From Candidatus Zixiibacteriota bacterium (GTDB taxonomy: Bacteria > Zixibacteria > MSB-5A5 > GN15 > FEB-12): a stretch of 54,591 nucleotides of DNA. Under the pieces are notes generated by a model. It had not been told where the DNA came from, did no database searches, and was given only the letters and a program-made list of their open reading frames with translations. The DNA is taken from NCBI GenBank assembly GCA_020351995.1, contig CP070674.1, positions 448,288 through 502,878 of the forward strand, given 5' to 3'. Position numbers and translations under genes: made by a program. This document shows, in pieces, positions 1 to 54,591 of the stretch (position 1 is the first letter of the stretch; the number at the start of each line of letters is the position of its first letter).

Positions 1-120
1 GTTCTTGCGACTCAAATACATCGTCATCGCCGCCGTCAACGTCGTCTTACCATGATCCACATGACCAATCGTACCCACATTAACATGCGGCTTCGTCCGT
101 TCAAACTTCTGCTTAGCCAT
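1..120 (-). CDS. tuf: Elongation factor Tu, N-terminal 40 codons (truncated by window edge)
   Basis: Translation from the ATG at 120 on the minus strand starts [16 protein letters not shown] and continues through [13 protein letters not shown], the P-loop of EF-Tu. EF-Tu is the GTPase that carries aminoacyl-tRNA to the ribosome. The gene runs off the left edge, so only the first 40 residues are present. It lies 33 bases downstream of tRNA-Thr, with tRNA-Gly further upstream. That tRNA-Gly/tRNA-Thr/tuf order is the same idea as the thrU-tyrU-glyT-thrT-tufB operon of E. coli, so co-transcription with tRNA-Thr is likely. Confidence 0.97.
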
Positions 121-153
121 GACTCAGGCCATACCTCCAAACAATTCATTATA

Positions 154-226
<73 letters not shown>

Positions 227-251
227 CTTTTTAAAACTTCTTTTTTTTCCC

Positions 252-280
252 AAAAAAAAAGCAGGCTACACCAGCTTTTT
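252..280 (-). terminator. Rho-independent terminator between tRNA-Gly and tRNA-Thr
   Basis: Read on the minus strand, AAAAAGC (280-274) pairs with GCTTTTT (262-256) around an 11-nt loop that has an extra GG/CC pairing. A run of nine T follows. The site lies downstream of tRNA-Gly and upstream of tRNA-Thr. It should end or attenuate transcripts entering from tRNA-Gly, so tRNA-Thr-tuf may have its own start. Confidence 0.6.
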
Positions 281-558
281 AAGCAAGACGCTAAATAAAA
301 ACCATGCCCTAAGATTAGTCAAGCTAATTTTTTAGCCAGTTTTTTAAAAAAAATATTTTTCTTTATCCCCGATTTTATCGGTAATCCTTAAAGACTATTT
401 TAGCCAAAATGTTCATTTTTTATACAAAAAGTAGGGTACTGCCCACACACAAGCTGAAATACCACGTCAACTTATTGTCATTTAACAATATAACATTTCG
501 GGTGATCAACTGCTCAAATCCCGTTGCGGGGCCCAGAACCACAAGGCGGACAACAAAA
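281..558. other. AT-rich gene-free spacer between tRNA-Thr and tRNA-Gly
   Basis: This is an AT-rich stretch with runs of A and T around 330-365. I see no credible coding region. A weak minus-strand promoter-like pair (TTGACT, 17 bases, TTTATT near 297-324) could serve tRNA-Thr-tuf. It lies upstream of the terminator at 252-280, so this is uncertain. Confidence 0.4.
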
Positions 559-631
559 AGCGGGAGACGAGGCTCGAACTCGCGACCAACAGCTTGGAAG
601 GCTGTGACTCTACCAGCTGAGTTACTCCCGC
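559..631 (-). tRNA. tRNA-Gly (anticodon TCC)
   Basis: A 73-nt cloverleaf on the minus strand. Acceptor stem GCGGGAG/CTCCCGC; D arm with AACTCAGCTGGTAGAGT; anticodon stem ACAGC/GCTGT around CTTCCAA, giving TCC; T arm GAGTTCGAGCCTC. The discriminator is T and CCA is not encoded. It is first in a tRNA-Gly/tRNA-Thr/tuf array. Confidence 0.96.
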
Positions 632-652
632 TTAAGCGACATACTTTATTCA

Positions 653-658
653 ATTATA
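653..658 (-). promoter_or_regulatory. -10 box (TATAAT) of tRNA-Gly promoter
   Basis: A perfect TATAAT on the minus strand ends 22 bases upstream of the tRNA 5' end. That would start transcription about 15 bases before the mature tRNA. No good -35 hexamer is visible at 16-18 bases (nearest is CAGAAT at 681-676), so the call rests on the -10 alone. Confidence 0.5.
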
Positions 659-691
659 CGGCAAATTGCAAGAAAATTCTGTGCGACCTGC

Positions 692-1555
692 TTAAAGAGC
701 CCGGGGAGTATGCCCCCAATGAAGCTTACTTTTCAGGACCTTATAAAAGGTGTTGTCAGGGAATACGATAAACTTAAGGTGATATTCCGCTCTTTTGATA
801 ACGACACTAGCTGAGCCCTTGATCGGCAACATCACCTGACCGTCCAGCGCCAGGCCTCCCTTGTGATCCGGTGATACTATTCTTACTTCGAGAACATCGT
901 CCGGCGCGAATATCATAGGTCTGGTGGTCAGGGCGAATGCGGATATTGGAGCGGCTATCATGGCTTCCATCCTTGGATGCATAATCGGTCCTCCCACGGC
1001 CAGCGAATATGCCGTGGATCCTGTGGGCGTTGAAATAACCAGACCATCGGCGTTGTAAGTCACTATGTCCTCACCGTTAACGGACAGATTGATATCAATC
1101 AGGCGCGAAACCGGTCCGTTGTTTACGACAACGTCGTTGAGAGCATAGGGGCTTTCGGCGTCAGCCATGCCCTCGGTTTCCGCACGAAGGACCATGCGCG
1201 GCTCTATCTGATAGTCTCCTTTACAGATAGCGTCGAGAGCAGGCACCAGTTGATGTGGTGTCAACTGGGTCAAGAAACCCAGAGAGCCCAGATTTATCCC
1301 CAGAAGGGGCGTGCCGGAGTCGCCCACGGCGCGGGCCGAGGCCAGCAGAGTACCGTCACCACCCATTGAAACGAGGATATCAACCTGCGAGGCTAAGGAA
1401 TTGCGCGGCACGAACTTAATACCGTCACCCGATACGGCTTTCAGCTCGTCGCATAGTATAACGTTGTTGCCGGATTTGTCAGCCCAACGCAGAAAAGCAT
1501 CGATGGCCTCACGAGCCCCCACCCTCTTCAAATTTGCCATAAGACCAAAACGCAC
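692..1555 (-). CDS. nadK: NAD kinase
   Basis: ATP (or polyphosphate)-dependent phosphorylation of NAD to NADP in the cytosol. The 287 residues match the usual family length. Visible motifs are the catalytic GGDGTLL (about residues 65-71), LGINLGSLGFLTQ, and the NAD-binding YNADGLVISTPTGSTAYSLAVGGP, followed by a beta-rich C-terminal domain. The start is a GTG (MRFGLMAN...). It fits the family N-terminus and lies only four bases after the dxs stop, so translation is probably coupled. nadK is the last gene of the isoprenoid/repair run and feeds NADPH supply to DXP reductoisomerase-type steps, though that link is only contextual. Confidence 0.95.
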   Translation of the reverse strand: MRFGLMANLKRVGAREAIDAFLRWADKSGNNVILCDELKAVSGDGIKFVPRNSLASQVDILVSMGGDGTLLASARAVGDSGTPLLGINLGSLGFLTQLTPHQLVPALDAICKGDYQIEPRMVLRAETEGMADAESPYALNDVVVNNGPVSRLIDINLSVNGEDIVTYNADGLVISTPTGSTAYSLAVGGPIMHPRMEAMIAAPISAFALTTRPMIFAPDDVLEVRIVSPDHKGGLALDGQVMLPIKGSASVVIKRAEYHLKFIVFPDNTFYKVLKSKLHWGHTPRAL

Positions 1556-1559
1556 AATG

Positions 1560-3548
1560 CTAACCCGACTTACGATTTTTGATGGTTACGCCGCGATCGT
1601 CGCCTGGGGCCGGTTTTGACGGCACCTGTCCGTTCCTGCGCGAAAATAGCTTTTGAATCAGTCCGGTACCGTTGGTGGCGTGTCCAGCCAGAGCGACTGT
1701 TTCCATGACGATGGTATCAATGTCCAGACCTGTTTCGGTCAGAAGCTGGTCACGATTACCATGGGTTACAAACGAATCCGGCAATCCAAGAGCCTTGAAC
1801 TTGCCCTGATAGCCTGACGAGAGCAGATAATCGGCCACAGCCTGCCCAAAGCCGCCCCGGAGCTGATTTTCTTCAAGGGTAACTATTACTTTGGCCCTTC
1901 CCCGGATGGTGGCCAGCATCTTCTGATCGAATGGTTTGACGAACCGGGCGTTGATGACAGCGACATTCAGGCCCCGGTCTTCAAGTATAACAGCTGACCG
2001 CAGCGCCGACATGTACATGGTACCGACGGCCAGAAGGAATACGTCAGCATCCCCTGTGTCACCTTCCCACTCTCCCCAGTCAATCGCGTCGATCTCGTTT
2101 TTCATCTCGGTCGGCACGATATCACGCGGATAACGAATAGCCACCGGGCCGGGTAGTTCATTGTCCACGGTGTAGTGTAACATGGCGCGCAGTTCGTTGC
2201 CGTCTTTCGGCGCGGCAACGACTATACCCGGTATGGCAGAGAGGTAACTCAAATCGAAAGTACCATGATGGGTAGGACCATCATTGCCGACCAGCCCGCC
2301 TCTGTCCATGCATATGACAACCGGCAGTTTCTGCAGGGCAATATCGTGAACGACCTGATCGAAAGCCCGTTGCATGAAAGTCGAATACACCACCAGATAC
2401 GGCTTCATCTTCTCGGCGGCCAGACCTGCTGCGAAACACCCGGCGTGACCTTCCGCGATACCGACATCGAAGAAGCGTTCGGGAAATTTTTCTGAGAACG
2501 GCACCAGCCCGGTGCCGGACGCCATGGCCGCTGTTATGGCCACCACCCTGTTGTCTTTCTCAGCCAGTTCCAGCATAACATCGCCGAATACATCGGTGTA
2601 ATTGGGCCGGCCATCCTTGCTGGGGGAGAACTCGCCCGTGACCTTGTCGAACTTGCCCACCCCGTGATACTTGAAGGCGTTTTCTTCCGCCGGTTCGTAC
2701 CCTTTGCCTTTGACGGTAGCTATGTGCAGCATAATCGGGCCGGACAGGTTTTTCAAATCCTGTAAAGTTTTTACCAGAAGTGGGACATCGTGACCGTCAA
2801 TAGGGCCGAAATAACGGAAGCCAAGTTTTTGAAAGAGCATCCCCGGCACCAGCAGGCCTTTGATGGAATTCTCGATATTGGAGATCGTTTCACGGATCTT
2901 ATCACGACGTTTGAATCGGCCGGTCAGTTCCCAAATTTCATTGCGAAGCTTGTTGAACTTCTCGTCCGCCATGATACTGGTCAGGTACTTCGAAATCGCG
3001 CCCACATTTTTGGAAATCGACCAGGTATTGTCATTGAGTATGACCAGCAGGTCTTTTTTCAAATGGCCGGCGTTATTCAACCCCTCGAAAGCCAGCCCGC
3101 CGGTCATGGAGCCGTCGCCAATGACAGCTATGACTTTGTGCTCCAGTCCGGCGTGATCGCGGGCGGTGGCGAAACCGAGCGCGGCCGAGATTGATGTCGA
3201 AGCATGCCCGGCGCCATACGGGTCATATTCGCTTTCGTCTCTCTTGGAAAACCCGGCCAGCCCGCCATACTGGCGAATAGTGTTCATGCGGTCGCGTCGG
3301 CCAGATAAGATCTTGTGGCCGTAAGTCTGGTGGGACACGTCCCAGATGATCTTATCTTCGGGCAGATTAAAGATGTAGTGGAGCGCCACCGTCAGTTCGA
3401 CGGCACCCAGGCTGGAAGCCAGGTGCCCGCCGGTTTTCGAGACGGTGGAGATAATCTCGTGCCGAACCTCTTCGGCCAGTTCCGTTAGCTGGTCTACCGA
3501 GAGTTTCTTCGTATCCTCAGGCCCTTTTATGTCGTCAAGATAAGCCAT
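1560..3548 (-). CDS. dxs: 1-deoxy-D-xylulose-5-phosphate synthase
   Basis: Thiamine-diphosphate enzyme joining pyruvate and glyceraldehyde 3-phosphate, the entry step of the MEP isoprenoid pathway. The 662 residues have the three transketolase-like parts in order. The ThDP/Mg motif is GDGSMTGG...LNNAG near residues 142-160, preceded by the N-terminal signature HQTYGHKILSGR. The pyrimidine-binding domain contains DRGGLVGNDGPTHHG around residue 410. The C-terminal transketolase domain ends with EENQLRGGFGQAV. A polar tail of about 30 residues after the conserved end is slightly longer than usual. The stop is TAG. It lies 22 bases downstream of ispA and directly before nadK. Confidence 0.97.
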   Translation of the reverse strand: MAYLDDIKGPEDTKKLSVDQLTELAEEVRHEIISTVSKTGGHLASSLGAVELTVALHYIFNLPEDKIIWDVSHQTYGHKILSGRRDRMNTIRQYGGLAGFSKRDESEYDPYGAGHASTSISAALGFATARDHAGLEHKVIAVIGDGSMTGGLAFEGLNNAGHLKKDLLVILNDNTWSISKNVGAISKYLTSIMADEKFNKLRNEIWELTGRFKRRDKIRETISNIENSIKGLLVPGMLFQKLGFRYFGPIDGHDVPLLVKTLQDLKNLSGPIMLHIATVKGKGYEPAEENAFKYHGVGKFDKVTGEFSPSKDGRPNYTDVFGDVMLELAEKDNRVVAITAAMASGTGLVPFSEKFPERFFDVGIAEGHAGCFAAGLAAEKMKPYLVVYSTFMQRAFDQVVHDIALQKLPVVICMDRGGLVGNDGPTHHGTFDLSYLSAIPGIVVAAPKDGNELRAMLHYTVDNELPGPVAIRYPRDIVPTEMKNEIDAIDWGEWEGDTGDADVFLLAVGTMYMSALRSAVILEDRGLNVAVINARFVKPFDQKMLATIRGRAKVIVTLEENQLRGGFGQAVADYLLSSGYQGKFKALGLPDSFVTHGNRDQLLTETGLDIDTIVMETVALAGHATNGTGLIQKLFSRRNGQVPSKPAPGDDRGVTIKNRKSG

Positions 3549-3570
3549 TCAAAAACCAGTACGTTCCATT

Positions 3571-4458
3571 CTAACTCTTGCGTTGCCCTATATAGGCTGC
3601 GAGGAGCTTAAGGACATTGTCCTCATACTCGTCAAAAACCGTTATTGCTTCCCGGATCAGCTTGTTCGCGTCCGCGTAAGCCGTTTCGATGCCTACTGCT
3701 TCGGGATATGTCGCCTTCTGTTTTCTACTATCAGAGCCGACTTTCTTTCCCATCAATTCCTGGTCCCCCTCAACATCCAGAATATCATCAATTATCTGAA
3801 AGGCAAGTCCGATTTTCTCTCCATAAGCCGACAGTCTCTGAAGGGCTGCCTCATCGGCGTCGGCCAGAAGCGCACCCACGCGTACCGAACATCGAATGAG
3901 CGCACCGGTTTTACGACGATGAATGTTGATCACGTCCTCGCGAGAGACTTTACGACCCTCCGCCTCAATATCAGCCATCTGTCCGCCAAGCATACCTTCG
4001 GTGCCGATAGCCGTGGCCAATTCCGTCACGGCTTGAGGCAGACCGGTCGAGGCCATTAACTCAAAGGCAATGTCGTGCAGGGCATCCCCGGCCAGAACGG
4101 CCACCGCTTCGCCGAATTTCTTGTGGCAGGTCGGGATACCGCGACGCAGATCGTCATCGTCCATACAGGGCAGGTCATCGTGAATCAAAGAGTAGGTATG
4201 GACAAACTCCAGGGCCGCCATGGCCGGGTAGACAACCGGGGTTTCTTCCTGAAGACTCCCTCCGCAATACTCGTAAGCGGCATAGGCCAGGATCGGCCTG
4301 AGACGCTTGCCCCCGGCCATGACCGAATACCGCATGGCCCGGTGGAGTAGCTGTGGTTCCTCATCTTCCCTCGGCAGGTAGCGAACCAGCAGAGCGTCCG
4401 TTACCCCTTTCAGCTTGTCCAGATACAGCTTAATGTCGGTGGTTTCAGCCGGCATCAT
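3571..4458 (-). CDS. ispA: Farnesyl/geranylgeranyl diphosphate synthase (polyprenyl synthetase family)
   Basis: Condenses isopentenyl diphosphate with allylic diphosphates to give C15-C20 prenyl diphosphates. The 295-residue, all-helical protein shows GGKRLRP near residue 50 and the first Asp-rich motif HDDLPCMDDDDLRRG. The second motif, FQIIDDILD, is followed by GKKVGSD. The two-residue insertion in the first Asp motif is typical of bacterial short-chain enzymes (FPP/GGPP). Chain length cannot be fixed by eye. Its start overlaps the end of xseB by 14 bases and dxs follows, the common xseB-ispA-dxs order. Stop codon TAG. Confidence 0.94.
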   Translation of the reverse strand: MMPAETTDIKLYLDKLKGVTDALLVRYLPREDEEPQLLHRAMRYSVMAGGKRLRPILAYAAYEYCGGSLQEETPVVYPAMAALEFVHTYSLIHDDLPCMDDDDLRRGIPTCHKKFGEAVAVLAGDALHDIAFELMASTGLPQAVTELATAIGTEGMLGGQMADIEAEGRKVSREDVINIHRRKTGALIRCSVRVGALLADADEAALQRLSAYGEKIGLAFQIIDDILDVEGDQELMGKKVGSDSRKQKATYPEAVGIETAYADANKLIREAITVFDEYEDNVLKLLAAYIGQRKS

Positions 4459-4696
4459 TTTCGACCTCTGTCTCGAAATCCTCTTCTACTAACAACCCGC
4501 GAGTCTCAGCGATGATTCTAATCTTCTTCTCCGCTTCAGATAGTTTCTGGGTGCAGAATTTGGCGATTTCCAGCCCCTCGGTATAGAGATCGATTGACTT
4601 TTCGAGCGGGTTTTCGCCGGATTCCAGAAGTTCGGTTATCTCCTCGAGCCGATTGAGGGCCGATTCGAAGTCTTTGAATTTTTTCTTCTGAGTCAT
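4445..4696 (-). CDS. xseB: Exodeoxyribonuclease VII small subunit
   Basis: An 83-residue protein of typical length. The family core FESALNRLEEITELLESGE is followed by PLEKSIDLYTEGLEIAKFCTQKL, a two-helix coiled hairpin. XseB binds XseA in a multisubunit nuclease that degrades single-stranded DNA to acid-insoluble oligonucleotides. Its start overlaps the xseA stop by four bases (ATGA) and its end overlaps ispA by 14 bases, so translational coupling is strong. The acidic tail (EEDFETEVEND) is unremarkable. Confidence 0.94.
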   Translation of the reverse strand: MTQKKKFKDFESALNRLEEITELLESGENPLEKSIDLYTEGLEIAKFCTQKLSEAEKKIRIIAETRGLLVEEDFETEVENDAG

Positions 4697-5910
4697 CGGT
4701 TTTTCTTCTTTTCAATATCTTCTACGCGCGATACTAACGTACCGTCGCTCACAATTGTTTCGACTTTATCCCCGACCGACACATCGCGTGTCGAACGAAT
4801 CAGCGAATGCGCCGGGAGTTTTCGGGCGACAGCATACCCCCGGGCGAGTATTTTCAACGGAGAAAGATTGTCCAGTTTCGAAACCTCTAAAGATAAACGG
4901 TTTCTGATTATTTCAAAGCTGTTTTTTCCCGATGCGTAGAGCAGGCGGGCGGCATGGTCAAGTTGCTGCTGTCGCTGCAGCACGATATCCATCGGACGCC
5001 GAAAGACCGACCGATTGAGAAGCGAATAAAGCTCATATCGAGCGTCTTCCGCCAACCCTGTCAAAAGCGCCGCCTGCCTTGACACATTGGCGGAAACCTG
5101 TTGTAGAAACTCTTTTTTCGACCATACCGCCAGTTCTGAGGCCGCCGACGGTGTCGGAGCACGAAGATCGGCGACCAGATCGGCCAAGGTCGTGTCAATC
5201 TCGTGGCCGACCGCCGAGATTACCGGGATACGCGAGGCCGCGATCGCCCGCACGGTGACCTCGGTATTGAAAGGCCACAAATCTTCCAATGACCCTCCCC
5301 CACGACCGGTGATAATTACATCGATATCATCGCGGGTATTGAAGTACTCGATCCCGGCGGCAATGGTTTGTTCGGCGCCATCACCCTGGACCGCGGCCGG
5401 GAAGATGATAAGCTCCACAGCGTCGTTTCTTCGCCAGGCGATCTGAATTATATCGCGAATCGCGGCTCCGGTGGGCGATGTTACCACCCCTACTCGTCGG
5501 GCGTATTGCGGGATTTCCTTTTTCCTTTCATCCTGGAAGAGCCCTTCCGCCGCCAGCTTTTCATATAGCTGGCGGAAGGCCAGCTCCAACTCACCGACGC
5601 CGACGGGAACCAGTTTTCGGCAGTTGAGTTGATAGTTCCCGCCCTTTTCATAGACCGTTATGTCACCATATACCAGTACCTTCTGGCCGTTTTCCGGCTC
5701 GAATTTAAGGGTCACGCCGACCGAGCGCCAGATAGTGACCTTGATTACGGCACGGTCATCTTTGAGATTCAGATACCGGTGCCCCGAGGAATGATGATGA
5801 TAATTAGATATCTCGCCTTCCACCCAGATATCATTGAACGATTCTTCCAGGGTTTCCTTGATCATCCGCGTTATTGCGCTGACCGTGTATGCCTGAGGTT
5901 TTTCCAGCAT
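4693..5910 (-). CDS. xseA: Exodeoxyribonuclease VII large subunit
   Basis: Catalytic subunit of ExoVII, active on single-stranded DNA in repair and recombination. An OB-fold domain comes first (WVEGEISNYHHHSSGHRYLNLKD). The nuclease domain follows (VGVVTSPTGAAIRDI, VIITGRGGGSLEDLWPFN, ISAVGHEIDTTLADLVADLRAPTPSAA). After a coiled-coil stretch the protein ends with LSPLKILARGYAV, the family C-terminal motif. I place the start at the ATG at 5910 (MLEKPQAYTVS). The frame is open back to a TTG at 5946, but those 12 residues are not family-like. The 406-residue product fits the family. It follows uvrC and overlaps xseB by four bases. Confidence 0.94.
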   Translation of the reverse strand: MLEKPQAYTVSAITRMIKETLEESFNDIWVEGEISNYHHHSSGHRYLNLKDDRAVIKVTIWRSVGVTLKFEPENGQKVLVYGDITVYEKGGNYQLNCRKLVPVGVGELELAFRQLYEKLAAEGLFQDERKKEIPQYARRVGVVTSPTGAAIRDIIQIAWRRNDAVELIIFPAAVQGDGAEQTIAAGIEYFNTRDDIDVIITGRGGGSLEDLWPFNTEVTVRAIAASRIPVISAVGHEIDTTLADLVADLRAPTPSAASELAVWSKKEFLQQVSANVSRQAALLTGLAEDARYELYSLLNRSVFRRPMDIVLQRQQQLDHAARLLYASGKNSFEIIRNRLSLEVSKLDNLSPLKILARGYAVARKLPAHSLIRSTRDVSVGDKVETIVSDGTLVSRVEDIEKKKNR

Positions 5911-5952
5911 GATGGAATAATAAGAGCACCGGGAGCGGCTTGGCAACCGCTA

Positions 5953-7791
5953 TTACGACTTTACCCGTGATTCGTGATTCAACTGTGCCAGTATCTTCTC
6001 GGCCAGTTTGATGTTTATCCCCTTAACAGACGAAAGCTCCTTGGCCGAAAGCTCTTTAATTCTGGCCACCGAACCGAACCGGTTCAACAGTGCTGCCCTT
6101 TTAACCGGGCCGATACCGGGAATACCGTCCAGACCCGACTTGATGGTGCGTTTGGATCGAACCTTACGACCGTAAGTAATCGCGAAACGATGGGCTTCGT
6201 CGCGAACCTGTTTGAGCAATATCAGGCCGGGAGAGCTACGACTGATAGTAACAGGGTCGGGCGCGCCCGGTTTATAGACTTCTTCAAGTTTCTTAGCCAG
6301 GGCGATCAACGGCTGGCTGTCCAGACCAAGATATTTGAGTTCGGCTCTGGCCGAAGACAACTGACCTTTGCCTCCATCGACCACCACCAGGTCCGGCGGA
6401 CTCTGCTTATTCTCCTTCAGTCGATGAAAATATCTGCCGATGATTTCCCGCATCATCTTGAAGTCATCCTGGCCCACAACCCCCTTTATTTTGAAATGCC
6501 TGTATTCACTTTTCTTCGGTCGCGCGTTTTCAAAAAAGACACAGGAGCCCACCGTATCTGCCTCGCCGATATTGGAGATATCGAAACATACTATTGTCCG
6601 AGGCGACCGCGCCAGGCCCAGCTCATCCTTGAGGCTGGTGACCATCTTACTGGTTCGCTCTGCATACCGCTTTTTCTGAATAAGCATTTCGTCCAGAAGG
6701 AGTCTGGCGTTTCTGGCCGCCAGGTCGACAAGCCTCAGCTTCTCGCCGATTCGCGGCGTAACCACCTTGACTCTTGATCCTTTAATTTTTTTCAGCCACC
6801 TTTCCAGAAGGGCGACTTCGGGCAGTTCCAGAGGCACTATTACTTCTGAGGGCATGTTGGGTTGATGGTTGTAGTACTGGGTCACAAACGATTCAAGTAC
6901 CACCTGGTCGGCTTCTTCGGCCTCGGCACCCAGTTGAAAATCCTGGCGTCCGATAAGGACTCCTTCCCGAAGCTGCATGACCACCGCCACGGCATCCTTT
7001 TCTTCGCGTGCGATAGAAATGATATCGCGATCGACGAGTTCACCGATATCCACGTGCTGCTTTATCATAACCGAATTTATCGCTTCGATTTGATCTCTGA
7101 TCCTGGCCGCTTCTTCATATTGTACCCGGGCGCTGGCCCGGTTCATTTTGTCCGTCAACAAAGATATCAACTTCTTGGACTTGCCTGACAACACCATGAT
7201 AACCGAATCAACCAGTTCCCGGTATTCTTCCTCCGACTGAAAGCCTTCACACGGCCCCCCGCATCTCTGAATGTGATAATCGAGGCAGACCTTGTGTTGC
7301 TTCCCGGGAGGGGCCGGGATTACCAGATTACAGGTACGAATCGTAAACAGCCTCGATAAGAACGCCACCGTCTGCCGCATGCCCTTTGACGACGTGTAGG
7401 GCCCGAAGTACGTAGCCTGATCCTTCTCCAACCGTCTTACGATTTGGATCCGCGGAAAGGGCTCGTTGGTGATCTTGATATATGGGAAGTGCTTATCATC
7501 TTTGAGAGCGACATTGTACCGGGGTTTGTGTTCGTGAACGAGGTTGGCTTCCAGAATTAGCGCCTCGACCTCGCTCGCCGTGACCATCAACTCAAAGTCA
7601 GCCGCCCGCGAAATCATTCTTTCGGTTTTGGTGTCGAGATGATTACGGGACTGAAAGTAGGTCCGCACCCGGTTACGCAAATTCTTAGCCTTGCCAATAT
7701 AGATGATCTTCCCGGAGTTACTCTTGAACATGTAAACCCCGGGCAAGGTCGGCAGATTCTTCAACTTCAGTTTGAGATCCGGCTTAGTCAT
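5953..7791 (-). CDS. uvrC: UvrABC system protein C (excinuclease subunit)
   Basis: Dual-incision endonuclease of nucleotide excision repair, recruited by UvrB. The domain order over 612 residues is complete. The N-terminal GIY-YIG nuclease (LPGVYMFKSNSGKIIYIGKAKNLRNR) covers residues 14-90. A UvrB-binding UVR motif lies near 205-240 (AARIRDQIEAI). The RNase H-like nuclease has VCFDISNIGEADTVGS and VVDGGKGQL. Tandem helix-hairpin-helix motifs close it (LDGIPGIGPVKRAALL, SSVKGINIKLAEKI). A Cys-rich linker region with CNLVIP...CLDYHIQRCGGPC is present, as in typical UvrC. The start is an ATG. It lies between an NlpC-like lipoprotein gene and xseA. Confidence 0.97.
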   Translation of the reverse strand: MTKPDLKLKLKNLPTLPGVYMFKSNSGKIIYIGKAKNLRNRVRTYFQSRNHLDTKTERMISRAADFELMVTASEVEALILEANLVHEHKPRYNVALKDDKHFPYIKITNEPFPRIQIVRRLEKDQATYFGPYTSSKGMRQTVAFLSRLFTIRTCNLVIPAPPGKQHKVCLDYHIQRCGGPCEGFQSEEEYRELVDSVIMVLSGKSKKLISLLTDKMNRASARVQYEEAARIRDQIEAINSVMIKQHVDIGELVDRDIISIAREEKDAVAVVMQLREGVLIGRQDFQLGAEAEEADQVVLESFVTQYYNHQPNMPSEVIVPLELPEVALLERWLKKIKGSRVKVVTPRIGEKLRLVDLAARNARLLLDEMLIQKKRYAERTSKMVTSLKDELGLARSPRTIVCFDISNIGEADTVGSCVFFENARPKKSEYRHFKIKGVVGQDDFKMMREIIGRYFHRLKENKQSPPDLVVVDGGKGQLSSARAELKYLGLDSQPLIALAKKLEEVYKPGAPDPVTISRSSPGLILLKQVRDEAHRFAITYGRKVRSKRTIKSGLDGIPGIGPVKRAALLNRFGSVARIKELSAKELSSVKGINIKLAEKILAQLNHESRVKS

Positions 7792-7836
7792 GGTTACATC
7801 TTCTAACGAATGTGGTCGCTGGCAGGTTCGCCGGAT

Positions 7837-8331
7837 TTATTCGAGGATACGGCGGGCACCGGCGTACTTATCGGCCCAGTACTTCTCGCTGAGACCGCTT
7901 ATGATCACACCGTACGATGTTGAGACGTGGATAAAACGATTCTCACCAACATAAATACCCACGTGTGATATTTTTCTCGGCTGGGTTCTGAAAAAGACCA
8001 GGTCACCATACTTGAGATGCTTGTACTGAACCGATTTGCCCTGCCTGTACTGGTCCGCCGCCATACGAGGGAGCTTTATATTATCGAATCTTTTGAAGAC
8101 GGTCTGCACAAAGTGCGAGCAGTCCAGACCCGCCTCATACTTTGAGCGGCCCTTATAGGGTTTTCCAAGATATCCCCTCATGATGCTGCCCAGCCGAAGC
8201 AGGTCATCGGTTGTGTATTTCCCGGTTTTGTGAATTACCTGCTGGGGGCGCTCTTCACCACCGGTGCGATAACGCGGATGAGGGCTGCATCCTACTAATA
8301 GACAAATGGCCAGCAGGCAAAGTCGTTTCAT
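7837..8331 (-). CDS. NlpC/P60-family peptidoglycan hydrolase lipoprotein
   Basis: A predicted cell-wall endopeptidase of the gamma-D-glutamyl-diamino-acid type. The N-terminus is a lipoprotein signal with lipobox LLVGC near residue 15. The catalytic Cys sits in AGLDCSHFVQTVFK, the His in SHVGIYVGENRFIHVS. The domain spans roughly residues 45-164. The start is taken as the ATG at 8331, overlapping the last base of the ubiA-like gene; a TTG lies one codon upstream. No SH3 domains are present. The setting among uppS, cdsA and ubiA-like genes points to envelope assembly. The exact substrate is unknown. Confidence 0.88.
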   Translation of the reverse strand: MKRLCLLAICLLVGCSPHPRYRTGGEERPQQVIHKTGKYTTDDLLRLGSIMRGYLGKPYKGRSKYEAGLDCSHFVQTVFKRFDNIKLPRMAADQYRQGKSVQYKHLKYGDLVFFRTQPRKISHVGIYVGENRFIHVSTSYGVIISGLSEKYWADKYAGARRILE

Positions 8332-9242
8332 CAAGCTAACTCCGGATATGTAATCGCAAATCTCTTACGATAATATATCCGGGTGCTGAATATGATGGCA
8401 ACTATAAACAGGATATATCCCCAGAAAAAATAGCCTGCCAGCAAGGTGAGTAGCAGAATCGGCAATTTCGCGGCGAACAGCTCATATCGCGTGCCGCGAA
8501 CGAATAACATGAGTACAGTTGTCACAACAGCTACAAGCGACAGGTACATCAGCAGAATGTGTCCCGAGTAGAACGCCACCCAACCCGAGAGCAACATAAA
8601 TACAGTAGCTGCGATTACCACCACAACCCGCGGAAAGATGACGGCCGGTGTTTTCTTCCCGATTCTTTCATCCCCTTCCCGGTCGGGAAGAGTTGTGAGA
8701 AGATAGATACCGCCAACCGTCAGAAAGAAATAGAAAGGATTGTCCCATCCGAGCAGTCCGGCGTTATGAAAGGAAATATCAGGCATCACCAACATCGGAA
8801 CCACGAAGCCGATACCAAAAGCGTTGACTGCGAATCCTCCGACCGCCCGGTCCTTAAGCCGCCAAGGCGGTGCCGAATACAGGTACCCCAGCACGAACAA
8901 TAAGAGCATGATAAAGAAGGTGAGTGCCGATATCAAAGCCGCCGCGCCAGCAGCAATAGCGGAAACGGATACAAACATCACCTTGATGTTCTTTTCGGTA
9001 AGGATATCGTTTTGAAGAAAGCCGACTTTACGGTTAACGCGGTCGGATTCGCAGTCATAAACCTGGTTGATGTAGCACGCGGCCGCTCCCATCAGCGTCA
9101 GACAGGCCAGAATAAACAAATCCGTCCACAGGAAACGATCCCCGCTGAGCCGGTGGTGGTAATGCAGCGATACCAGGTATATGGACCACACGGGAAGGTG
9201 CAGCATGGGGCGGGCGGCGAATATGTAATCGATGATTCTCAC
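8331..9242 (-). CDS. UbiA-family prenyltransferase (integral membrane)
   Basis: A 303-residue polytopic membrane protein with about nine hydrophobic segments. Both Asp-rich motifs of UbiA enzymes are present: NQVYDCESDRVNRK near residues 59-72 and LPDREGDERIGKKT near 185-198. Such enzymes attach a prenyl chain to an aromatic or other acceptor in the membrane, as in quinone, haem O, tocopherol or archaeal-type lipid synthesis. Which acceptor is used cannot be told from sequence. The start is a GTG that overlaps the cdsA stop by four bases. Neighbouring ispA, dxs and uppS would supply prenyl diphosphates. Confidence 0.88.
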   Translation of the reverse strand: MRIIDYIFAARPMLHLPVWSIYLVSLHYHHRLSGDRFLWTDLFILACLTLMGAAACYINQVYDCESDRVNRKVGFLQNDILTEKNIKVMFVSVSAIAAGAAALISALTFFIMLLLFVLGYLYSAPPWRLKDRAVGGFAVNAFGIGFVVPMLVMPDISFHNAGLLGWDNPFYFFLTVGGIYLLTTLPDREGDERIGKKTPAVIFPRVVVVIAATVFMLLSGWVAFYSGHILLMYLSLVAVVTTVLMLFVRGTRYELFAAKLPILLLTLLAGYFFWGYILFIVAIIFSTRIYYRKRFAITYPELA

Positions 9243-10096
9243 AGAACAGTTATGAGCAACCTGTAATAGAACATAAAGGGAGCTGCGAATAGCAGCGAAT
9301 CGAACCGGTCAAGAGCGCCGCCATGCCCGGGGATAATTGGTGATGAATCCTTTATGCCCAGCGAACGTTTCCACATCGACTCGACGAGGTCGCCGAGCTG
9401 GCCGAAGACCGAGCACCCCACCGCCAGAATCAGCACGTGGTACCAGCTCATTGTCTCGAACTTCCAGAAGCACATCAGGACACCGACCGCCACCGCCCCG
9501 ATTATACCGCCTATGAATCCTTCGATTGTCTTATTTGGCGAAACGGTCGGGGCCAGCTTTCGTTTACCCAGCCACTTTCCGAAACCCATGGCGGCGGTGT
9601 CGCCCACCCATAACAAACCGAACAGAAACAGCAGCCAATCTCCCCCACTGATGTGTTCGCTCGCCATTTGCGCGTATGGTCCACTGAGCAGGTATACATA
9701 CGGGTATAACAGGCCAACATACATAACTCCCCATATCAGACGAGTATGGGACGTAAACAGAATCGCCGGCGACCGTGTCCCGGTCGAGATGATCATGGCG
9801 CTCACGAGGAAGAAAACGATTATACCGGTAGTTCCACTGAAAAGAAATTGCAGCCAAAATGTGCTCGATACCGGTTCAAATCGGCTCAGTAGCATCAGGG
9901 CCACCACCAGAATGCCGAACCAGAAGTAAAAGCTCCTGTACGTGTACCCTTCGTTAATTAGAAATTCAGATATGGCGAAGAGCGCAAATACGGCTACCAT
10001 GCCAAAAAGCCACGTCCCACCCTGGTAACAGATCCACAAAATAATAGGGATGGTGACTGCGGCGACTGCGGTGCGAACAATAAGGTTTTTGGTCAT
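9239..10096 (-). CDS. cdsA: Phosphatidate cytidylyltransferase
   Basis: Makes CDP-diacylglycerol from phosphatidic acid and CTP at the inner membrane, the branch point of phospholipid synthesis. The 285-residue protein is mostly membrane-spanning. It ends with the CDS signature: GDLVESMWKRSLGIKDSSPI, then PGHGGALDRFDS. The start ATG overlaps the uppS stop (ATGA) and the end overlaps the ubiA-like gene, so the genes form a tight operon. uppS-cdsA adjacency is conserved across many bacteria. Confidence 0.96.
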   Translation of the reverse strand: MTKNLIVRTAVAAVTIPIILWICYQGGTWLFGMVAVFALFAISEFLINEGYTYRSFYFWFGILVVALMLLSRFEPVSSTFWLQFLFSGTTGIIVFFLVSAMIISTGTRSPAILFTSHTRLIWGVMYVGLLYPYVYLLSGPYAQMASEHISGGDWLLFLFGLLWVGDTAAMGFGKWLGKRKLAPTVSPNKTIEGFIGGIIGAVAVGVLMCFWKFETMSWYHVLILAVGCSVFGQLGDLVESMWKRSLGIKDSSPIIPGHGGALDRFDSLLFAAPFMFYYRLLITVL

Positions 10097-10857
10097 CCTA
10101 TATTCTTTGAGCTGACTTTACCGAAGCGGCGCTCTCGTTTTTGATAGCTAAGAACCGCCTCAAATAACTCCTCGCGGCCGAAATCCGGCCAGAGTGTATC
10201 AATAATATATAGTTCTGTGTAACTTGTCTGCCACAAAAGGAAATTCGAGATGCGCATCTCTCCCGAAGTCCGGATCAACAGATCGGGATCGGGCAGACCG
10301 GCCGTGTAGAGAAAATCAGAAAACAGCTCGTCATTGATATCGGGAATATCTATTATACCTGCCCTGACGGAGTTGGAGATGGCCTTAACGGCATCGAGAA
10401 TTTCTGACCTGCCCCCATAATTGAGCGCCAATGTAAGCACCAATCCCTGGTTATTGCGTGTTTTTTCCACGGCATTCTGAAGAACCTTTTGCCGGGAAAC
10501 CGGAAGACCGGTCATGCGCCCGATTGTCCGAAGCTTTACGTCATTTCTGATTAGCTCGTCAAGTTCGCTACGGGTGGCACGCGCAAGCAGCGACATCAAC
10601 GCCGACACCTCGCTCCGGGGCCGATTCCAGTTTTCCACGGAGAAAGTATACAGGGTCAAGTACTTGATACCGATCTCAGCGGCCGCCCGAACAACTTTCT
10701 TGACGGCTCTTACACCGGCTTCGTGACCGAAAGTGCGAGGCCGGTTGCGCATCTTTGCCCAGCGACCGTTGCCATCCATTATTATGGCCACGTGAACCGG
10801 AAGCCGTTCGGGGGAGGCAAGTATTTTCTGTTTCTGCGTATCGGCTTTGCTCTTCAT
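10093..10857 (-). CDS. uppS: Undecaprenyl diphosphate synthase (isoprenyl transferase, cis type)
   Basis: Adds isopentenyl units in cis to farnesyl diphosphate to make the C55 carrier used for peptidoglycan and other glycans. Motifs seen are VAIIMDGNGRWAK (catalytic Asp), GHEAGVRAVKK, LYTFSVENWNRP and PDPDLLIRTSGEMRISNFL with LWQTSYTELY and LWPDF. I prefer the ATG at 10857 (MKSKADTQKQK) to a TTG ten codons upstream that adds a hydrophobic stretch not seen in the family. It is followed by cdsA with a four-base overlap. A possible attenuator-like hairpin lies in its leader. Confidence 0.95.
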   Translation of the reverse strand: MKSKADTQKQKILASPERLPVHVAIIMDGNGRWAKMRNRPRTFGHEAGVRAVKKVVRAAAEIGIKYLTLYTFSVENWNRPRSEVSALMSLLARATRSELDELIRNDVKLRTIGRMTGLPVSRQKVLQNAVEKTRNNQGLVLTLALNYGGRSEILDAVKAISNSVRAGIIDIPDINDELFSDFLYTAGLPDPDLLIRTSGEMRISNFLLWQTSYTELYIIDTLWPDFGREELFEAVLSYQKRERRFGKVSSKNIG

Positions 10858-10871
10858 GGTAAGAGAAATTA

Positions 10872-10917
10872 AGACCGCCAAAGGCAATTATCAAGCCCAA
10901 TTAGGGCTTTGCGGTCT
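10872..10917 (-). promoter_or_regulatory. Hairpin with alternative pairing upstream of uppS
   Basis: On the minus strand AGACCGCAAAG (10917-10907) can pair with CTTTGGCGGTCT (10883-10872) with one bulge, followed by TAATTTCTC. The inner AAGCCC/GGGCTT pair (10909-10904 with 10898-10893) uses some of the same bases, so two folds compete. It lies between the stop of the exported-protein gene and uppS. It may terminate the upstream transcript or act as an attenuator. There is no functional evidence. Confidence 0.4.
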
Positions 10918-10941
10918 AACTGTCTGCCGTTTGGCCGCTTG

Positions 10942-11610
10942 TCAGCGATAGATGGTTATATCGGAAATACCGGTTTCGACGCGAAAGTGCTCCGTTATGA
11001 AAACGCCCTGTTTGGCGCTGACCAGCACCAGTGAATCGGCAAAAATGTAACCCTGATGTTCAATCAAGCGAAACGAGCGAGAGAAACGCTTATAGTACTT
11101 CTTGTTAGGATAATGAAGATAAAGCTGCTTCAAGAAGAATCTCTCGCGATCAATTACCGTTAACCCGACCGGCAGAGTATCATTGGCATTACGGGTATCG
11201 AAGCCAATAGCCAGATCGGCTCCACCAGTATCATTGGGGAAAAAGGAAAACTCGTAATCATCGGCAAACACGTTGTAAAACCACAGATCCACCGGTTTCT
11301 GGGAACGTTCCGGTTTAACGATGACCTGTGACGAGTCAAGATCACCAAAGCTGTAATAGTAATCCACAATTCCGGAGTCCAGTCGAGTTACCTCACCCTT
11401 GTCGCTGATATTCATATAGTAGGTTCTGGCACGATACGAGAACGTCAGGCCGCGCTCCAGCGGGTCGCGAGTACCGTAGGTTTCCTGCGCCCGGCGGCAA
11501 TAGAAAGACAGGATCGGATCGGCTTCGTTTTGAGCCATCGCCGATAGCAATAGACCGAGCGTCAGAAACAAAGCCAAACTGAATCCAATATACCTAAATT
11601 TCTTTATCAT
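10942..11610 (-). CDS. Exported protein of unknown function
   Basis: I do not recognise a family. From the ATG at 11610 (MIKKFRYIGFSLALFL) the protein is 222 residues with a clear Sec signal peptide ending near SAMAQ, then a soluble domain rich in Tyr, Phe and charged residues. The second half suggests alternating beta strands (FLKQLYLHYPNKKYYKRFSRS, HQGYIFADSLVLVSAKQG). There is no Cys-lipobox and no obvious catalytic motif. A TTG 14 codons upstream is possible but would spoil the signal peptide. It sits between frr and uppS, a place where the two are usually adjacent, and is likely periplasmic. Confidence 0.7.
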   Translation of the reverse strand: MIKKFRYIGFSLALFLTLGLLLSAMAQNEADPILSFYCRRAQETYGTRDPLERGLTFSYRARTYYMNISDKGEVTRLDSGIVDYYYSFGDLDSSQVIVKPERSQKPVDLWFYNVFADDYEFSFFPNDTGGADLAIGFDTRNANDTLPVGLTVIDRERFFLKQLYLHYPNKKYYKRFSRSFRLIEHQGYIFADSLVLVSAKQGVFITEHFRVETGISDITIYR

Positions 11611-11761
11611 ATCGCGGCTCGCCCTCGTATATCGTTTGTGGATGTCAGCCAAACCTAACTCTCGGTCAATCGGTTTCTGACATCACCCCTGTGGACCATT
11701 ACATAGTAACAAATAGTAACGTTGTAAGTCTACATAATATCCAATTGAGGAGAAGATTATT

Positions 11762-12202
11762 ATGCTGGTGAAAGACTTGCTTAAGGCCAATCCGAAGGAC
11801 CTGATTTGTGTCCGCGAAACCACTGAAATACTCGAGGCCATGCAACTGCTGATAAAAAACCATATCAGTTGCCTGCTGATTACTGATGGCGAGGGCCACC
11901 TGCTCGGTATTGTCAGCGACAAGGATATCTTTAAGGCAGCTTATGAAAGACACTGCGATTTTACTTCCATGCGTATCGCTGACCTGATGACGACGAATGT
12001 TATTGTCGGCGTTGAGGACGACGAGTTGAGCTACCTCGGCGGCCTGATGACCAACAATCGGGTGAGGCATATACCCATTGTTGATCAGGACAAACTGGTC
12101 GGGCTGGTATCTATCGGCGATGTCGTCAAGGCCGAGATGGCCAATATGGAGGCCCACAACCGTTACCTCTGGCAGTATATCGACGGCACCTATCCGGCCT
12201 GA
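11762..12202 (+). CDS. Tandem CBS-domain protein
   Basis: A 146-residue stand-alone Bateman module. CBS1 covers about residues 8-65 (ISCLLITDGEGHLLGIVSDKDIF) and CBS2 about 73-128 (RHIPIVDQDKLVGLVSIGDVVKA). Such modules bind adenosyl nucleotides and regulate partner proteins. The partner is unknown. A strong ribosome-binding site, GAGGAGA, lies 7-13 bases upstream of the ATG. It is the only plus-strand gene in the first 17 kb. It interrupts the frr-to-uppS run and ends at a bidirectional terminator shared with frr. Acidic residues at the end of CBS1 (GVEDDEL) are ordinary for the family. Confidence 0.9.
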   Translation: MLVKDLLKANPKDLICVRETTEILEAMQLLIKNHISCLLITDGEGHLLGIVSDKDIFKAAYERHCDFTSMRIADLMTTNVIVGVEDDELSYLGGLMTNNRVRHIPIVDQDKLVGLVSIGDVVKAEMANMEAHNRYLWQYIDGTYPA

Positions 12203-12234
12203 GGCGTGAGCCGCACGCCTGCACCCAAGTAAAA

Positions 12235-12257
12235 AAACCGGGCTTAAGACCCGGTTT
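12235..12257. terminator. Bidirectional terminator between CBS gene and frr
   Basis: AAACCGGG (12235-12242) pairs perfectly with CCCGGTTT (12250-12257) around a 7-base loop. A-rich sequence lies on the left (read as T on the minus strand). The position between the convergent ends of the CBS gene (+) and frr (-) suits termination in both directions. Confidence 0.75.
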
Positions 12258-12288
12258 CACTATAACTCTTAATTTTTGATGGACCGGC

Positions 12289-12846
12289 CTATACTTCCAT
12301 GACCTCTTTTTCTTTCTTCTCCACCAGTTCATCAATCTTCGTGATGGACTCGTCGGTCAGTTTCTGAACCTCGTCATGCAGATCGGCTTCCTGATCCTCG
12401 GAAATCTCTTTATCCTTCTGAGCTTTCTTAGCCTGTTCGTTGGCGTCGCGACGGATATTGCGGACGGCGACCCGCCCTTCCTCGGCGATGTGTTTGCAGT
12501 GCCTGGCCAGCTCTTTGCGTCGCTCTTCATTTAGCGGCGGGATGGGGATACGGATAACCTGGCCATCAACCATGGGATTCAAGCCCAGGTCAGCTTTCTG
12601 AATGCCCTTGACAATGTCACCGACGGTTGACTTGTCGTATGCCTGGACTACCAGAAGGCGCGGTTCCGGCGCGGTGGCGTTGGCTACCTGGTTCAGCGGC
12701 ATGACCGATCCGTAAGCCTCGACTTTGACCGTATCGAGAAGATGAACCGATGCCTTACCGGTGCGAACTGAACCCAGCTCCCTCGAAACAGCTTCGATGC
12801 TCTTGTGCATCCTGCTTTTTGTCTCTTTCAGTAGTGTCTCCAACAT
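12289..12846 (-). CDS. frr: Ribosome recycling factor
   Basis: RRF splits the post-termination ribosome together with EF-G. The 185 residues match the family exactly in length. Recognisable parts are RMHKSIEAVSRELGSVRTGKAS at the N-terminus, QAYDKSTVGDIVKGIQKADLG, and RIPIPPLNEERRKELARHCK, then the long three-helix bundle. It ends the translation part of the operon (rpsB-tsf-pyrH-frr), 41 bases after pyrH. A terminator follows. Confidence 0.97.
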   Translation of the reverse strand: MLETLLKETKSRMHKSIEAVSRELGSVRTGKASVHLLDTVKVEAYGSVMPLNQVANATAPEPRLLVVQAYDKSTVGDIVKGIQKADLGLNPMVDGQVIRIPIPPLNEERRKELARHCKHIAEEGRVAVRNIRRDANEQAKKAQKDKEISEDQEADLHDEVQKLTDESITKIDELVEKKEKEVMEV

Positions 12847-12887
12847 ACCTTACACTCCCGGTATTTGAGTATAGCTTTTTTTCATTC

Positions 12888-13613
12888 TTAAGATATGAGG
12901 GTGCCGACCTGTTCCCCCAGCACCACTCGTTTAAGATTCCCCGGTGTATTAAGGTCAATCACCCTTACCGGAATCCGATTATCCTTCAACAGCGAGATGG
13001 CGGTTGAATCGATAACCTTCAATTCTTTGGTCAATACATCCATGTATCCCAGTTCAGGATAAAAAACGGCGTCAGCGTGTTTCTTAGGGTCAGCCGAATA
13101 AACGCCGTCGACATTGGTAGCCTTAATTAGAATCTCGGCGCCGACTTCCATCGCCCTCAACGAGGCTGCGGTATCGGTGCTGAAATACGGATTGCCGGTA
13201 CCGGCGGCAAAGATGCACAGTCGACCTTTTTCCATGTGTCGAACCGCGCGGCGACGAATATACGGCTCGGCAAAAGCTTCAATTTTCACGGCCGACATCA
13301 CCCGTGTAAAGATGCCCATTTCCTCGAGGGTGTCCATCATAGCCAGGGAGTTTATTACCGTTGCCAGCATACCCATATTGTCTGCCGTCACACGGTCCAT
13401 TCCCTGCGATGAGGCCTGAAGGCCACGGAATATATTCCCGCCGCCGACCACAACGCCGATCTCCAGTCCGAGGTCTTTTATTTCTTTGATTTGCTTGCAG
13501 ATAGTCTCTATAGTTGCCGCGTCAAGACCGAAATCCCGGGAGCCCATCAGGGCTTCCCCGGATATCTTCAACAATATTCGTTTATAAATCGGTTTACTGC
13601 CGTCGGCATCCAT
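12888..13613 (-). CDS. pyrH: UMP kinase
   Basis: Hexameric bacterial UMP kinase of the amino-acid-kinase fold (UMP + ATP to UDP). Motifs are [15 protein letters not shown] near residue 10, [11 protein letters not shown] around 55, and the nucleotide site [36 protein letters not shown] follows in the second half. Its 241 residues are typical. The ATG lies two bases after the tsf TAG stop, so translation is probably coupled. It is part of rpsB-tsf-pyrH-frr, an order conserved through bacteria. Confidence 0.97.
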
Positions 13614-13615
13614 AG

Positions 13616-14209
13616 CTATTCACCCAGGCGGAAGCGGGCAAATCGCCTGATTTGAATATTCTCGCCCAGTGAGGCAATCATGTTTTTGACAAACTCCTCG
13701 ACGGTGAGATCGTTGTCTTTCACGTAGGGCTGTTCCAGAAGGACTACCTCCGCGAAGCACTTTTCCAGCTTACCGTCAACGATTTTGTCTATTATTTTTT
13801 CCGGCTTGCCTTCGTTGATGGCCTGCTGCCGGTATATATCTTTTTCTTTGCCGATCAGTTTCTCGTCAAGCTCGTCTCTTTTCACACAAAGCGGGCTCGA
13901 GGCCGCAATATGCATCGCAATATCACGCGAGAAAGCCTTGAAATTGTCGGTCCGGGCCACAAAGTCGGTCTCGCAATTTATCTCGACCATGACACCGAGC
14001 TTATCGCCGGTGTGAACATAGGTCGCGATGGCACCTTCGGCCGTGCGCCGACCCTCTTTAGACGACGCTTTGGCGATACCCTGCTCGCGTAGGTGCTCCG
14101 CGGCTTTATCGAAGTCTCCCCTGGTTGCCGTGAGAGCTTTTTTACAATCCATCATTCCGGCCCCGGTCTTTTCCCGGAGCTCTTTTACCATCTGTGCTGT
14201 AATCTCCAT
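13616..14209 (-). CDS. tsf: Elongation factor Ts (short form)
   Basis: Nucleotide-exchange factor for EF-Tu. The N-terminal UBA-like domain starts [26 protein letters not shown], followed by [29 protein letters not shown] and the core domain ending LLEQPYVKD. At 197 residues it is much shorter than the E. coli protein (about 283). It lacks the second half of the duplicated core, like the short EF-Ts of Thermus-type bacteria. Short forms usually act as dimers. It ends in TAG, which shows that UAG is a functional stop here. It follows rpsB by 18 bases. Confidence 0.96.
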
Positions 14210-14227
14210 AGGGCTTTATCTTTCTTC

Positions 14228-15010
14228 TTACTTTTTCTCTTTCGTGTCGTCTTCAGTTGAAGTGGTATATGTGGTCAATTGCGTTTCACGGTCCCCTTCC
14301 ACAGCCGCTTCGATCATCTCCGGCGAGACGCCGTGCTTTGCCTCAACGGCCGCGTCGACCAGGTGCTTTACCAGTACCCGTATCGACTTGATAGCGTCGT
14401 CGTTGCCGGCAATCGGGAAATCAATCGGATCAGGATCAGCGTTGGTATCGACGATACCAATAATCGGAATTTTCAATTTGGCCGCCTCGGCCACCGCGAT
14501 CTTCTCCTTGCGGGCATCAACCACGATAACCAGTCCGGGAAGGAAGTTCATCTCCTTGATACCGCCAAGAACCTTGGTGAGTTTTTCGGCTTCGTTCTCG
14601 AACTGGGCACGCTCCTTCTTGGTGAATTTTTCCAGCGTGCCGTCTTCCTTCATCCGCTCAATATCTTTGAGCTTCTTAATAGAGTTCTTTATGGTATTGA
14701 AATTAGTCAACATGCCGCCCAGCCAGCGCTCGGTGACATAGAAAGCACTGCAACGGGCAGCTTCTTCTACGAGCACCTCCCGCGCCTGCTTCTTGGTGCC
14801 GACAAAGAGAATCGAGCGGCCTTTGCCGATTACTTCGCGCACCTTGTGCTTGGCTTGCTCCAGAGCGTCGAGCGTCTTGTGAAGATCGATGATGTAAATG
14901 CCGTTGCGGGCGCCAAAAATGAAGGGTTTCATTTTGGGGTTCTAGCGGCGGGTCTGATGACCGAAATGGACCCCGGCTTCAAGTAGTTCTTTGATTTGAG
15001 GTGAAATCAT
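14228..15010 (-). CDS. rpsB: 30S ribosomal protein S2, interrupted by an in-frame amber codon
   Basis: S2 binds the 30S head-body junction and is essential. From the ATG at 15010 the frame reads [22 protein letters not shown], then TAG at 14944-14942, then [20 protein letters not shown] and the rest of S2 to a TAA at 14228. The TAG sits exactly where S2 has Trp (TRRWNPKM), one G-to-A change from TGG. The only ATG after it in the conserved region is at 14932, which would give a 234-residue protein missing 26 N-terminal residues. An AAGG ribosome site precedes 15010. A consensus error, suppression or a real mutation are all possible. The C-terminal tail is acidic and variable, as usual. Confidence 0.9.
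14942..14944 (-). other. In-frame TAG codon inside rpsB
   Basis: Codon 23 of rpsB reads TAG on the minus strand, between CGC CGC and AAC CCC AAA ATG. Flanking codons on both sides encode fully conserved S2 residues in one frame, so there is no frameshift, only the stop. Confidence 0.95.
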
Positions 15011-15110
15011 CGCAACCTTAAGATTAAACGGTTATTCTTTACCCCGGCTTCCACTCTGCTTGAGCCCGAAGATGTGGGACCCTCAAACAGATCGACCGGG
15101 ACTGTTTATT

Positions 15111-15131
15111 TCCCTTCCCTATGGGAGGGGA
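15111..15131 (-). promoter_or_regulatory. Stem-loop between rpsI and rpsB
   Basis: TCCCTTCCC (15111-15119) pairs with GGGAGGGGA (15123-15131), with one G-T pair, around a three-base loop. It lies 16 bases after the rpsI stop and 100 bases before rpsB. There is no T-run after it on the minus strand, so it is more likely an intercistronic processing or regulatory hairpin than a terminator. Confidence 0.45.
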
Positions 15132-15146
15132 TAGAAATCCAAATTC

Positions 15147-15539
15147 TTATCGCTTCGAATACTGGAAACGTTTCCGGGCTTTGGGCCGACCGTATTTCTT
15201 GCGTTCGACCTCGCGCGGATCCCTTGTCAAAAAGCCACCCGACCGCAGGGTCCGGTGGAAATCAGGATTCATTTCATTCAAAGCCCGCGCCACAGCCAGC
15301 CGGACGGCTCCAGCCTGACCGGAAAGTCCACCGCCCCGGGTGACACAACGCACGTCCACCTTGCCCATCATCTCGGTAACTTCGAGCGGACGCTGGGCAT
15401 GATTGACTAATGTCTCGCGGGTCAGATAAGCGGAAATCTGCTTACCATTAATAGTGAACTTGCCCTTCCCCGGTTTCATTTCCACCCGGGCAACCGACTC
15501 TTTCCTTCGACCTGTCGCGGAGTAATTCTGCTGTTCCAT
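15147..15539 (-). CDS. rpsI: 30S ribosomal protein S9
   Basis: The 130-residue protein has the S9 pattern: SATGRRKESVARVEMKPGKGKFTING at the start, a middle GGGLSGQAGAVRLAVARAL, and the basic tail ERKKYGRPKARKRFQYSKR. The C-terminal Lys-Arg reaches the P-site tRNA in known ribosomes. It follows rplM by 19 bases, the universal rplM-rpsI pair. Confidence 0.98.
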   Translation of the reverse strand: MEQQNYSATGRRKESVARVEMKPGKGKFTINGKQISAYLTRETLVNHAQRPLEVTEMMGKVDVRCVTRGGGLSGQAGAVRLAVARALNEMNPDFHRTLRSGGFLTRDPREVERKKYGRPKARKRFQYSKR

Positions 15540-15558
15540 ACTTATCTAATAATCAATC

Positions 15559-15993
15559 TCAGTTTAGCTTAAGCGGTTCCGGTTTCTGCGCCTTGTGCGG
15601 ATGCTCCGGTCCTGCATAAACATGAAGTTTCTTGAATATTTTGCGACCCAGGCGGTTCTTCGGAAGCATCCGCCTGACGGCCAGCCGGAAGACCTCTTCC
15701 GGATTCTTCTGCATCAACTGCTCGTATGTCGTTTCTTTCAACCCACCCGGATAACCGGAGTAGCGATAGTAGCGAAGGTTTTTCGGGGCATTCTTTCCGG
15801 TCACCCTCATCTGTTTGGCATTGATAGCGATAACATGGTCTCCGGTGTCCAGATGAGGCGTAAAAATCGGCTTGGTCTTGCCTCTGAGCACATTGGCTAC
15901 CTTAACAGCCGCTCGTCCGAGAATGGCGTTCTGAAGGTCAATCACGTACCATTTGCGATTCTGCGGGTCAATTTTCGGTATAAAAGTTTTCAT
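15559..15993 (-). CDS. rplM: 50S ribosomal protein L13
   Basis: The 144 residues match L13: WYVIDLQNAILGRAAVKVAN near the start, then RGKTKPIFTPHLDTGDHVIAINA, YRYSGYPGGLKETTYEQLM and VRRMLPKNRLGRKIFKKLHVYAGPEHPH. L13 is an early assembly protein of the 50S subunit. It is the first gene of the ribosomal operon. A minus-strand promoter is visible about 45 bases upstream. Confidence 0.98.
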   Translation of the reverse strand: MKTFIPKIDPQNRKWYVIDLQNAILGRAAVKVANVLRGKTKPIFTPHLDTGDHVIAINAKQMRVTGKNAPKNLRYYRYSGYPGGLKETTYEQLMQKNPEEVFRLAVRRMLPKNRLGRKIFKKLHVYAGPEHPHKAQKPEPLKLN

Positions 15994-16037
15994 TTGCGAA
16001 CCTGTAATCTTGTTTTCACTTGCTAAAATAGCTCAAA

Positions 16038-16065
16038 AAGATAGGGAATTTTTTCATCTTGTCAA
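16038..16065 (-). promoter_or_regulatory. Sigma70-type promoter of rplM-rpsI-rpsB operon
   Basis: On the minus strand a perfect TTGACA (16065-16060) is separated by 16 bases from TATCTT (16043-16038). Transcription would start near 16031, about 38 bases before the rplM ATG. The spacer contains an A-run. Confidence 0.7.
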
Positions 16066-16254
16066 CACAAACGTTCAAAAAAGTGGCGCGGCCACTGACG
16101 TGGTCTAACAGAAGGTATCGACCGATGGTTCAATATATTTAATTTCAGCGAGTTAAGAGATCCCCGCTGACGTTAAAATCGGCCAGCCGAGTCTTATTTC
16201 CCGGCATCACGCCGCGGCAAGCACAACGGCCGGTTTCCATTGAACGGCAAAGGA

Positions 16255-17454
16255 TTACACGGATTCTGCGGGCTGGGACAATTGAGCAACCATGGCCACA
16301 CGCATAACGGCAGGGAACAGAACGGTAAGAGCCAGGAAATAGAACGGCCCACCAAGGGCCCGGCCCAGATAGAATAAGAGGATGAAGATGGCCACAGTCG
16401 CAACGTGAAATCCGGCAGGCGACTGGTTGTCATAAATCAGCCGCACAACCAGCAGGACGAGCAAGGGAATCAAAAAGGCCAGGTGGTGTGTTTCTGACAG
16501 CGGTGTTATCATCAGTATGGCCACCAAATATAGATGGAAAGTCCAGACCCCCGATGCCTTGCCGCTTCGCCTGACGGCCAGTAAATCAATTACGGATACG
16601 GTAGCGGCGACCACCAGCGCCGATATTAGTTTGAGCCATGCCCAGCCCGAAATCGACGGTACGATTTGCGAGACAAACCCCGACAGTGTGAAATATATCT
16701 GATCGGGTTTGCCAACTGTCCCGGTCGAAATTTTGCCGAAGAGAAAGTCATGCCAATATTCGCCGTAAATCGTAAGAATGTCCCCGCCCAATGTAATCAC
16801 CGGCAACAGGCAGAAGATCACAAACAGAATTGCGGCCAACCCGAACATTCTGAACTCGCGTCGTAACACCAGAAACAGAATCAGAAACAACGGCACCAAC
16901 TTGATAGCGCTTGCCAGGGCCAGACAGATCGATGCCGGAACGACTCTGCTCTCCCTATAGTATTTGAGCGTCAGCACGCACAGGAAAAGGACCAGAAAGT
17001 TGGCTTGTCCATTGAGCAGGTTATTCTGAATCACCGGCAGTAAGAGTAATAATGAAAGCACTACCGGCGTGAGAAATTTGCCTTTCCAGTCGGTCAGCAA
17101 ACTGTTTGAGGATAGCCTGACCACAACTACAATCGACCCGAGCAGGGACGCCACATTGACGGCATACCAAATGAGATTAGCCAGCCAGTAGGGAATGACA
17201 CTTAGCGGTATGAGCACCAGCGCCAGAAACATGGGATAGATGTATGGAAAGGGTGTGTCGGATTGATAGGGATTCTCTCCGTGAGCCAGAGCACTTGCCG
17301 AGAGCAGGTAACTCGTGAAATCATATCCTCCCTCGCGGTACGCTTTGTGAAAAGTCTGCACCAGAAGAACGGCCAGCACCAGGGCCAGAAGCAGAAGAGC
17401 TACGACCTTTAAGCTCCGTCGGTCAGAGATAGTCTTGATGAGTTCTCGATTCAA
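16255..17454 (-). CDS. GT87-like polyprenol-phosphate-dependent glycosyltransferase (DUF2029 type)
   Basis: A polytopic membrane protein of about 399 residues with roughly ten hydrophobic helices. The first periplasmic loop reads YREGGYDFTSYLLSASALA followed by HGENPYQ. That Asp-containing loop with a following GxNPY is typical of GT-C enzymes of the GT87 group, which use polyprenyl-phosphate sugars. I place the start at the TTG at 17454 (LNRELIKT) because GGAG lies six bases upstream. The frame stays open to 17616, but that stretch is Pro/Cys-rich and unlike the family. The sugar and acceptor are unknown. It is divergent from the secreted-protein pair. Confidence 0.65.
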   Translation of the reverse strand: MNRELIKTISDRRSLKVVALLLLALVLAVLLVQTFHKAYREGGYDFTSYLLSASALAHGENPYQSDTPFPYIYPMFLALVLIPLSVIPYWLANLIWYAVNVASLLGSIVVVVRLSSNSLLTDWKGKFLTPVVLSLLLLLPVIQNNLLNGQANFLVLFLCVLTLKYYRESRVVPASICLALASAIKLVPLFLILFLVLRREFRMFGLAAILFVIFCLLPVITLGGDILTIYGEYWHDFLFGKISTGTVGKPDQIYFTLSGFVSQIVPSISGWAWLKLISALVVAATVSVIDLLAVRRSGKASGVWTFHLYLVAILMITPLSETHHLAFLIPLLVLLVVRLIYDNQSPAGFHVATVAIFILLFYLGRALGGPFYFLALTVLFPAVMRVAMVAQLSQPAESV

Positions 17455-17603
17455 CAATTGCTCCGGATACGATAAAAGATGATAAGAATTTGCCGCAACT
17501 GGGAAAAGATAAAAAACACCATACGGATATATCCGGTCTCGAGGGCATCCAGTTACGAGAGTACCAAATCCGTCACATTCAGGGCCGGGCCTCGCGGGCA
17601 AAT

Positions 17604-20298
17604 TAGAATTTGACAAAGAGTCGTGGGTCTTCGTTCCTTATCTTGGGTGAAGAGAATTGGGAGGATTGGTATGCGCCGCACTTTGGTCTTGCTCTGTGTT
17701 TCGTTTTCACTGGTCAGCTTTATCAGCGGTTCGAGTTTGGAGGCCAGGGAGTTCTGGCTCAAAGACGATGTCGAACCGACTTCAGCCACACTATCGCTGG
17801 CATCTGCGGCCGATGCCGGGCCTGTTATTTCCAGGCACGATGTGGGCAATATGAAGTTGGCGGTCTACTCCAATGGGCACTGGGGTCGGACCGGGAACCC
17901 AAGCTACGATTATTTCACAGGAGAACCCATGACAGTCGGGCACGAGTATCCCAAAGGGTCTTACATATGCCATCTGTGGGGAGCACACTGCTGGATAGGA
18001 GGCATACGTGGTTCCGATACCCTTGTCTCAGGGACATCAGGAACGGTTGCCACACTGGAGTGTGGAGAATTTCAGACGACACCCATTGACGGTGTCATCA
18101 TGGAGAAGATACAGGCGGGTGTCCCGCTATCCGGGAGTGACCAACAAGCTGTTTCACATCAGGACATTATAATAAGATTCACCGACACGGCCATAACTTG
18201 CCCCAACGTGGTCGACTATCTCCGCGGAACTTCGCACATACCGCTGAACGTCGAAGTTACCCAAAAGACGTACACCTGGTCGCATGACATCGCGGATGAT
18301 TTCATACTGTTCGATATCACCATAAAGAACATCGGCAGGGAATTGATCAAAGAGATGTATATCGGCATAGAAACGCGCCCATCGGTAATGGTGGACTTGG
18401 AAGGAACGCAGGATGATGGAAGTACTTTTATAGCAGACGGTATAGTTGGCTTTGTCGACGAGACGCCTTCCCGCCATGGGTGTGGCATCGTTGACACCTT
18501 AAATATGATGTGGGCCGCAAACTTCAACGGAATGCCGTACGGGGAGGAGTTTATCGACGACCCGTTCTGGATAGAGTACTGGATGTGGTTTAAATCGGCC
18601 ACCAGTGCGCACGGCGTCTTCTTTCTGGACTACCCGGAACAGGGTGAATCGCGTCCGGTCAAGCTGTCGTACAATTGGTATTGCCGGGGACTGTCCCTCA
18701 CTCCCGACGTCAGCTTCCTCGACTTCGGTCCCCGTCATCGGGAGGGCTTTCGTGATTTTCTTACCGGCGGTGGCACCGGTATACCGCGGGGAGATGCCAA
18801 TTCCTATCATGTATTGAGCAATGGGGAAATCGATTATGATGTTCTTCGCACGGCGTCGATTGGCTCCTTTGACCCGATCTGGGTACCGCCCCCGCCCGAT
18901 TTCGCCAACCAGCTGTCGACAAAGGGCGTTTTGGCGGCTACCAACATGTTATCGGTGGGGCCGTTTGATGTTCCCGCCGGTGCCAGCATCAAGATTCCAT
19001 ATGTATTTGTTTGTGGAGAGAACTTTCACACGGATCCTAACAACCGGTGGAATCTACCCCACGACGTAGATCTTTTTTACGACAATCTGGATTTCTTTGA
19101 CCTGCTCAAGAACGCCTCGTGGGCACGATGGGTGTATGACAATCCGGGAGTGGATACCGATGGTGATGACTATGCCGGAGAGTTTACTGTATGCGACGGT
19201 GACACTATTTATACAACCGGTGATGGTATCCCTGACTGGCGCTGCGCCGAGCCTCCTCCCCCGCCCAAAGTGTGGCTTGAACCGACCGTCAACGGTATCC
19301 GGGTGCGCTTCAACGGGACCGTGTCGGAAACCGAGAGGGATATCTTCAGCGGAGTCGCGGACTTTGAAGGTTACCGTATATACTGCGGCCTGGACGGACG
19401 GGCGACCAGTCTCTCCGTGATGGCGTCATATGACAGGAACGATTACAACAAGTTCGTACTGACCTACGATGGAATCAAATCTGAGTATTACCTGTTCGAT
19501 ATTCCCTTTTCTGTGGACAGCCTCAGATGTCTCTACGGGAGCGGCCCTGACCCGTGTATAGACAGTGTCTTCGACCCCGCCAATTACACACGTACGTTGC
19601 CCTATATTCATCCCGATTTCCCTGATTCCATTTTCTATTTCCAGCCTGTCGATTACAATATTTCGACGTTAGGAGGCGAGAACAGTATCGCCAGGGTCTA
19701 TCCCGACGAACCGGATCCGTCCATCTATCATCCGGATTCGATTCCCGATGAAGCGTATACATCCGACGGGTTGTTGAAATATTACGAGTACGAATTTGAG
19801 ATCACCAACCTGCTGGCAACCATACCCTACTGGATAAGCGTAACCGCTTTTGACTATGGCTATCCCCAGATGGACATCGAGGGACTGGAATCGTCCCGTA
19901 CGGCCTGGATACAAAGCGTCTATCCGATGTCGGCGTCAGATGCCGTGGCCGGAGGCAACACCAGAGTCTACGTTTATCCTAACCCGTACCGGGGTGATGC
20001 CGATTATCGCGATCTGGGGTTCGAGGGCCGTATGCGGGAGGACCGGCCGGATCACCGGGTGAGAGCCATTCATTTTGCCAACCTGCCGCCGAAGTGCCGG
20101 ATTTACATCTATTCCCTCGACGGAGATCTTGTCCGGCAGCTGGATCATGATGTAGATCCATCCGACCCGAGCTATAATCATCACGTGTGGAACATGATCA
20201 CCCGCAATACCCAGATGGTTGTCACGGGCTTGTATTACTGGGTGGTCGAGACCGAGGACGGCACGACGCAGATGGGAAAGTTGGTGATTATCTTTTAG
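17604..20298 (+). repeat. Tandem duplication, copy 1 (leader plus secreted-protein gene)
   Basis: Copy 1 of a ~2.7-kb direct duplication. Similarity with copy 2 starts before the gene: both have TTGACA (17610-17615 here), TTCGTTC, GGGTGA and ATTGGGAGG before ATGCGCCGCACTTTGG. It runs to the stop codon. The last ~350 bases are nearly identical in nucleotide sequence. Confidence 0.9.
17671..20298 (+). CDS. Large secreted protein with C-terminal FlgD/sorting-like domain, paralogue A
   Basis: Unknown function, 875 residues. The start ATG at 17671 follows GGGAGG by nine bases; an upstream ATG at 17623 lacks this. A Sec signal (MRRTLVLLCVSFSLVSFISG) is followed by a unique N-terminal region, acidic Ca-binding-like turns (DTDGDDYAG near residue 500), then a Pro-rich joint (EPPPPPKVW) and a fibronectin-type-III-like domain (ADFEGYRIYCG). 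The end has VYVYPNPYRGDADY, IYIYSLDGDLVRQL and GLYYWVVE...GKLVIIF, the beta-sandwich used for surface sorting or anchoring in FCB bacteria. Stop is TAG. A second copy follows 126 bases later. Confidence 0.85.
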   Translation: MRRTLVLLCVSFSLVSFISGSSLEAREFWLKDDVEPTSATLSLASAADAGPVISRHDVGNMKLAVYSNGHWGRTGNPSYDYFTGEPMTVGHEYPKGSYICHLWGAHCWIGGIRGSDTLVSGTSGTVATLECGEFQTTPIDGVIMEKIQAGVPLSGSDQQAVSHQDIIIRFTDTAITCPNVVDYLRGTSHIPLNVEVTQKTYTWSHDIADDFILFDITIKNIGRELIKEMYIGIETRPSVMVDLEGTQDDGSTFIADGIVGFVDETPSRHGCGIVDTLNMMWAANFNGMPYGEEFIDDPFWIEYWMWFKSATSAHGVFFLDYPEQGESRPVKLSYNWYCRGLSLTPDVSFLDFGPRHREGFRDFLTGGGTGIPRGDANSYHVLSNGEIDYDVLRTASIGSFDPIWVPPPPDFANQLSTKGVLAATNMLSVGPFDVPAGASIKIPYVFVCGENFHTDPNNRWNLPHDVDLFYDNLDFFDLLKNASWARWVYDNPGVDTDGDDYAGEFTVCDGDTIYTTGDGIPDWRCAEPPPPPKVWLEPTVNGIRVRFNGTVSETERDIFSGVADFEGYRIYCGLDGRATSLSVMASYDRNDYNKFVLTYDGIKSEYYLFDIPFSVDSLRCLYGSGPDPCIDSVFDPANYTRTLPYIHPDFPDSIFYFQPVDYNISTLGGENSIARVYPDEPDPSIYHPDSIPDEAYTSDGLLKYYEYEFEITNLLATIPYWISVTAFDYGYPQMDIEGLESSRTAWIQSVYPMSASDAVAGGNTRVYVYPNPYRGDADYRDLGFEGRMREDRPDHRVRAIHFANLPPKCRIYIYSLDGDLVRQLDHDVDPSDPSYNHHVWNMITRNTQMVVTGLYYWVVETEDGTTQMGKLVIIF

Positions 20299-20357
20299 TC
20301 CCCGAAATCTATATTAAAGCAGACAACAAAGGATGTGGATCACCCGACTGACGTTCT

Positions 20358-23046
20358 TAGAACTTGACAGAAACCCGTAGCCCTTCGTTCTTTTCTTAGG
20401 GTGATTTGGATTGGGAGGTATGGTATGCGCCGCACTTTGGCTTTTCTGCTCATTTCGGTAGCAATAACCGGCATTACCGACATATCAAATCCACAAGCCA
20501 GGGAATTCTGGCGCAAGGACGATATCCAACTGGTATCAGCCCCGCTGTCCGTGGCGTCTTCGGTGGATATCGTGCTTGCCGTTTCCAGGCACGACGTGGG
20601 CAATATGAAGTTGACGGTACACTCCGATGGATTATGGGGATGGGGTAACCCCTTTATGATAGAGTACGACTATTTCACGGGAGAGCCGATCGAGGTGGGA
20701 CACGAGTATCCCAAGGGGTCTTACATTAGCCACCTGTGGGGGGCACATTGCTGGATAGGGGGCATACTCGGTTCCGATACCCTCGTTTCGGGACGGGTAT
20801 ACCTTGACTGCGTAGAATTTCATACGACGCCGATTGACGGCGTTATTATGGAGAAAATCCAGGACGGTGTTCCGCTTTCGGGAAGCGACTGGGAACCCGT
20901 GTCACATCAGGATATCATAGTAAGATACGCAGACACGGAAATACTCTGTCCAGGGACCGTCGATTATCTTCGTGGTACCCCGCACATACCTCTCAACGTT
21001 GAAGTCACTCAAAAGACTTATGCCTGGTCACATGACATCGCGGATGATTTTATACTCTTCGACATTACCGTGAAGAACATCGGCGATAGATTGATCAAGG
21101 AGATGTATTTCGGCGTCGTAACCGACCCGAACGTGATGGTAGACCTGACGGGCACGATGGACGATGGGAGTACTATTGTAGCTGACGGCTTAATCGGCTT
21201 TATGGACGAAGCGCCTTCTCATTTAGGCTGCGGCATAGTCGACACCTGGAACATGATGTGGGGAGCACATATCGACGGATATCCGTACGAAGGGGAATTC
21301 GTCGATGAGGCGTTTTTCCTGGAAGGTTGGCACTGGTACAAGTCGGCCACCAGCGTGCACGGAGTATTTTTTCTCGACTACCCGGAACAGAGCGAGTCGC
21401 AACCGGTCAAGCTGTCGTACAACTGGTATTGTCCGGGGCTAACTTTGGATCCCGACGTCAGCATCATGGACTTTGGTCCGCGTCATCGCGAAGGCTTTCG
21501 TGATTTTCTTACCGGTGGCGGCACCGGTTACCCGCGGGGAGATGCCAATACCTATCATGTGCTGAGCAACGGAGAAATCGATTATGAGGTTCTCCGAACG
21601 TCGTCAATCGGACTCTTCGACCCGGTCTGGGTACCACCTCCGTACGATCTCGCCTACCAGTTATCGACAACGGGCGTTTTGGGGCCTACCAATGTGCTGT
21701 CAGTGGGGCCATTTGATGTGCCACCCGGTGCCAGCATAAAGATTCCGTATGTATTTGTTTGTGGAGAGAATTTACACAGGGATCCGAACAACAAGTTGAA
21801 TCTCCCCTACGCGGTAGACCGCTTTTACGACAATCTGGATTTCTCTGATCTGCTTAAGAACGCCTCCTGGGCACGCTGGGTTTACGACAATCCAGGAGTT
21901 GACACTGATGGTGACGGGTACGCGGGAGACACAGTCGTGTGCGATGGTGACACCATTTTTCTGACCGGTGACGGTATTCCCGACTGGCGTTGCGCCGAAC
22001 CTCCGCCCCCGCCTGAAGTCTGGCTTGAACCAACCGTCAACGGTATCCGGGTACGCTTCAACGGGACCGTTTCGGAAACCGAGAAGGATATTTTTAGCGG
22101 AGTTGCCGACTTTGAAGGTTACCGTATCTACTGCGGCCTGGACAGGCGGGAGGCCAGCCTCTCGATAATGGCGTCATACGACAGAAACGACTTCCACAAG
22201 TACGTCCTCAGGTACGATGGAGTCAAATCTGAATATCACCTGTTCGACATCCCCTACTCTGTGGACAGCCTCAGATGTCTATACGGAAGCGGCCCGGATC
22301 CGTGCATGGACAGTGTCTTCGACCCAGCCAATTACACACGTACGTTGCCTTATATTCACCCCAATTTCCCTGATTCCGTTTTCTACTTTCAGCCAGTCGA
22401 TTACAATATTTCGACCTTAGGCGCTGAAGACTGCATCGCCAAAGTCTATCCTGACGAACCGGATCCATCTATATATCATCCGGATTCGATTCCTGACGAT
22501 GCCTACACATCCGACGGGTTGTTGAAGTATTACGAGTACGAATTTGAGATGACCAATCTGCTGGCAACCATACCTTACTGGATAAGCGTAACCGCCTTTG
22601 ACTATGGCTATCCCCAGATGAACATCGAGGGACTGGAATCCTCCCGTACCGCCTGGGTACAGAGCATCTATCCGATGTCGGCGTCAGATGCCGTGGCCGG
22701 AGGCAACACCAGAGTTTACGTTTATCCTAACCCGTACCGGGGTGACGCCGATTATCGCGATCTGGGGTTCGAGGGTCGAATGCGGGAGGACCGGCCCGAC
22801 CATCGGGTGAGAGCCATTCATTTTGCCAACCTGCCGCCGAAGTGCCGGATTTACATCTATTCCCTTGATGGTGACCTTGTCCGGCAGCTCGAGCATGATG
22901 TGGATCCGTCCGACCCGAGTCACAATCATCACGTGTGGAACCTGATCACCCGCAATACCCAGATGGTTGTCACGGGCTTGTATTACTGGGTGGTCGAGGC
23001 CGAGGACGGCACGACCCAGATGGGTAAACTGGTGATTATCTTTTGA
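20358..23046 (+). repeat. Tandem duplication, copy 2 (leader plus secreted-protein gene)
   Basis: Copy 2, direct orientation. The leader TTGACA (20364-20369), TTCGTTC and GGGAGG elements and the whole coding region align with copy 1. Small in-frame insertions and deletions in the N-terminal third separate the copies. Confidence 0.9.
20425..23046 (+). CDS. Large secreted protein with C-terminal FlgD/sorting-like domain, paralogue B
   Basis: 873 residues, aligned end to end with the preceding gene. Start ATG at 20425 follows GGGAGG by nine bases. The signal peptide MRRTLAFLLISVAITGITD is diverged. Shared blocks include SRHDVGNMKL, HEYPKGSYI, WGAHCWIGGI, DFGPRHREGFRDFLTGGGTG, DTDGDGYAGDT and the fibronectin-like and C-terminal sorting-like domains. 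Differences cluster in the N-terminal two-thirds. The last 120 residues are almost unchanged. The stop is TGA, not TAG. Probably surface or secreted; ligand or enzyme activity cannot be inferred. It converges on the SprT-like gene. Confidence 0.85.
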   Translation: MRRTLAFLLISVAITGITDISNPQAREFWRKDDIQLVSAPLSVASSVDIVLAVSRHDVGNMKLTVHSDGLWGWGNPFMIEYDYFTGEPIEVGHEYPKGSYISHLWGAHCWIGGILGSDTLVSGRVYLDCVEFHTTPIDGVIMEKIQDGVPLSGSDWEPVSHQDIIVRYADTEILCPGTVDYLRGTPHIPLNVEVTQKTYAWSHDIADDFILFDITVKNIGDRLIKEMYFGVVTDPNVMVDLTGTMDDGSTIVADGLIGFMDEAPSHLGCGIVDTWNMMWGAHIDGYPYEGEFVDEAFFLEGWHWYKSATSVHGVFFLDYPEQSESQPVKLSYNWYCPGLTLDPDVSIMDFGPRHREGFRDFLTGGGTGYPRGDANTYHVLSNGEIDYEVLRTSSIGLFDPVWVPPPYDLAYQLSTTGVLGPTNVLSVGPFDVPPGASIKIPYVFVCGENLHRDPNNKLNLPYAVDRFYDNLDFSDLLKNASWARWVYDNPGVDTDGDGYAGDTVVCDGDTIFLTGDGIPDWRCAEPPPPPEVWLEPTVNGIRVRFNGTVSETEKDIFSGVADFEGYRIYCGLDRREASLSIMASYDRNDFHKYVLRYDGVKSEYHLFDIPYSVDSLRCLYGSGPDPCMDSVFDPANYTRTLPYIHPNFPDSVFYFQPVDYNISTLGAEDCIAKVYPDEPDPSIYHPDSIPDDAYTSDGLLKYYEYEFEMTNLLATIPYWISVTAFDYGYPQMNIEGLESSRTAWVQSIYPMSASDAVAGGNTRVYVYPNPYRGDADYRDLGFEGRMREDRPDHRVRAIHFANLPPKCRIYIYSLDGDLVRQLEHDVDPSDPSHNHHVWNLITRNTQMVVTGLYYWVVEAEDGTTQMGKLVIIF

Positions 23047-23077
23047 CCCACCAACCGGAAGTCAATTCAACAGCAGT

Positions 23078-23713
23078 TTATCGGGCTTTACGGGCTAGGC
23101 TGGAATAGAGCACTAATTTGAAACGGACATCATATCGGCCGCCGGGAGAACAGTCGCCGCAGGACGCCATCCGGAGGCGTTTCTGACGGGGGTATTTCTG
23201 GCCGCAGCGGGGACAGATATATACGTAACGCGGGGGCCGTTGGAGCAGCGGGTGGTTGCGTGCCTGAACCGAGGCGCCAATTCGCTCGGCTTCCCGGCGA
23301 AAGGCGGCGTCGTGATTGAGGTGCCTGATATGGATCATCTCGTGTTTGAGCGTATCACCTATCTCTTCGGGAAACAACTGGTGGTATTTCAGGCCGATCT
23401 TAATCAGCTTTTTACGCGGGGAATACGATCCTGCCGAACTCATCCGGGATGAATACTCTATCCTTACCTTCTTAAGCTTGCCGCCGAAATACAGCCAGTT
23501 GACCAGATCGTACATCCGGTGCAGTTCCTCCACGGTCGGCAACCTGCCCCGGGGAAATTTGAGCTCGCTCATCTCCGCCGACGGCCTCGCGGTTTCGTGG
23601 TTGCGTATTTTGGTATCGATGGTAGCCGGCGACGGCGGAGTTAGATCCTCCGGCTGGAACAGATCGTAATTAAGTACGGCCTGAGCTTTCTTCTGTGTCT
23701 TGTTCGCTGCCAT
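23078..23713 (-). CDS. SprT-like zinc metalloprotein
   Basis: A 211-residue SprT-family protein. The zincin motif KHEMIHIRHLNHDAAFRREAER holds HExxH plus a third His, as in SprT and Spartan. It is preceded by LYFGGKLKKVRIEYSSRMSSAGSY, the usual strand before the active helix. A C-terminal zinc ribbon CPRCGQKYPRQKRLR...CGDC follows. A polar N-terminal extension of about 50 residues is likely disordered. Spartan-type relatives cut DNA-protein crosslinks, but the function of bacterial SprT-like proteins is not settled. Confidence 0.87.
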   Translation of the reverse strand: MAANKTQKKAQAVLNYDLFQPEDLTPPSPATIDTKIRNHETARPSAEMSELKFPRGRLPTVEELHRMYDLVNWLYFGGKLKKVRIEYSSRMSSAGSYSPRKKLIKIGLKYHQLFPEEIGDTLKHEMIHIRHLNHDAAFRREAERIGASVQARNHPLLQRPPRYVYICPRCGQKYPRQKRLRMASCGDCSPGGRYDVRFKLVLYSSLARKAR

Positions 23714-23812
23714 AGGTCAAAAATTAGGTCCTACTAATAAATATCGGGATGGGCGAAAAGCAACTTTAAACTGAGGATTGAGAGGGAAAGAACCTGTCGG
23801 CATGCAACGAGC

Positions 23813-24805
23813 CTACTGGCTCCGACCACCATCCTTAAGACCGGTATCGGTTATATAGCGGCTCACCAGGCCCGCGGGGGTTATGTCGAAAGCCGGTGAG
23901 TAAACCTTTACCTTCTCCGGGGCGATCCGACGTCCGAACCCCTGGGTAACCTCTTCCGGCGCCCGTTCCTCGATAGTAATCTGGTCTCCGGACTCGATAC
24001 TGTTGTCGAAAGTGGATGATGGCGCGGCCACGTAGAACGGGATATTGTTCTCCCTGGCCAGCACAGCCAGGCTGTAGGTGCCTATCTTGTTGGCTACATC
24101 GCCGTTGCGGGCAACCCGGTCGGCCCCGACAATGACAGCATCGATTTTCCGCTGCCGCATGAGCATACCGGCCGTGTTATCGCATATCAGGGTGACATCG
24201 ATATTCTCGTGCATCAACTCCCAAATAGTCAGCCGGGCACCTTGAAGCAGGGGACGGGTCTCGTCAGCGTAAACAGCGATGGTCTTACCCTGATTGCGGC
24301 AGGTGTAGATCACTCCCAGGGCGGTGCCAATACCCCCGGTAGCCAGAGCTCCGGCATTGCAGTGGGTCAGGACAGTATCGCCGTCGTTGAGTAAATCCGC
24401 CCCGTTAGTGCCAATGCTGGCACACATTTCCGCGTCTTCGCGGTGAATAGCTTCAGCTTCCTCCCACAGAGGGGCCGCGGATTCGACAGCTTTATCGCCG
24501 TCAAGGCGCGAGAGCACCCGGTCGACCGCCCAGGACAGGTTTACGGCTGTGGGACGAGCATCTTTGAATTGAGTGCCGACCCGCCTGATGAAACCCGGCT
24601 CGAAAACCCGGGCTTTCTCGACCGCCACGGCAATTCCGTATGCGGCGGCAATGCCTATGGCGGGGGCACCGCGGATCTCCAGGCGCTTGACGGCGCGAAT
24701 TATCTCAAAGTAGTCCTCGGATTCCTTGTATTCGAGGACTGCCGGGAGCCTGGTTTGATCTATCCAGCGAAGCGCCTTCTCAACTCTCTCAAGACTTTTA
24801 AGCAT
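23813..24805 (-). CDS. mtnA: S-methyl-5-thioribose-1-phosphate isomerase
   Basis: Converts methylthioribose-1-phosphate to methylthioribulose-1-phosphate in methionine salvage; family relatives act on ribose-1,5-bisphosphate. 330 residues. Motifs include RGAPAIGIAAAYG near residue 46, LTHCNAGALATGGIGTALGV with the catalytic Cys, and IVGADRVARNGDVANKIGTY with the catalytic Asp, then FYVAAPSSTFD. No other salvage gene is nearby, so the pathway partner genes must lie elsewhere or the enzyme may serve another sugar phosphate. It follows yjbQ by six bases. Confidence 0.95.
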   Translation of the reverse strand: MLKSLERVEKALRWIDQTRLPAVLEYKESEDYFEIIRAVKRLEIRGAPAIGIAAAYGIAVAVEKARVFEPGFIRRVGTQFKDARPTAVNLSWAVDRVLSRLDGDKAVESAAPLWEEAEAIHREDAEMCASIGTNGADLLNDGDTVLTHCNAGALATGGIGTALGVIYTCRNQGKTIAVYADETRPLLQGARLTIWELMHENIDVTLICDNTAGMLMRQRKIDAVIVGADRVARNGDVANKIGTYSLAVLARENNIPFYVAAPSSTFDNSIESGDQITIEERAPEEVTQGFGRRIAPEKVKVYSPAFDITPAGLVSRYITDTGLKDGGRSQ

Positions 24806-24811
24806 GAACTT

Positions 24812-25228
24812 TCACTCACCTATCATCTGAAGGATCACGTGCCGATTCCGAGCCCGGTTATCGAACTCAAGGAATACAATTTGTTGCCATGTGCCAAGCA
24901 ATAGCTTGCCCCCAACAAACGGAACTGTCATATCCGAGCCTATCAGTGCTGATCGAAGATGTGAAAAACCGTTGCCGTCGTGCCAGGTTTCATCGTGCTG
25001 ATAGGCCCGGTCAGACGGAATGAGCTTCTCCATAAGTTCTGGCACGTCCTTCAAGAGTCCGGGTTCATATTCTATGGTGGTAATCCCCGTGGTGGACCCG
25101 GGCGCAAACACCGTCACGGTGCCGCTTTGCAGACCTGATTTCCTCACCGCCTTCTGCACCTCGGCGGTAACATCAACAATATCGCCCGGACCGGAGGTGT
25201 TGAATTTGATTTCTTCCGTCTTAACCAT
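24812..25228 (-). CDS. yjbQ: YjbQ/UPF0047 family protein
   Basis: A 138-residue single-domain protein of the YjbQ family. GTVTVFAPGSTTGITTIEYEPGL is followed by NGFSHLRSALIGSDMTVPF, then GKLLLGTWQQIVFLEFDNR, which carries the conserved His/Glu/Asp pattern. Some members show thiamine-phosphate-synthase side activity; the true role is unknown. The start ATG at 25228 (MVKTEEIK) has AGGAAA upstream. Seven further codons upstream are less likely. It lies in a short operon with the acyl-CoA synthetase gene and mtnA. Confidence 0.9.
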   Translation of the reverse strand: MVKTEEIKFNTSGPGDIVDVTAEVQKAVRKSGLQSGTVTVFAPGSTTGITTIEYEPGLLKDVPELMEKLIPSDRAYQHDETWHDGNGFSHLRSALIGSDMTVPFVGGKLLLGTWQQIVFLEFDNRARNRHVILQMIGE

Positions 25229-25257
25229 AACATTTCCTGACGCTGTCAAACCGGCCG

Positions 25258-26919
25258 TCAGCGATACACAAACCGTTTGACTTTCTTGGTAGACGTTTTC
25301 TCCAGTTCTTCTAATTGGACCTGGAAGGTGTTTATCCGTTTATAGTCGGCTATCTGCCGATTGATCTCAGCGACTTCTTCATTGATGACCCTATTTATCA
25401 AGTCCATATCGGGAGACTCGGCGGAAATACCGTGATCGGATTTGAACCGCTCGATATCCGGGACAATGATAGCGCAGACATCCTCGCCGTGCTTTTCCTC
25501 TTTTTTGCGTCCGAACACGATCGACTCCAGAATATATCTTGAGTCCAAAAGAGCTTCTTCTACTTGCTCAGGGTAAATATTCTTACCGGCCGCGGAGACA
25601 ATCAGGTTTTTCTTTCGCCCGGTAATCCACAGATGTCCGTCTTTGATCCGGCCCAGGTCACCGGTGTAAAGCCAGCCGTTCTTTATCAGCTCAGCGGTTT
25701 TTTCGGGATTGTCTTTGTAACCGGGAGTCACGCTATCACTCTTGATGAGGATCTCCCCGATACCGAGCGCGTCGGGCTCGTGAATCTTGACCTCCACGTT
25801 GGGCAGCGGTGGTCCCACGGTACCGAACCTTGTGTTTTCGAGCCGATTGACCGAGATCACCGGAGAGCACTCACTCATACCGTACCCCTGCTGAAAATCA
25901 AAGCCGAGCAGGTTAAAAAATCGATTTATATTTGGATGCAGGGCCGCTCCTCCTGAGACAAACAGGCGCATGCTTTTCAGTCCCGCTTTGGCCCGAAGGC
26001 CGCTGAAAAGCGCTTTGCCCCATCTGCCGCCCAGCGTCCAACCCAGACCGGACAGGCCGTAAAGGACTCTGATAACCGCTCGCTTAAGCGGTGGGGCGCT
26101 TTTAATCCCGCGCCGCACACTGTGGTGAAGTTTTTCGTACAGGAGAGGCACGCCACACATAACAGTGGCTTTATTGAACTCGATATCTTCCCGGATGTTC
26201 TTTGACTTCAGCGACCGGGCATAGGCAATGGTCGCACCGGACATGAGGGGCACGAGAAACCCACAGGTGGCTTCGAAGGTATGATGCAGAGGCAGAACCG
26301 AGAGAAAGGTGTCGTCACTCCCGAAGGTCAGGGCCGGTCTAATACCTTCGATATTAGCCAGCAGATTCCGGTGCGTTAGTTGCACCGCTTTTGGAGCACC
26401 GGTGGTACCAGAGGTGTATATCAAAACAGCCACTTCATTATCGGATGGCAACGGCGGTTCCGGCGCCGCAAGATGGCTTTTCCAGCTATCCGGCGAATCC
26501 TCTTCAAAAGATATGAGTTTAATGCCCGGAAAATGCTCGCGCAGCTGGCCCTCGAACTTTCTAGAGGTAAAGATGACCGCGAGTCCGGCATGGTTGACGA
26601 TATAGGCCATCTCACTGGGCTTAAGATTGGCGTCAAGGGGCACCACGGTTTTGCCCGCCGCGGTTATGGCCAGGTACGTTATGGGCCACTCGGGGCGGTT
26701 TTCCGATAACAAACCAATCTCGATACAAGAGGCGAATTCCGGTGTTAACAGCCCGTTAGCCAACCGGGCGATCAATTCCGAGACCTCCCGGTAGGTATAG
26801 TTTTTCCCTTTCCCACCGTCACCTTTAAGGGCAATCTGCTCCGGGGCTTTACCGGCAGACTTCTGGAAGGCTTCGAAAAGGGTTCGAGGCGGAAAACCGC
26901 AATCATTACGCGCAGCCAT
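25258..26919 (-). CDS. Long-chain acyl-CoA synthetase (AMP-forming)
   Basis: ATP-dependent activation of fatty acids to acyl-CoA via an acyl-adenylate. The 553 residues follow the ANL-enzyme plan. The P-loop motif LIYTSGTTGAPKAVQLTH lies near residues 165-182. LFVSGGAALHP and QGYGMSECSPVISVN form the adenylate site, WLYTGDLGRI precedes the hinge, and GRKKNLIVSAAGKNIYPEQVEE starts the mobile C-terminal domain with TSTKKVKRF at the end. Substrate chain length is not readable. It is first in a minus-strand run with yjbQ and mtnA. Confidence 0.92.
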   Translation of the reverse strand: MAARNDCGFPPRTLFEAFQKSAGKAPEQIALKGDGGKGKNYTYREVSELIARLANGLLTPEFASCIEIGLLSENRPEWPITYLAITAAGKTVVPLDANLKPSEMAYIVNHAGLAVIFTSRKFEGQLREHFPGIKLISFEEDSPDSWKSHLAAPEPPLPSDNEVAVLIYTSGTTGAPKAVQLTHRNLLANIEGIRPALTFGSDDTFLSVLPLHHTFEATCGFLVPLMSGATIAYARSLKSKNIREDIEFNKATVMCGVPLLYEKLHHSVRRGIKSAPPLKRAVIRVLYGLSGLGWTLGGRWGKALFSGLRAKAGLKSMRLFVSGGAALHPNINRFFNLLGFDFQQGYGMSECSPVISVNRLENTRFGTVGPPLPNVEVKIHEPDALGIGEILIKSDSVTPGYKDNPEKTAELIKNGWLYTGDLGRIKDGHLWITGRKKNLIVSAAGKNIYPEQVEEALLDSRYILESIVFGRKKEEKHGEDVCAIIVPDIERFKSDHGISAESPDMDLINRVINEEVAEINRQIADYKRINTFQVQLEELEKTSTKKVKRFVYR

Positions 26920-26996
26920 AAAGTTGAATTAAACCTGTTCCATTAGCCTTGAAAAGGGAAATCTTGAACCATCTCGGAAGGCGGGGGCAAAGAAAG

Positions 26997-27020
26997 AGCC
27001 GCCGGCTTGAACCGGCGGCT
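26997..27020 (-). terminator. Terminator of the Ig-like lipoprotein gene
   Basis: AGCCGCCGG (26997-27005) pairs perfectly with CCGGCGGCT (27012-27020) around CTTGAA. On the minus strand it is followed by TCTTTCTTT. It lies 28 bases past the lipoprotein stop. Confidence 0.8.
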
Positions 27021-27048
27021 TATATATGTCAGTCAATAGATTCAGTGG

Positions 27049-29163
27049 TTATTGAACTGTGACTGTCTCAGTAAGCACCACCTGACCGCGAGCATCATTG
27101 TCGGTGATGGTAATGGTCACGGTAGTGGCCGCTCCTGGAGCCATCCACTCCAGACCGTTGGCCTCACCATAACCGTTAGTGGTGGCGGTACCGGGAGCTG
27201 TCACGGTGCCAGCCGAAGCTTCCATGCTGAGTGAGTGGTCACCCAGCGGGTTTCCCCAGCGATCCTGAATTACGGCACCGAAGGACACGGTAGCACTGGG
27301 AGCGACCGTGACAGGGCCAGTAACCTTACAATTGTCGCTGTATGCATACCCGGTCTCCAGAGTAACGGTGAACATACTGAACAAACTTCCATAAAGCGGT
27401 GTTCCGACTGCAACCACCAGGCCAACCCCATCATCGTCTGTTCCGTTCATGGAGTAGTCATAGTCCAGCGCTCCGGCGGAAGCTACCTGAATCACGTCGG
27501 ACGAACCGTTCCAACCATCCGCGAGCGTGGCCGCCTCAATGTGGATTATATCGTCTCCCTCGAATTCGATCTTCGTTCCATCCACCACGGGATTACCGTT
27601 GACATCGAGGGCGAAGATGGAGACCCATCGCCAGTCACTTGCATTCGCCAAAAGCGAAAAGACGTTGGGTTCGGCCCAGGCCGTGAAGATGGCTGAAGTG
27701 TTATAGAACATACAGGAGTCGAATACGGTACCTCCAGCAGTTTCGGCGTAAATCCAGACCTTACCGTCGGCAGTTTCAACATTGTTGCCGGAAATCCATT
27801 CGCTATGAGCAACACCTTCAAGATCTCTTGTTCTGGCCTCGTGGGATACCATAGAACCTTCATCGCAAGAGAAATAGACGACAGTGGAGTCGACAACCGG
27901 ATTGAGGAACGTATCTGAGACCACGGCGACAACACCCATTCTCTCGTTGACCGTGTACCACCACTGCACGTTGAAGGTATCTACACCGACAACGATATAC
28001 TTGGGCGGACCGGCCGAAACCATAATCTGGGTAGCGTTGGAGAGAACAGTGTTGGCATAGGCCCGGACACGGATGGTTCCTGAAACAAATCCGGAGTGGA
28101 TCGGCACGGTGGCTATACCCTGACTGTTAGTGAATGCCACGGCCTCGGTCGCGAGAGGATCGTCGCCGAGAAATTCGCCGCCATCCGGTCCATCGAGAAT
28201 CGTAAAGGTAATGGCTATACCTTCCGGTATAAGATTGCCGTTGATGTCGTAACCGGTAGCGTGCAGCTCGGACGTTTCAATACCGCCGGTCTGACTGACG
28301 ACGATATTCATGCGCTCAGCGGCCAAGTAGATCGAGTGTAGTTCGGCGGCCGGATTGAGCTGAACTGACTGCTCATCGCTACCTGTAATGCCACCCTCAT
28401 CAACGGTAGCCTTGATGTAGAAGGTACCGGCCTTGGTGCCTGACACAAAATCGACGGAGGCCGTACCCGTACCGGCACCGGTGTAGGCGGTCGACGGGAT
28501 ATTCCCGACGGCATCCCAGGTGCCATTGGCGTTATTATCATAGACGAGGGAGTCAATACCTTCAGACCAGTATCCGTTGCCGTCTTTGTCCACGAATTTC
28601 TCGCCGGCGCAAATCCTGATCAGGGTGTTGTCCGCGGCCGGGTCGCCGTTAGCGTCACTGACGACGATCGTTACGCGAGCAGTATCTTCGCCGTCGGCGA
28701 ACAGCAAACTCGGTGACACGGTCATGTTAACCTCTCCGAATCCTGTCTGTCCCGACTCAACCACGGTTAACCACGCGGAACCGTTGGTCGAGCTTCCACT
28801 AATAGCGGCCGTAACACTTGCTGAGCCGCTGACTGACCCGGTAAACATCGTTGCCGCGACACCGTCAGCATCGGTGGTGTCAACGACAGGCGCGCAGGTA
28901 CCGGCACCCGCCGGGAGGACGGAGAAAACGATCTCTTGATCGGCCACCCCGCTGCCGCCAGCTTCCACGGTGGCTTCTACGACGCTAAACTGGCCGACGC
29001 TTATTGATACCGGCGTAGCCGTTACCGTCACGGTCGTGCCGGTGACAATATCATCATCGTCCGAGCTCGGGTTCGATGATTCGCACCCTGCCAAGAACAT
29101 CACAAGGATTGCGATTGTCAACGCCGCTGCAGAGCACCATAGGCTTGATTTCTGTTTGAACAT
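27049..29163 (-). CDS. Large lipoprotein with repeated bacterial Ig-like (Big_1/invasin type) domains
   Basis: 704 residues. A lipoprotein signal ends at the lipobox FLAGC (Cys near residue 27), then an Asp/Ser-rich spacer (SSNPSSDDDD). The rest is a string of roughly six 90-100-residue beta-sandwich repeats with the Big_1 pattern (VSISVGQFSVVEATV, VADQEIVFSV, TDADGVAATMFTGS). A calcium-loop-like stretch DKDGNGYWSEG sits near residue 195. Surface-anchored adhesin or structural protein is a reasonable guess. It is monocistronic, between two terminators. Confidence 0.85.
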   Translation of the reverse strand: MFKQKSSLWCSAAALTIAILVMFLAGCESSNPSSDDDDIVTGTTVTVTATPVSISVGQFSVVEATVEAGGSGVADQEIVFSVLPAGAGTCAPVVDTTDADGVAATMFTGSVSGSASVTAAISGSSTNGSAWLTVVESGQTGFGEVNMTVSPSLLFADGEDTARVTIVVSDANGDPAADNTLIRICAGEKFVDKDGNGYWSEGIDSLVYDNNANGTWDAVGNIPSTAYTGAGTGTASVDFVSGTKAGTFYIKATVDEGGITGSDEQSVQLNPAAELHSIYLAAERMNIVVSQTGGIETSELHATGYDINGNLIPEGIAITFTILDGPDGGEFLGDDPLATEAVAFTNSQGIATVPIHSGFVSGTIRVRAYANTVLSNATQIMVSAGPPKYIVVGVDTFNVQWWYTVNERMGVVAVVSDTFLNPVVDSTVVYFSCDEGSMVSHEARTRDLEGVAHSEWISGNNVETADGKVWIYAETAGGTVFDSCMFYNTSAIFTAWAEPNVFSLLANASDWRWVSIFALDVNGNPVVDGTKIEFEGDDIIHIEAATLADGWNGSSDVIQVASAGALDYDYSMNGTDDDGVGLVVAVGTPLYGSLFSMFTVTLETGYAYSDNCKVTGPVTVAPSATVSFGAVIQDRWGNPLGDHSLSMEASAGTVTAPGTATTNGYGEANGLEWMAPGAATTVTITITDNDARGQVVLTETVTVQ

Positions 29164-29263
29164 GACAACTCCAAAACTTAGAATTATAATAAGTGTTTAA
29201 ATTTCCCTGATTCTATCCCTTGCATAGATTATCGGCGGTACCGGCTGTCTGGTTTAGATTGAA

Positions 29264-29297
29264 AAAACCCTCCCCTGTGATTCAAGAGAGGGCTTTT
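29264..29297 (-). terminator. Terminator of the pil operon
   Basis: On the minus strand AAAAG-CCCTC (29297-29288) pairs with GAGGG-TTTT (29272-29264) with one bulged base and a 15-nt loop, followed by T residues. It lies just downstream of the secretin stop at 29320. Confidence 0.6.
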
Positions 29298-29319
29298 CTG
29301 AGTCAAAATCAGTCCGGGA

Positions 29320-30606
29320 TCAACCTCCCATAGCCAGATCGCTTTCGACGATGGTGGGAGTGACAAATATGATTAAATCTCTGCTTTCCACACGCTTGTT
29401 AGTGTACTTGAAAAGATTTCCCAGCAGCGGAATATCTTTCAGTATGGGAACGCCGATTTCTGTCTCAACTTCGTCCTCAGTCGTAAGGCCGCCAATAACG
29501 GCGGTCTGACCGTTGTTAACGATAACATTGGTCTTGGCATTGCTGGTGTTGATGATAACGCCGTTGGGGTCGAACTGGTAAGTCGAGCGCTCGGGAGCCA
29601 GTTCCATGAGAATCTGGTCCTCGGCGGTAAGATGCGGGGTTACCAGCAGAATCGTACCCACTTCTTCGAATTTAATAACCACGTTGCCGGCTTCGTCAAA
29701 CTGCTTGACGGGAATCTTCTGTCCCATCTGGATTTTCGCTTCCTTGTTGTCGATTGTGGTGATCTCCGGGTGGGCGATAATTCTTCCCTTATCGTTTTTC
29801 ACGATGGCCTCAACGATAGCATCGGCGCTCCAGCCGTGCTGAAGGGCGGTTACCCTATACTGAGCCACATAATCAGTGGTGCGCAGGGCGTTTACGCGGG
29901 CTTCCTGAGGATAAGCGAGGCCGGATTCCGTGGTATAGGTTCCCGAAACACCCCAGTCTATGCCAAGTTCCTTGATGTCGGTGGTGAAGAGTTCAAGAAG
30001 TCTGGCCGAGATCTTGATCTGTTTGGCAGGTTTGTCAAGCTCAGCAATGTAATTCAAAACGATCTCCATATTGGCCGGAACCTCTTGAATTATGATGCTG
30101 TTGGAGCGCTGGTCACTGGAGGCCTTTCCTCTGTCTGTCAACAGAGATTCGACCGCTTTAACCACATCGTTCGAAGTCGAATTGGAGATTTTCACAATTC
30201 TGGTCTCGAGATTGGCCAGTTCCATGGTCTCTTTCTTGTGCTTTTCCATCTCCGTGACTTCTTTACGGTAGTTTTCGGCCGGAAGGACCCGGATATATCC
30301 GTCTTCTTCATCGACCACGGCCAGTTCGTAGGTGCGGCCGATTATGTCCATGGCGGTACGCCATTTAACGTCTTTCAGCTTAATCGTCACTGTACCGCTT
30401 ACTTCGGGCGCAATGACGACATTGACGTCACCGTAATCGGCAAGGAACGTCAGGACCGATTTAATATCAGCCGACTGAAACTGAAGATTCTTAATCGGCA
30501 CCGATGGGTCCTCTTCTTCCTGGGCCACCGATGAACTCATAAAGGCAACCGCAAGAAGCAATACTAACGGAACCCAGAATAGTGATTTAATCAATTTCCC
30601 AGACAT
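29320..30606 (-). CDS. pilQ: Type IV pilus secretin, PilQ-like (short form)
   Basis: Outer-membrane ring through which the pilus passes. From the ATG at 30606 (MSGKLIKSLFWV, AAAGGCAGG upstream) it is 428 residues. A signal peptide comes first, then an STN domain (FQSADIKSVLTFLADYGDVN...IKLKDVKWRTAMDII, about 40-110). A single N1-like domain follows (EVPANMEIVLNYIAELDKP). The secretin core has IKISARLLELF, AHPEITTIDNKEAKI, VGTILLVTPHL and IGVPILKDIPLLGNLFKY with LIIFVTPTIV. It lacks the N-terminal AMIN domains of proteobacterial PilQ; one AMIN domain is instead on the upstream protein. The open frame to 30690 overlaps the upstream gene and is not used here. Confidence 0.9.
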   Translation of the reverse strand: MSGKLIKSLFWVPLVLLLAVAFMSSSVAQEEEDPSVPIKNLQFQSADIKSVLTFLADYGDVNVVIAPEVSGTVTIKLKDVKWRTAMDIIGRTYELAVVDEEDGYIRVLPAENYRKEVTEMEKHKKETMELANLETRIVKISNSTSNDVVKAVESLLTDRGKASSDQRSNSIIIQEVPANMEIVLNYIAELDKPAKQIKISARLLELFTTDIKELGIDWGVSGTYTTESGLAYPQEARVNALRTTDYVAQYRVTALQHGWSADAIVEAIVKNDKGRIIAHPEITTIDNKEAKIQMGQKIPVKQFDEAGNVVIKFEEVGTILLVTPHLTAEDQILMELAPERSTYQFDPNGVIINTSNAKTNVIVNNGQTAVIGGLTTEDEVETEIGVPILKDIPLLGNLFKYTNKRVESRDLIIFVTPTIVESDLAMGG

Positions 30607-30625
30607 ATTGAGTACCTGCCTTTCA

Positions 30626-31978
30626 TTAGCTTTCAAGATGAAGCGCCACCGTCCGGCTCCATCCATATTCGAAAATCTGGAAGTAGACACGGTCGGATTC
30701 TACGCGCAGGACATACCCTTTCTGAACCTTGTCGCCTGTTTTAAGGATATATCCATAACCTTCTTTGTCCTCGAACAGGGCTCGATTGTCCTTGACACCA
30801 GCCTGAATAACTCCGACCAGCTTCAAGCCTTCAACATTCGGTACCTGTCTTTCAACCGGACTATCATAAGTCTTCGATTCGTCTAAGAGAGTAGCAAAGG
30901 GATCACGATACCGCTTGGCTTTGTACTTTATTACCAGCCGCTTGGGGAATTCCGCGACCAGAGTGCCTTTTATCTTTTTTGACTGAGCCGGGGTACGGCG
31001 GAAACGGGAGGTAGACCTCTTTGAATCCCCGCTCTCTGTGCTGGCAACTTTGGTGTCGCTTTGTTTGGCCGCCACCGGGGCTGGCTTCTCCGCCACTGCG
31101 GGCTTCGGTTTCGGAACCTCACTCTTGGCTACCTCGGTGACAGAGGGTTTTTCAGCTTTGGCTGGGGCCGGTTGCTTGCCGGACGGTGCGGAAGAAGCCC
31201 GGGCCGGCTCGGCCGGAGTCTTGACGACCGATTTCGGCTGAGCTTTTGGAGTTTCCTTTTCAGGGACCGGTTTCTTTTCTTTCGTCAGAGAAACATCGGC
31301 GAAGGGGCCGTACAGAGCGTCACCTTCCGTAGCCTTGGCAACTGTCCCGGGAGCCCTGGTTACCTTCTTCTTTGGTTTCTCTTTCTTAGCCGGAGCTGGT
31401 TTTTCGGTTGCTTCACCCTTTGGCTCCAGGCTGGCGAGATGATCGTTCTTGATGGACTTATTGAGTTCCGCGGCTGATTTCTCAGCCTTCTTTACCGGGG
31501 CCGAGGCGACTTTTGGTTTAGTCGGCTTGGGGGGAGCGGCAGTACCGGCCGTAGACCAGTTGGCGAACTGGCGGCTGGCTTTATCCGCAAAGTACAGGGT
31601 TATCCACTGGTTGTCGGAATCAACCCGGTAAACCTGCTCACCCTCCATATCGAAAACAACGCGGACCACTGCCTCGGGCTTGACCGAGAACTGGCTGGTC
31701 CGAATGCTCTGTATTGGGCAGTCGGGGAGCGAGGTGAAATTGTTGGCTCCCAGCTTGTGGGTAGCCGACAGAATATCGACTATAACTCTGAATGGCTTGC
31801 CGTCCTTCGCCACCTCTGTCTGATGGGTAAAGCGGATTCCGCCTTCCACATTAATACGAGCCATGGTTGAGCCGTCAGTATAGCTCAGATCTACTCTGGT
31901 CACGTCGGCGGCCATCGCATGACCGACACCGAGGAGGACAGCAGCAATTACAGCTAATGTAAGCATCTTTTTCATCAC
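30626..31978 (-). CDS. pilP: AMIN-domain protein with PilP-like C-terminus
   Basis: 450 residues. A signal peptide (MLTLAVIAAVLLGVGHAMA) leads to an AMIN domain, about residues 24-130 (RVDLSYTDGSTMARINVEGG, FRVIVDIL, VRVVFDMEG). A ~210-residue Lys/Pro/Ala-rich linker follows. The C-terminal 100 residues are PilP-like: YRDPFATLL, GLKLVGVIQAG, YGYILKTGDKVQKGYVLRV. PilP joins the PilMNO inner complex to the secretin, and AMIN domains bind peptidoglycan. The start is a GTG with GGAGG seven bases upstream; the next codon is Lys-preceding ATG. It replaces lipoprotein PilP in the pilMNOPQ order. Confidence 0.85.
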   Translation of the reverse strand: MMKKMLTLAVIAAVLLGVGHAMAADVTRVDLSYTDGSTMARINVEGGIRFTHQTEVAKDGKPFRVIVDILSATHKLGANNFTSLPDCPIQSIRTSQFSVKPEAVVRVVFDMEGEQVYRVDSDNQWITLYFADKASRQFANWSTAGTAAPPKPTKPKVASAPVKKAEKSAAELNKSIKNDHLASLEPKGEATEKPAPAKKEKPKKKVTRAPGTVAKATEGDALYGPFADVSLTKEKKPVPEKETPKAQPKSVVKTPAEPARASSAPSGKQPAPAKAEKPSVTEVAKSEVPKPKPAVAEKPAPVAAKQSDTKVASTESGDSKRSTSRFRRTPAQSKKIKGTLVAEFPKRLVIKYKAKRYRDPFATLLDESKTYDSPVERQVPNVEGLKLVGVIQAGVKDNRALFEDKEGYGYILKTGDKVQKGYVLRVESDRVYFQIFEYGWSRTVALHLES

Positions 31979-31989
31979 TTCATAACCTC

Positions 31990-32610
31990 CTATATGACCA
32001 GCTCCTTGAGCCGTTCTTCTTCCTTAACGAAGTATGTCGAAAGTTTAAATTGCGCTGTAATGGTCTCGCGTTTTCTAAGCTCGTTTAAGCCCTCGTCCTT
32101 GTTGACATCTGTTTTCCTGATGGCGATGTCCACGGCGCCTATCTTGACTCCGGAAACGTTCGCTATGAATGGGAAGTTGGCCACATAACTGATGAAAGTG
32201 CCGAAGTCGTGATAGGTACCGGTCATTTCGATGTCAAAGGACGCGATGTTATAGAATTCCTCCCCTTCCACGGGTAACGGCTGTACACGCGTGATCTTGG
32301 TACCGGTGATGGAGGATGCCGTATGTAGTTGAACGAGGAACGATGGAATCTGCTTGACTTCCGGAAGGAGTTCCTCTATCTCCTGGTACCTTTCCAGCAA
32401 GCCATGATATTCAACTTTGAGCGCCTCCAGGGACTTAGCCTTCAGCTCAACATTTCTCAGGTTGGTCGTAATGGTCTCGAATTCCTGAGTCTTAAGCTCC
32501 AGCTGGCTGTCGATATCCTGGTACACGCGAGTATACCAGAAGTAGACAACAATAACGAAAGCCAGAATTGCCAGCGCTATTTTTTGAGTTTTAGAATCTT
32601 TCAAGTCCAT
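31990..32610 (-). CDS. pilO: Type IV pilus alignment protein PilO
   Basis: A 206-residue bitopic inner-membrane protein. A single helix at residues 9-25 (KIALAILAFVIVVYFWY) precedes a coiled coil (LELKTQEFETITTNLRNVELKAKS...) and a ferredoxin-like periplasmic domain (FLVQLHTASSITGTKITRVQP, FDIEMTGTYHDFGTFISYVANF). It pairs with PilN to form the frame that positions the pilus machinery. Ends in TAG. It lies between pilN and pilP. Confidence 0.93.
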   Translation of the reverse strand: MDLKDSKTQKIALAILAFVIVVYFWYTRVYQDIDSQLELKTQEFETITTNLRNVELKAKSLEALKVEYHGLLERYQEIEELLPEVKQIPSFLVQLHTASSITGTKITRVQPLPVEGEEFYNIASFDIEMTGTYHDFGTFISYVANFPFIANVSGVKIGAVDIAIRKTDVNKDEGLNELRKRETITAQFKLSTYFVKEEERLKELVI

Positions 32611-32620
32611 AACGAAATTC

Positions 32621-33352
32621 CTAATTTAAGCTCTTGTGGCTGGTTTTGGAGCCTTGGGTTGGCGTCTTTTCTTCCTGCGAGGCAATCAGTCCACGCAACT
32701 GCTCATCCGACAGATAATGGACGTTGAAGCTCAGCACGAAATTGTAGGCTTTGTTTTCATCTATTTTCACTTCATTGGTTGTCACCAACTCGACTTCATT
32801 AAAGTAGTCCGAGCGCATCATCTTGATCATGAACGATGCCAGGGCGTTGAGAGTAAAGGCATAACCCTCCACCTCACCTTCCTTGACACTCGGGTTGACC
32901 GGTTTTGCCGGCTCGACCTTGTCTTTGTCAACGACCTGTTTGGACGGGGCCTTACCGCCCTTAGTCGGCGTTGCGTCGGGCCGCTTCTCCTCGAACCTGG
33001 ACAGCCAGACAAACTCCGGAACATTTCCGGCCATGTTCTCGAGAATCCTGACATAAGCCGATCGATGACTATCGAGACGTTCGACGGCTTTCATGCGATG
33101 GGTAATCTTCGCCTTGACATCGTTGAGGGCGTCGACAAGCTTGATGTCCCGTTGAAGGATTGCTTCTTTTTGCCGCGCCTGTTCGATCTTGTCATCGAGT
33201 GAACTCAACCGGTGCTTCTGGAAAACGGTGATGATCAACAGCGTCAGAAGAATACCACCGGCGGCTCCTACCGCATAAAAGCCGGCCTTGCCGAACGAGA
33301 AATCAAAGGACTTCTTCTGATAATCCTTGGGAAGTAGATTTATTTCTATCAT
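32621..33352 (-). CDS. pilN: Type IV pilus assembly protein PilN
   Basis: 243 residues beginning MIEINLLPKDYQKK, the cytoplasmic peptide that binds PilM. A transmembrane helix (GAAGGILLTLLIITVFQ) and coiled coil follow, then a periplasmic domain (VEGYAFTLNALASFMIKMMRSDYFNEVEL). A charged insertion (RPDATPTKGGKAPSKQVVDKDK, about 125-160) is not in typical PilN. It follows pilM by seven bases. Confidence 0.92.
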   Translation of the reverse strand: MIEINLLPKDYQKKSFDFSFGKAGFYAVGAAGGILLTLLIITVFQKHRLSSLDDKIEQARQKEAILQRDIKLVDALNDVKAKITHRMKAVERLDSHRSAYVRILENMAGNVPEFVWLSRFEEKRPDATPTKGGKAPSKQVVDKDKVEPAKPVNPSVKEGEVEGYAFTLNALASFMIKMMRSDYFNEVELVTTNEVKIDENKAYNFVLSFNVHYLSDEQLRGLIASQEEKTPTQGSKTSHKSLN

Positions 33353-33359
33353 AGCAATC

Positions 33360-34412
33360 TTACCTCACCTTCCGCATTGCCAGTCCGACCGACACGGTCA
33401 GAAGCGGCGCTATTTTCTCCGGCTGGAGGTACTGAAACAGTTCCGGATCATAGTCCACATTGCGCAGCGGGTTGGCAATCTCCAGGGGGACGTTGAGCTT
33501 GGACTGTAGAAACTCCGGCAGGTATGGGATCAGTGAGCCCCCGCCTGAAAGTACGATCCAATCTATGTTCTCCACTTTGGCCTGCGACCTGAAGTACGAA
33601 AATGCCAACTCGATTCCCGAAATCAGTTCGTCGGTGGCCGAGATGATAGTTGCTTTGAGCATGTCCTCGTCTACCGAATCGTTCAGCTCTCCCTTGATGG
33701 CCTTAGCCGTAAGTTCTGGGTTGAGACGAAACTCTTTCTGAACGGCATTGTAAATCTCTCTCGTCCCGGCCGAAACGTCGCGCGTAGCCTGAAAGAGTCC
33801 ATCCTGAAGGTAGGTGATGTTGGTTACATCATGACCAATATTCACCAGGGCTGTCAGCCGGGTCGGATCGACTTCATAGTTCTCGGTGTAAGCGTTATAA
33901 ATCGCGAGCGCGTCATCGTCAACAACGACCGGACGCAGACCACAATCTTGAATGAGATCCAGAAACATCCGCAGGTATTCCCGGCGGGCCGCCACCAGGA
34001 GAACATCCATCTTGCTAGCTTCATCGTCAGTCTTGACAACGTGATAGTCCAGCGAAACGTCTTCAATATCAAACGGAGCTCTCTGTTCGGTCTCGAAAAG
34101 GATAGCCTGTTCAGCTTCGGCACCGGTCTTCTTGTCGATATTGAATCGATCCGTGATGACACTGTGGCCGGAGATGGAAACGACTACGTCTTTTATCTTG
34201 GGGTCGGTCTGATCGATCAGGGACTGGATGTTGAAAATGACCGCCTCACGGTCCCTGATCTCATCGGCGACAATAGCTTCCGGAGGAAGTTCACGGATGC
34301 CTATGGCCGATACCGAGTAACCGGATTTGGTGTGATCCAGCTTGACCAGCTTGATCGAATTGGCACCAATGTCCAAACCAACCGTACTCTTTTTACCGCG
34401 TGATAACAGCAT
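33360..34412 (-). CDS. pilM: Type IV pilus assembly ATPase-fold protein PilM
   Basis: 350-residue actin/FtsA-fold cytoplasmic protein. Motifs are TVGLDIGANSIKLVKL near residue 10 (phosphate 1), DVVVSISGHSVITDRF, LTALVNIGHDVTNITYLQDGL around 185 and WIVLSGGGSLIPYLPEFLQ near 285 (adenosine site). It links the pilus motor to PilN. First gene of the pilMNOPQ operon, about 280 bases downstream of a pseudopilin gene that has its own terminator. Confidence 0.94.
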   Translation of the reverse strand: MLLSRGKKSTVGLDIGANSIKLVKLDHTKSGYSVSAIGIRELPPEAIVADEIRDREAVIFNIQSLIDQTDPKIKDVVVSISGHSVITDRFNIDKKTGAEAEQAILFETEQRAPFDIEDVSLDYHVVKTDDEASKMDVLLVAARREYLRMFLDLIQDCGLRPVVVDDDALAIYNAYTENYEVDPTRLTALVNIGHDVTNITYLQDGLFQATRDVSAGTREIYNAVQKEFRLNPELTAKAIKGELNDSVDEDMLKATIISATDELISGIELAFSYFRSQAKVENIDWIVLSGGGSLIPYLPEFLQSKLNVPLEIANPLRNVDYDPELFQYLQPEKIAPLLTVSVGLAMRKVR

Positions 34413-34638
34413 ATGAGTTTTCTCTTGCTTTATGAGTTATTGTATTCTTTTCATTATTATCATTATCGTCATATTCGACTGCCATTTAACAAAGACCTTC
34501 CAAAAAAACTGCGTCGAAAATCCTGCTGCTGACCGCTATTATTGAAGGTCATCCGTTTAGTTAGTTATCGGATAATCTCCTCAGCGGCTTTACCGCATTA
34601 TTGCGTTGAGCATTAAGTTGTTGACCGGCATAAAGAAA

Positions 34639-34659
34639 GCCCCTTCCGCGGGAAGGGGC
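34639..34659 (-). terminator. Terminator of the pseudopilin gene
   Basis: GCCCCTTCC (34639-34647) pairs perfectly with GGAAGGGGC (34651-34659) around GCG. On the minus strand TTTCTTTA follows. It separates the pseudopilin transcript from pilM. Confidence 0.8.
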
Positions 34660-34691
34660 GAAAAGTCAGGTTATGAGCCGCAAGAGATTAT

Positions 34692-35210
34692 CTAATAATA
34701 ATATGAATCGACGGTAATCCGGCCGGTGGCCGACAAGATGTGAAGTTCGGTGAGGCCGACGGAGGTCTCTGATGAGGCCAGAATCCATATGTCCCCTCCG
34801 TTTGAAGCCGACCCATCGGGGCTGAAGGTGATCGGAAAACTCGGTGAACTCAGTTCCAAATCCCAGATGAAATTGAAATAAGACCCGGTTTCATTGCAGA
34901 GAGTATCGATAGTGATAACGGAATCAAGAACGTCAAGGGCAGTCGGATTTGTACCTTCTTCCACGAAGAACGTAACCGTGGCCGGATAAGGATGGAAATA
35001 CACGCCAAAGTTCTGTTTCTCGGAGATGGCCCGGGATCTCGCATCCCGCAAAGTCGAAACAATGTCGCGGGTGGTCGACCGGAATTTCGCGCGGTCGATA
35101 GCGACCTGAAATCTAGGGGCCGCCATCGCGGCCGCGATTGCGACAATGACCACAGCGACAATTATCTCGATCAGAGTAATACCGCGGTTGGAAAATATTC
35201 CCTTTTTCAT
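34692..35210 (-). CDS. Prepilin-like protein (GspH/FimT-type pseudopilin)
   Basis: 172 residues from the ATG at 35210, which has GGAGAA five bases upstream. A class III leader (MKKGIFSNRG) is followed by the prepilin helix ITLIEIIVAVVIVAIAAAMA with the conserved Glu5. Cleavage should occur after the Gly. The rest is GspH-like (RSTTRDIVSTLRDARSRAISEKQNFGVYF) with a beta-rich C-terminus ending VDSYYY. It is a minor pilin or pseudopilin of the type II/IV systems. The leader region has a long inverted repeat at 35351-35387. Confidence 0.88.
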   Translation of the reverse strand: MKKGIFSNRGITLIEIIVAVVIVAIAAAMAAPRFQVAIDRAKFRSTTRDIVSTLRDARSRAISEKQNFGVYFHPYPATVTFFVEEGTNPTALDVLDSVITIDTLCNETGSYFNFIWDLELSSPSFPITFSPDGSASNGGDIWILASSETSVGLTELHILSATGRITVDSYYY

Positions 35211-35282
35211 AGTCTTCTCCATCCACTTTGAAAGTTCAATTAACCCGCCTGCAGCAATCCTGGCTAAAAGGCTATCTATCAT

Positions 35283-35661
35283 GTCGTCTGACAGCCGGTT
35301 TCACGGCAGTCGTATTTATTCCATGACGGTTTAGAGCATATGCCATACCCACAATCAGCAAATCAGTGGATCAGGATCGCTGATTGTCCGCAATTAGTTG
35401 ATTGGCAGATAATTATAGCGACAACGGAACGCCCGGGAAACCGACCGGGAGGAGGATAAACCGGGAGTGGTCAAACAGATGTATGGGGTTTTACCTATAC
35501 GAATAGGAACCGCCCAATCCTTGAAATCGCCAGGTAACAACCGTAACCACCTGATTTGAAATATAGTTACGCCAGCTTGTGGGATCCCGGCTGCCGATGA
35601 AAGACTTCGAGACTAGCGCTTAACCGTCTTACTCTGCCTTCATAACCAAATATCGGAAGGC
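35283..35661. other. Gene-free spacer upstream of pseudopilin gene
   Basis: About 380 bases without a credible gene. It holds the inverted repeat at 35351-35387, a minus-strand TATAAT at 35417-35412 with only a weak -35 (TTTCCC), and a purine-rich stretch (GGGAGGAGGATAAACCGGGAG near 35447-35467). The part next to the aminopeptidase stop (35560-35661) shows nothing I can interpret. Confidence 0.4.
35351..35387. repeat. 9-bp perfect inverted repeat
   Basis: ACAATCAGC (35351-35359) and GCTGATTGT (35379-35387) are exact reverse complements 19 bases apart. They lie about 140-180 bases upstream of the pseudopilin ATG. Either a regulator-binding dyad or an RNA stem would fit. Confidence 0.5.
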
Positions 35662-36762
35662 TTAAATCATGAACCGTCCGTTTCGATAAATTACTTTACC
35701 GTCGGCTTTGATTTCGGAGTTTTTCTTCAGATCACAAACCATATCCCAGTGGATGGCACTTCGGTTTTTCCCGCCGGACTCGGCAAAACCCTCCCCAACC
35801 GCCAGATGACACGTACCGCCGATCTTTTCGTCGAAAAGAGTGTTCTTAGAGAAGCGCTTGATCTCATAATTAGTGCCGATAGCGACTTCGCCCAGATACC
35901 TGCCGCCTTTGTCGGTGTTTAGCATGTCGGTGAGAAAGTCCTGGTTTTTCGCCGCAGTTTCTTTGACGACCTTACCTTTCTTGAATTCCAGGCGAACGTC
36001 TTCAACTTCCCGTCCGTTGTAGGTTGCCGGATAGCTGTAACGGACTACGCCTTGGGCGGAATTTTCAATCGGGCTGGTAAAAATCTCGCCGTCCGGGAAA
36101 TTCTCGGTACCGGAGCAGTTCACCCATGGACGGCCCTTGACCCGCAATTTCAAATCGGTGCCCGGCGCCTGAATGTGCAGTCGGTCGACGCGATTGAGAA
36201 TCTTAATCAGTCGATGTTGTTCCTTGTTTACTTTTTTCCAGTGGCGCACCGGATCGGCAGAATGAATGTGTCCCGCGCGGTAGACAAACTCCGCGTAGTC
36301 CGCAAGGGACATATCGGCCTCCTGGGCATCGGCCAGAGTCGGAAACTGCGTTCCCACCCATTTGACCTGCTTCTTGGCGAGCCGCTGGAAAAACCGTCGC
36401 TTCAGGGGAGTTTGGTACTTCAGCATCCTGGCCTGGCGTTTGGGATCGACCGAGGATAGATATCTCGAGTTCTCGGTCGCCCAGATGTGAAGAAGAGCAT
36501 CTATCCTGTTCACCTCGAGCCGCCCTAACGGTGAGATGAATTTCAATTGGTGTTCGGAGGCATGCTTGAGAAAGGCTTCTTCATTATCCGGGATAATTAT
36601 TCGCACGAAAGGGTGGGCGCCCATTTTCACAGCTTCCGCATAAGCCGCCTTGATCAGAGGCAAAGCTACGACTTCACCCTGAATCTTCAGTATCTTTCCC
36701 TTCTTCAGATTCAATGAATAGTGCAGGAGTACCCTGGCCAGTTTATCCACTCGCGGATCCAT
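35662..36762 (-). CDS. M29-family aminopeptidase
   Basis: 366 residues of the thermophilic aminopeptidase (AmpS/PepS) family. Conserved parts are the N-terminal LARVLLHYSLNLKKGKILKIQGE, GTDLKLRVKGRPW, NFPDGEIFTSPIE with the metal-binding Glu, and GEVAIGTNYEI. HLAVGEGFAESGG and SAIHWDMVCDL close the di-metal site (His and Asp). It is a cytosolic exopeptidase in known cases. The start is ATG. It follows the alkyltransferase gene by 64 bases on the same strand. Confidence 0.92.
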   Translation of the reverse strand: MDPRVDKLARVLLHYSLNLKKGKILKIQGEVVALPLIKAAYAEAVKMGAHPFVRIIIPDNEEAFLKHASEHQLKFISPLGRLEVNRIDALLHIWATENSRYLSSVDPKRQARMLKYQTPLKRRFFQRLAKKQVKWVGTQFPTLADAQEADMSLADYAEFVYRAGHIHSADPVRHWKKVNKEQHRLIKILNRVDRLHIQAPGTDLKLRVKGRPWVNCSGTENFPDGEIFTSPIENSAQGVVRYSYPATYNGREVEDVRLEFKKGKVVKETAAKNQDFLTDMLNTDKGGRYLGEVAIGTNYEIKRFSKNTLFDEKIGGTCHLAVGEGFAESGGKNRSAIHWDMVCDLKKNSEIKADGKVIYRNGRFMI

Positions 36763-36826
36763 TACATGCCTCCATTTCTAACGAGAGTTACGGTATAGTT
36801 AAGAACACGATTCAAGGTCCGGGCCA

Positions 36827-37327
36827 CTACAACGCGCCTTCCATAGCCAGCAGTTTACGCTTCAAGGAAACCCCGCCGCCGTATCCACCCAACCCGTTGG
36901 AGGCGACGACCCGATGACAGGGTATGACTATTGACAAGCGATTCCTGGCATTGGCGGCGCCTACGGCGCGAGCCGCGCCCGGGCTTCCGATCGAGCGGGC
37001 AATCTGACCATAAGTCATGGTGCTACCGTAGGGTATCCGGGCCACGCGACGCAGGGTCCGCTTCTCGAACGCTGTCCCTTGAATGTCCAGTGCCAGGTCA
37101 AATCGCTTCAGATTGCCCTGAAGGTACTTTTTCAGTTGACCTTCTGCTTTACGATTGAGAGTTCCTCCGGTTTCAACGGTGTAGTCCTTGAAATCCCTTT
37201 TCAAGAGTTTACCAAAAGCCGCCGGAGACTGGCCGGGCAGCGACACCACGGCCAGGCCCCTGTTCGTGGCGGCCGTACGGATAACGCCCTGCCGGGTCTT
37301 AAAACTGTGAACATAGATGGTCTTCAT
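36827..37327 (-). CDS. ogt: Methylated-DNA--protein-cysteine methyltransferase
   Basis: Suicide repair of O6-alkylguanine. The 166 residues end with the classic helix-turn-helix and active site: IPYGSTMTYGQIARSIGSPGAARAVGAAN, then IVIPCHRVV with the acceptor Cys, and GGYGGGVSLKRKLLAMEG. The N-terminal ribonuclease-like domain is short and diverged. The ATG overlaps the HAD gene stop (ATGA), so translation is coupled. Confidence 0.95.
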   Translation of the reverse strand: MKTIYVHSFKTRQGVIRTAATNRGLAVVSLPGQSPAAFGKLLKRDFKDYTVETGGTLNRKAEGQLKKYLQGNLKRFDLALDIQGTAFEKRTLRRVARIPYGSTMTYGQIARSIGSPGAARAVGAANARNRLSIVIPCHRVVASNGLGGYGGGVSLKRKLLAMEGAL

Positions 37328-37980
37328 ACGGCCTCCTTTTTCAGGTTGTCCAACAGTTCAACGAGCTCCTCGATTGAATCTATGAAATAATCGGGGCCGG
37401 CATCAATCACTTTCTCGCGGCCGCCATAAGGTGAATTTATCCCGACCACTTTCATAGGTACTGCTCGCGCAGCCAGGACATCATTAACGGTGTCACCAAC
37501 AACAATCGTCTCGGCGGGCATGGCCCCCATCCGTCGCAGGGTGAGCAGTAAAATCTCCGGGTCAGGCTTTACCTTTTCTACCTCGTCTCCCCCGCTATAG
37601 GCCGAGATCAAGTCGTGCCAGCAGAATTTCTCGACGATGCCGTCAATGTGACGTCGGATCTTGGTCGAGGCAATCGCCAGCTGAAACCCGGTCGCTTTTA
37701 AACGGTGCAGGGTCAACTCAACGCCCGGCAGGATATCGGTTGACGACACGACGGTTTCGGCGGCCTTTTGCTGGAAATGCCTGTAAAGTTCCCTGACCGG
37801 TGCCCTGGTGAACTGCGGATACATCTGGCTGAGAGGATACCCGATAAAAGCTTTGATGACCTCGGGCCTCTGCTCGGCTTCACCCATTTTTCTAAGCGAG
37901 TAATTCACAGCTTCCACCACACCGTCCGAAGAATCGATCAGGGTGCCATCGAGATCGAAGACTACGTTCCGCACTGTCAT
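37324..37980 (-). CDS. HAD-superfamily phosphatase (phosphoglycolate phosphatase-like)
   Basis: 218 residues. Motif I VVFDLDGTLIDSSDGV has the nucleophile Asp. A helical cap (about 20-85) follows. Motif II is AIASTK, motif III the Lys in VEKVKPDPEI, and motif IV VVGDTVNDVLAARAV. The cap and VKPDPE pattern suit phosphoglycolate or pyrophosphate phosphatases. The substrate is not determined. It starts one base into the end of the signal-peptidase-like gene (TAATG) and overlaps ogt by four bases. Confidence 0.88.
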   Translation of the reverse strand: MTVRNVVFDLDGTLIDSSDGVVEAVNYSLRKMGEAEQRPEVIKAFIGYPLSQMYPQFTRAPVRELYRHFQQKAAETVVSSTDILPGVELTLHRLKATGFQLAIASTKIRRHIDGIVEKFCWHDLISAYSGGDEVEKVKPDPEILLLTLRRMGAMPAETIVVGDTVNDVLAARAVPMKVVGINSPYGGREKVIDAGPDYFIDSIEELVELLDNLKKEAV

Positions 37981-38759
37981 TAAAATACCTTTTCGACCTT
38001 TCCAACCACGCTTTGAAGGGGCACCAGGTAGATCTTGTCAATCGCGCCCAGACGTAAAGCGGCCGTCGCTATTGAGAAGTTGTCAATGTATGTCAGAGGG
38101 CAGTCTCCAAGAAGGATCAGACCGCCTCCCGGTTCGTCGATGACGGGAGATCCATTGATCACCAGCACACCGTCGACCATCTGTATTTCTTCGCCCGGCA
38201 ACCCTATCACGATACCGTTTCGAATCACACCGCTGGTATCAGCGAATCGCACCGGGTCAAAGCGCGCGGGTAATGTGTGATAGACGGGCTGCTGAACAAA
38301 GAACAGGTTGACGGAATATTCAAGCCGGCTGGCTTTAAGCAAATCGCCGCGCGAAAACAGGGGGCTGAGGCTGTTGTCACTCAACACGAACGGCCGCGGG
38401 TAATTACGAAGGACAAAGTTCCCCGGGGCTACCGGGGCAAGCGTCTGATAAGCAATAGCCACGACCAAAAAAACCATAAGAGCCCGCGATGTTCTCTGAA
38501 TGCTTTCCCGCTTGAGGCGGGTAACGCGATGGAGATCGACAAAGGTGAATATGTAAAATACGGATGGCAGGATCAGCAGAATCGCCTTGGGCCAGAACGA
38601 AAGCGAAAGGAAAAATGAGACAAAGAACAAAACCGCCGTGATGAGCATTATCAGGAAAATGAAGACTCCGAACAGGTATTCGCGGCAAAAGACGTGTCCC
38701 AGGCCGGGAAGTCCCAGATTAAGCAACATTGCCGCCCAGCGATAACTGCGGAGTATCAT
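37980..38759 (-). CDS. Signal peptidase I (S26)-like membrane protein lacking the catalytic lysine
   Basis: 259 residues. The N-terminal half has three to four membrane helices (LLNLGLPGLGHVFC..., VFIFLIMLITAVLFFVSFFL, LMVFLVVAIAYQTLAPV). The second half resembles the S26 fold: DNSLSPLFSRGD matches SMxP plus GD with Ser kept, IGLPGEEIQMVDGVLVINGSP matches the conserved VIGLPGD...NG segment, and LLGDCPLTYID matches the GD...D box. In signal peptidases a Lys-Arg precedes the VIGLPG segment; here it is Gly-Ile, so the general base is missing. It may be inactive or use another residue. First gene of the run with HAD, ogt and the aminopeptidase. Confidence 0.7.
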   Translation of the reverse strand: MILRSYRWAAMLLNLGLPGLGHVFCREYLFGVFIFLIMLITAVLFFVSFFLSLSFWPKAILLILPSVFYIFTFVDLHRVTRLKRESIQRTSRALMVFLVVAIAYQTLAPVAPGNFVLRNYPRPFVLSDNSLSPLFSRGDLLKASRLEYSVNLFFVQQPVYHTLPARFDPVRFADTSGVIRNGIVIGLPGEEIQMVDGVLVINGSPVIDEPGGGLILLGDCPLTYIDNFSIATAALRLGAIDKIYLVPLQSVVGKVEKVF

Positions 38760-39101
38760 AAGGCCCTTCAGATAGCGTGTTCACGGATTGAACATTCATT
38801 TAAGAACAACGTTTTACATTAATGCAAAGAGGAGACATTAAAGCAAGCTGAAACCGGTTTCACATTTGTCGAATAAAAACAGGCAGCAAAGGTTACAGGT
38901 TTGATTTTTGAGGACGATTAAACTCAAAGGACCCAGAGGTTTAATAGTATATTTCAGTTCGGGCAACATATTTGCAACATAGCCAGATTGTAAGCGTATA
39001 ATTGTCAACGGGATGCGTCCAATCGGGACCACTGGCGACTTGACAACAGAAACTAAAGAGTTAACTTTGCCAATGGGCTTATAATATAAACGGAGGACAT
39101 C
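38760..39101. other. Divergent intergenic region upstream of the processing protease
   Basis: 342 bases between divergent genes with no credible gene. TTGACA lies at 39040-39045 but without a good -10 at 17 bases. TATAAT lies at 39080-39085 and GGAGG at 39092-39096, six bases before the ATG. The -10 is too close to the ribosome site to be the main promoter unless the leader is very short. Confidence 0.4.
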
Positions 39102-40934
39102 ATGGTTCGCTATACAATACAGTTGTTCGGGATAACGGTTTTCGCTCTGGCTCTGATCTGGCTGGTCGGGTCCGGCGAGGCGGTTCAGAGTTCCAAATCG
39201 ACGGGACCAGTCCTCTGGGCGGATACTCTTCACATTAATGTTGATGAAGGGTCGTCAAAGGAGGATGCCGACAAGAAGATACGCGACACCTTCCTCGCCG
39301 ACGTCAAGAAACTGACACAGACCGCCTTCAATATAAGAAATCAATACATGGAAGAAGTCGACACCAAGGAGATCATCAAAGCTGGTATCGAGGGCATGCT
39401 CGAAGACCTGGATCGCTTTTCGGTGTTAATGGAAAAACAGTCTTACGATGCCCTGATGGAATCGACTCACGGTAAGTACGAAGGTCTGGGTATGCAGATC
39501 GACAGCCGGGGGAACCGGATTGTCATTATAACGCCCATTGAAGGCACTCCCGCCTACCGTAAGGGCCTTCGCGCGGGCGATGTCATTTACGAGATCGACG
39601 GCAAGGATACCGAAGGTATGAGTTCATCCGACGCATCGGGCATGATGCGCGGTAAGGCCGGCACAAGCGTGGTGTTAACCATCAAGCGGGCGGGGATTAA
39701 GGACCTGCTGGAATTCGAGATTGAGCGCGCCGTTATTGAGTTGAGGTCGGTCAACTATTACGGAGTTGTTCCCGGATCCGATATTGGTTATTTGCGGCTA
39801 TCGCGTTTTGCCGAGGAAACCAGCCATGAACTTCGTGAGGCTATCATCGCCCTCAATGAGCAGAATATCTCGTCATTGATATTCGATCTGCGCAACAACG
39901 GCGGCGGGCTGCTCGACCAGGCCAAAGAAACGGCCGAACTGTTTCTCGATAAGGGGCGAGAAATCGTCTACACCAAGGGCCGACTTGAGAACAGTGAACG
40001 TCATTATTATTCCGAGCGCGATCCGATTTTCGCTGGCCAGAAACCGCTGGTTATACTTGTCGACGAAGGGACGGCCTCAGCTTCGGAGATTGTGGCCGGC
40101 GCCGTCCAGGATTGGGACCGCGGCTTGATCGTGGGTTCCAATACTTATGGCAAGGGTCTTGTGCAGCAGATTTTCAACATTTCCACGGATGGTTCGATGG
40201 CCCTCAAACTGACTACGGCCAAATACTATGTGCCCTCCGGAAGGTGTATTCAAAAGGCCGACAGGCAGCAGAAGGGGTCCTCAGCGCTCCTTCCAGAGAA
40301 TCACCCCGACACCACAGCCCCCGGAGCCGAAGGTGAAGCGACTGAGGAGGACAGTCTGAAGGTACCGGATAAGGAAATATATTACACTAATGGAGGCCGG
40401 GTCGTCTATGGCGGGGGCGGAATTATCCCCGATATAGATGTTGAGGGTGAAACCTGGAAACCGATCGAGATAAACCTGGAACGCAAGTCGCTCTTTTTTG
40501 ATTTTGCCGTCGAGTATGTGTCACAGCACCCGGATGTTAAGCCTGAGCTGGAAATCACGGATGATATCCTGAGCCAGTTCAGGGAATTCATACAGGAAAA
40601 GGATTTTGACTATCAGACTTCTCTGCAGCTGGCCCTCAAGCGGCTGGAAAACGAAGTCAAAGACGAAGGCGAGGAGGAGATGTTCGCGGAGAGCCTTGAG
40701 GCGATGCGGGCGTTGGTGGAGAAGGAAAAAGAAGACGACTTCGATGAATCGGTCGACTATATTAGACGGACCATCAAGCGCGAGATCGTGGCGTCGATAG
40801 CAGGCGAGCGCGGTGTTTACGAAGAGATAGTCCTCAAAACCGACAAAACGGTAGCAAAGGCTATCGAGATTCTTTCTAACCCAGACAGATATTCACAGCT
40901 TCTGGTCAAGGGTCAAAACAAGGCCGAACTGTAA
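39102..40934 (+). CDS. Carboxy-terminal processing protease (S41)
   Basis: 610-residue CtpA/Prc-type periplasmic protease. A signal or anchor helix (QLFGITVFALALIWLVGSGEA) leads into a helical region, then a PDZ domain (GLGMQIDSRGNRIVIITPIEGTPAYRKGLRAGDVIYEIDG, about residues 125-200). The peptidase domain has IGYLRLSRFAEET, LIFDLRNNGGGLLDQA, the catalytic Ser in DEGTASASEIVAGAVQD and the catalytic Lys in NTYGKGLVQQ. A 160-residue acidic, helical C-terminal extension (DEGEEEMFAESLEAMRALVEKEKEDD) is longer than in plain CtpA. GGAGG precedes the ATG. Ends at a strong terminator. Confidence 0.94.
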   Translation: MVRYTIQLFGITVFALALIWLVGSGEAVQSSKSTGPVLWADTLHINVDEGSSKEDADKKIRDTFLADVKKLTQTAFNIRNQYMEEVDTKEIIKAGIEGMLEDLDRFSVLMEKQSYDALMESTHGKYEGLGMQIDSRGNRIVIITPIEGTPAYRKGLRAGDVIYEIDGKDTEGMSSSDASGMMRGKAGTSVVLTIKRAGIKDLLEFEIERAVIELRSVNYYGVVPGSDIGYLRLSRFAEETSHELREAIIALNEQNISSLIFDLRNNGGGLLDQAKETAELFLDKGREIVYTKGRLENSERHYYSERDPIFAGQKPLVILVDEGTASASEIVAGAVQDWDRGLIVGSNTYGKGLVQQIFNISTDGSMALKLTTAKYYVPSGRCIQKADRQQKGSSALLPENHPDTTAPGAEGEATEEDSLKVPDKEIYYTNGGRVVYGGGGIIPDIDVEGETWKPIEINLERKSLFFDFAVEYVSQHPDVKPELEITDDILSQFREFIQEKDFDYQTSLQLALKRLENEVKDEGEEEMFAESLEAMRALVEKEKEDDFDESVDYIRRTIKREIVASIAGERGVYEEIVLKTDKTVAKAIEILSNPDRYSQLLVKGQNKAEL

Positions 40935-40958
40935 TTTACCGAAAAAGGAAACAAGAAA

Positions 40959-40986
40959 GGCACTCGCGTTACCGGGTGCCTTTTTT
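40959..40986. terminator. Terminator after the S41 protease, also downstream of the convergent lipoprotein gene
   Basis: GGCACTCG (40959-40966) pairs with CGGGTGCC (40973-40980), with one G-T pair, and six T follow on the plus strand. On the minus strand the same stem is followed by TTTCTTGTTT, so it can serve both convergent genes. Confidence 0.85.
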
Positions 40987-41014
40987 CGTTTGCATAATAC
41001 GGCGGGCGACGATT

Positions 41015-41440
41015 CTACGGCAGACTGTCGTTATCTACCTTGCCCTGTTCGAAGCTCGTGAAGAGCCACAAATCATGCTCATGAGCGAGGAAAAGGACGA
41101 TGGGTCGATCGGTCGCCGCTGTAGAATCCATAATAAAACACTCTACCCTGGCCTTGTCGCTGGTATAGACGATGTTGTAGTTTCCGAACCTTTCGAATGC
41201 AAAGCTGCCTTCCGGCCCATATACAAAAGCCAGCAGGGAATCGGAACCCTGGTGCTTTGATACGATTTTGACGGAAAGCAGAGAATCAACGGCCGCCCGA
41301 TCACGTTCGTGAACAGCGTTCTGAAGTGCCAGAAGCTTCGCCCTCAGGAGCGGAATCTGGTCACGCTTGGGACTTTTCTGCTCACAACCGGGCAGGAGCA
41401 GCAACGCGACCATCAGGAGTACTAGAGTTATTTTGCTCAC
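41015..41440 (-). CDS. Small lipoprotein of unknown function
   Basis: 141 residues with a GTG start. A lipoprotein signal ends in the lipobox LLLPGC near residue 19. The mature part has a helix (LLRAKLLALQNAVHERDRAAVDSLLSVKI) followed by beta strands (GSFAFERFGNYNIVYTSDKARVECFIMD). The layout recalls small NTF2-like folds, but I do not recognise a family. It lies four bases after the stop of the exported protein gene, so the two are translationally linked and probably functionally paired. Confidence 0.75.
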   Translation of the reverse strand: MSKITLVLLMVALLLLPGCEQKSPKRDQIPLLRAKLLALQNAVHERDRAAVDSLLSVKIVSKHQGSDSLLAFVYGPEGSFAFERFGNYNIVYTSDKARVECFIMDSTAATDRPIVLFLAHEHDLWLFTSFEQGKVDNDSLP

Positions 41441-41444
41441 TCTA

Positions 41445-42854
41445 TCAGGCCCCCTTCGTCCCCACGATGAAGTTGCCCGGAGGTTGCTTGTGGAGTACCC
41501 CTCGCTCGACGAGCGCCTCCAGCGTCCTGGACGCTACCAGGTTCCAAAACCAATATCGATAGCCGCGTGAGGCGCTCTCACGTCCATACCCCACTGATAT
41601 TTCGTACAGGCTCGTGAGGCTTTGTTCAAGGACCGCTTCCGTGCCCGCGGTGAGAACAGATACAAGTGGTTCAGCGACGCCGGGACTGAAAACGTAGTAT
41701 TCGACCGGATCATCGGAGCTGTATCTCCAGGTTGCCCGAGTTCCCACTCCCGGCCTTGCGGGGAAATTCCCCTCGCAGGTAATTATCGGGTGGTGGTCGG
41801 CAAACCATATCCTTTCTTTGCCCGGATCTCCGATGTAGGCGTAGAAGTGATTCCCATTGTAACGCTCATCGGGAGGAACGGCGTACATGTAATCAGGGTT
41901 AGAGGCATTACAAACATCGGTTCCCGAGAAGACCATCAGCGGTGCATTGTCGGTGACGAATCTGGTTCCCAGCTCATGCCACAAAATAACGGCTGACATG
42001 AATACATACGGCCGGTGGAGGATCCTTCCCGGTCCGAGCACGTTGTTGCTGTCTGACAAGAGGCGATTGGCGGCGGCCAAACTGTCCAGAACAGAACGAA
42101 ATTTCGGGTAATTGGCGGCTAACATGGAGCTGATAACCGAGGCTGTTGAGTCGGCGAGGTTGCTGAGATCTTCGGCTTCATCAACCAGGACAAGCGGAAA
42201 AGTCGGCCTGTAATTTTGTCCATCGTGCTTCAGGCATCGGCGGCCGGTCATTCGACTGAGATTCAACTGCACGTAACCGGGATCCGCTCCGGTGATACGG
42301 GCAATATCGTCCCCGGATAAACCCTCACCTATCATGGCGTACATCATGCGCATGAATTGATTGTCAAAATAGGGATGCTCATCAACCCGGGGCGGAAAAA
42401 CTACCCCTTTGTCCAGCCACGGGCGTGCCGATTCCGGCATGGCAACGGTCATCGTAAACGATGTATCGAACAGACCCTGCCCGGGCAGAATGGCGTCCAT
42501 CGTGTCGACTACATCGAAAAATTCAAGACACACCGTAGCTTTCCCGTAGTTCCCGGGTATAGTTACCTCCGGTCGTATTCTGAGCCACACCCCTGGCTCA
42601 AGGACGGTCGAGAAGCGGTGCTCGCCTATGTACGGAGAATCACCTCCCTCGAATTCGACGGTGGCCTCCACCACCAGGAACTTGACATACTCCTGAGAGT
42701 TGAAAGCCTCGAAGCTGATTCTCTGGTCGCCCCAGCTGCCGGTAGGAGGCGTCAAATTGCGGATTTGAATCTCGGCGGGTTGCCCGAAACCGGGCACAGT
42801 CGTCATGAAAAGACACAGCAATATTAGAATTAAAACCCGGCTAACGTTAGGCAT
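41445..42854 (-). CDS. Exported protein of unknown function with two-part architecture
   Basis: 469 residues with signal peptide MPNVSRVLILILLCLFMTTVPGFG. Residues 25-150 look like a beta-sandwich (IQIRNLTPPTGSWGDQRISFEA, VVEATVEFEG, VWLRIRPEV). Residues 160-220 contain a helical segment like a DNA-binding-type or winged helix (MIGEGLSGDDIARITGADPGYVQLNLSRM). The remainder has WHELGTRF and a His-rich DHHPIITCEG. No family is recognised. It starts eight bases inside the end of rlmN and couples to the small lipoprotein. A periplasmic location is inferred. Confidence 0.72.
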   Translation of the reverse strand: MPNVSRVLILILLCLFMTTVPGFGQPAEIQIRNLTPPTGSWGDQRISFEAFNSQEYVKFLVVEATVEFEGGDSPYIGEHRFSTVLEPGVWLRIRPEVTIPGNYGKATVCLEFFDVVDTMDAILPGQGLFDTSFTMTVAMPESARPWLDKGVVFPPRVDEHPYFDNQFMRMMYAMIGEGLSGDDIARITGADPGYVQLNLSRMTGRRCLKHDGQNYRPTFPLVLVDEAEDLSNLADSTASVISSMLAANYPKFRSVLDSLAAANRLLSDSNNVLGPGRILHRPYVFMSAVILWHELGTRFVTDNAPLMVFSGTDVCNASNPDYMYAVPPDERYNGNHFYAYIGDPGKERIWFADHHPIITCEGNFPARPGVGTRATWRYSSDDPVEYYVFSPGVAEPLVSVLTAGTEAVLEQSLTSLYEISVGYGRESASRGYRYWFWNLVASRTLEALVERGVLHKQPPGNFIVGTKGA

Positions 42855-43899
42855 CTTTTTGTCTCCTTTTCCTCTGTTTCGCAGCTAACTGCCCGCAGGC
42901 AGCATCGATATCCGTACCACGGCTTCTGCGGACAGTCACGGCCGGAGCCCGCGGATAAAGCTGCTTGGCAAACCAATCGACGGCCTCTTCGGACGGACGC
43001 TCGAATTCTAAACCCTCAACGGGATTATACGCAAGTAAATTTATCTTGCACGGTATACCGCGAATCAAGTGGCTCAGAGCCATTACGTCATCCATGGTAT
43101 CGTTGAAACCGGCAAAGAGAATGTATTCAAAAGTCACCCGAAACCTGGTCACATCGGTATAGTATTTCAATACCTCCGCCAGCTGGCCGAGGGGATACTT
43201 TTTCGCGAGCGGCATTATCCGCAAGCGTTTTTCCTGAAGGGCTGCATTAAGTGATACCGCCAACCGGACTTTTAGTTTCATGTCCGCCAATCGCCGGATA
43301 ACCGGAATAATCCCGGCCGTGGAAATGGTAACCTTCTTGGCCGCGACCGACAATCCGTCGCCGGCACTAATGATTTTTACAGCTTCAATAACGTTGTCAA
43401 AGTTCAGCAGGGGTTCGCCCATCCCCATCAACACGATATTGGTAAAGGCATCTTCGCCATATTGATCACGCAGGAAGATGAGTTGGCCCACGATTTCGCC
43501 GACTGTGAGGTTTCGGCCTCCACCCATCTTGCCCGTCGCGCAAAAAGCGCATCCCAGAGGGCACCCGACCTGCGATGAAATACAGACGGTTTTTCGTCCC
43601 ACCTCCTCCGGGATCAAGACCGACTCTATGGCCAGGCCGTCGTCGAGCCGGAAGAGAAACTTGCGGGTGCCGTCCTGAGAAAGCATGGTGTGTTCCGAGG
43701 TCAGGCCTCGAAAGTCATAGCCCTCTGCGAGACGGGTGCGGAGGTCCCTGGACAGATCCGTAATCCGGCTGAAGTCGTACTGGCGGAGCTTGTAGAACCA
43801 TTTGAAAAGCTGGCGTCCGTGGAAGGCCCTCTCGCCCAACGAAAGCATCAGCCCTTCCAGCTGCGCCGCGGTAAAACCGAGCAGGTTAGTTTTGGGCAT
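42847..43899 (-). CDS. rlmN: Dual-specificity RNA methyltransferase RlmN
   Basis: Radical-SAM enzyme methylating C2 of A2503 in 23S rRNA (and A37 of some tRNAs). From the ATG at 43899 (MPKTNLLGFTAAQ) it is 350 residues. The radical-SAM triad is SSQVGCPLGCAFCATGKMG, and NIVLMGMGEPLLN is the GGE-like SAM motif. The methyl-carrier Cys lies in RRSRGTDIDAACGQL near the C-terminus. A TTG two codons earlier (43905) is possible. It heads a run with two exported unknowns. Confidence 0.95.
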   Translation of the reverse strand: MPKTNLLGFTAAQLEGLMLSLGERAFHGRQLFKWFYKLRQYDFSRITDLSRDLRTRLAEGYDFRGLTSEHTMLSQDGTRKFLFRLDDGLAIESVLIPEEVGRKTVCISSQVGCPLGCAFCATGKMGGGRNLTVGEIVGQLIFLRDQYGEDAFTNIVLMGMGEPLLNFDNVIEAVKIISAGDGLSVAAKKVTISTAGIIPVIRRLADMKLKVRLAVSLNAALQEKRLRIMPLAKKYPLGQLAEVLKYYTDVTRFRVTFEYILFAGFNDTMDDVMALSHLIRGIPCKINLLAYNPVEGLEFERPSEEAVDWFAKQLYPRAPAVTVRRSRGTDIDAACGQLAAKQRKRRQKDA

Positions 43900-43937
43900 A
43901 ATCAACGGAATTTAAGGGAAAATCGTGATTAGGCAAG

Positions 43938-43977
43938 TGGGTTTGTTGTCACGAGCAACTTAAGTTACCTAAACCCA
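43938..43977. repeat. Inverted repeat between rlmN and tRNA-Pro
   Basis: TGGGTTT (43938-43944) and AAACCCA (43971-43977) are reverse complements, with inner GTTG/CAAC pairing (43945-43948 with 43956-43959). The stem would lie in the 5' leader of rlmN (minus) or act as a dyad before the tRNA promoter. Function unknown. Confidence 0.4.
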
Positions 43978-44009
43978 GCAGCTTGGTAGTCGGAAGAGAG
44001 ATAATCATC

Positions 44010-44038
44010 TTGACAGGATAGGGTTTAAACGGTATCAT
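44010..44038 (+). promoter_or_regulatory. Promoter of tRNA-Pro copy 1
   Basis: TTGACA (44010-44015), exactly 17 bases, then TATCAT (44033-44038). Transcription would start near 44045, about seven bases before the mature tRNA. No equivalent is seen before the second tRNA-Pro copy. Confidence 0.85.
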
Positions 44039-44051
44039 TTGGGCCGAAAAC

Positions 44052-44125
44052 CGGGGTGTGGCGCAGTCTGGCAGCGCGCTTGCTTTGGGAGCAAGATGTC
44101 GGAGGTTCAAATCCTCTCACCCCGA
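44052..44125 (+). tRNA. tRNA-Pro (anticodon TGG), intact copy
   Basis: 74-nt cloverleaf. Acceptor CGGGGTG/CACCCCG, discriminator A; D stem GCGC/GCGC with A14 present; anticodon stem CTTGC/GCAAG around TTTGGGA, giving TGG; T arm GGAGGTTCAAATCCTCT. CCA is not encoded. It has a strong promoter and is the left border of the region that ends with a second, altered copy. Confidence 0.96.
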
Positions 44126-44127
44126 TT
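44066..44127 (+). repeat. 62-bp direct repeat, left copy (tRNA-Pro 3' part)
   Basis: Exact repeat of 47048-47109, from GTCTGGCAGC in the D loop to two bases past the tRNA (CCCCGATT). Identity stops right after this, at T versus G. A duplicated tRNA 3' end is the usual footprint of site-specific integration; an old local duplication is the alternative. Confidence 0.85.
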
Positions 44128-44429
44128 TTGTACGCCGCGGTTGGCCTTCCCGGTTGCACTTTTTGGATTTCTCCTGCAATCCAATATTGTAGACCCGGTA
44201 TACTGGCTTTTTCCCTTGCCAGGCTTCCAGTCGCATCTTATATAGGGTCATGTCGAGCGTTCGCTCGCCCGGCACAAGGGGAGTTCCTCAGGACTGACAC
44301 CGAACAACACACCAACGACTTGCAGTTGGATATCTATCTCGATGCCCTGCGGTAGAGGCAGGTGCGTCTACGCTGCCCGGGCGAGAAGTTAATGCGTATT
44401 AGTTATCACACGAAAGAAGGAGACAGTTT
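44128..44429 (+). other. Gene-free leader before the metallo-hydrolase gene
   Basis: About 300 bases without a credible gene. It has a TATACT (44199-44204) with no good -35, a small palindrome CGAGCG-TT-CGCTCG (44253-44266), and a distant inverted repeat CTCGCCCGG (44264-44272) / CCGGGCGAG (44377-44385). GTAGA/TCTAC pairs inside the second half. The segment could fold as a long leader RNA. AAGGAG lies eight bases before the ATG at 44430. Confidence 0.4.
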
Positions 44430-45902
44430 ATGGATGCATCAGCAAACTCAGCGCGTTGTAGGGTGCGTCGTAAGCATCCTCGGTCACGAGCAGGCGTTCG
44501 CCGTCGTGCCGGTCCTGCGATCATCACCTTGGGTCTCATAGCTATTCTGCTGGGTCTGGCGATATCGACAGTGGCTACGCCCAGACGTTACGCAACTTTT
44601 CAGCGCGAGCAGATAACGGACCATACGCCCGATCCGAATTCCCTTCTGCGGATCTGGATAGTCTACGTCGGCCAGGGAGACGGTATCCTGATTCAATTGC
44701 CCAACAAGTTCAGCTACGACGTCTTGCCCGACGACGAGGATCAATCGCGTTCGGAGCGGGTAGATGTCCTTATCGATGGCGGCTCTTTTAGCGGAAGCAA
44801 CGAAGATCTTATGGGCAACTTTCTGCGAAGACTCTACCCCGGCAGCAGTCCGATTATCGAGCATGCCGTTATCAGCCATCATGACTCCGACCATATAACC
44901 GCCTTGACAAGGCTGATAAACGATGGTGTCGCCTCGGTGGAGACGTTCTATCACAGCGGTCTCGTCAGTTGGCAACCGGGCGGTCATTTCCCCTCTCCGA
45001 TTCCGACCGGTCAGAAAGCTGTATACAAGGGATCCAAGTCCAGTCCAACCCGCGGAATGGCATATGTGACAAACCAGGGGTCGCTTCTGGAGGATCATCT
45101 CATTGACAACAGGTCGGAAATGCAGACGGCACTGGCCGGCGACGATCTTCATGGCATTTATGAAGATTTGGCTGAAGCCGTCGATCGGCTAGCCGCATCT
45201 GACAATTCGGTTGAGTTTCGACGATGCTTCGTAGGGTCAGACTTTATCAACGAAATAGAGGACGATCGACGTAGCGCAATTTCCGACGTCCGGTTTGAGT
45301 TACTCTGGCCGCAGAAACCGGCCCTGCCCTACAAGGGCACCGACTGGGGGAATACTATCAACGGCAATAGTGTTACCTTTCGACTGGTCTATGGTGACTT
45401 TGCGATGCTCTTCACCGGCGACCAGAATGAAAAATCGCAACGGACGTTTCTGGATGACCTTATCGCAGACAACCGCACCGGGGCAATCGACTGCGACGTT
45501 TACAAGGTACCGCATCATGGCAGCAAGCACTTTGACCCGGCATTTGTAGACACTCTTATGAACGGACTCGTGTTGTCGGTCGCATCCATGGGCCCAAGGG
45601 GATTTGGCAACAGCTGGAGACACCCCAACCCGGGCCTTATCAAGCGCCTGGGACGTTCCCACAGATTCTACAGCACCTACATTCATGAAAAGAGATTCGA
45701 CACCACGGATTTCAAAGACGCCGAATCGCTGGCTGAACTGATTGAGACCGATCGCCGCACGATTTTAATCGAAACTGACGGCGATTGGTTTCGCCTGGTG
45801 GAGATACCCGACAGCCAGAACGATTTGAACATGCCGCCAAGCGTAAAATCTACGCACAGTGGCAATGGTACGCGTTGGATAAACGCAAGACACGGAGGCT
45901 AG
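44430..45902 (+). CDS. ComEC/Rec2-like metallo-beta-lactamase-fold hydrolase with N-terminal membrane anchor
   Basis: 490 residues. A basic N-terminus (RVRRKHPRSRAGVRRR) precedes one membrane helix (residues 29-50). The rest is the ComEC-type MBL domain: VYVGQGDGILIQL (79-91, usually DVGQGDS), VDVLIDGGS (111-119), the metal motif SHHDSDH (149-155, HxDxDH variant), FTGDQ near 330 and VPHHGSKH near 360. It lacks the competence channel part, so it is not ComEC itself. A large insertion lies between residues 165 and 310. Substrate unknown; a nuclease or phosphodiesterase role is possible. SD AAGGAG. The membrane-protein gene follows after three bases and is surely co-transcribed. Confidence 0.85.
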   Translation: MDASANSARCRVRRKHPRSRAGVRRRAGPAIITLGLIAILLGLAISTVATPRRYATFQREQITDHTPDPNSLLRIWIVYVGQGDGILIQLPNKFSYDVLPDDEDQSRSERVDVLIDGGSFSGSNEDLMGNFLRRLYPGSSPIIEHAVISHHDSDHITALTRLINDGVASVETFYHSGLVSWQPGGHFPSPIPTGQKAVYKGSKSSPTRGMAYVTNQGSLLEDHLIDNRSEMQTALAGDDLHGIYEDLAEAVDRLAASDNSVEFRRCFVGSDFINEIEDDRRSAISDVRFELLWPQKPALPYKGTDWGNTINGNSVTFRLVYGDFAMLFTGDQNEKSQRTFLDDLIADNRTGAIDCDVYKVPHHGSKHFDPAFVDTLMNGLVLSVASMGPRGFGNSWRHPNPGLIKRLGRSHRFYSTYIHEKRFDTTDFKDAESLAELIETDRRTILIETDGDWFRLVEIPDSQNDLNMPPSVKSTHSGNGTRWINARHGG

Positions 45903-45905
45903 AAT

Positions 45906-46946
45906 ATGGATACATTCACGGCATCAAGCAAGCTGCTTGACTTGCTTGGCACACTGATTGGATTTTCCACAATCATGCTACTGCTCAGTTTGATTGTCAC
46001 CAGCATGGTTCAGTTCATTCAATCGCTTCTGCAGCTTCGGGCGCGGAACCTCGCCAGGGGAGTGGCTGCGGCTCTGGAAGACGCGAAGATCGAAAAACGA
46101 GACGCATTCACCTTAGCCAGGAAGTTGCTGGTAAAACCAATGTCTTCCAAGAGGAGTAGTCCGGACAAAACGCCCGGATATTATGACAACGTAAGCTGGA
46201 TCGAGCCGTCCGAACTCAAAGATAATCTGAAGGCGGCGGCAAAAGACGCCACTGAAAGTGACATATCGGTATTTGAGGCGAAATTTAAGTCCATTCAGGC
46301 GTTTCTGAGAAAACGATTCGCCCTGCATTCCCGAATTGTAAGCGTTTGCTGTGCCGCCTTAATCGCTATCGCTTTCCAGGTAAACGCGCTTGACCTGCTT
46401 CGAGACCTGTCGGTGAGTCCCGAGTTACGCAATCAGTACCTGGAAGGCTCTGAGCAAGTATTGGCTGCGGCTGAGAACATTCCAATGAGTACGCTTTCAT
46501 ACCAGGAAGTGTCCGATCTGGCTCTCAGCCAGATCGGTGTATTGTATCCGGAGGTGGATACCCTTCTCGAAGAGGTGTCTGGTGTCGGTTCCTCGCGCGA
46601 GCAGATTGTCGAGGAGCTTCGTAGCTTGTTGGAGGCCGTAGTACCTGACCGAGCCGGCGAAATGACAGCCAAATACGAAGACCTTCTTGAGGACATGTAC
46701 CGCGCCCAGGCCGGCAAGGCTCTCGACCAGGCAGAGCGATTGACCGGACAGATCGCCTATTTCAATCTTGATCTGCTCCCCAACGGATGGACGTATTATG
46801 GAGAACTGACAAACTGGCTGGGGCTGCTGATCAGTATCGTACTGGTATCACTAGGTTCCCCATTTTGGTTCAAGTGGCTGGCAACTCTATCGGGACTTAA
46901 GGACGTCTTGAAGCGAGAGGACAAGAAAACCGACGGCAGTTCGTAG
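45906..46946 (+). CDS. Unrecognised membrane protein paired with the metallo-hydrolase
   Basis: 346 residues, family not recognised. Helix 1 (residues 13-37) is followed by a basic amphipathic stretch (FIQSLLQLRARNLARGVAAALED). A cytoplasm-like charged region leads to helix 2 (about 141-160, RIVSVCCAALIAIAFQV). A long acidic coiled-coil-like section (about 175-290) comes next, then helix 3 (about 302-325, LTNWLGLLISIVLVSLGSPFWF). GGAGG lies upstream of the ATG. Gene spacing of three bases and the shared tRNA-bounded region suggest a two-protein system with the MBL enzyme. No enzymatic motif is visible. Confidence 0.78.
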   Translation: MDTFTASSKLLDLLGTLIGFSTIMLLLSLIVTSMVQFIQSLLQLRARNLARGVAAALEDAKIEKRDAFTLARKLLVKPMSSKRSSPDKTPGYYDNVSWIEPSELKDNLKAAAKDATESDISVFEAKFKSIQAFLRKRFALHSRIVSVCCAALIAIAFQVNALDLLRDLSVSPELRNQYLEGSEQVLAAAENIPMSTLSYQEVSDLALSQIGVLYPEVDTLLEEVSGVGSSREQIVEELRSLLEAVVPDRAGEMTAKYEDLLEDMYRAQAGKALDQAERLTGQIAYFNLDLLPNGWTYYGELTNWLGLLISIVLVSLGSPFWFKWLATLSGLKDVLKREDKKTDGSS

Positions 46947-47033
46947 GGATAGGCCGCCGTTACTTCGATTCAGGTGAGGCGGTGGCTACCTGGTAGTCCG
47001 CCTGAGTTAAAGCCAGACTGATCGGCCAAGATC

Positions 47034-47107
47034 CGGGGTGTGGTGCTGTCTGGCAGCGCGCTTGCTTTGGGAGCAAGATGTCGGAGGTTCAAATCCTCTC
47101 ACCCCGA
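47034..47107 (+). tRNA. tRNA-Pro (TGG) second copy, altered D arm, probably a pseudo-tRNA or attachment-site remnant
   Basis: Differs from the copy at 44052 only in the D arm: position 11 C to T (G-U pair) and A14 to T. A14 pairs with U8 in nearly all tRNAs, so folding is likely impaired. The anticodon TGG, T arm and acceptor are intact. No promoter like the one before copy 1 is seen upstream. CCA is not encoded. Confidence 0.8.
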
Positions 47108-47109
47108 TT
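47048..47109 (+). repeat. 62-bp direct repeat, right copy
   Basis: Exact match to 44066-44127, 2982 bases downstream. It marks the right border of the two-gene segment. The flank diverges immediately after the repeat. Confidence 0.85.
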
Positions 47110-47172
47110 GTTTTTTCGAGTCCCGATTATAGCAGCGCGGTACGAGCCTCATTTTACGGCAGCGAGTTCTTG

Positions 47173-47201
47173 TTGACAAATCCGGATTGAGTCCCTATAA
47201 T
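47173..47201 (+). promoter_or_regulatory. Perfect consensus sigma70 promoter of the redox-complex operon
   Basis: TTGACA (47173-47178), 17 bases, TATAAT (47196-47201). Both hexamers and the spacing are the textbook optimum. Start of transcription near 47208 gives a ~90-base leader before the ferredoxin gene. Confidence 0.85.
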
Positions 47202-47236
47202 GGGGCTCGATTTAACGGTTTTTTTTTGGATGTTAA

Positions 47237-47252
47237 TGTGAATCTTTTCACA
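47237..47252 (+). promoter_or_regulatory. CRP/FNR-family operator-like palindrome (TGTGA-N6-TCACA)
   Basis: TGTGA (47237-47241) and TCACA (47248-47252) form a perfect dyad with six-base spacing, the CRP half-site pattern. It is centred about 37 bases downstream of the predicted start, which would suit repression or roadblock of the strong promoter. It could activate a weaker downstream start near 47286. The regulator is not in the window. Confidence 0.6.
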
Positions 47253-47298
47253 TGGCCAACAGTATAGACATAGTAGTAATATCATCAGGAGACGATCA

Positions 47299-48243
47299 AT
47301 GAGTCTAAAACGACGAGATTTTCTCAAGCTTTCCACAGCCGCAGCATGTCTCGGGGTGACATCAACCGCCCACGGCATGGAGGACTTCAAGGGCTGGCCG
47401 GACCGGTATGGCATGCTGACCGATACCACCCTGTGCATAGGCGCTAATTGCCGACGCTGTGAGGAAGCTTGCAAGAAAACCAACAAGCGTTCACTGGAGG
47501 GATTGAACTTATCGGACAACAGTGTCTTCGACCACCAGCGGCGGACCGATCCGAACAGCTATACGGTCGTTAACCGTTTCGCGAATCGCGAAGACCCCGA
47601 GAACCCGATATATGTGAAGAAACAATGCATGCATTGTAACGAACCAGCTTGCGCCTCGGCCTGTCTGGTCAGGGCTTTCACGAAGACCCCGGAGGGCCCG
47701 GTGCTGTATAATAAGGACGTATGTATCGGATGTCGGTACTGCATGCTGGCATGCCCGTTCAGGATGCCGACCTACGATTACTTCGACGCCTTCTCCCCCG
47801 AGGTGCGCAAGTGTACGATGTGTCACGACCGCATTATCGAAGGCAAGATTCCCGCCTGCGCCGATGTCTGTCCGAAGGAAGCCATCACATTTGGAAAACG
47901 GAGTGATCTTATCCTGCTCGCCCGCGAGAAAATACGGCACGATCCGGACCGGTATCAGCAGCACATATATGGTGAAGAGGAGGTTGGCGGTACCAGCTGG
48001 CTCTACCTTGCCGGCACCGATTTCACAAATATCGGTTTCGCCAACAACCTCGGTTCGACGCCTTATCCCGAATTTACCCGCGGGTTTTTGAGCGCGGTAC
48101 CGATAGTCCTGACGGTCTGGCCGGTAATGCTTACCGGATTCTGGAAGTTCTCAAAGGCACGTGAACGGCAGGAAGCTGGACCAGAGACTGACACCACAGT
48201 TGATGACGAGAAAGGATGGGGTGATGGCTACCGTCATGAATAA
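47299..48243 (+). CDS. Tat-exported 4x[4Fe-4S] ferredoxin subunit (HmcB/HybA-like)
   Basis: 314 residues. The twin-arginine signal MSLKRRDFLKLSTAAACLG points to periplasmic export. Four cluster motifs follow: CIGANCRRCEEAC, CMHCNEPACASAC, CIGCRYCMLACP and CTMCHDRIIEGKIPACADVCP. A C-terminal helix (about 258-278, SAVPIVLTVWPVMLTGFW) anchors it. This is the HybA/HmcB architecture, in which the protein wires a quinone-reactive NrfD subunit to other carriers. AGGAGA precedes the ATG. Its last 20 bases overlap the NrfD-like gene. Confidence 0.93.
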   Translation: MSLKRRDFLKLSTAAACLGVTSTAHGMEDFKGWPDRYGMLTDTTLCIGANCRRCEEACKKTNKRSLEGLNLSDNSVFDHQRRTDPNSYTVVNRFANREDPENPIYVKKQCMHCNEPACASACLVRAFTKTPEGPVLYNKDVCIGCRYCMLACPFRMPTYDYFDAFSPEVRKCTMCHDRIIEGKIPACADVCPKEAITFGKRSDLILLAREKIRHDPDRYQQHIYGEEEVGGTSWLYLAGTDFTNIGFANNLGSTPYPEFTRGFLSAVPIVLTVWPVMLTGFWKFSKARERQEAGPETDTTVDDEKGWGDGYRHE

Positions 48244-49441
48244 AGACAGCTGGGTTACCGAGAAGCTCTTACTGGGAATGTCGCTGCCGGACTATTTGAG
48301 AAGCCTGCTGACCCCATTTAATTTCATAATCGCGGCCATTCTGGCGGTCGGTATCCCAATAACGTGGATTCGGTTTACTCAGGGAATCGGGGCAATATCC
48401 AATTTAAGTGACAACAATCCCTGGGGGCTGTGGATCGGTGTTGACGTCTTGAGCGGCGTGGCGCTGGCCGCGGGAGGATTCACGATGGGCACGGCCGTTT
48501 ATCTGTTCGGTATGAAGAAATACAAACCCATTGTGCGTCCGGCCATTTTAACCGGTTTCCTGGGATATTTCTTTGTCGTCATCGGGCTTTGTTATGACCT
48601 TGGCCGGCCCTGGCGTCTGCCTTACCCGATGTTCGTATCCTACGGTGTGACGTCGGTCATGTTTCTGGTCGGATGGCACGTGGCCACGTATCTCACAGTT
48701 CAATTTTTCGAATTTTGTCCGGCGTTATTCGAATGGCTGGGTTGGAAGAATTGGCGCAAGTGGTCGGTGCGAATTACAATCGGTGCCACGATATTCGGTG
48801 TAATTCTGTCAACGCTCCATCAGTCCGCGCTGGGAGCCCTGTTCTTGATGGCCGGTGCCAAGCTACATCCGCTGTGGTACAGTCCCTTCATACCGGTTTT
48901 CTTCTTCATATCCGCGATTTGTGCCGGGATGACGATGGTCATTTTCGAAAGTACATTGTCGCATCGTATTTTCGGCGACCAGGTAAGCCATGCGGATCAC
49001 AAGCGGCTGGATGACATAACACTCGGCCTGGGTCAGGGGGCGTCGGCGCTGCTGTTCACTTACTTTTGCCTGAAATGGATTGGTGTGGCGCACGATAACA
49101 ACTGGCATTATCTTAGTACCGAGATGGGGAATTGGTTCCTGCTGGAAGTATTCGGCTTTGTGCTGGCTCCTTCGCTGCTGATGTTCTGGGCGTCGCGCCG
49201 CCAGTCTCCGGGCATGGTAAGAGTTGGGGCGACATGGGCTATACTGGGCATTATCTTCAACCGTGTTATTGTATCGATGATTGCCCTGAACTGGGATCAG
49301 GTTGATCGCTACATCCCGCACTGGATGGAGTTCGGGGTAACCATAACCGTTATCACGATAGGTGTCCTGACCTTCCGTTTCATCGTAAATCGTATGCCGA
49401 TATTAAGAAAGCATCCCGCATACGTCGATGACGACCATTAA
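48224..49441 (+). CDS. NrfD/PsrC-type quinone-interacting membrane subunit (HmcC/HybB-like)
   Basis: 405 residues with about ten membrane helices. NPWGLWIGVDVLSGVALAAGGF and the DLGRPWRLPYP loop are typical of NrfD/HybB/HmcC proteins, as are STLHQSALGALFLMAG and FESTLSHRIFG. The family exchanges electrons with menaquinol without haem, through the adjoining ferredoxin. I place the start at the ATG at 48224 (MATVMNKDSW), which has AAAGGA seven bases upstream. An in-frame ATG at 48161 lies deep in the upstream gene. Confidence 0.92.
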   Translation: MATVMNKDSWVTEKLLLGMSLPDYLRSLLTPFNFIIAAILAVGIPITWIRFTQGIGAISNLSDNNPWGLWIGVDVLSGVALAAGGFTMGTAVYLFGMKKYKPIVRPAILTGFLGYFFVVIGLCYDLGRPWRLPYPMFVSYGVTSVMFLVGWHVATYLTVQFFEFCPALFEWLGWKNWRKWSVRITIGATIFGVILSTLHQSALGALFLMAGAKLHPLWYSPFIPVFFFISAICAGMTMVIFESTLSHRIFGDQVSHADHKRLDDITLGLGQGASALLFTYFCLKWIGVAHDNNWHYLSTEMGNWFLLEVFGFVLAPSLLMFWASRRQSPGMVRVGATWAILGIIFNRVIVSMIALNWDQVDRYIPHWMEFGVTITVITIGVLTFRFIVNRMPILRKHPAYVDDDH

Positions 49442-49453
49442 GGAGAAGAGAAC

Positions 49454-49582
49454 ATGCATGTATTACATGACTTTATGACACTGACCAAGGGGCAGGAATA
49501 TCTGATCGCCGTGGGAGCCATGACGATCTTCACCATATTCTGGATGGTGCTCGACCGAGGAAATAATAAAGAAAAGAAATGA
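49454..49582 (+). CDS. Small single-helix membrane protein (HmcD-like), copy 1
   Basis: 42 residues: MHVLHDFMTLTKGQEYLIAVG, then a helix (AMTIFTIFWMVL) and a basic tail (DRGNNKEKK). AGGAGAAGAG ends just before the ATG, 12 bases after the NrfD-like stop. The size, HDFMTLTKG start and place after an HmcC-type gene match the small HmcD-type subunit of sulfate-reducer Hmc complexes. Role there is unclear, probably complex assembly. A second copy lies at 50906-51028. Confidence 0.85.
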   Translation: MHVLHDFMTLTKGQEYLIAVGAMTIFTIFWMVLDRGNNKEKK

Positions 49583-49645
49583 GCCGTGACTGTTGTCCCG
49601 GCTCTCAATATACCAGAGTTGCCTTATAGAAAGAGCCTCAAGAAA

Positions 49646-50800
49646 ATGAAGAAGACAATTAGTATTTGGTCGATAAGCCTGCTGTTAATGATCTATCTAA
49701 CGGGCGCCGCCATTTCTTCCTCATCGCAGGACTCCGAGCAGGACGCCACTCGGCCACCCTGTAGCGACTGTCACGTGTGTGAGTCACCCTCGACGGCCGA
49801 TCCGTGTTTGGAATTATGCCTGTGGACGAAAACCGAGGCGACAAAAGGACATAGTGCTGCCGAGGGCCCTGAGGTTGCAATGCTAGATGAATTAGAGGAG
49901 TTGTATGGCCCCGTGAAGTTCAATCACAAGCTTCACGCCGAGATGGTCGGCATGGGTGAGGGTTGCTCTGTGTGTCACCATTACAGTCCCCCGGGTAGAA
50001 TACCGCCCTGTAGTGAATGCCATGGTGACGAACCCAGTGAGCCGCAAACACTACGTAAGCCGGGTTTAAAAGGTGCCTTTCACCGTCAGTGTATGGGGTG
50101 TCACCGGGAATGGAGTCATGACACCAAATGTATCGTCTGTCACCTGCCCGCCAACGGCGTCGACCTTACGACCTCGGGTATCGACTCGACGGACATTCTG
50201 GGTATTTCCCACCCGGTTATAACGGTCCCCGAGATGAGGATCTGGACCACACCTTACACCGCCGGCCCACTGGTGACATTTCATCATCAAGAACACATCG
50301 ATTTGTTCGGACTGCGCTGTGTTGACTGTCACCAGCAGGAAAACTGCAGCTACTGTCACGACCTGGAGAAAGACCCGGCTGCCCATAAGACAGACGAAGA
50401 AATACACGCTATTTGTAATGATTGTCACGCATCGGACGCCTGCGACAAGTGCCACGGTGTTGGCGAAAAACCGGCTTTTACACATGGCGGTAACGGTCAC
50501 TGGGAACTGAACCGATTCCATCAAGGTTTGTCCTGCCGTGCTTGCCACCCGACCGGCAGGAAAATTGGTAAATTGAGCAATAAGTGTTCCGACTGCCACG
50601 GTGGCTGGAGCCAGCAGAACTTTCGCCACAGCATAACCGGGCTCCAGCTTGACGAGGCTCACGGTGAGTTTGATTGCATCGACTGTCACAAGAACCTTAT
50701 GTACAGCAGGATACCGCGGTGTTACGATTGTCATGATGACTGTCGTAACCATGAGGATGCTCCTCCAGGGGAGTATATCCAGAGAGCGTCTGTCAGATAG
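49646..50800 (+). CDS. 13-haem cytochrome c, copy 1
   Basis: 384 residues from the ATG at 49646. A signal peptide (MKKTISIWSISLLLMIYLTG) is followed by 13 CxxCH motifs: CSDCH (residues 39-43), CSVCH, CSECH, CMGCH, CIVCH, CVDCH, CSYCH, CNDCH, CDKCH, CRACH, CSDCH, CIDCH and CYDCH. The first motif is embedded in a Cys-rich box, CSDCHVCESPSTADPCLELC, with three further Cys. Many extra His (HKLHAEM, FHHQEHIDLF) could be distal ligands. It is periplasmic and probably the electron-exchange partner of the ferredoxin/NrfD pair. Upstream in-frame codons to 49586 lack a signal-like character. Confidence 0.93.
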   Translation: MKKTISIWSISLLLMIYLTGAAISSSSQDSEQDATRPPCSDCHVCESPSTADPCLELCLWTKTEATKGHSAAEGPEVAMLDELEELYGPVKFNHKLHAEMVGMGEGCSVCHHYSPPGRIPPCSECHGDEPSEPQTLRKPGLKGAFHRQCMGCHREWSHDTKCIVCHLPANGVDLTTSGIDSTDILGISHPVITVPEMRIWTTPYTAGPLVTFHHQEHIDLFGLRCVDCHQQENCSYCHDLEKDPAAHKTDEEIHAICNDCHASDACDKCHGVGEKPAFTHGGNGHWELNRFHQGLSCRACHPTGRKIGKLSNKCSDCHGGWSQQNFRHSITGLQLDEAHGEFDCIDCHKNLMYSRIPRCYDCHDDCRNHEDAPPGEYIQRASVR

Positions 50801-50905
50801 GAGTTGACACCGGAGATGGGCAAGGCGTTAGAACATGTAAAGAAACTTTTGCGAGCGCCGGGCGGGGATGGCCAATCATTTCCGGTTTTGTGAGGAGACT
50901 TTTAA

Positions 50906-51028
50906 GTGCATGTCTTGCATGATTTCATGACGCTAACCAAAGGGCAGGAATACCTGTTGGCCGTTGGGGCCATGTTTCTGTTCACTGTATTCTGGATATT
51001 GCTTGACAGGAAAAGGCACCGGAAATGA
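50906..51028 (+). CDS. Small single-helix membrane protein (HmcD-like), copy 2
   Basis: 40 residues from a GTG (HVLHDFMTLTKGQEYLLAVG) with helix AMFLFTVFWILL and tail DRKRHRK. GAGGAG sits eight bases upstream of the GTG. It is nearly the same as the copy at 49454, showing that the peptide and the cytochrome were duplicated together. Confidence 0.82.
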   Translation: MHVLHDFMTLTKGQEYLLAVGAMFLFTVFWILLDRKRHRK

Positions 51029-51096
51029 ATTCGGGAGGGGTTGCTTCGGGGCAACGGGATGATCAGAGTTGACTTTAATAAATGGAGCTTCAAAGG

Positions 51097-52251
51097 ATGA
51101 ACAGGAATCTTGGCAATTGGTGTATAAGCGTACTGTTGCTGTTGTTAATAACTTACATGCCGTGTTTTGGGCAGTCTCAGGATCGTTCCGTTCCCGACGC
51201 TACCCAACCACCTTGCAGTGACTGTCACGTTTGCGAAACACCCACGAAAAGCAACCCCTGCCTTGAGATGTGCGCTCGCACAGGAGCTATGCCGGCCGAC
51301 CTACATAAGCCTTCCGAGGGACCCGGGGTCAGGGTTATCGATGAATTATCAGATCTATACGCACCGGTTGATTTCAACCACAAGCTTCACGCGGAAATGG
51401 TAGAAATGGGCGAAGGTTGTTCCGTTTGCCACCATTACAGCCCGCCCGGAAAGTTTCCTCCCTGCAATGACTGCCATACCGACGAGTCTACGGAACCACA
51501 GACACTACGCAAGCCGGGTCTCAAGGGGGCCTACCACCGGCAGTGCATGGGATGCCACCGTGAATGGAGTCATGACACCAAGTGCATAATCTGCCACCTT
51601 CCCACCAACGGTTATGATCTTTCCGGAGCACCGCTGGATTCTACCGATATCCTTGGTATTTCGCACCCGGTAATCACCGTTCCGGATAAAAAGGTCTGGA
51701 CCACACCGTACCAGGCAGGCCCGGTAGTTACATTCCACCACCAGGAACATATCGATCTGTTCGAGTTACGCTGCGTGGACTGTCACAAACACGAGAATTG
51801 CAGTTATTGTCACGACTTGCGGAAAGAATACAGCCCGCGCAAGACCGACGAAGAGATTCATGCCATATGCAATGATTGTCATGCCCAGGACGAGTGCGGC
51901 AAATGTCACGGCACGAAAGAAAAACCGGCCTTTGTGCATGCCGCCGACGGCAGTTGGGCCCTGAACCGGTTTCATGCAGAATTGAGTTGTCGCGCCTGCC
52001 ACCCAACCGGCAAAAAAATCAGCAAGCTTGACCACCAGTGCACGAATTGCCATGGCGGCTGGAACCAGAAAAATTTCCGCCACGCTGTAACCGGGCTGCA
52101 ACTGGACGAAATCCATGCTGAACTCGAATGCAGCGACTGTCACGTTGATAGCGCTTTCGATGCCCCGCCCGATTGTTCCGGATGCCACGATGATGGCCGG
52201 TCACCGAAGGATGCCCCGCCCGGCCATTATGTTCAGGCGGCTTCGAAATAA
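51097..52251 (+). CDS. 13-haem cytochrome c, copy 2
   Basis: 384 residues, the same length as copy 1. The ATG at 51097 has GGAG about eight bases upstream; the ATG at 51082 has none. Signal peptide MNRNLGNWCISVLLLLLITY. Thirteen CxxCH motifs in the same order: CSDCH, CSVCH, CNDCH, CMGCH, CIICH, CVDCH, CSYCH, CNDCH, CGKCH, CRACH, CTNCH, CSDCH, CSGCH. The Cys-rich box CSDCHVCETPTKSNPCLEMC is kept. The core (TLRKPGLKGAYHRQCMGCHR, STDILGISHPVITVP) is close to identical; termini differ. A strong terminator follows. Confidence 0.93.
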   Translation: MNRNLGNWCISVLLLLLITYMPCFGQSQDRSVPDATQPPCSDCHVCETPTKSNPCLEMCARTGAMPADLHKPSEGPGVRVIDELSDLYAPVDFNHKLHAEMVEMGEGCSVCHHYSPPGKFPPCNDCHTDESTEPQTLRKPGLKGAYHRQCMGCHREWSHDTKCIICHLPTNGYDLSGAPLDSTDILGISHPVITVPDKKVWTTPYQAGPVVTFHHQEHIDLFELRCVDCHKHENCSYCHDLRKEYSPRKTDEEIHAICNDCHAQDECGKCHGTKEKPAFVHAADGSWALNRFHAELSCRACHPTGKKISKLDHQCTNCHGGWNQKNFRHAVTGLQLDEIHAELECSDCHVDSAFDAPPDCSGCHDDGRSPKDAPPGHYVQAASK

Positions 52252-52280
52252 GAAACATCCGCGTAACCGATTTTTCGCGG

Positions 52281-52310
52281 AAAGCCTCTGCCTTAAAGCA
52301 GGGGCTTTTT
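52281..52310 (+). terminator. Terminator of the redox operon
   Basis: AAAGCCTCTGC (52281-52291) pairs with GCAGGGGCTTT (52298-52308), one G-T pair, loop CTTAAA, followed by T residues. It lies 30 bases after the cytochrome stop. Confidence 0.88.
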
Positions 52311-52538
52311 CGTAACTATATCCCGCACTCACAGTTCGCTCAGAGCACTCCACCGTGCCCCGGTGTATTGCGCACCGTCTCATTCGAATCAGAACCGGCC
52401 TTATCATATAGGGACTACAATCAACTACCCGGCTAAAGTGGTACAGGGGATTCACTTGACCCGCAAAGGAACAATATATTTTCGAAGGATGTTTTAACAA
52501 TAAAGCTTCAATGTTCAACCATGGCAGGACACGATATT

Positions 52539-52928
52539 ATGGTAAGATTACTCAAAAGAGACATCCTCGCGGCCCTAATGATTGCGGCCGTCCTGTTTGT
52601 CACGTCGGGGTGCGGTGGTGATGGAAACCCCGCATCATCATCAGACGATACCTCCAATCCGCCGTCTGATACTTTCACGGGTACAATCGTCATATCCGGT
52701 TCAGCTTTTTCGCCATCAGCAGTTACTGTTAAGGTGGGTACGACCGTGACCTGGCGTAACGACGATGTTATTCAGCACACCGTAACCTCTGACACCGGCA
52801 GCGAATTGGCCAGTCCTTTATTGGGGCAGGGTGACACCTATTCACACAGATTCACTTCGCTGGGAACGTATCCGTATCACTGTACTCAACATCCGGTTAT
52901 GACCGGCACAGTGGTCGTCGAGCAATAG
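52539..52928 (+). CDS. Plastocyanin-like cupredoxin lipoprotein
   Basis: 129 residues from the ATG at 52539. A lipoprotein signal ends in VTSGC. After a Ser/Asp/Pro-rich spacer comes a blue-copper domain: IVISGSAFSPSAVTVKVGTTVTWRNDD, IQHTVTSD with the first His ligand, and YPYHCTQHPVM with Cys, His and Met. All four type I copper ligands are present. It probably shuttles single electrons in the periplasm. It has its own leader after the terminator of the cytochrome operon, so functional linkage is by position only. Confidence 0.92.
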   Translation: MVRLLKRDILAALMIAAVLFVTSGCGGDGNPASSSDDTSNPPSDTFTGTIVISGSAFSPSAVTVKVGTTVTWRNDDVIQHTVTSDTGSELASPLLGQGDTYSHRFTSLGTYPYHCTQHPVMTGTVVVEQ

Positions 52929-52977
52929 ACCGACGCGTTAGGACGTTTATCGTGTTGCGCGATTGTCAATAGCTGTC

Positions 52978-54201
52978 TCACGCCTGGCCCGATTCGAGCA
53001 GGTACACATACACCAAAGCTGCTACGGCTTTCAGACCGGTATCGGTGAAGTGGATGCCATCGGTCATGAAAAGTCCATAATTCGGTCGAACGGCCATCTC
53101 CTTTTGGAGGTCAAGTAGGCCACTGGCGGTCTCCATCGCTACGTCGCGAACGATATCACAGTACTGACGGTGTCGGGAAAGAACAAAGGCCTCATTGGGC
53201 GCCAGTCTCTGTTCAACCAGATATCGCGGCACGCCGGCCTGTTCGTGATTGGAGGGAGCGGTAATGAACACCACTCTTGTGCCCGCTCCCGTTAGGATCG
53301 AACTGATACTTTTGAGGTTGTCCCGGAACTGCGGTGCGGGCACCCGAACTTGTTCGATTATGGATTCGGAGCCGCCCGGGGAATCCGGCGAGACCCTCAC
53401 ACCCAGCTGCAGGAGGCGACTGTGGTTATAGATATGCCTGATGATAGAATCGAATCTCTCCCCCGCGAACTCGTCGTCGGTTCCCCCGTACGCGAGCCAA
53501 TGGTCGTTCCAACCGAAATATACGAACGCAATGTCGGCTCTTACAAGTTCAGCATACTTCTGTGCGATCACTATACCCTGAAATGAACTGTAACCCGGCA
53601 CGGCCATAATGATACACTCGAATCGCAGGCTGTCACCGCCTGCTAGCCTATTAAGAAGTTGCTCGACATAACCGGCAAAATCCTGATCGGTGCACGAATC
53701 GCCGATAAAAAGTATCCTTCGCACACCCTTCGGTTTCGGAACCTGAACTTCGCGACCACGGAAACCGAATGAATTGATACCCGGTTGGCCGCGGCGATGC
53801 TTCCACATCAATTCATCATCTGGTTCGAAAAAACTACGCCTTTCCGGTCGGAGGCCGCCGAACGATACGCCGGACACGTACTCAAAATCGATGGTTCTAA
53901 GAAACAACTCAGGTGAGACAACCATCAGGTTGACGGCGCTCAAAAACAAAGCAACTCCCTGCAGCCAGCGCTGAAGCGGAAAACGGACTATCGACCATAA
54001 CAAAAGAAAAAGTACCAGGTTATAGATACCCGCGACCGTCAAAGATACCTTGCCGGAAACCGCCAGTATTATCAGCAGAGTCAATGGTAGGGCAGCACAT
54101 GCAACGACGATCCGCTGGAGCATCTTGCGGTCGTCATATTTTCGATGCGACCGGGAAGTGACCGCAACCGGGCCAAAGATGTCTACCGAAATCTGTTTCA
54201 T
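52978..54201 (-). CDS. SGNH-hydrolase-like membrane protein
   Basis: 407 residues from the ATG at 54201; a TTG at 54258 and an ATG at 54123 are alternatives, none with a clear ribosome site. The N-terminal part has two to three membrane helices (VVACAALPLTLLIILAV, VAGIYNLVLFLLLWSI). The SGNH domain has ILFIGDSCTDQ (block I Ser), VPGYSSFQG, VYFGWNDHW (GxND) and MTDGIHFTDTG (DxxH). Such proteins act as O-acyl esterases or acyltransferases on glycans. The substrate is unknown. Confidence 0.8.
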   Translation of the reverse strand: MKQISVDIFGPVAVTSRSHRKYDDRKMLQRIVVACAALPLTLLIILAVSGKVSLTVAGIYNLVLFLLLWSIVRFPLQRWLQGVALFLSAVNLMVVSPELFLRTIDFEYVSGVSFGGLRPERRSFFEPDDELMWKHRRGQPGINSFGFRGREVQVPKPKGVRRILFIGDSCTDQDFAGYVEQLLNRLAGGDSLRFECIIMAVPGYSSFQGIVIAQKYAELVRADIAFVYFGWNDHWLAYGGTDDEFAGERFDSIIRHIYNHSRLLQLGVRVSPDSPGGSESIIEQVRVPAPQFRDNLKSISSILTGAGTRVVFITAPSNHEQAGVPRYLVEQRLAPNEAFVLSRHRQYCDIVRDVAMETASGLLDLQKEMAVRPNYGLFMTDGIHFTDTGLKAVAALVYVYLLESGQA

Positions 54202-54433
54202 GGGTCGAACAGGTAGTTCCGCAGCACTATTATCCACGGATTCTGCATTTATCAGCAAGACGGAGAGAGGTTAAATAGTGTGCAGCCGGTCCCGCAGGCC
54301 GTAATTCTTGCCGCGTATAAATGATCCCACCATGCTGGATTTTCACCTCATCAGCATCCGCAGAAATAGGCGGTGTTTCTATCGGCCTTCGGAACTGCTG
54401 AGCTAAGGCGCAGATCTATCTTTGAAATAATAG

Positions 54434-54462
54434 TTGATTTCCACAATCTCCGCTCTTATATT
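54434..54462 (+). promoter_or_regulatory. Promoter of tRNA-Arg
   Basis: TTGATT (54434-54439), 17 bases, TATATT (54457-54462). The start would be near 54469, about 40 bases before the tRNA, leaving room for the hairpin at 54477-54494. Confidence 0.6.
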
Positions 54463-54476
54463 TCGGCGCGTTAAGA

Positions 54477-54494
54477 CAACAAGCTATCTTGTTG
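54477..54494 (+). repeat. Hairpin in tRNA-Arg leader
   Basis: CAACAAG (54477-54483) pairs with CTTGTTG (54488-54494) around CTAT, 15 bases before the tRNA. It may help 5' processing. It lacks a T-run of terminator type. Confidence 0.45.
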
Positions 54495-54509
54495 GTTTTC
54501 AATACGATT

Positions 54510-54586
54510 GCCCCCGTAGCTCATCCGGATAGAGCATCTGCCTTCTAAGCAGAGGGTACCAGGTTCGAGTCCTGGCGGGGGTACCA
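54510..54586 (+). tRNA. tRNA-Arg (anticodon TCT) with encoded CCA
   Basis: Cloverleaf with acceptor GCCCCCG/CGGGGGT (G-U at the first pair), D arm GCTCATCCGGATAGAGC, anticodon stem TCTGC/GCAGA around CTTCTAA, giving TCT, and T arm CCAGGTTCGAGTCCTGG. Discriminator A and CCA (54584-54586) are encoded, unlike the other four tRNAs in the window. Confidence 0.95.
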
Positions 54587-54591
54587 GATTT

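Follow-up and report, generated by a model that had tools for sequence, protein, structure and literature searches.

The analyzed window, a stretch of 54,591 nucleotides spanning positions 448288 to 502878 of the genome, carries on its minus strand the rpsB gene, encoding ribosomal protein S2, with tsf as its operon partner. The features relevant to this analysis are as follows.

14228..15010, minus strand: rpsB, 30S ribosomal protein S2 (uS2), 260 codons with one internal TAG read through
15016..15019, minus strand: AAGG, a weak Shine-Dalgarno-like motif ahead of the normal rpsB start, read from the sequence
14945..15010, minus strand: codons 1 to 22 of rpsB, including a 10-residue stretch and the zinc ligand His18, with the same amino acids as in both sister species
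14942..14944, minus strand: in-frame TAG, codon 23 of rpsB, which is TGG (Trp) in every other S2 locus compared
14930..14932, minus strand: ATG, codon 27, the sole near downstream restart, with no Shine-Dalgarno-like sequence ahead (CGCCGCTAGAACCCCAAAATG)
13616..14209, minus strand: tsf (EF-Ts), intact, the next operon gene after rpsB, 82 to 88% identical to its counterparts in sister genomes

The forward strand reads CTA at 14942-14944, which places a TAG in frame within rpsB on the minus strand; apart from this codon (codon 23; 14944-14942), the gene is a single open frame. When the TAG is read as Trp, the product is a 260-amino-acid S2 that scores 337.2 bits on the TIGR01011 profile (rpsB_bact), thereby passing the curated cutoff of 76.3 bits. 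By the standard code, the conserved N-terminal block of 14 residues is interrupted by the TAG at codon 23 and is not contained in one protein. The read-through product thus resembles an ordinary full-length bacterial S2 (uS2, TIGR01011), 86 to 88% identical to S2 of the same genus and followed by tsf as usual in the rpsB-tsf operon, whose gene order is kept in three sister genomes; it differs in that codon 23 alone is TAG instead of TGG. A genome-wide search for S2 recovered one rpsB only, with exactly one internal stop, this TAG. Because rpsB is single copy, supply of S2 from an intact second copy is ruled out, and that candidate was rejected.

Comparison with relatives bore out the sequence-only reading that a single rpsB frame carries TAG in place of a conserved Trp codon. 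TGG occupies codon 23 in each of the 109 other S2 loci (110 aligned loci, including that of the window), a set made up of 29 loci from relatives and 80 from a contig collection, with some genomes possibly present in both. S2 was found in 93 of the 98 genomes searched, and an internal TAG occurs only in the window's own. Two S2 genes among the 98 relatives have one TAA each; in the one that was aligned, codon 23 is TGG. Within the genus, TGG is also seen in the two genomes with sequence at this codon, and the surrounding bases are nearly the same (GTCGCTGGAACCCC versus GCCGCTAGAACCCC); a third genome (G002) has a run of N over it. The inspection of rpsB in sister genomes that had been proposed as a test for an error therefore returned TGG, and the change is missing from the closest relatives, as it is from all other loci.

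The codons flanking the TAG have retained their coding constraint. Codons 1 to 22 differ from those of sister genome G001 by 5 synonymous and 0 nonsynonymous changes and from those of G003 by 8 and 0 (13 versus 0 over both sisters), and codons 27 to 254 show 44 synonymous and 1 nonsynonymous private changes at sites where both sisters agree. These counts indicate that full-length S2 was selected up to very recently, with strong purifying selection acting both before and after the TAG codon. Such constraint is compatible with an error, a stray allele or a very young mutation, but not with an S2 that has long started at codon 27.

Initiation downstream of the stop was one of the options raised in the sequence-only reading, which correctly stated that a start at the ATG at 14932-14930 (codon 27) would drop 26 residues. 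In such a scenario, the TAG would be real and recent; ribosomes would stop at codon 23, and some would restart at the ATG four codons on; the resulting S2, shorter by 26 residues at its N terminus, would suffice, possibly at some cost to growth. In principle such a restart could occur, as 9 bases lie between the TAG and the in-frame ATG, and restarts after nonsense codons at such a distance are known in bacteria. Without these residues, S2 still reaches 286.8 bits on TIGR01011, and local RNA folding is ordinary, with a stability around the TAG not above that of shuffled sequence (z, -0.60). Against this scenario, no Shine-Dalgarno sequence precedes the ATG, and the Met at codon 27, shared by all 110 S2 loci, cannot be taken as evidence of start use. 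Furthermore, the alignments of all 110 loci begin no later than residue 8, and the part that would be lost contains the conserved 14-residue block, with G13, F16, G17 and H18, invariant in 110 of 110 loci, as well as the near-invariant H15, T20 and R22. Had codons 1 to 22 long been dispensable, they should have drifted, and no drift is seen. S2 of Escherichia coli binds zinc through His18, Asp188, Asp204 and Asp205 (PMC4288201). The same residues occur at the same numbers in the read-through S2 described here, so a shortened protein would lose the ligand His18 while its three partners are all kept. E. coli ribosomes without S2 are also without S1 (PMC3296737). Loss of residues 1 to 26 would probably damage S2 function severely, and restart at codon 27 appears decidedly improbable.

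A second reading in which the TAG is real has it decoded as an amino acid, either because a suppressor tRNA exists or because readthrough is programmed. Amber suppression would indeed place an amino acid at the UAG of rpsB, as exemplified by E. coli su7, a tRNA-Trp carrying a CTA anticodon. The intact and conserved frame on both sides of the stop is consistent with this possibility, and efficient readthrough would also fit the pattern of constraint on S2; the tRNA and release factor complements speak against it. Among the 43 tRNA genes found in the genome, whose anticodons were read, none has CTA, and the single tRNA-Trp has CCA, unlike su7. A pattern search for a CTA anticodon arm followed by a T arm returned ten places, all of them known tRNAs or non-tRNA sequences; the suppressor tRNA for which a search had been suggested was thus not found by either route. 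However, tRNA-Asp(GTC), tRNA-Ile(GAT), tRNA-Ala(TGC) and tRNA-Leu(TAA) are missing from the same 43 matches, though all are needed, and probably lie in assembly gaps or were overlooked by the search. The tRNA set is therefore incomplete, and a CTA tRNA could likewise be hidden.

The use of UAG as a stop is normal in this genome. RF1 is uninterrupted (513 bits on TIGR00019), as is a second, RF2-like match. In the stretches taken for genome-wide comparisons (∼1.27 Mb, about a third of the 3,608,951-base genome, which forms one sequence record), 176 of 622 frames of at least 300 codons end in TAG (about 28%), much like the sister stretches, in which TAG ends 36 of 116 and 30 of 136 long frames. 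A second stop within 10 codons downstream follows 33% of TAG stops, compared with 36 and 39% of TAA and TGA stops, respectively. Besides that of rpsB, no in-frame UAG was found in conserved genes among 126 compared frames, and no other TAG replaces a conserved Trp among 366 Trp codons compared. A coding-score scan for stop-split genes over ∼1.05 Mb, which is blind to early stops such as that of rpsB, gave 38 same-frame junctions, 18 of them TAG. These 18 and a few others, translated and judged by eye, looked like ordinary gene ends followed by the next gene start, or shadow frames. With RF1 intact, TAG use normal and other in-frame TAGs lacking, recoding of UAG was rejected, in agreement with the claim, made from the window alone, that UAG is not generally recoded; the confirmation extends to about a third of the genome, RF1 and the tRNAs. 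Neither a CTA tRNA nor loss of RF1 nor depletion of UAG as a stop was found, and decoding of the rpsB TAG as an amino acid is highly unlikely.

The quality of the assembly bears on the remaining readings. Gaps between contigs are filled with exactly 100 N each (30 such gaps in 1.05 Mb), and the window (1-54591; genome 448288-502878) corresponds to exactly one contig with a 100-N run at each end, the TAG being well within it and away from its edges. The genome is most likely a metagenome assembly of joined contigs. Comparison with G001 covered 126 frames and 43,682 codons, with 340 conserved Trp codons matched, and revealed no frameshift. Seven stops were recorded in this comparison, and only that of rpsB lies inside a conserved core, the rest being located before a likely true start or in shadow frames; in-frame stops within conserved cores thus amount to 1 per 43,682 compared codons. 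The outcome was the same with 84 frames compared to G003, i.e., the rpsB stop alone in a conserved core and no frameshift. Private amino acid changes number 623 in the window's genome versus 702 in the sister G001, with no excess. An error-rich contig with frameshifts was rejected, as no frameshift was found. Systematic miscalling of a modified motif, with CCAG turned into CTAG here and elsewhere, is scarcely credible: CTAG occurs 0.52 times per kb in the fetched part of the genome versus 0.28 to 0.31 in sister stretches (both strands counted), but in matched regions this difference is mostly gone (0.24 per kb in the window; 0.15 and 0.25 per kb in the sisters). Among 21,095 compared codons, a CTAG is created by only 2 private amino acid substitutions, and this candidate was rejected for want of an excess of CTAG-making changes. 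Neither these changes in matched regions nor the private changes as a whole gave any sign of systematic miscalling.

The TAG is thus most probably a consensus error affecting one base or a defective allele that the assembler retained. A G-to-A substitution on the coding strand would have entered the consensus of one contig of this Zixibacteria metagenome assembly, either through a sequencing or assembly error or from a defective allele carried by a minority of the sampled DNA, and the living organism would not be using an S2 gene with this TAG. The observations behind this interpretation are the position of the TAG and the lack of any other of its kind, ordinary termination at UAG, purifying selection before and after the codon, and an assembly joined by N runs; the reads would then be predicted to show TGG at codon 23. 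The change resembles other single-base errors or stray alleles in metagenome-assembled genomes in being an isolated substitution that is not found in relatives and lies in an essential gene that is otherwise intact. It differs from them in that the rest of the contig is clean; the absence of frameshifts, of excess private amino acid changes and of excess CTAG-making changes in the consensus is a point against an error, as is the location of the TAG away from the contig edges. For consensus sequences, an error rate near one in 100,000 bases is typical; a genome this large would then be expected to contain about one nonsense error, so a single substitution error is nevertheless unsurprising. A literature search returned nothing useful on amber codons in rpsB or on stops caused by consensus errors in such assemblies. 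The sequence-only reading had left three options without choosing among them: the error is the best supported, whereas the suppressor tRNA found no support and the internal start is contradicted by conservation and by the missing Shine-Dalgarno sequence. That the lineage truly lives with an amber codon in its sole rpsB, by restart at codon 27 or by means of a suppressor tRNA whose gene lies in an assembly gap, is unlikely. A real TAG would mean that synthesis of a core ribosomal protein passes through a nonsense codon, a highly unusual situation. The case cautions that, in a metagenome assembly, an essential gene can seem broken because of a single wrong or stray base; comparison within the genus, together with a check of tRNAs and RF1, tells which reading is likelier.

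Other features of the contig were recorded alongside this analysis. It ends directly after a tRNA-Arg(TCT) gene (window positions 54510-54586), and a second tRNA-Arg(TCT) at genome positions 1712089-1712162 has a stretch of at least 28 bases in common with it; this shared repeat may have ended the contig. Two tRNA-Pro(TGG) genes (window positions 44052-44125 and 47034-47107) lie 3 kb apart, and one stretch of G001 matches both. Finally, the adjoining genes at window positions 49640-50797 and 51085-52245 are paralogous, and two adjoining genes of G003 match both, with 62 to 66% identity.
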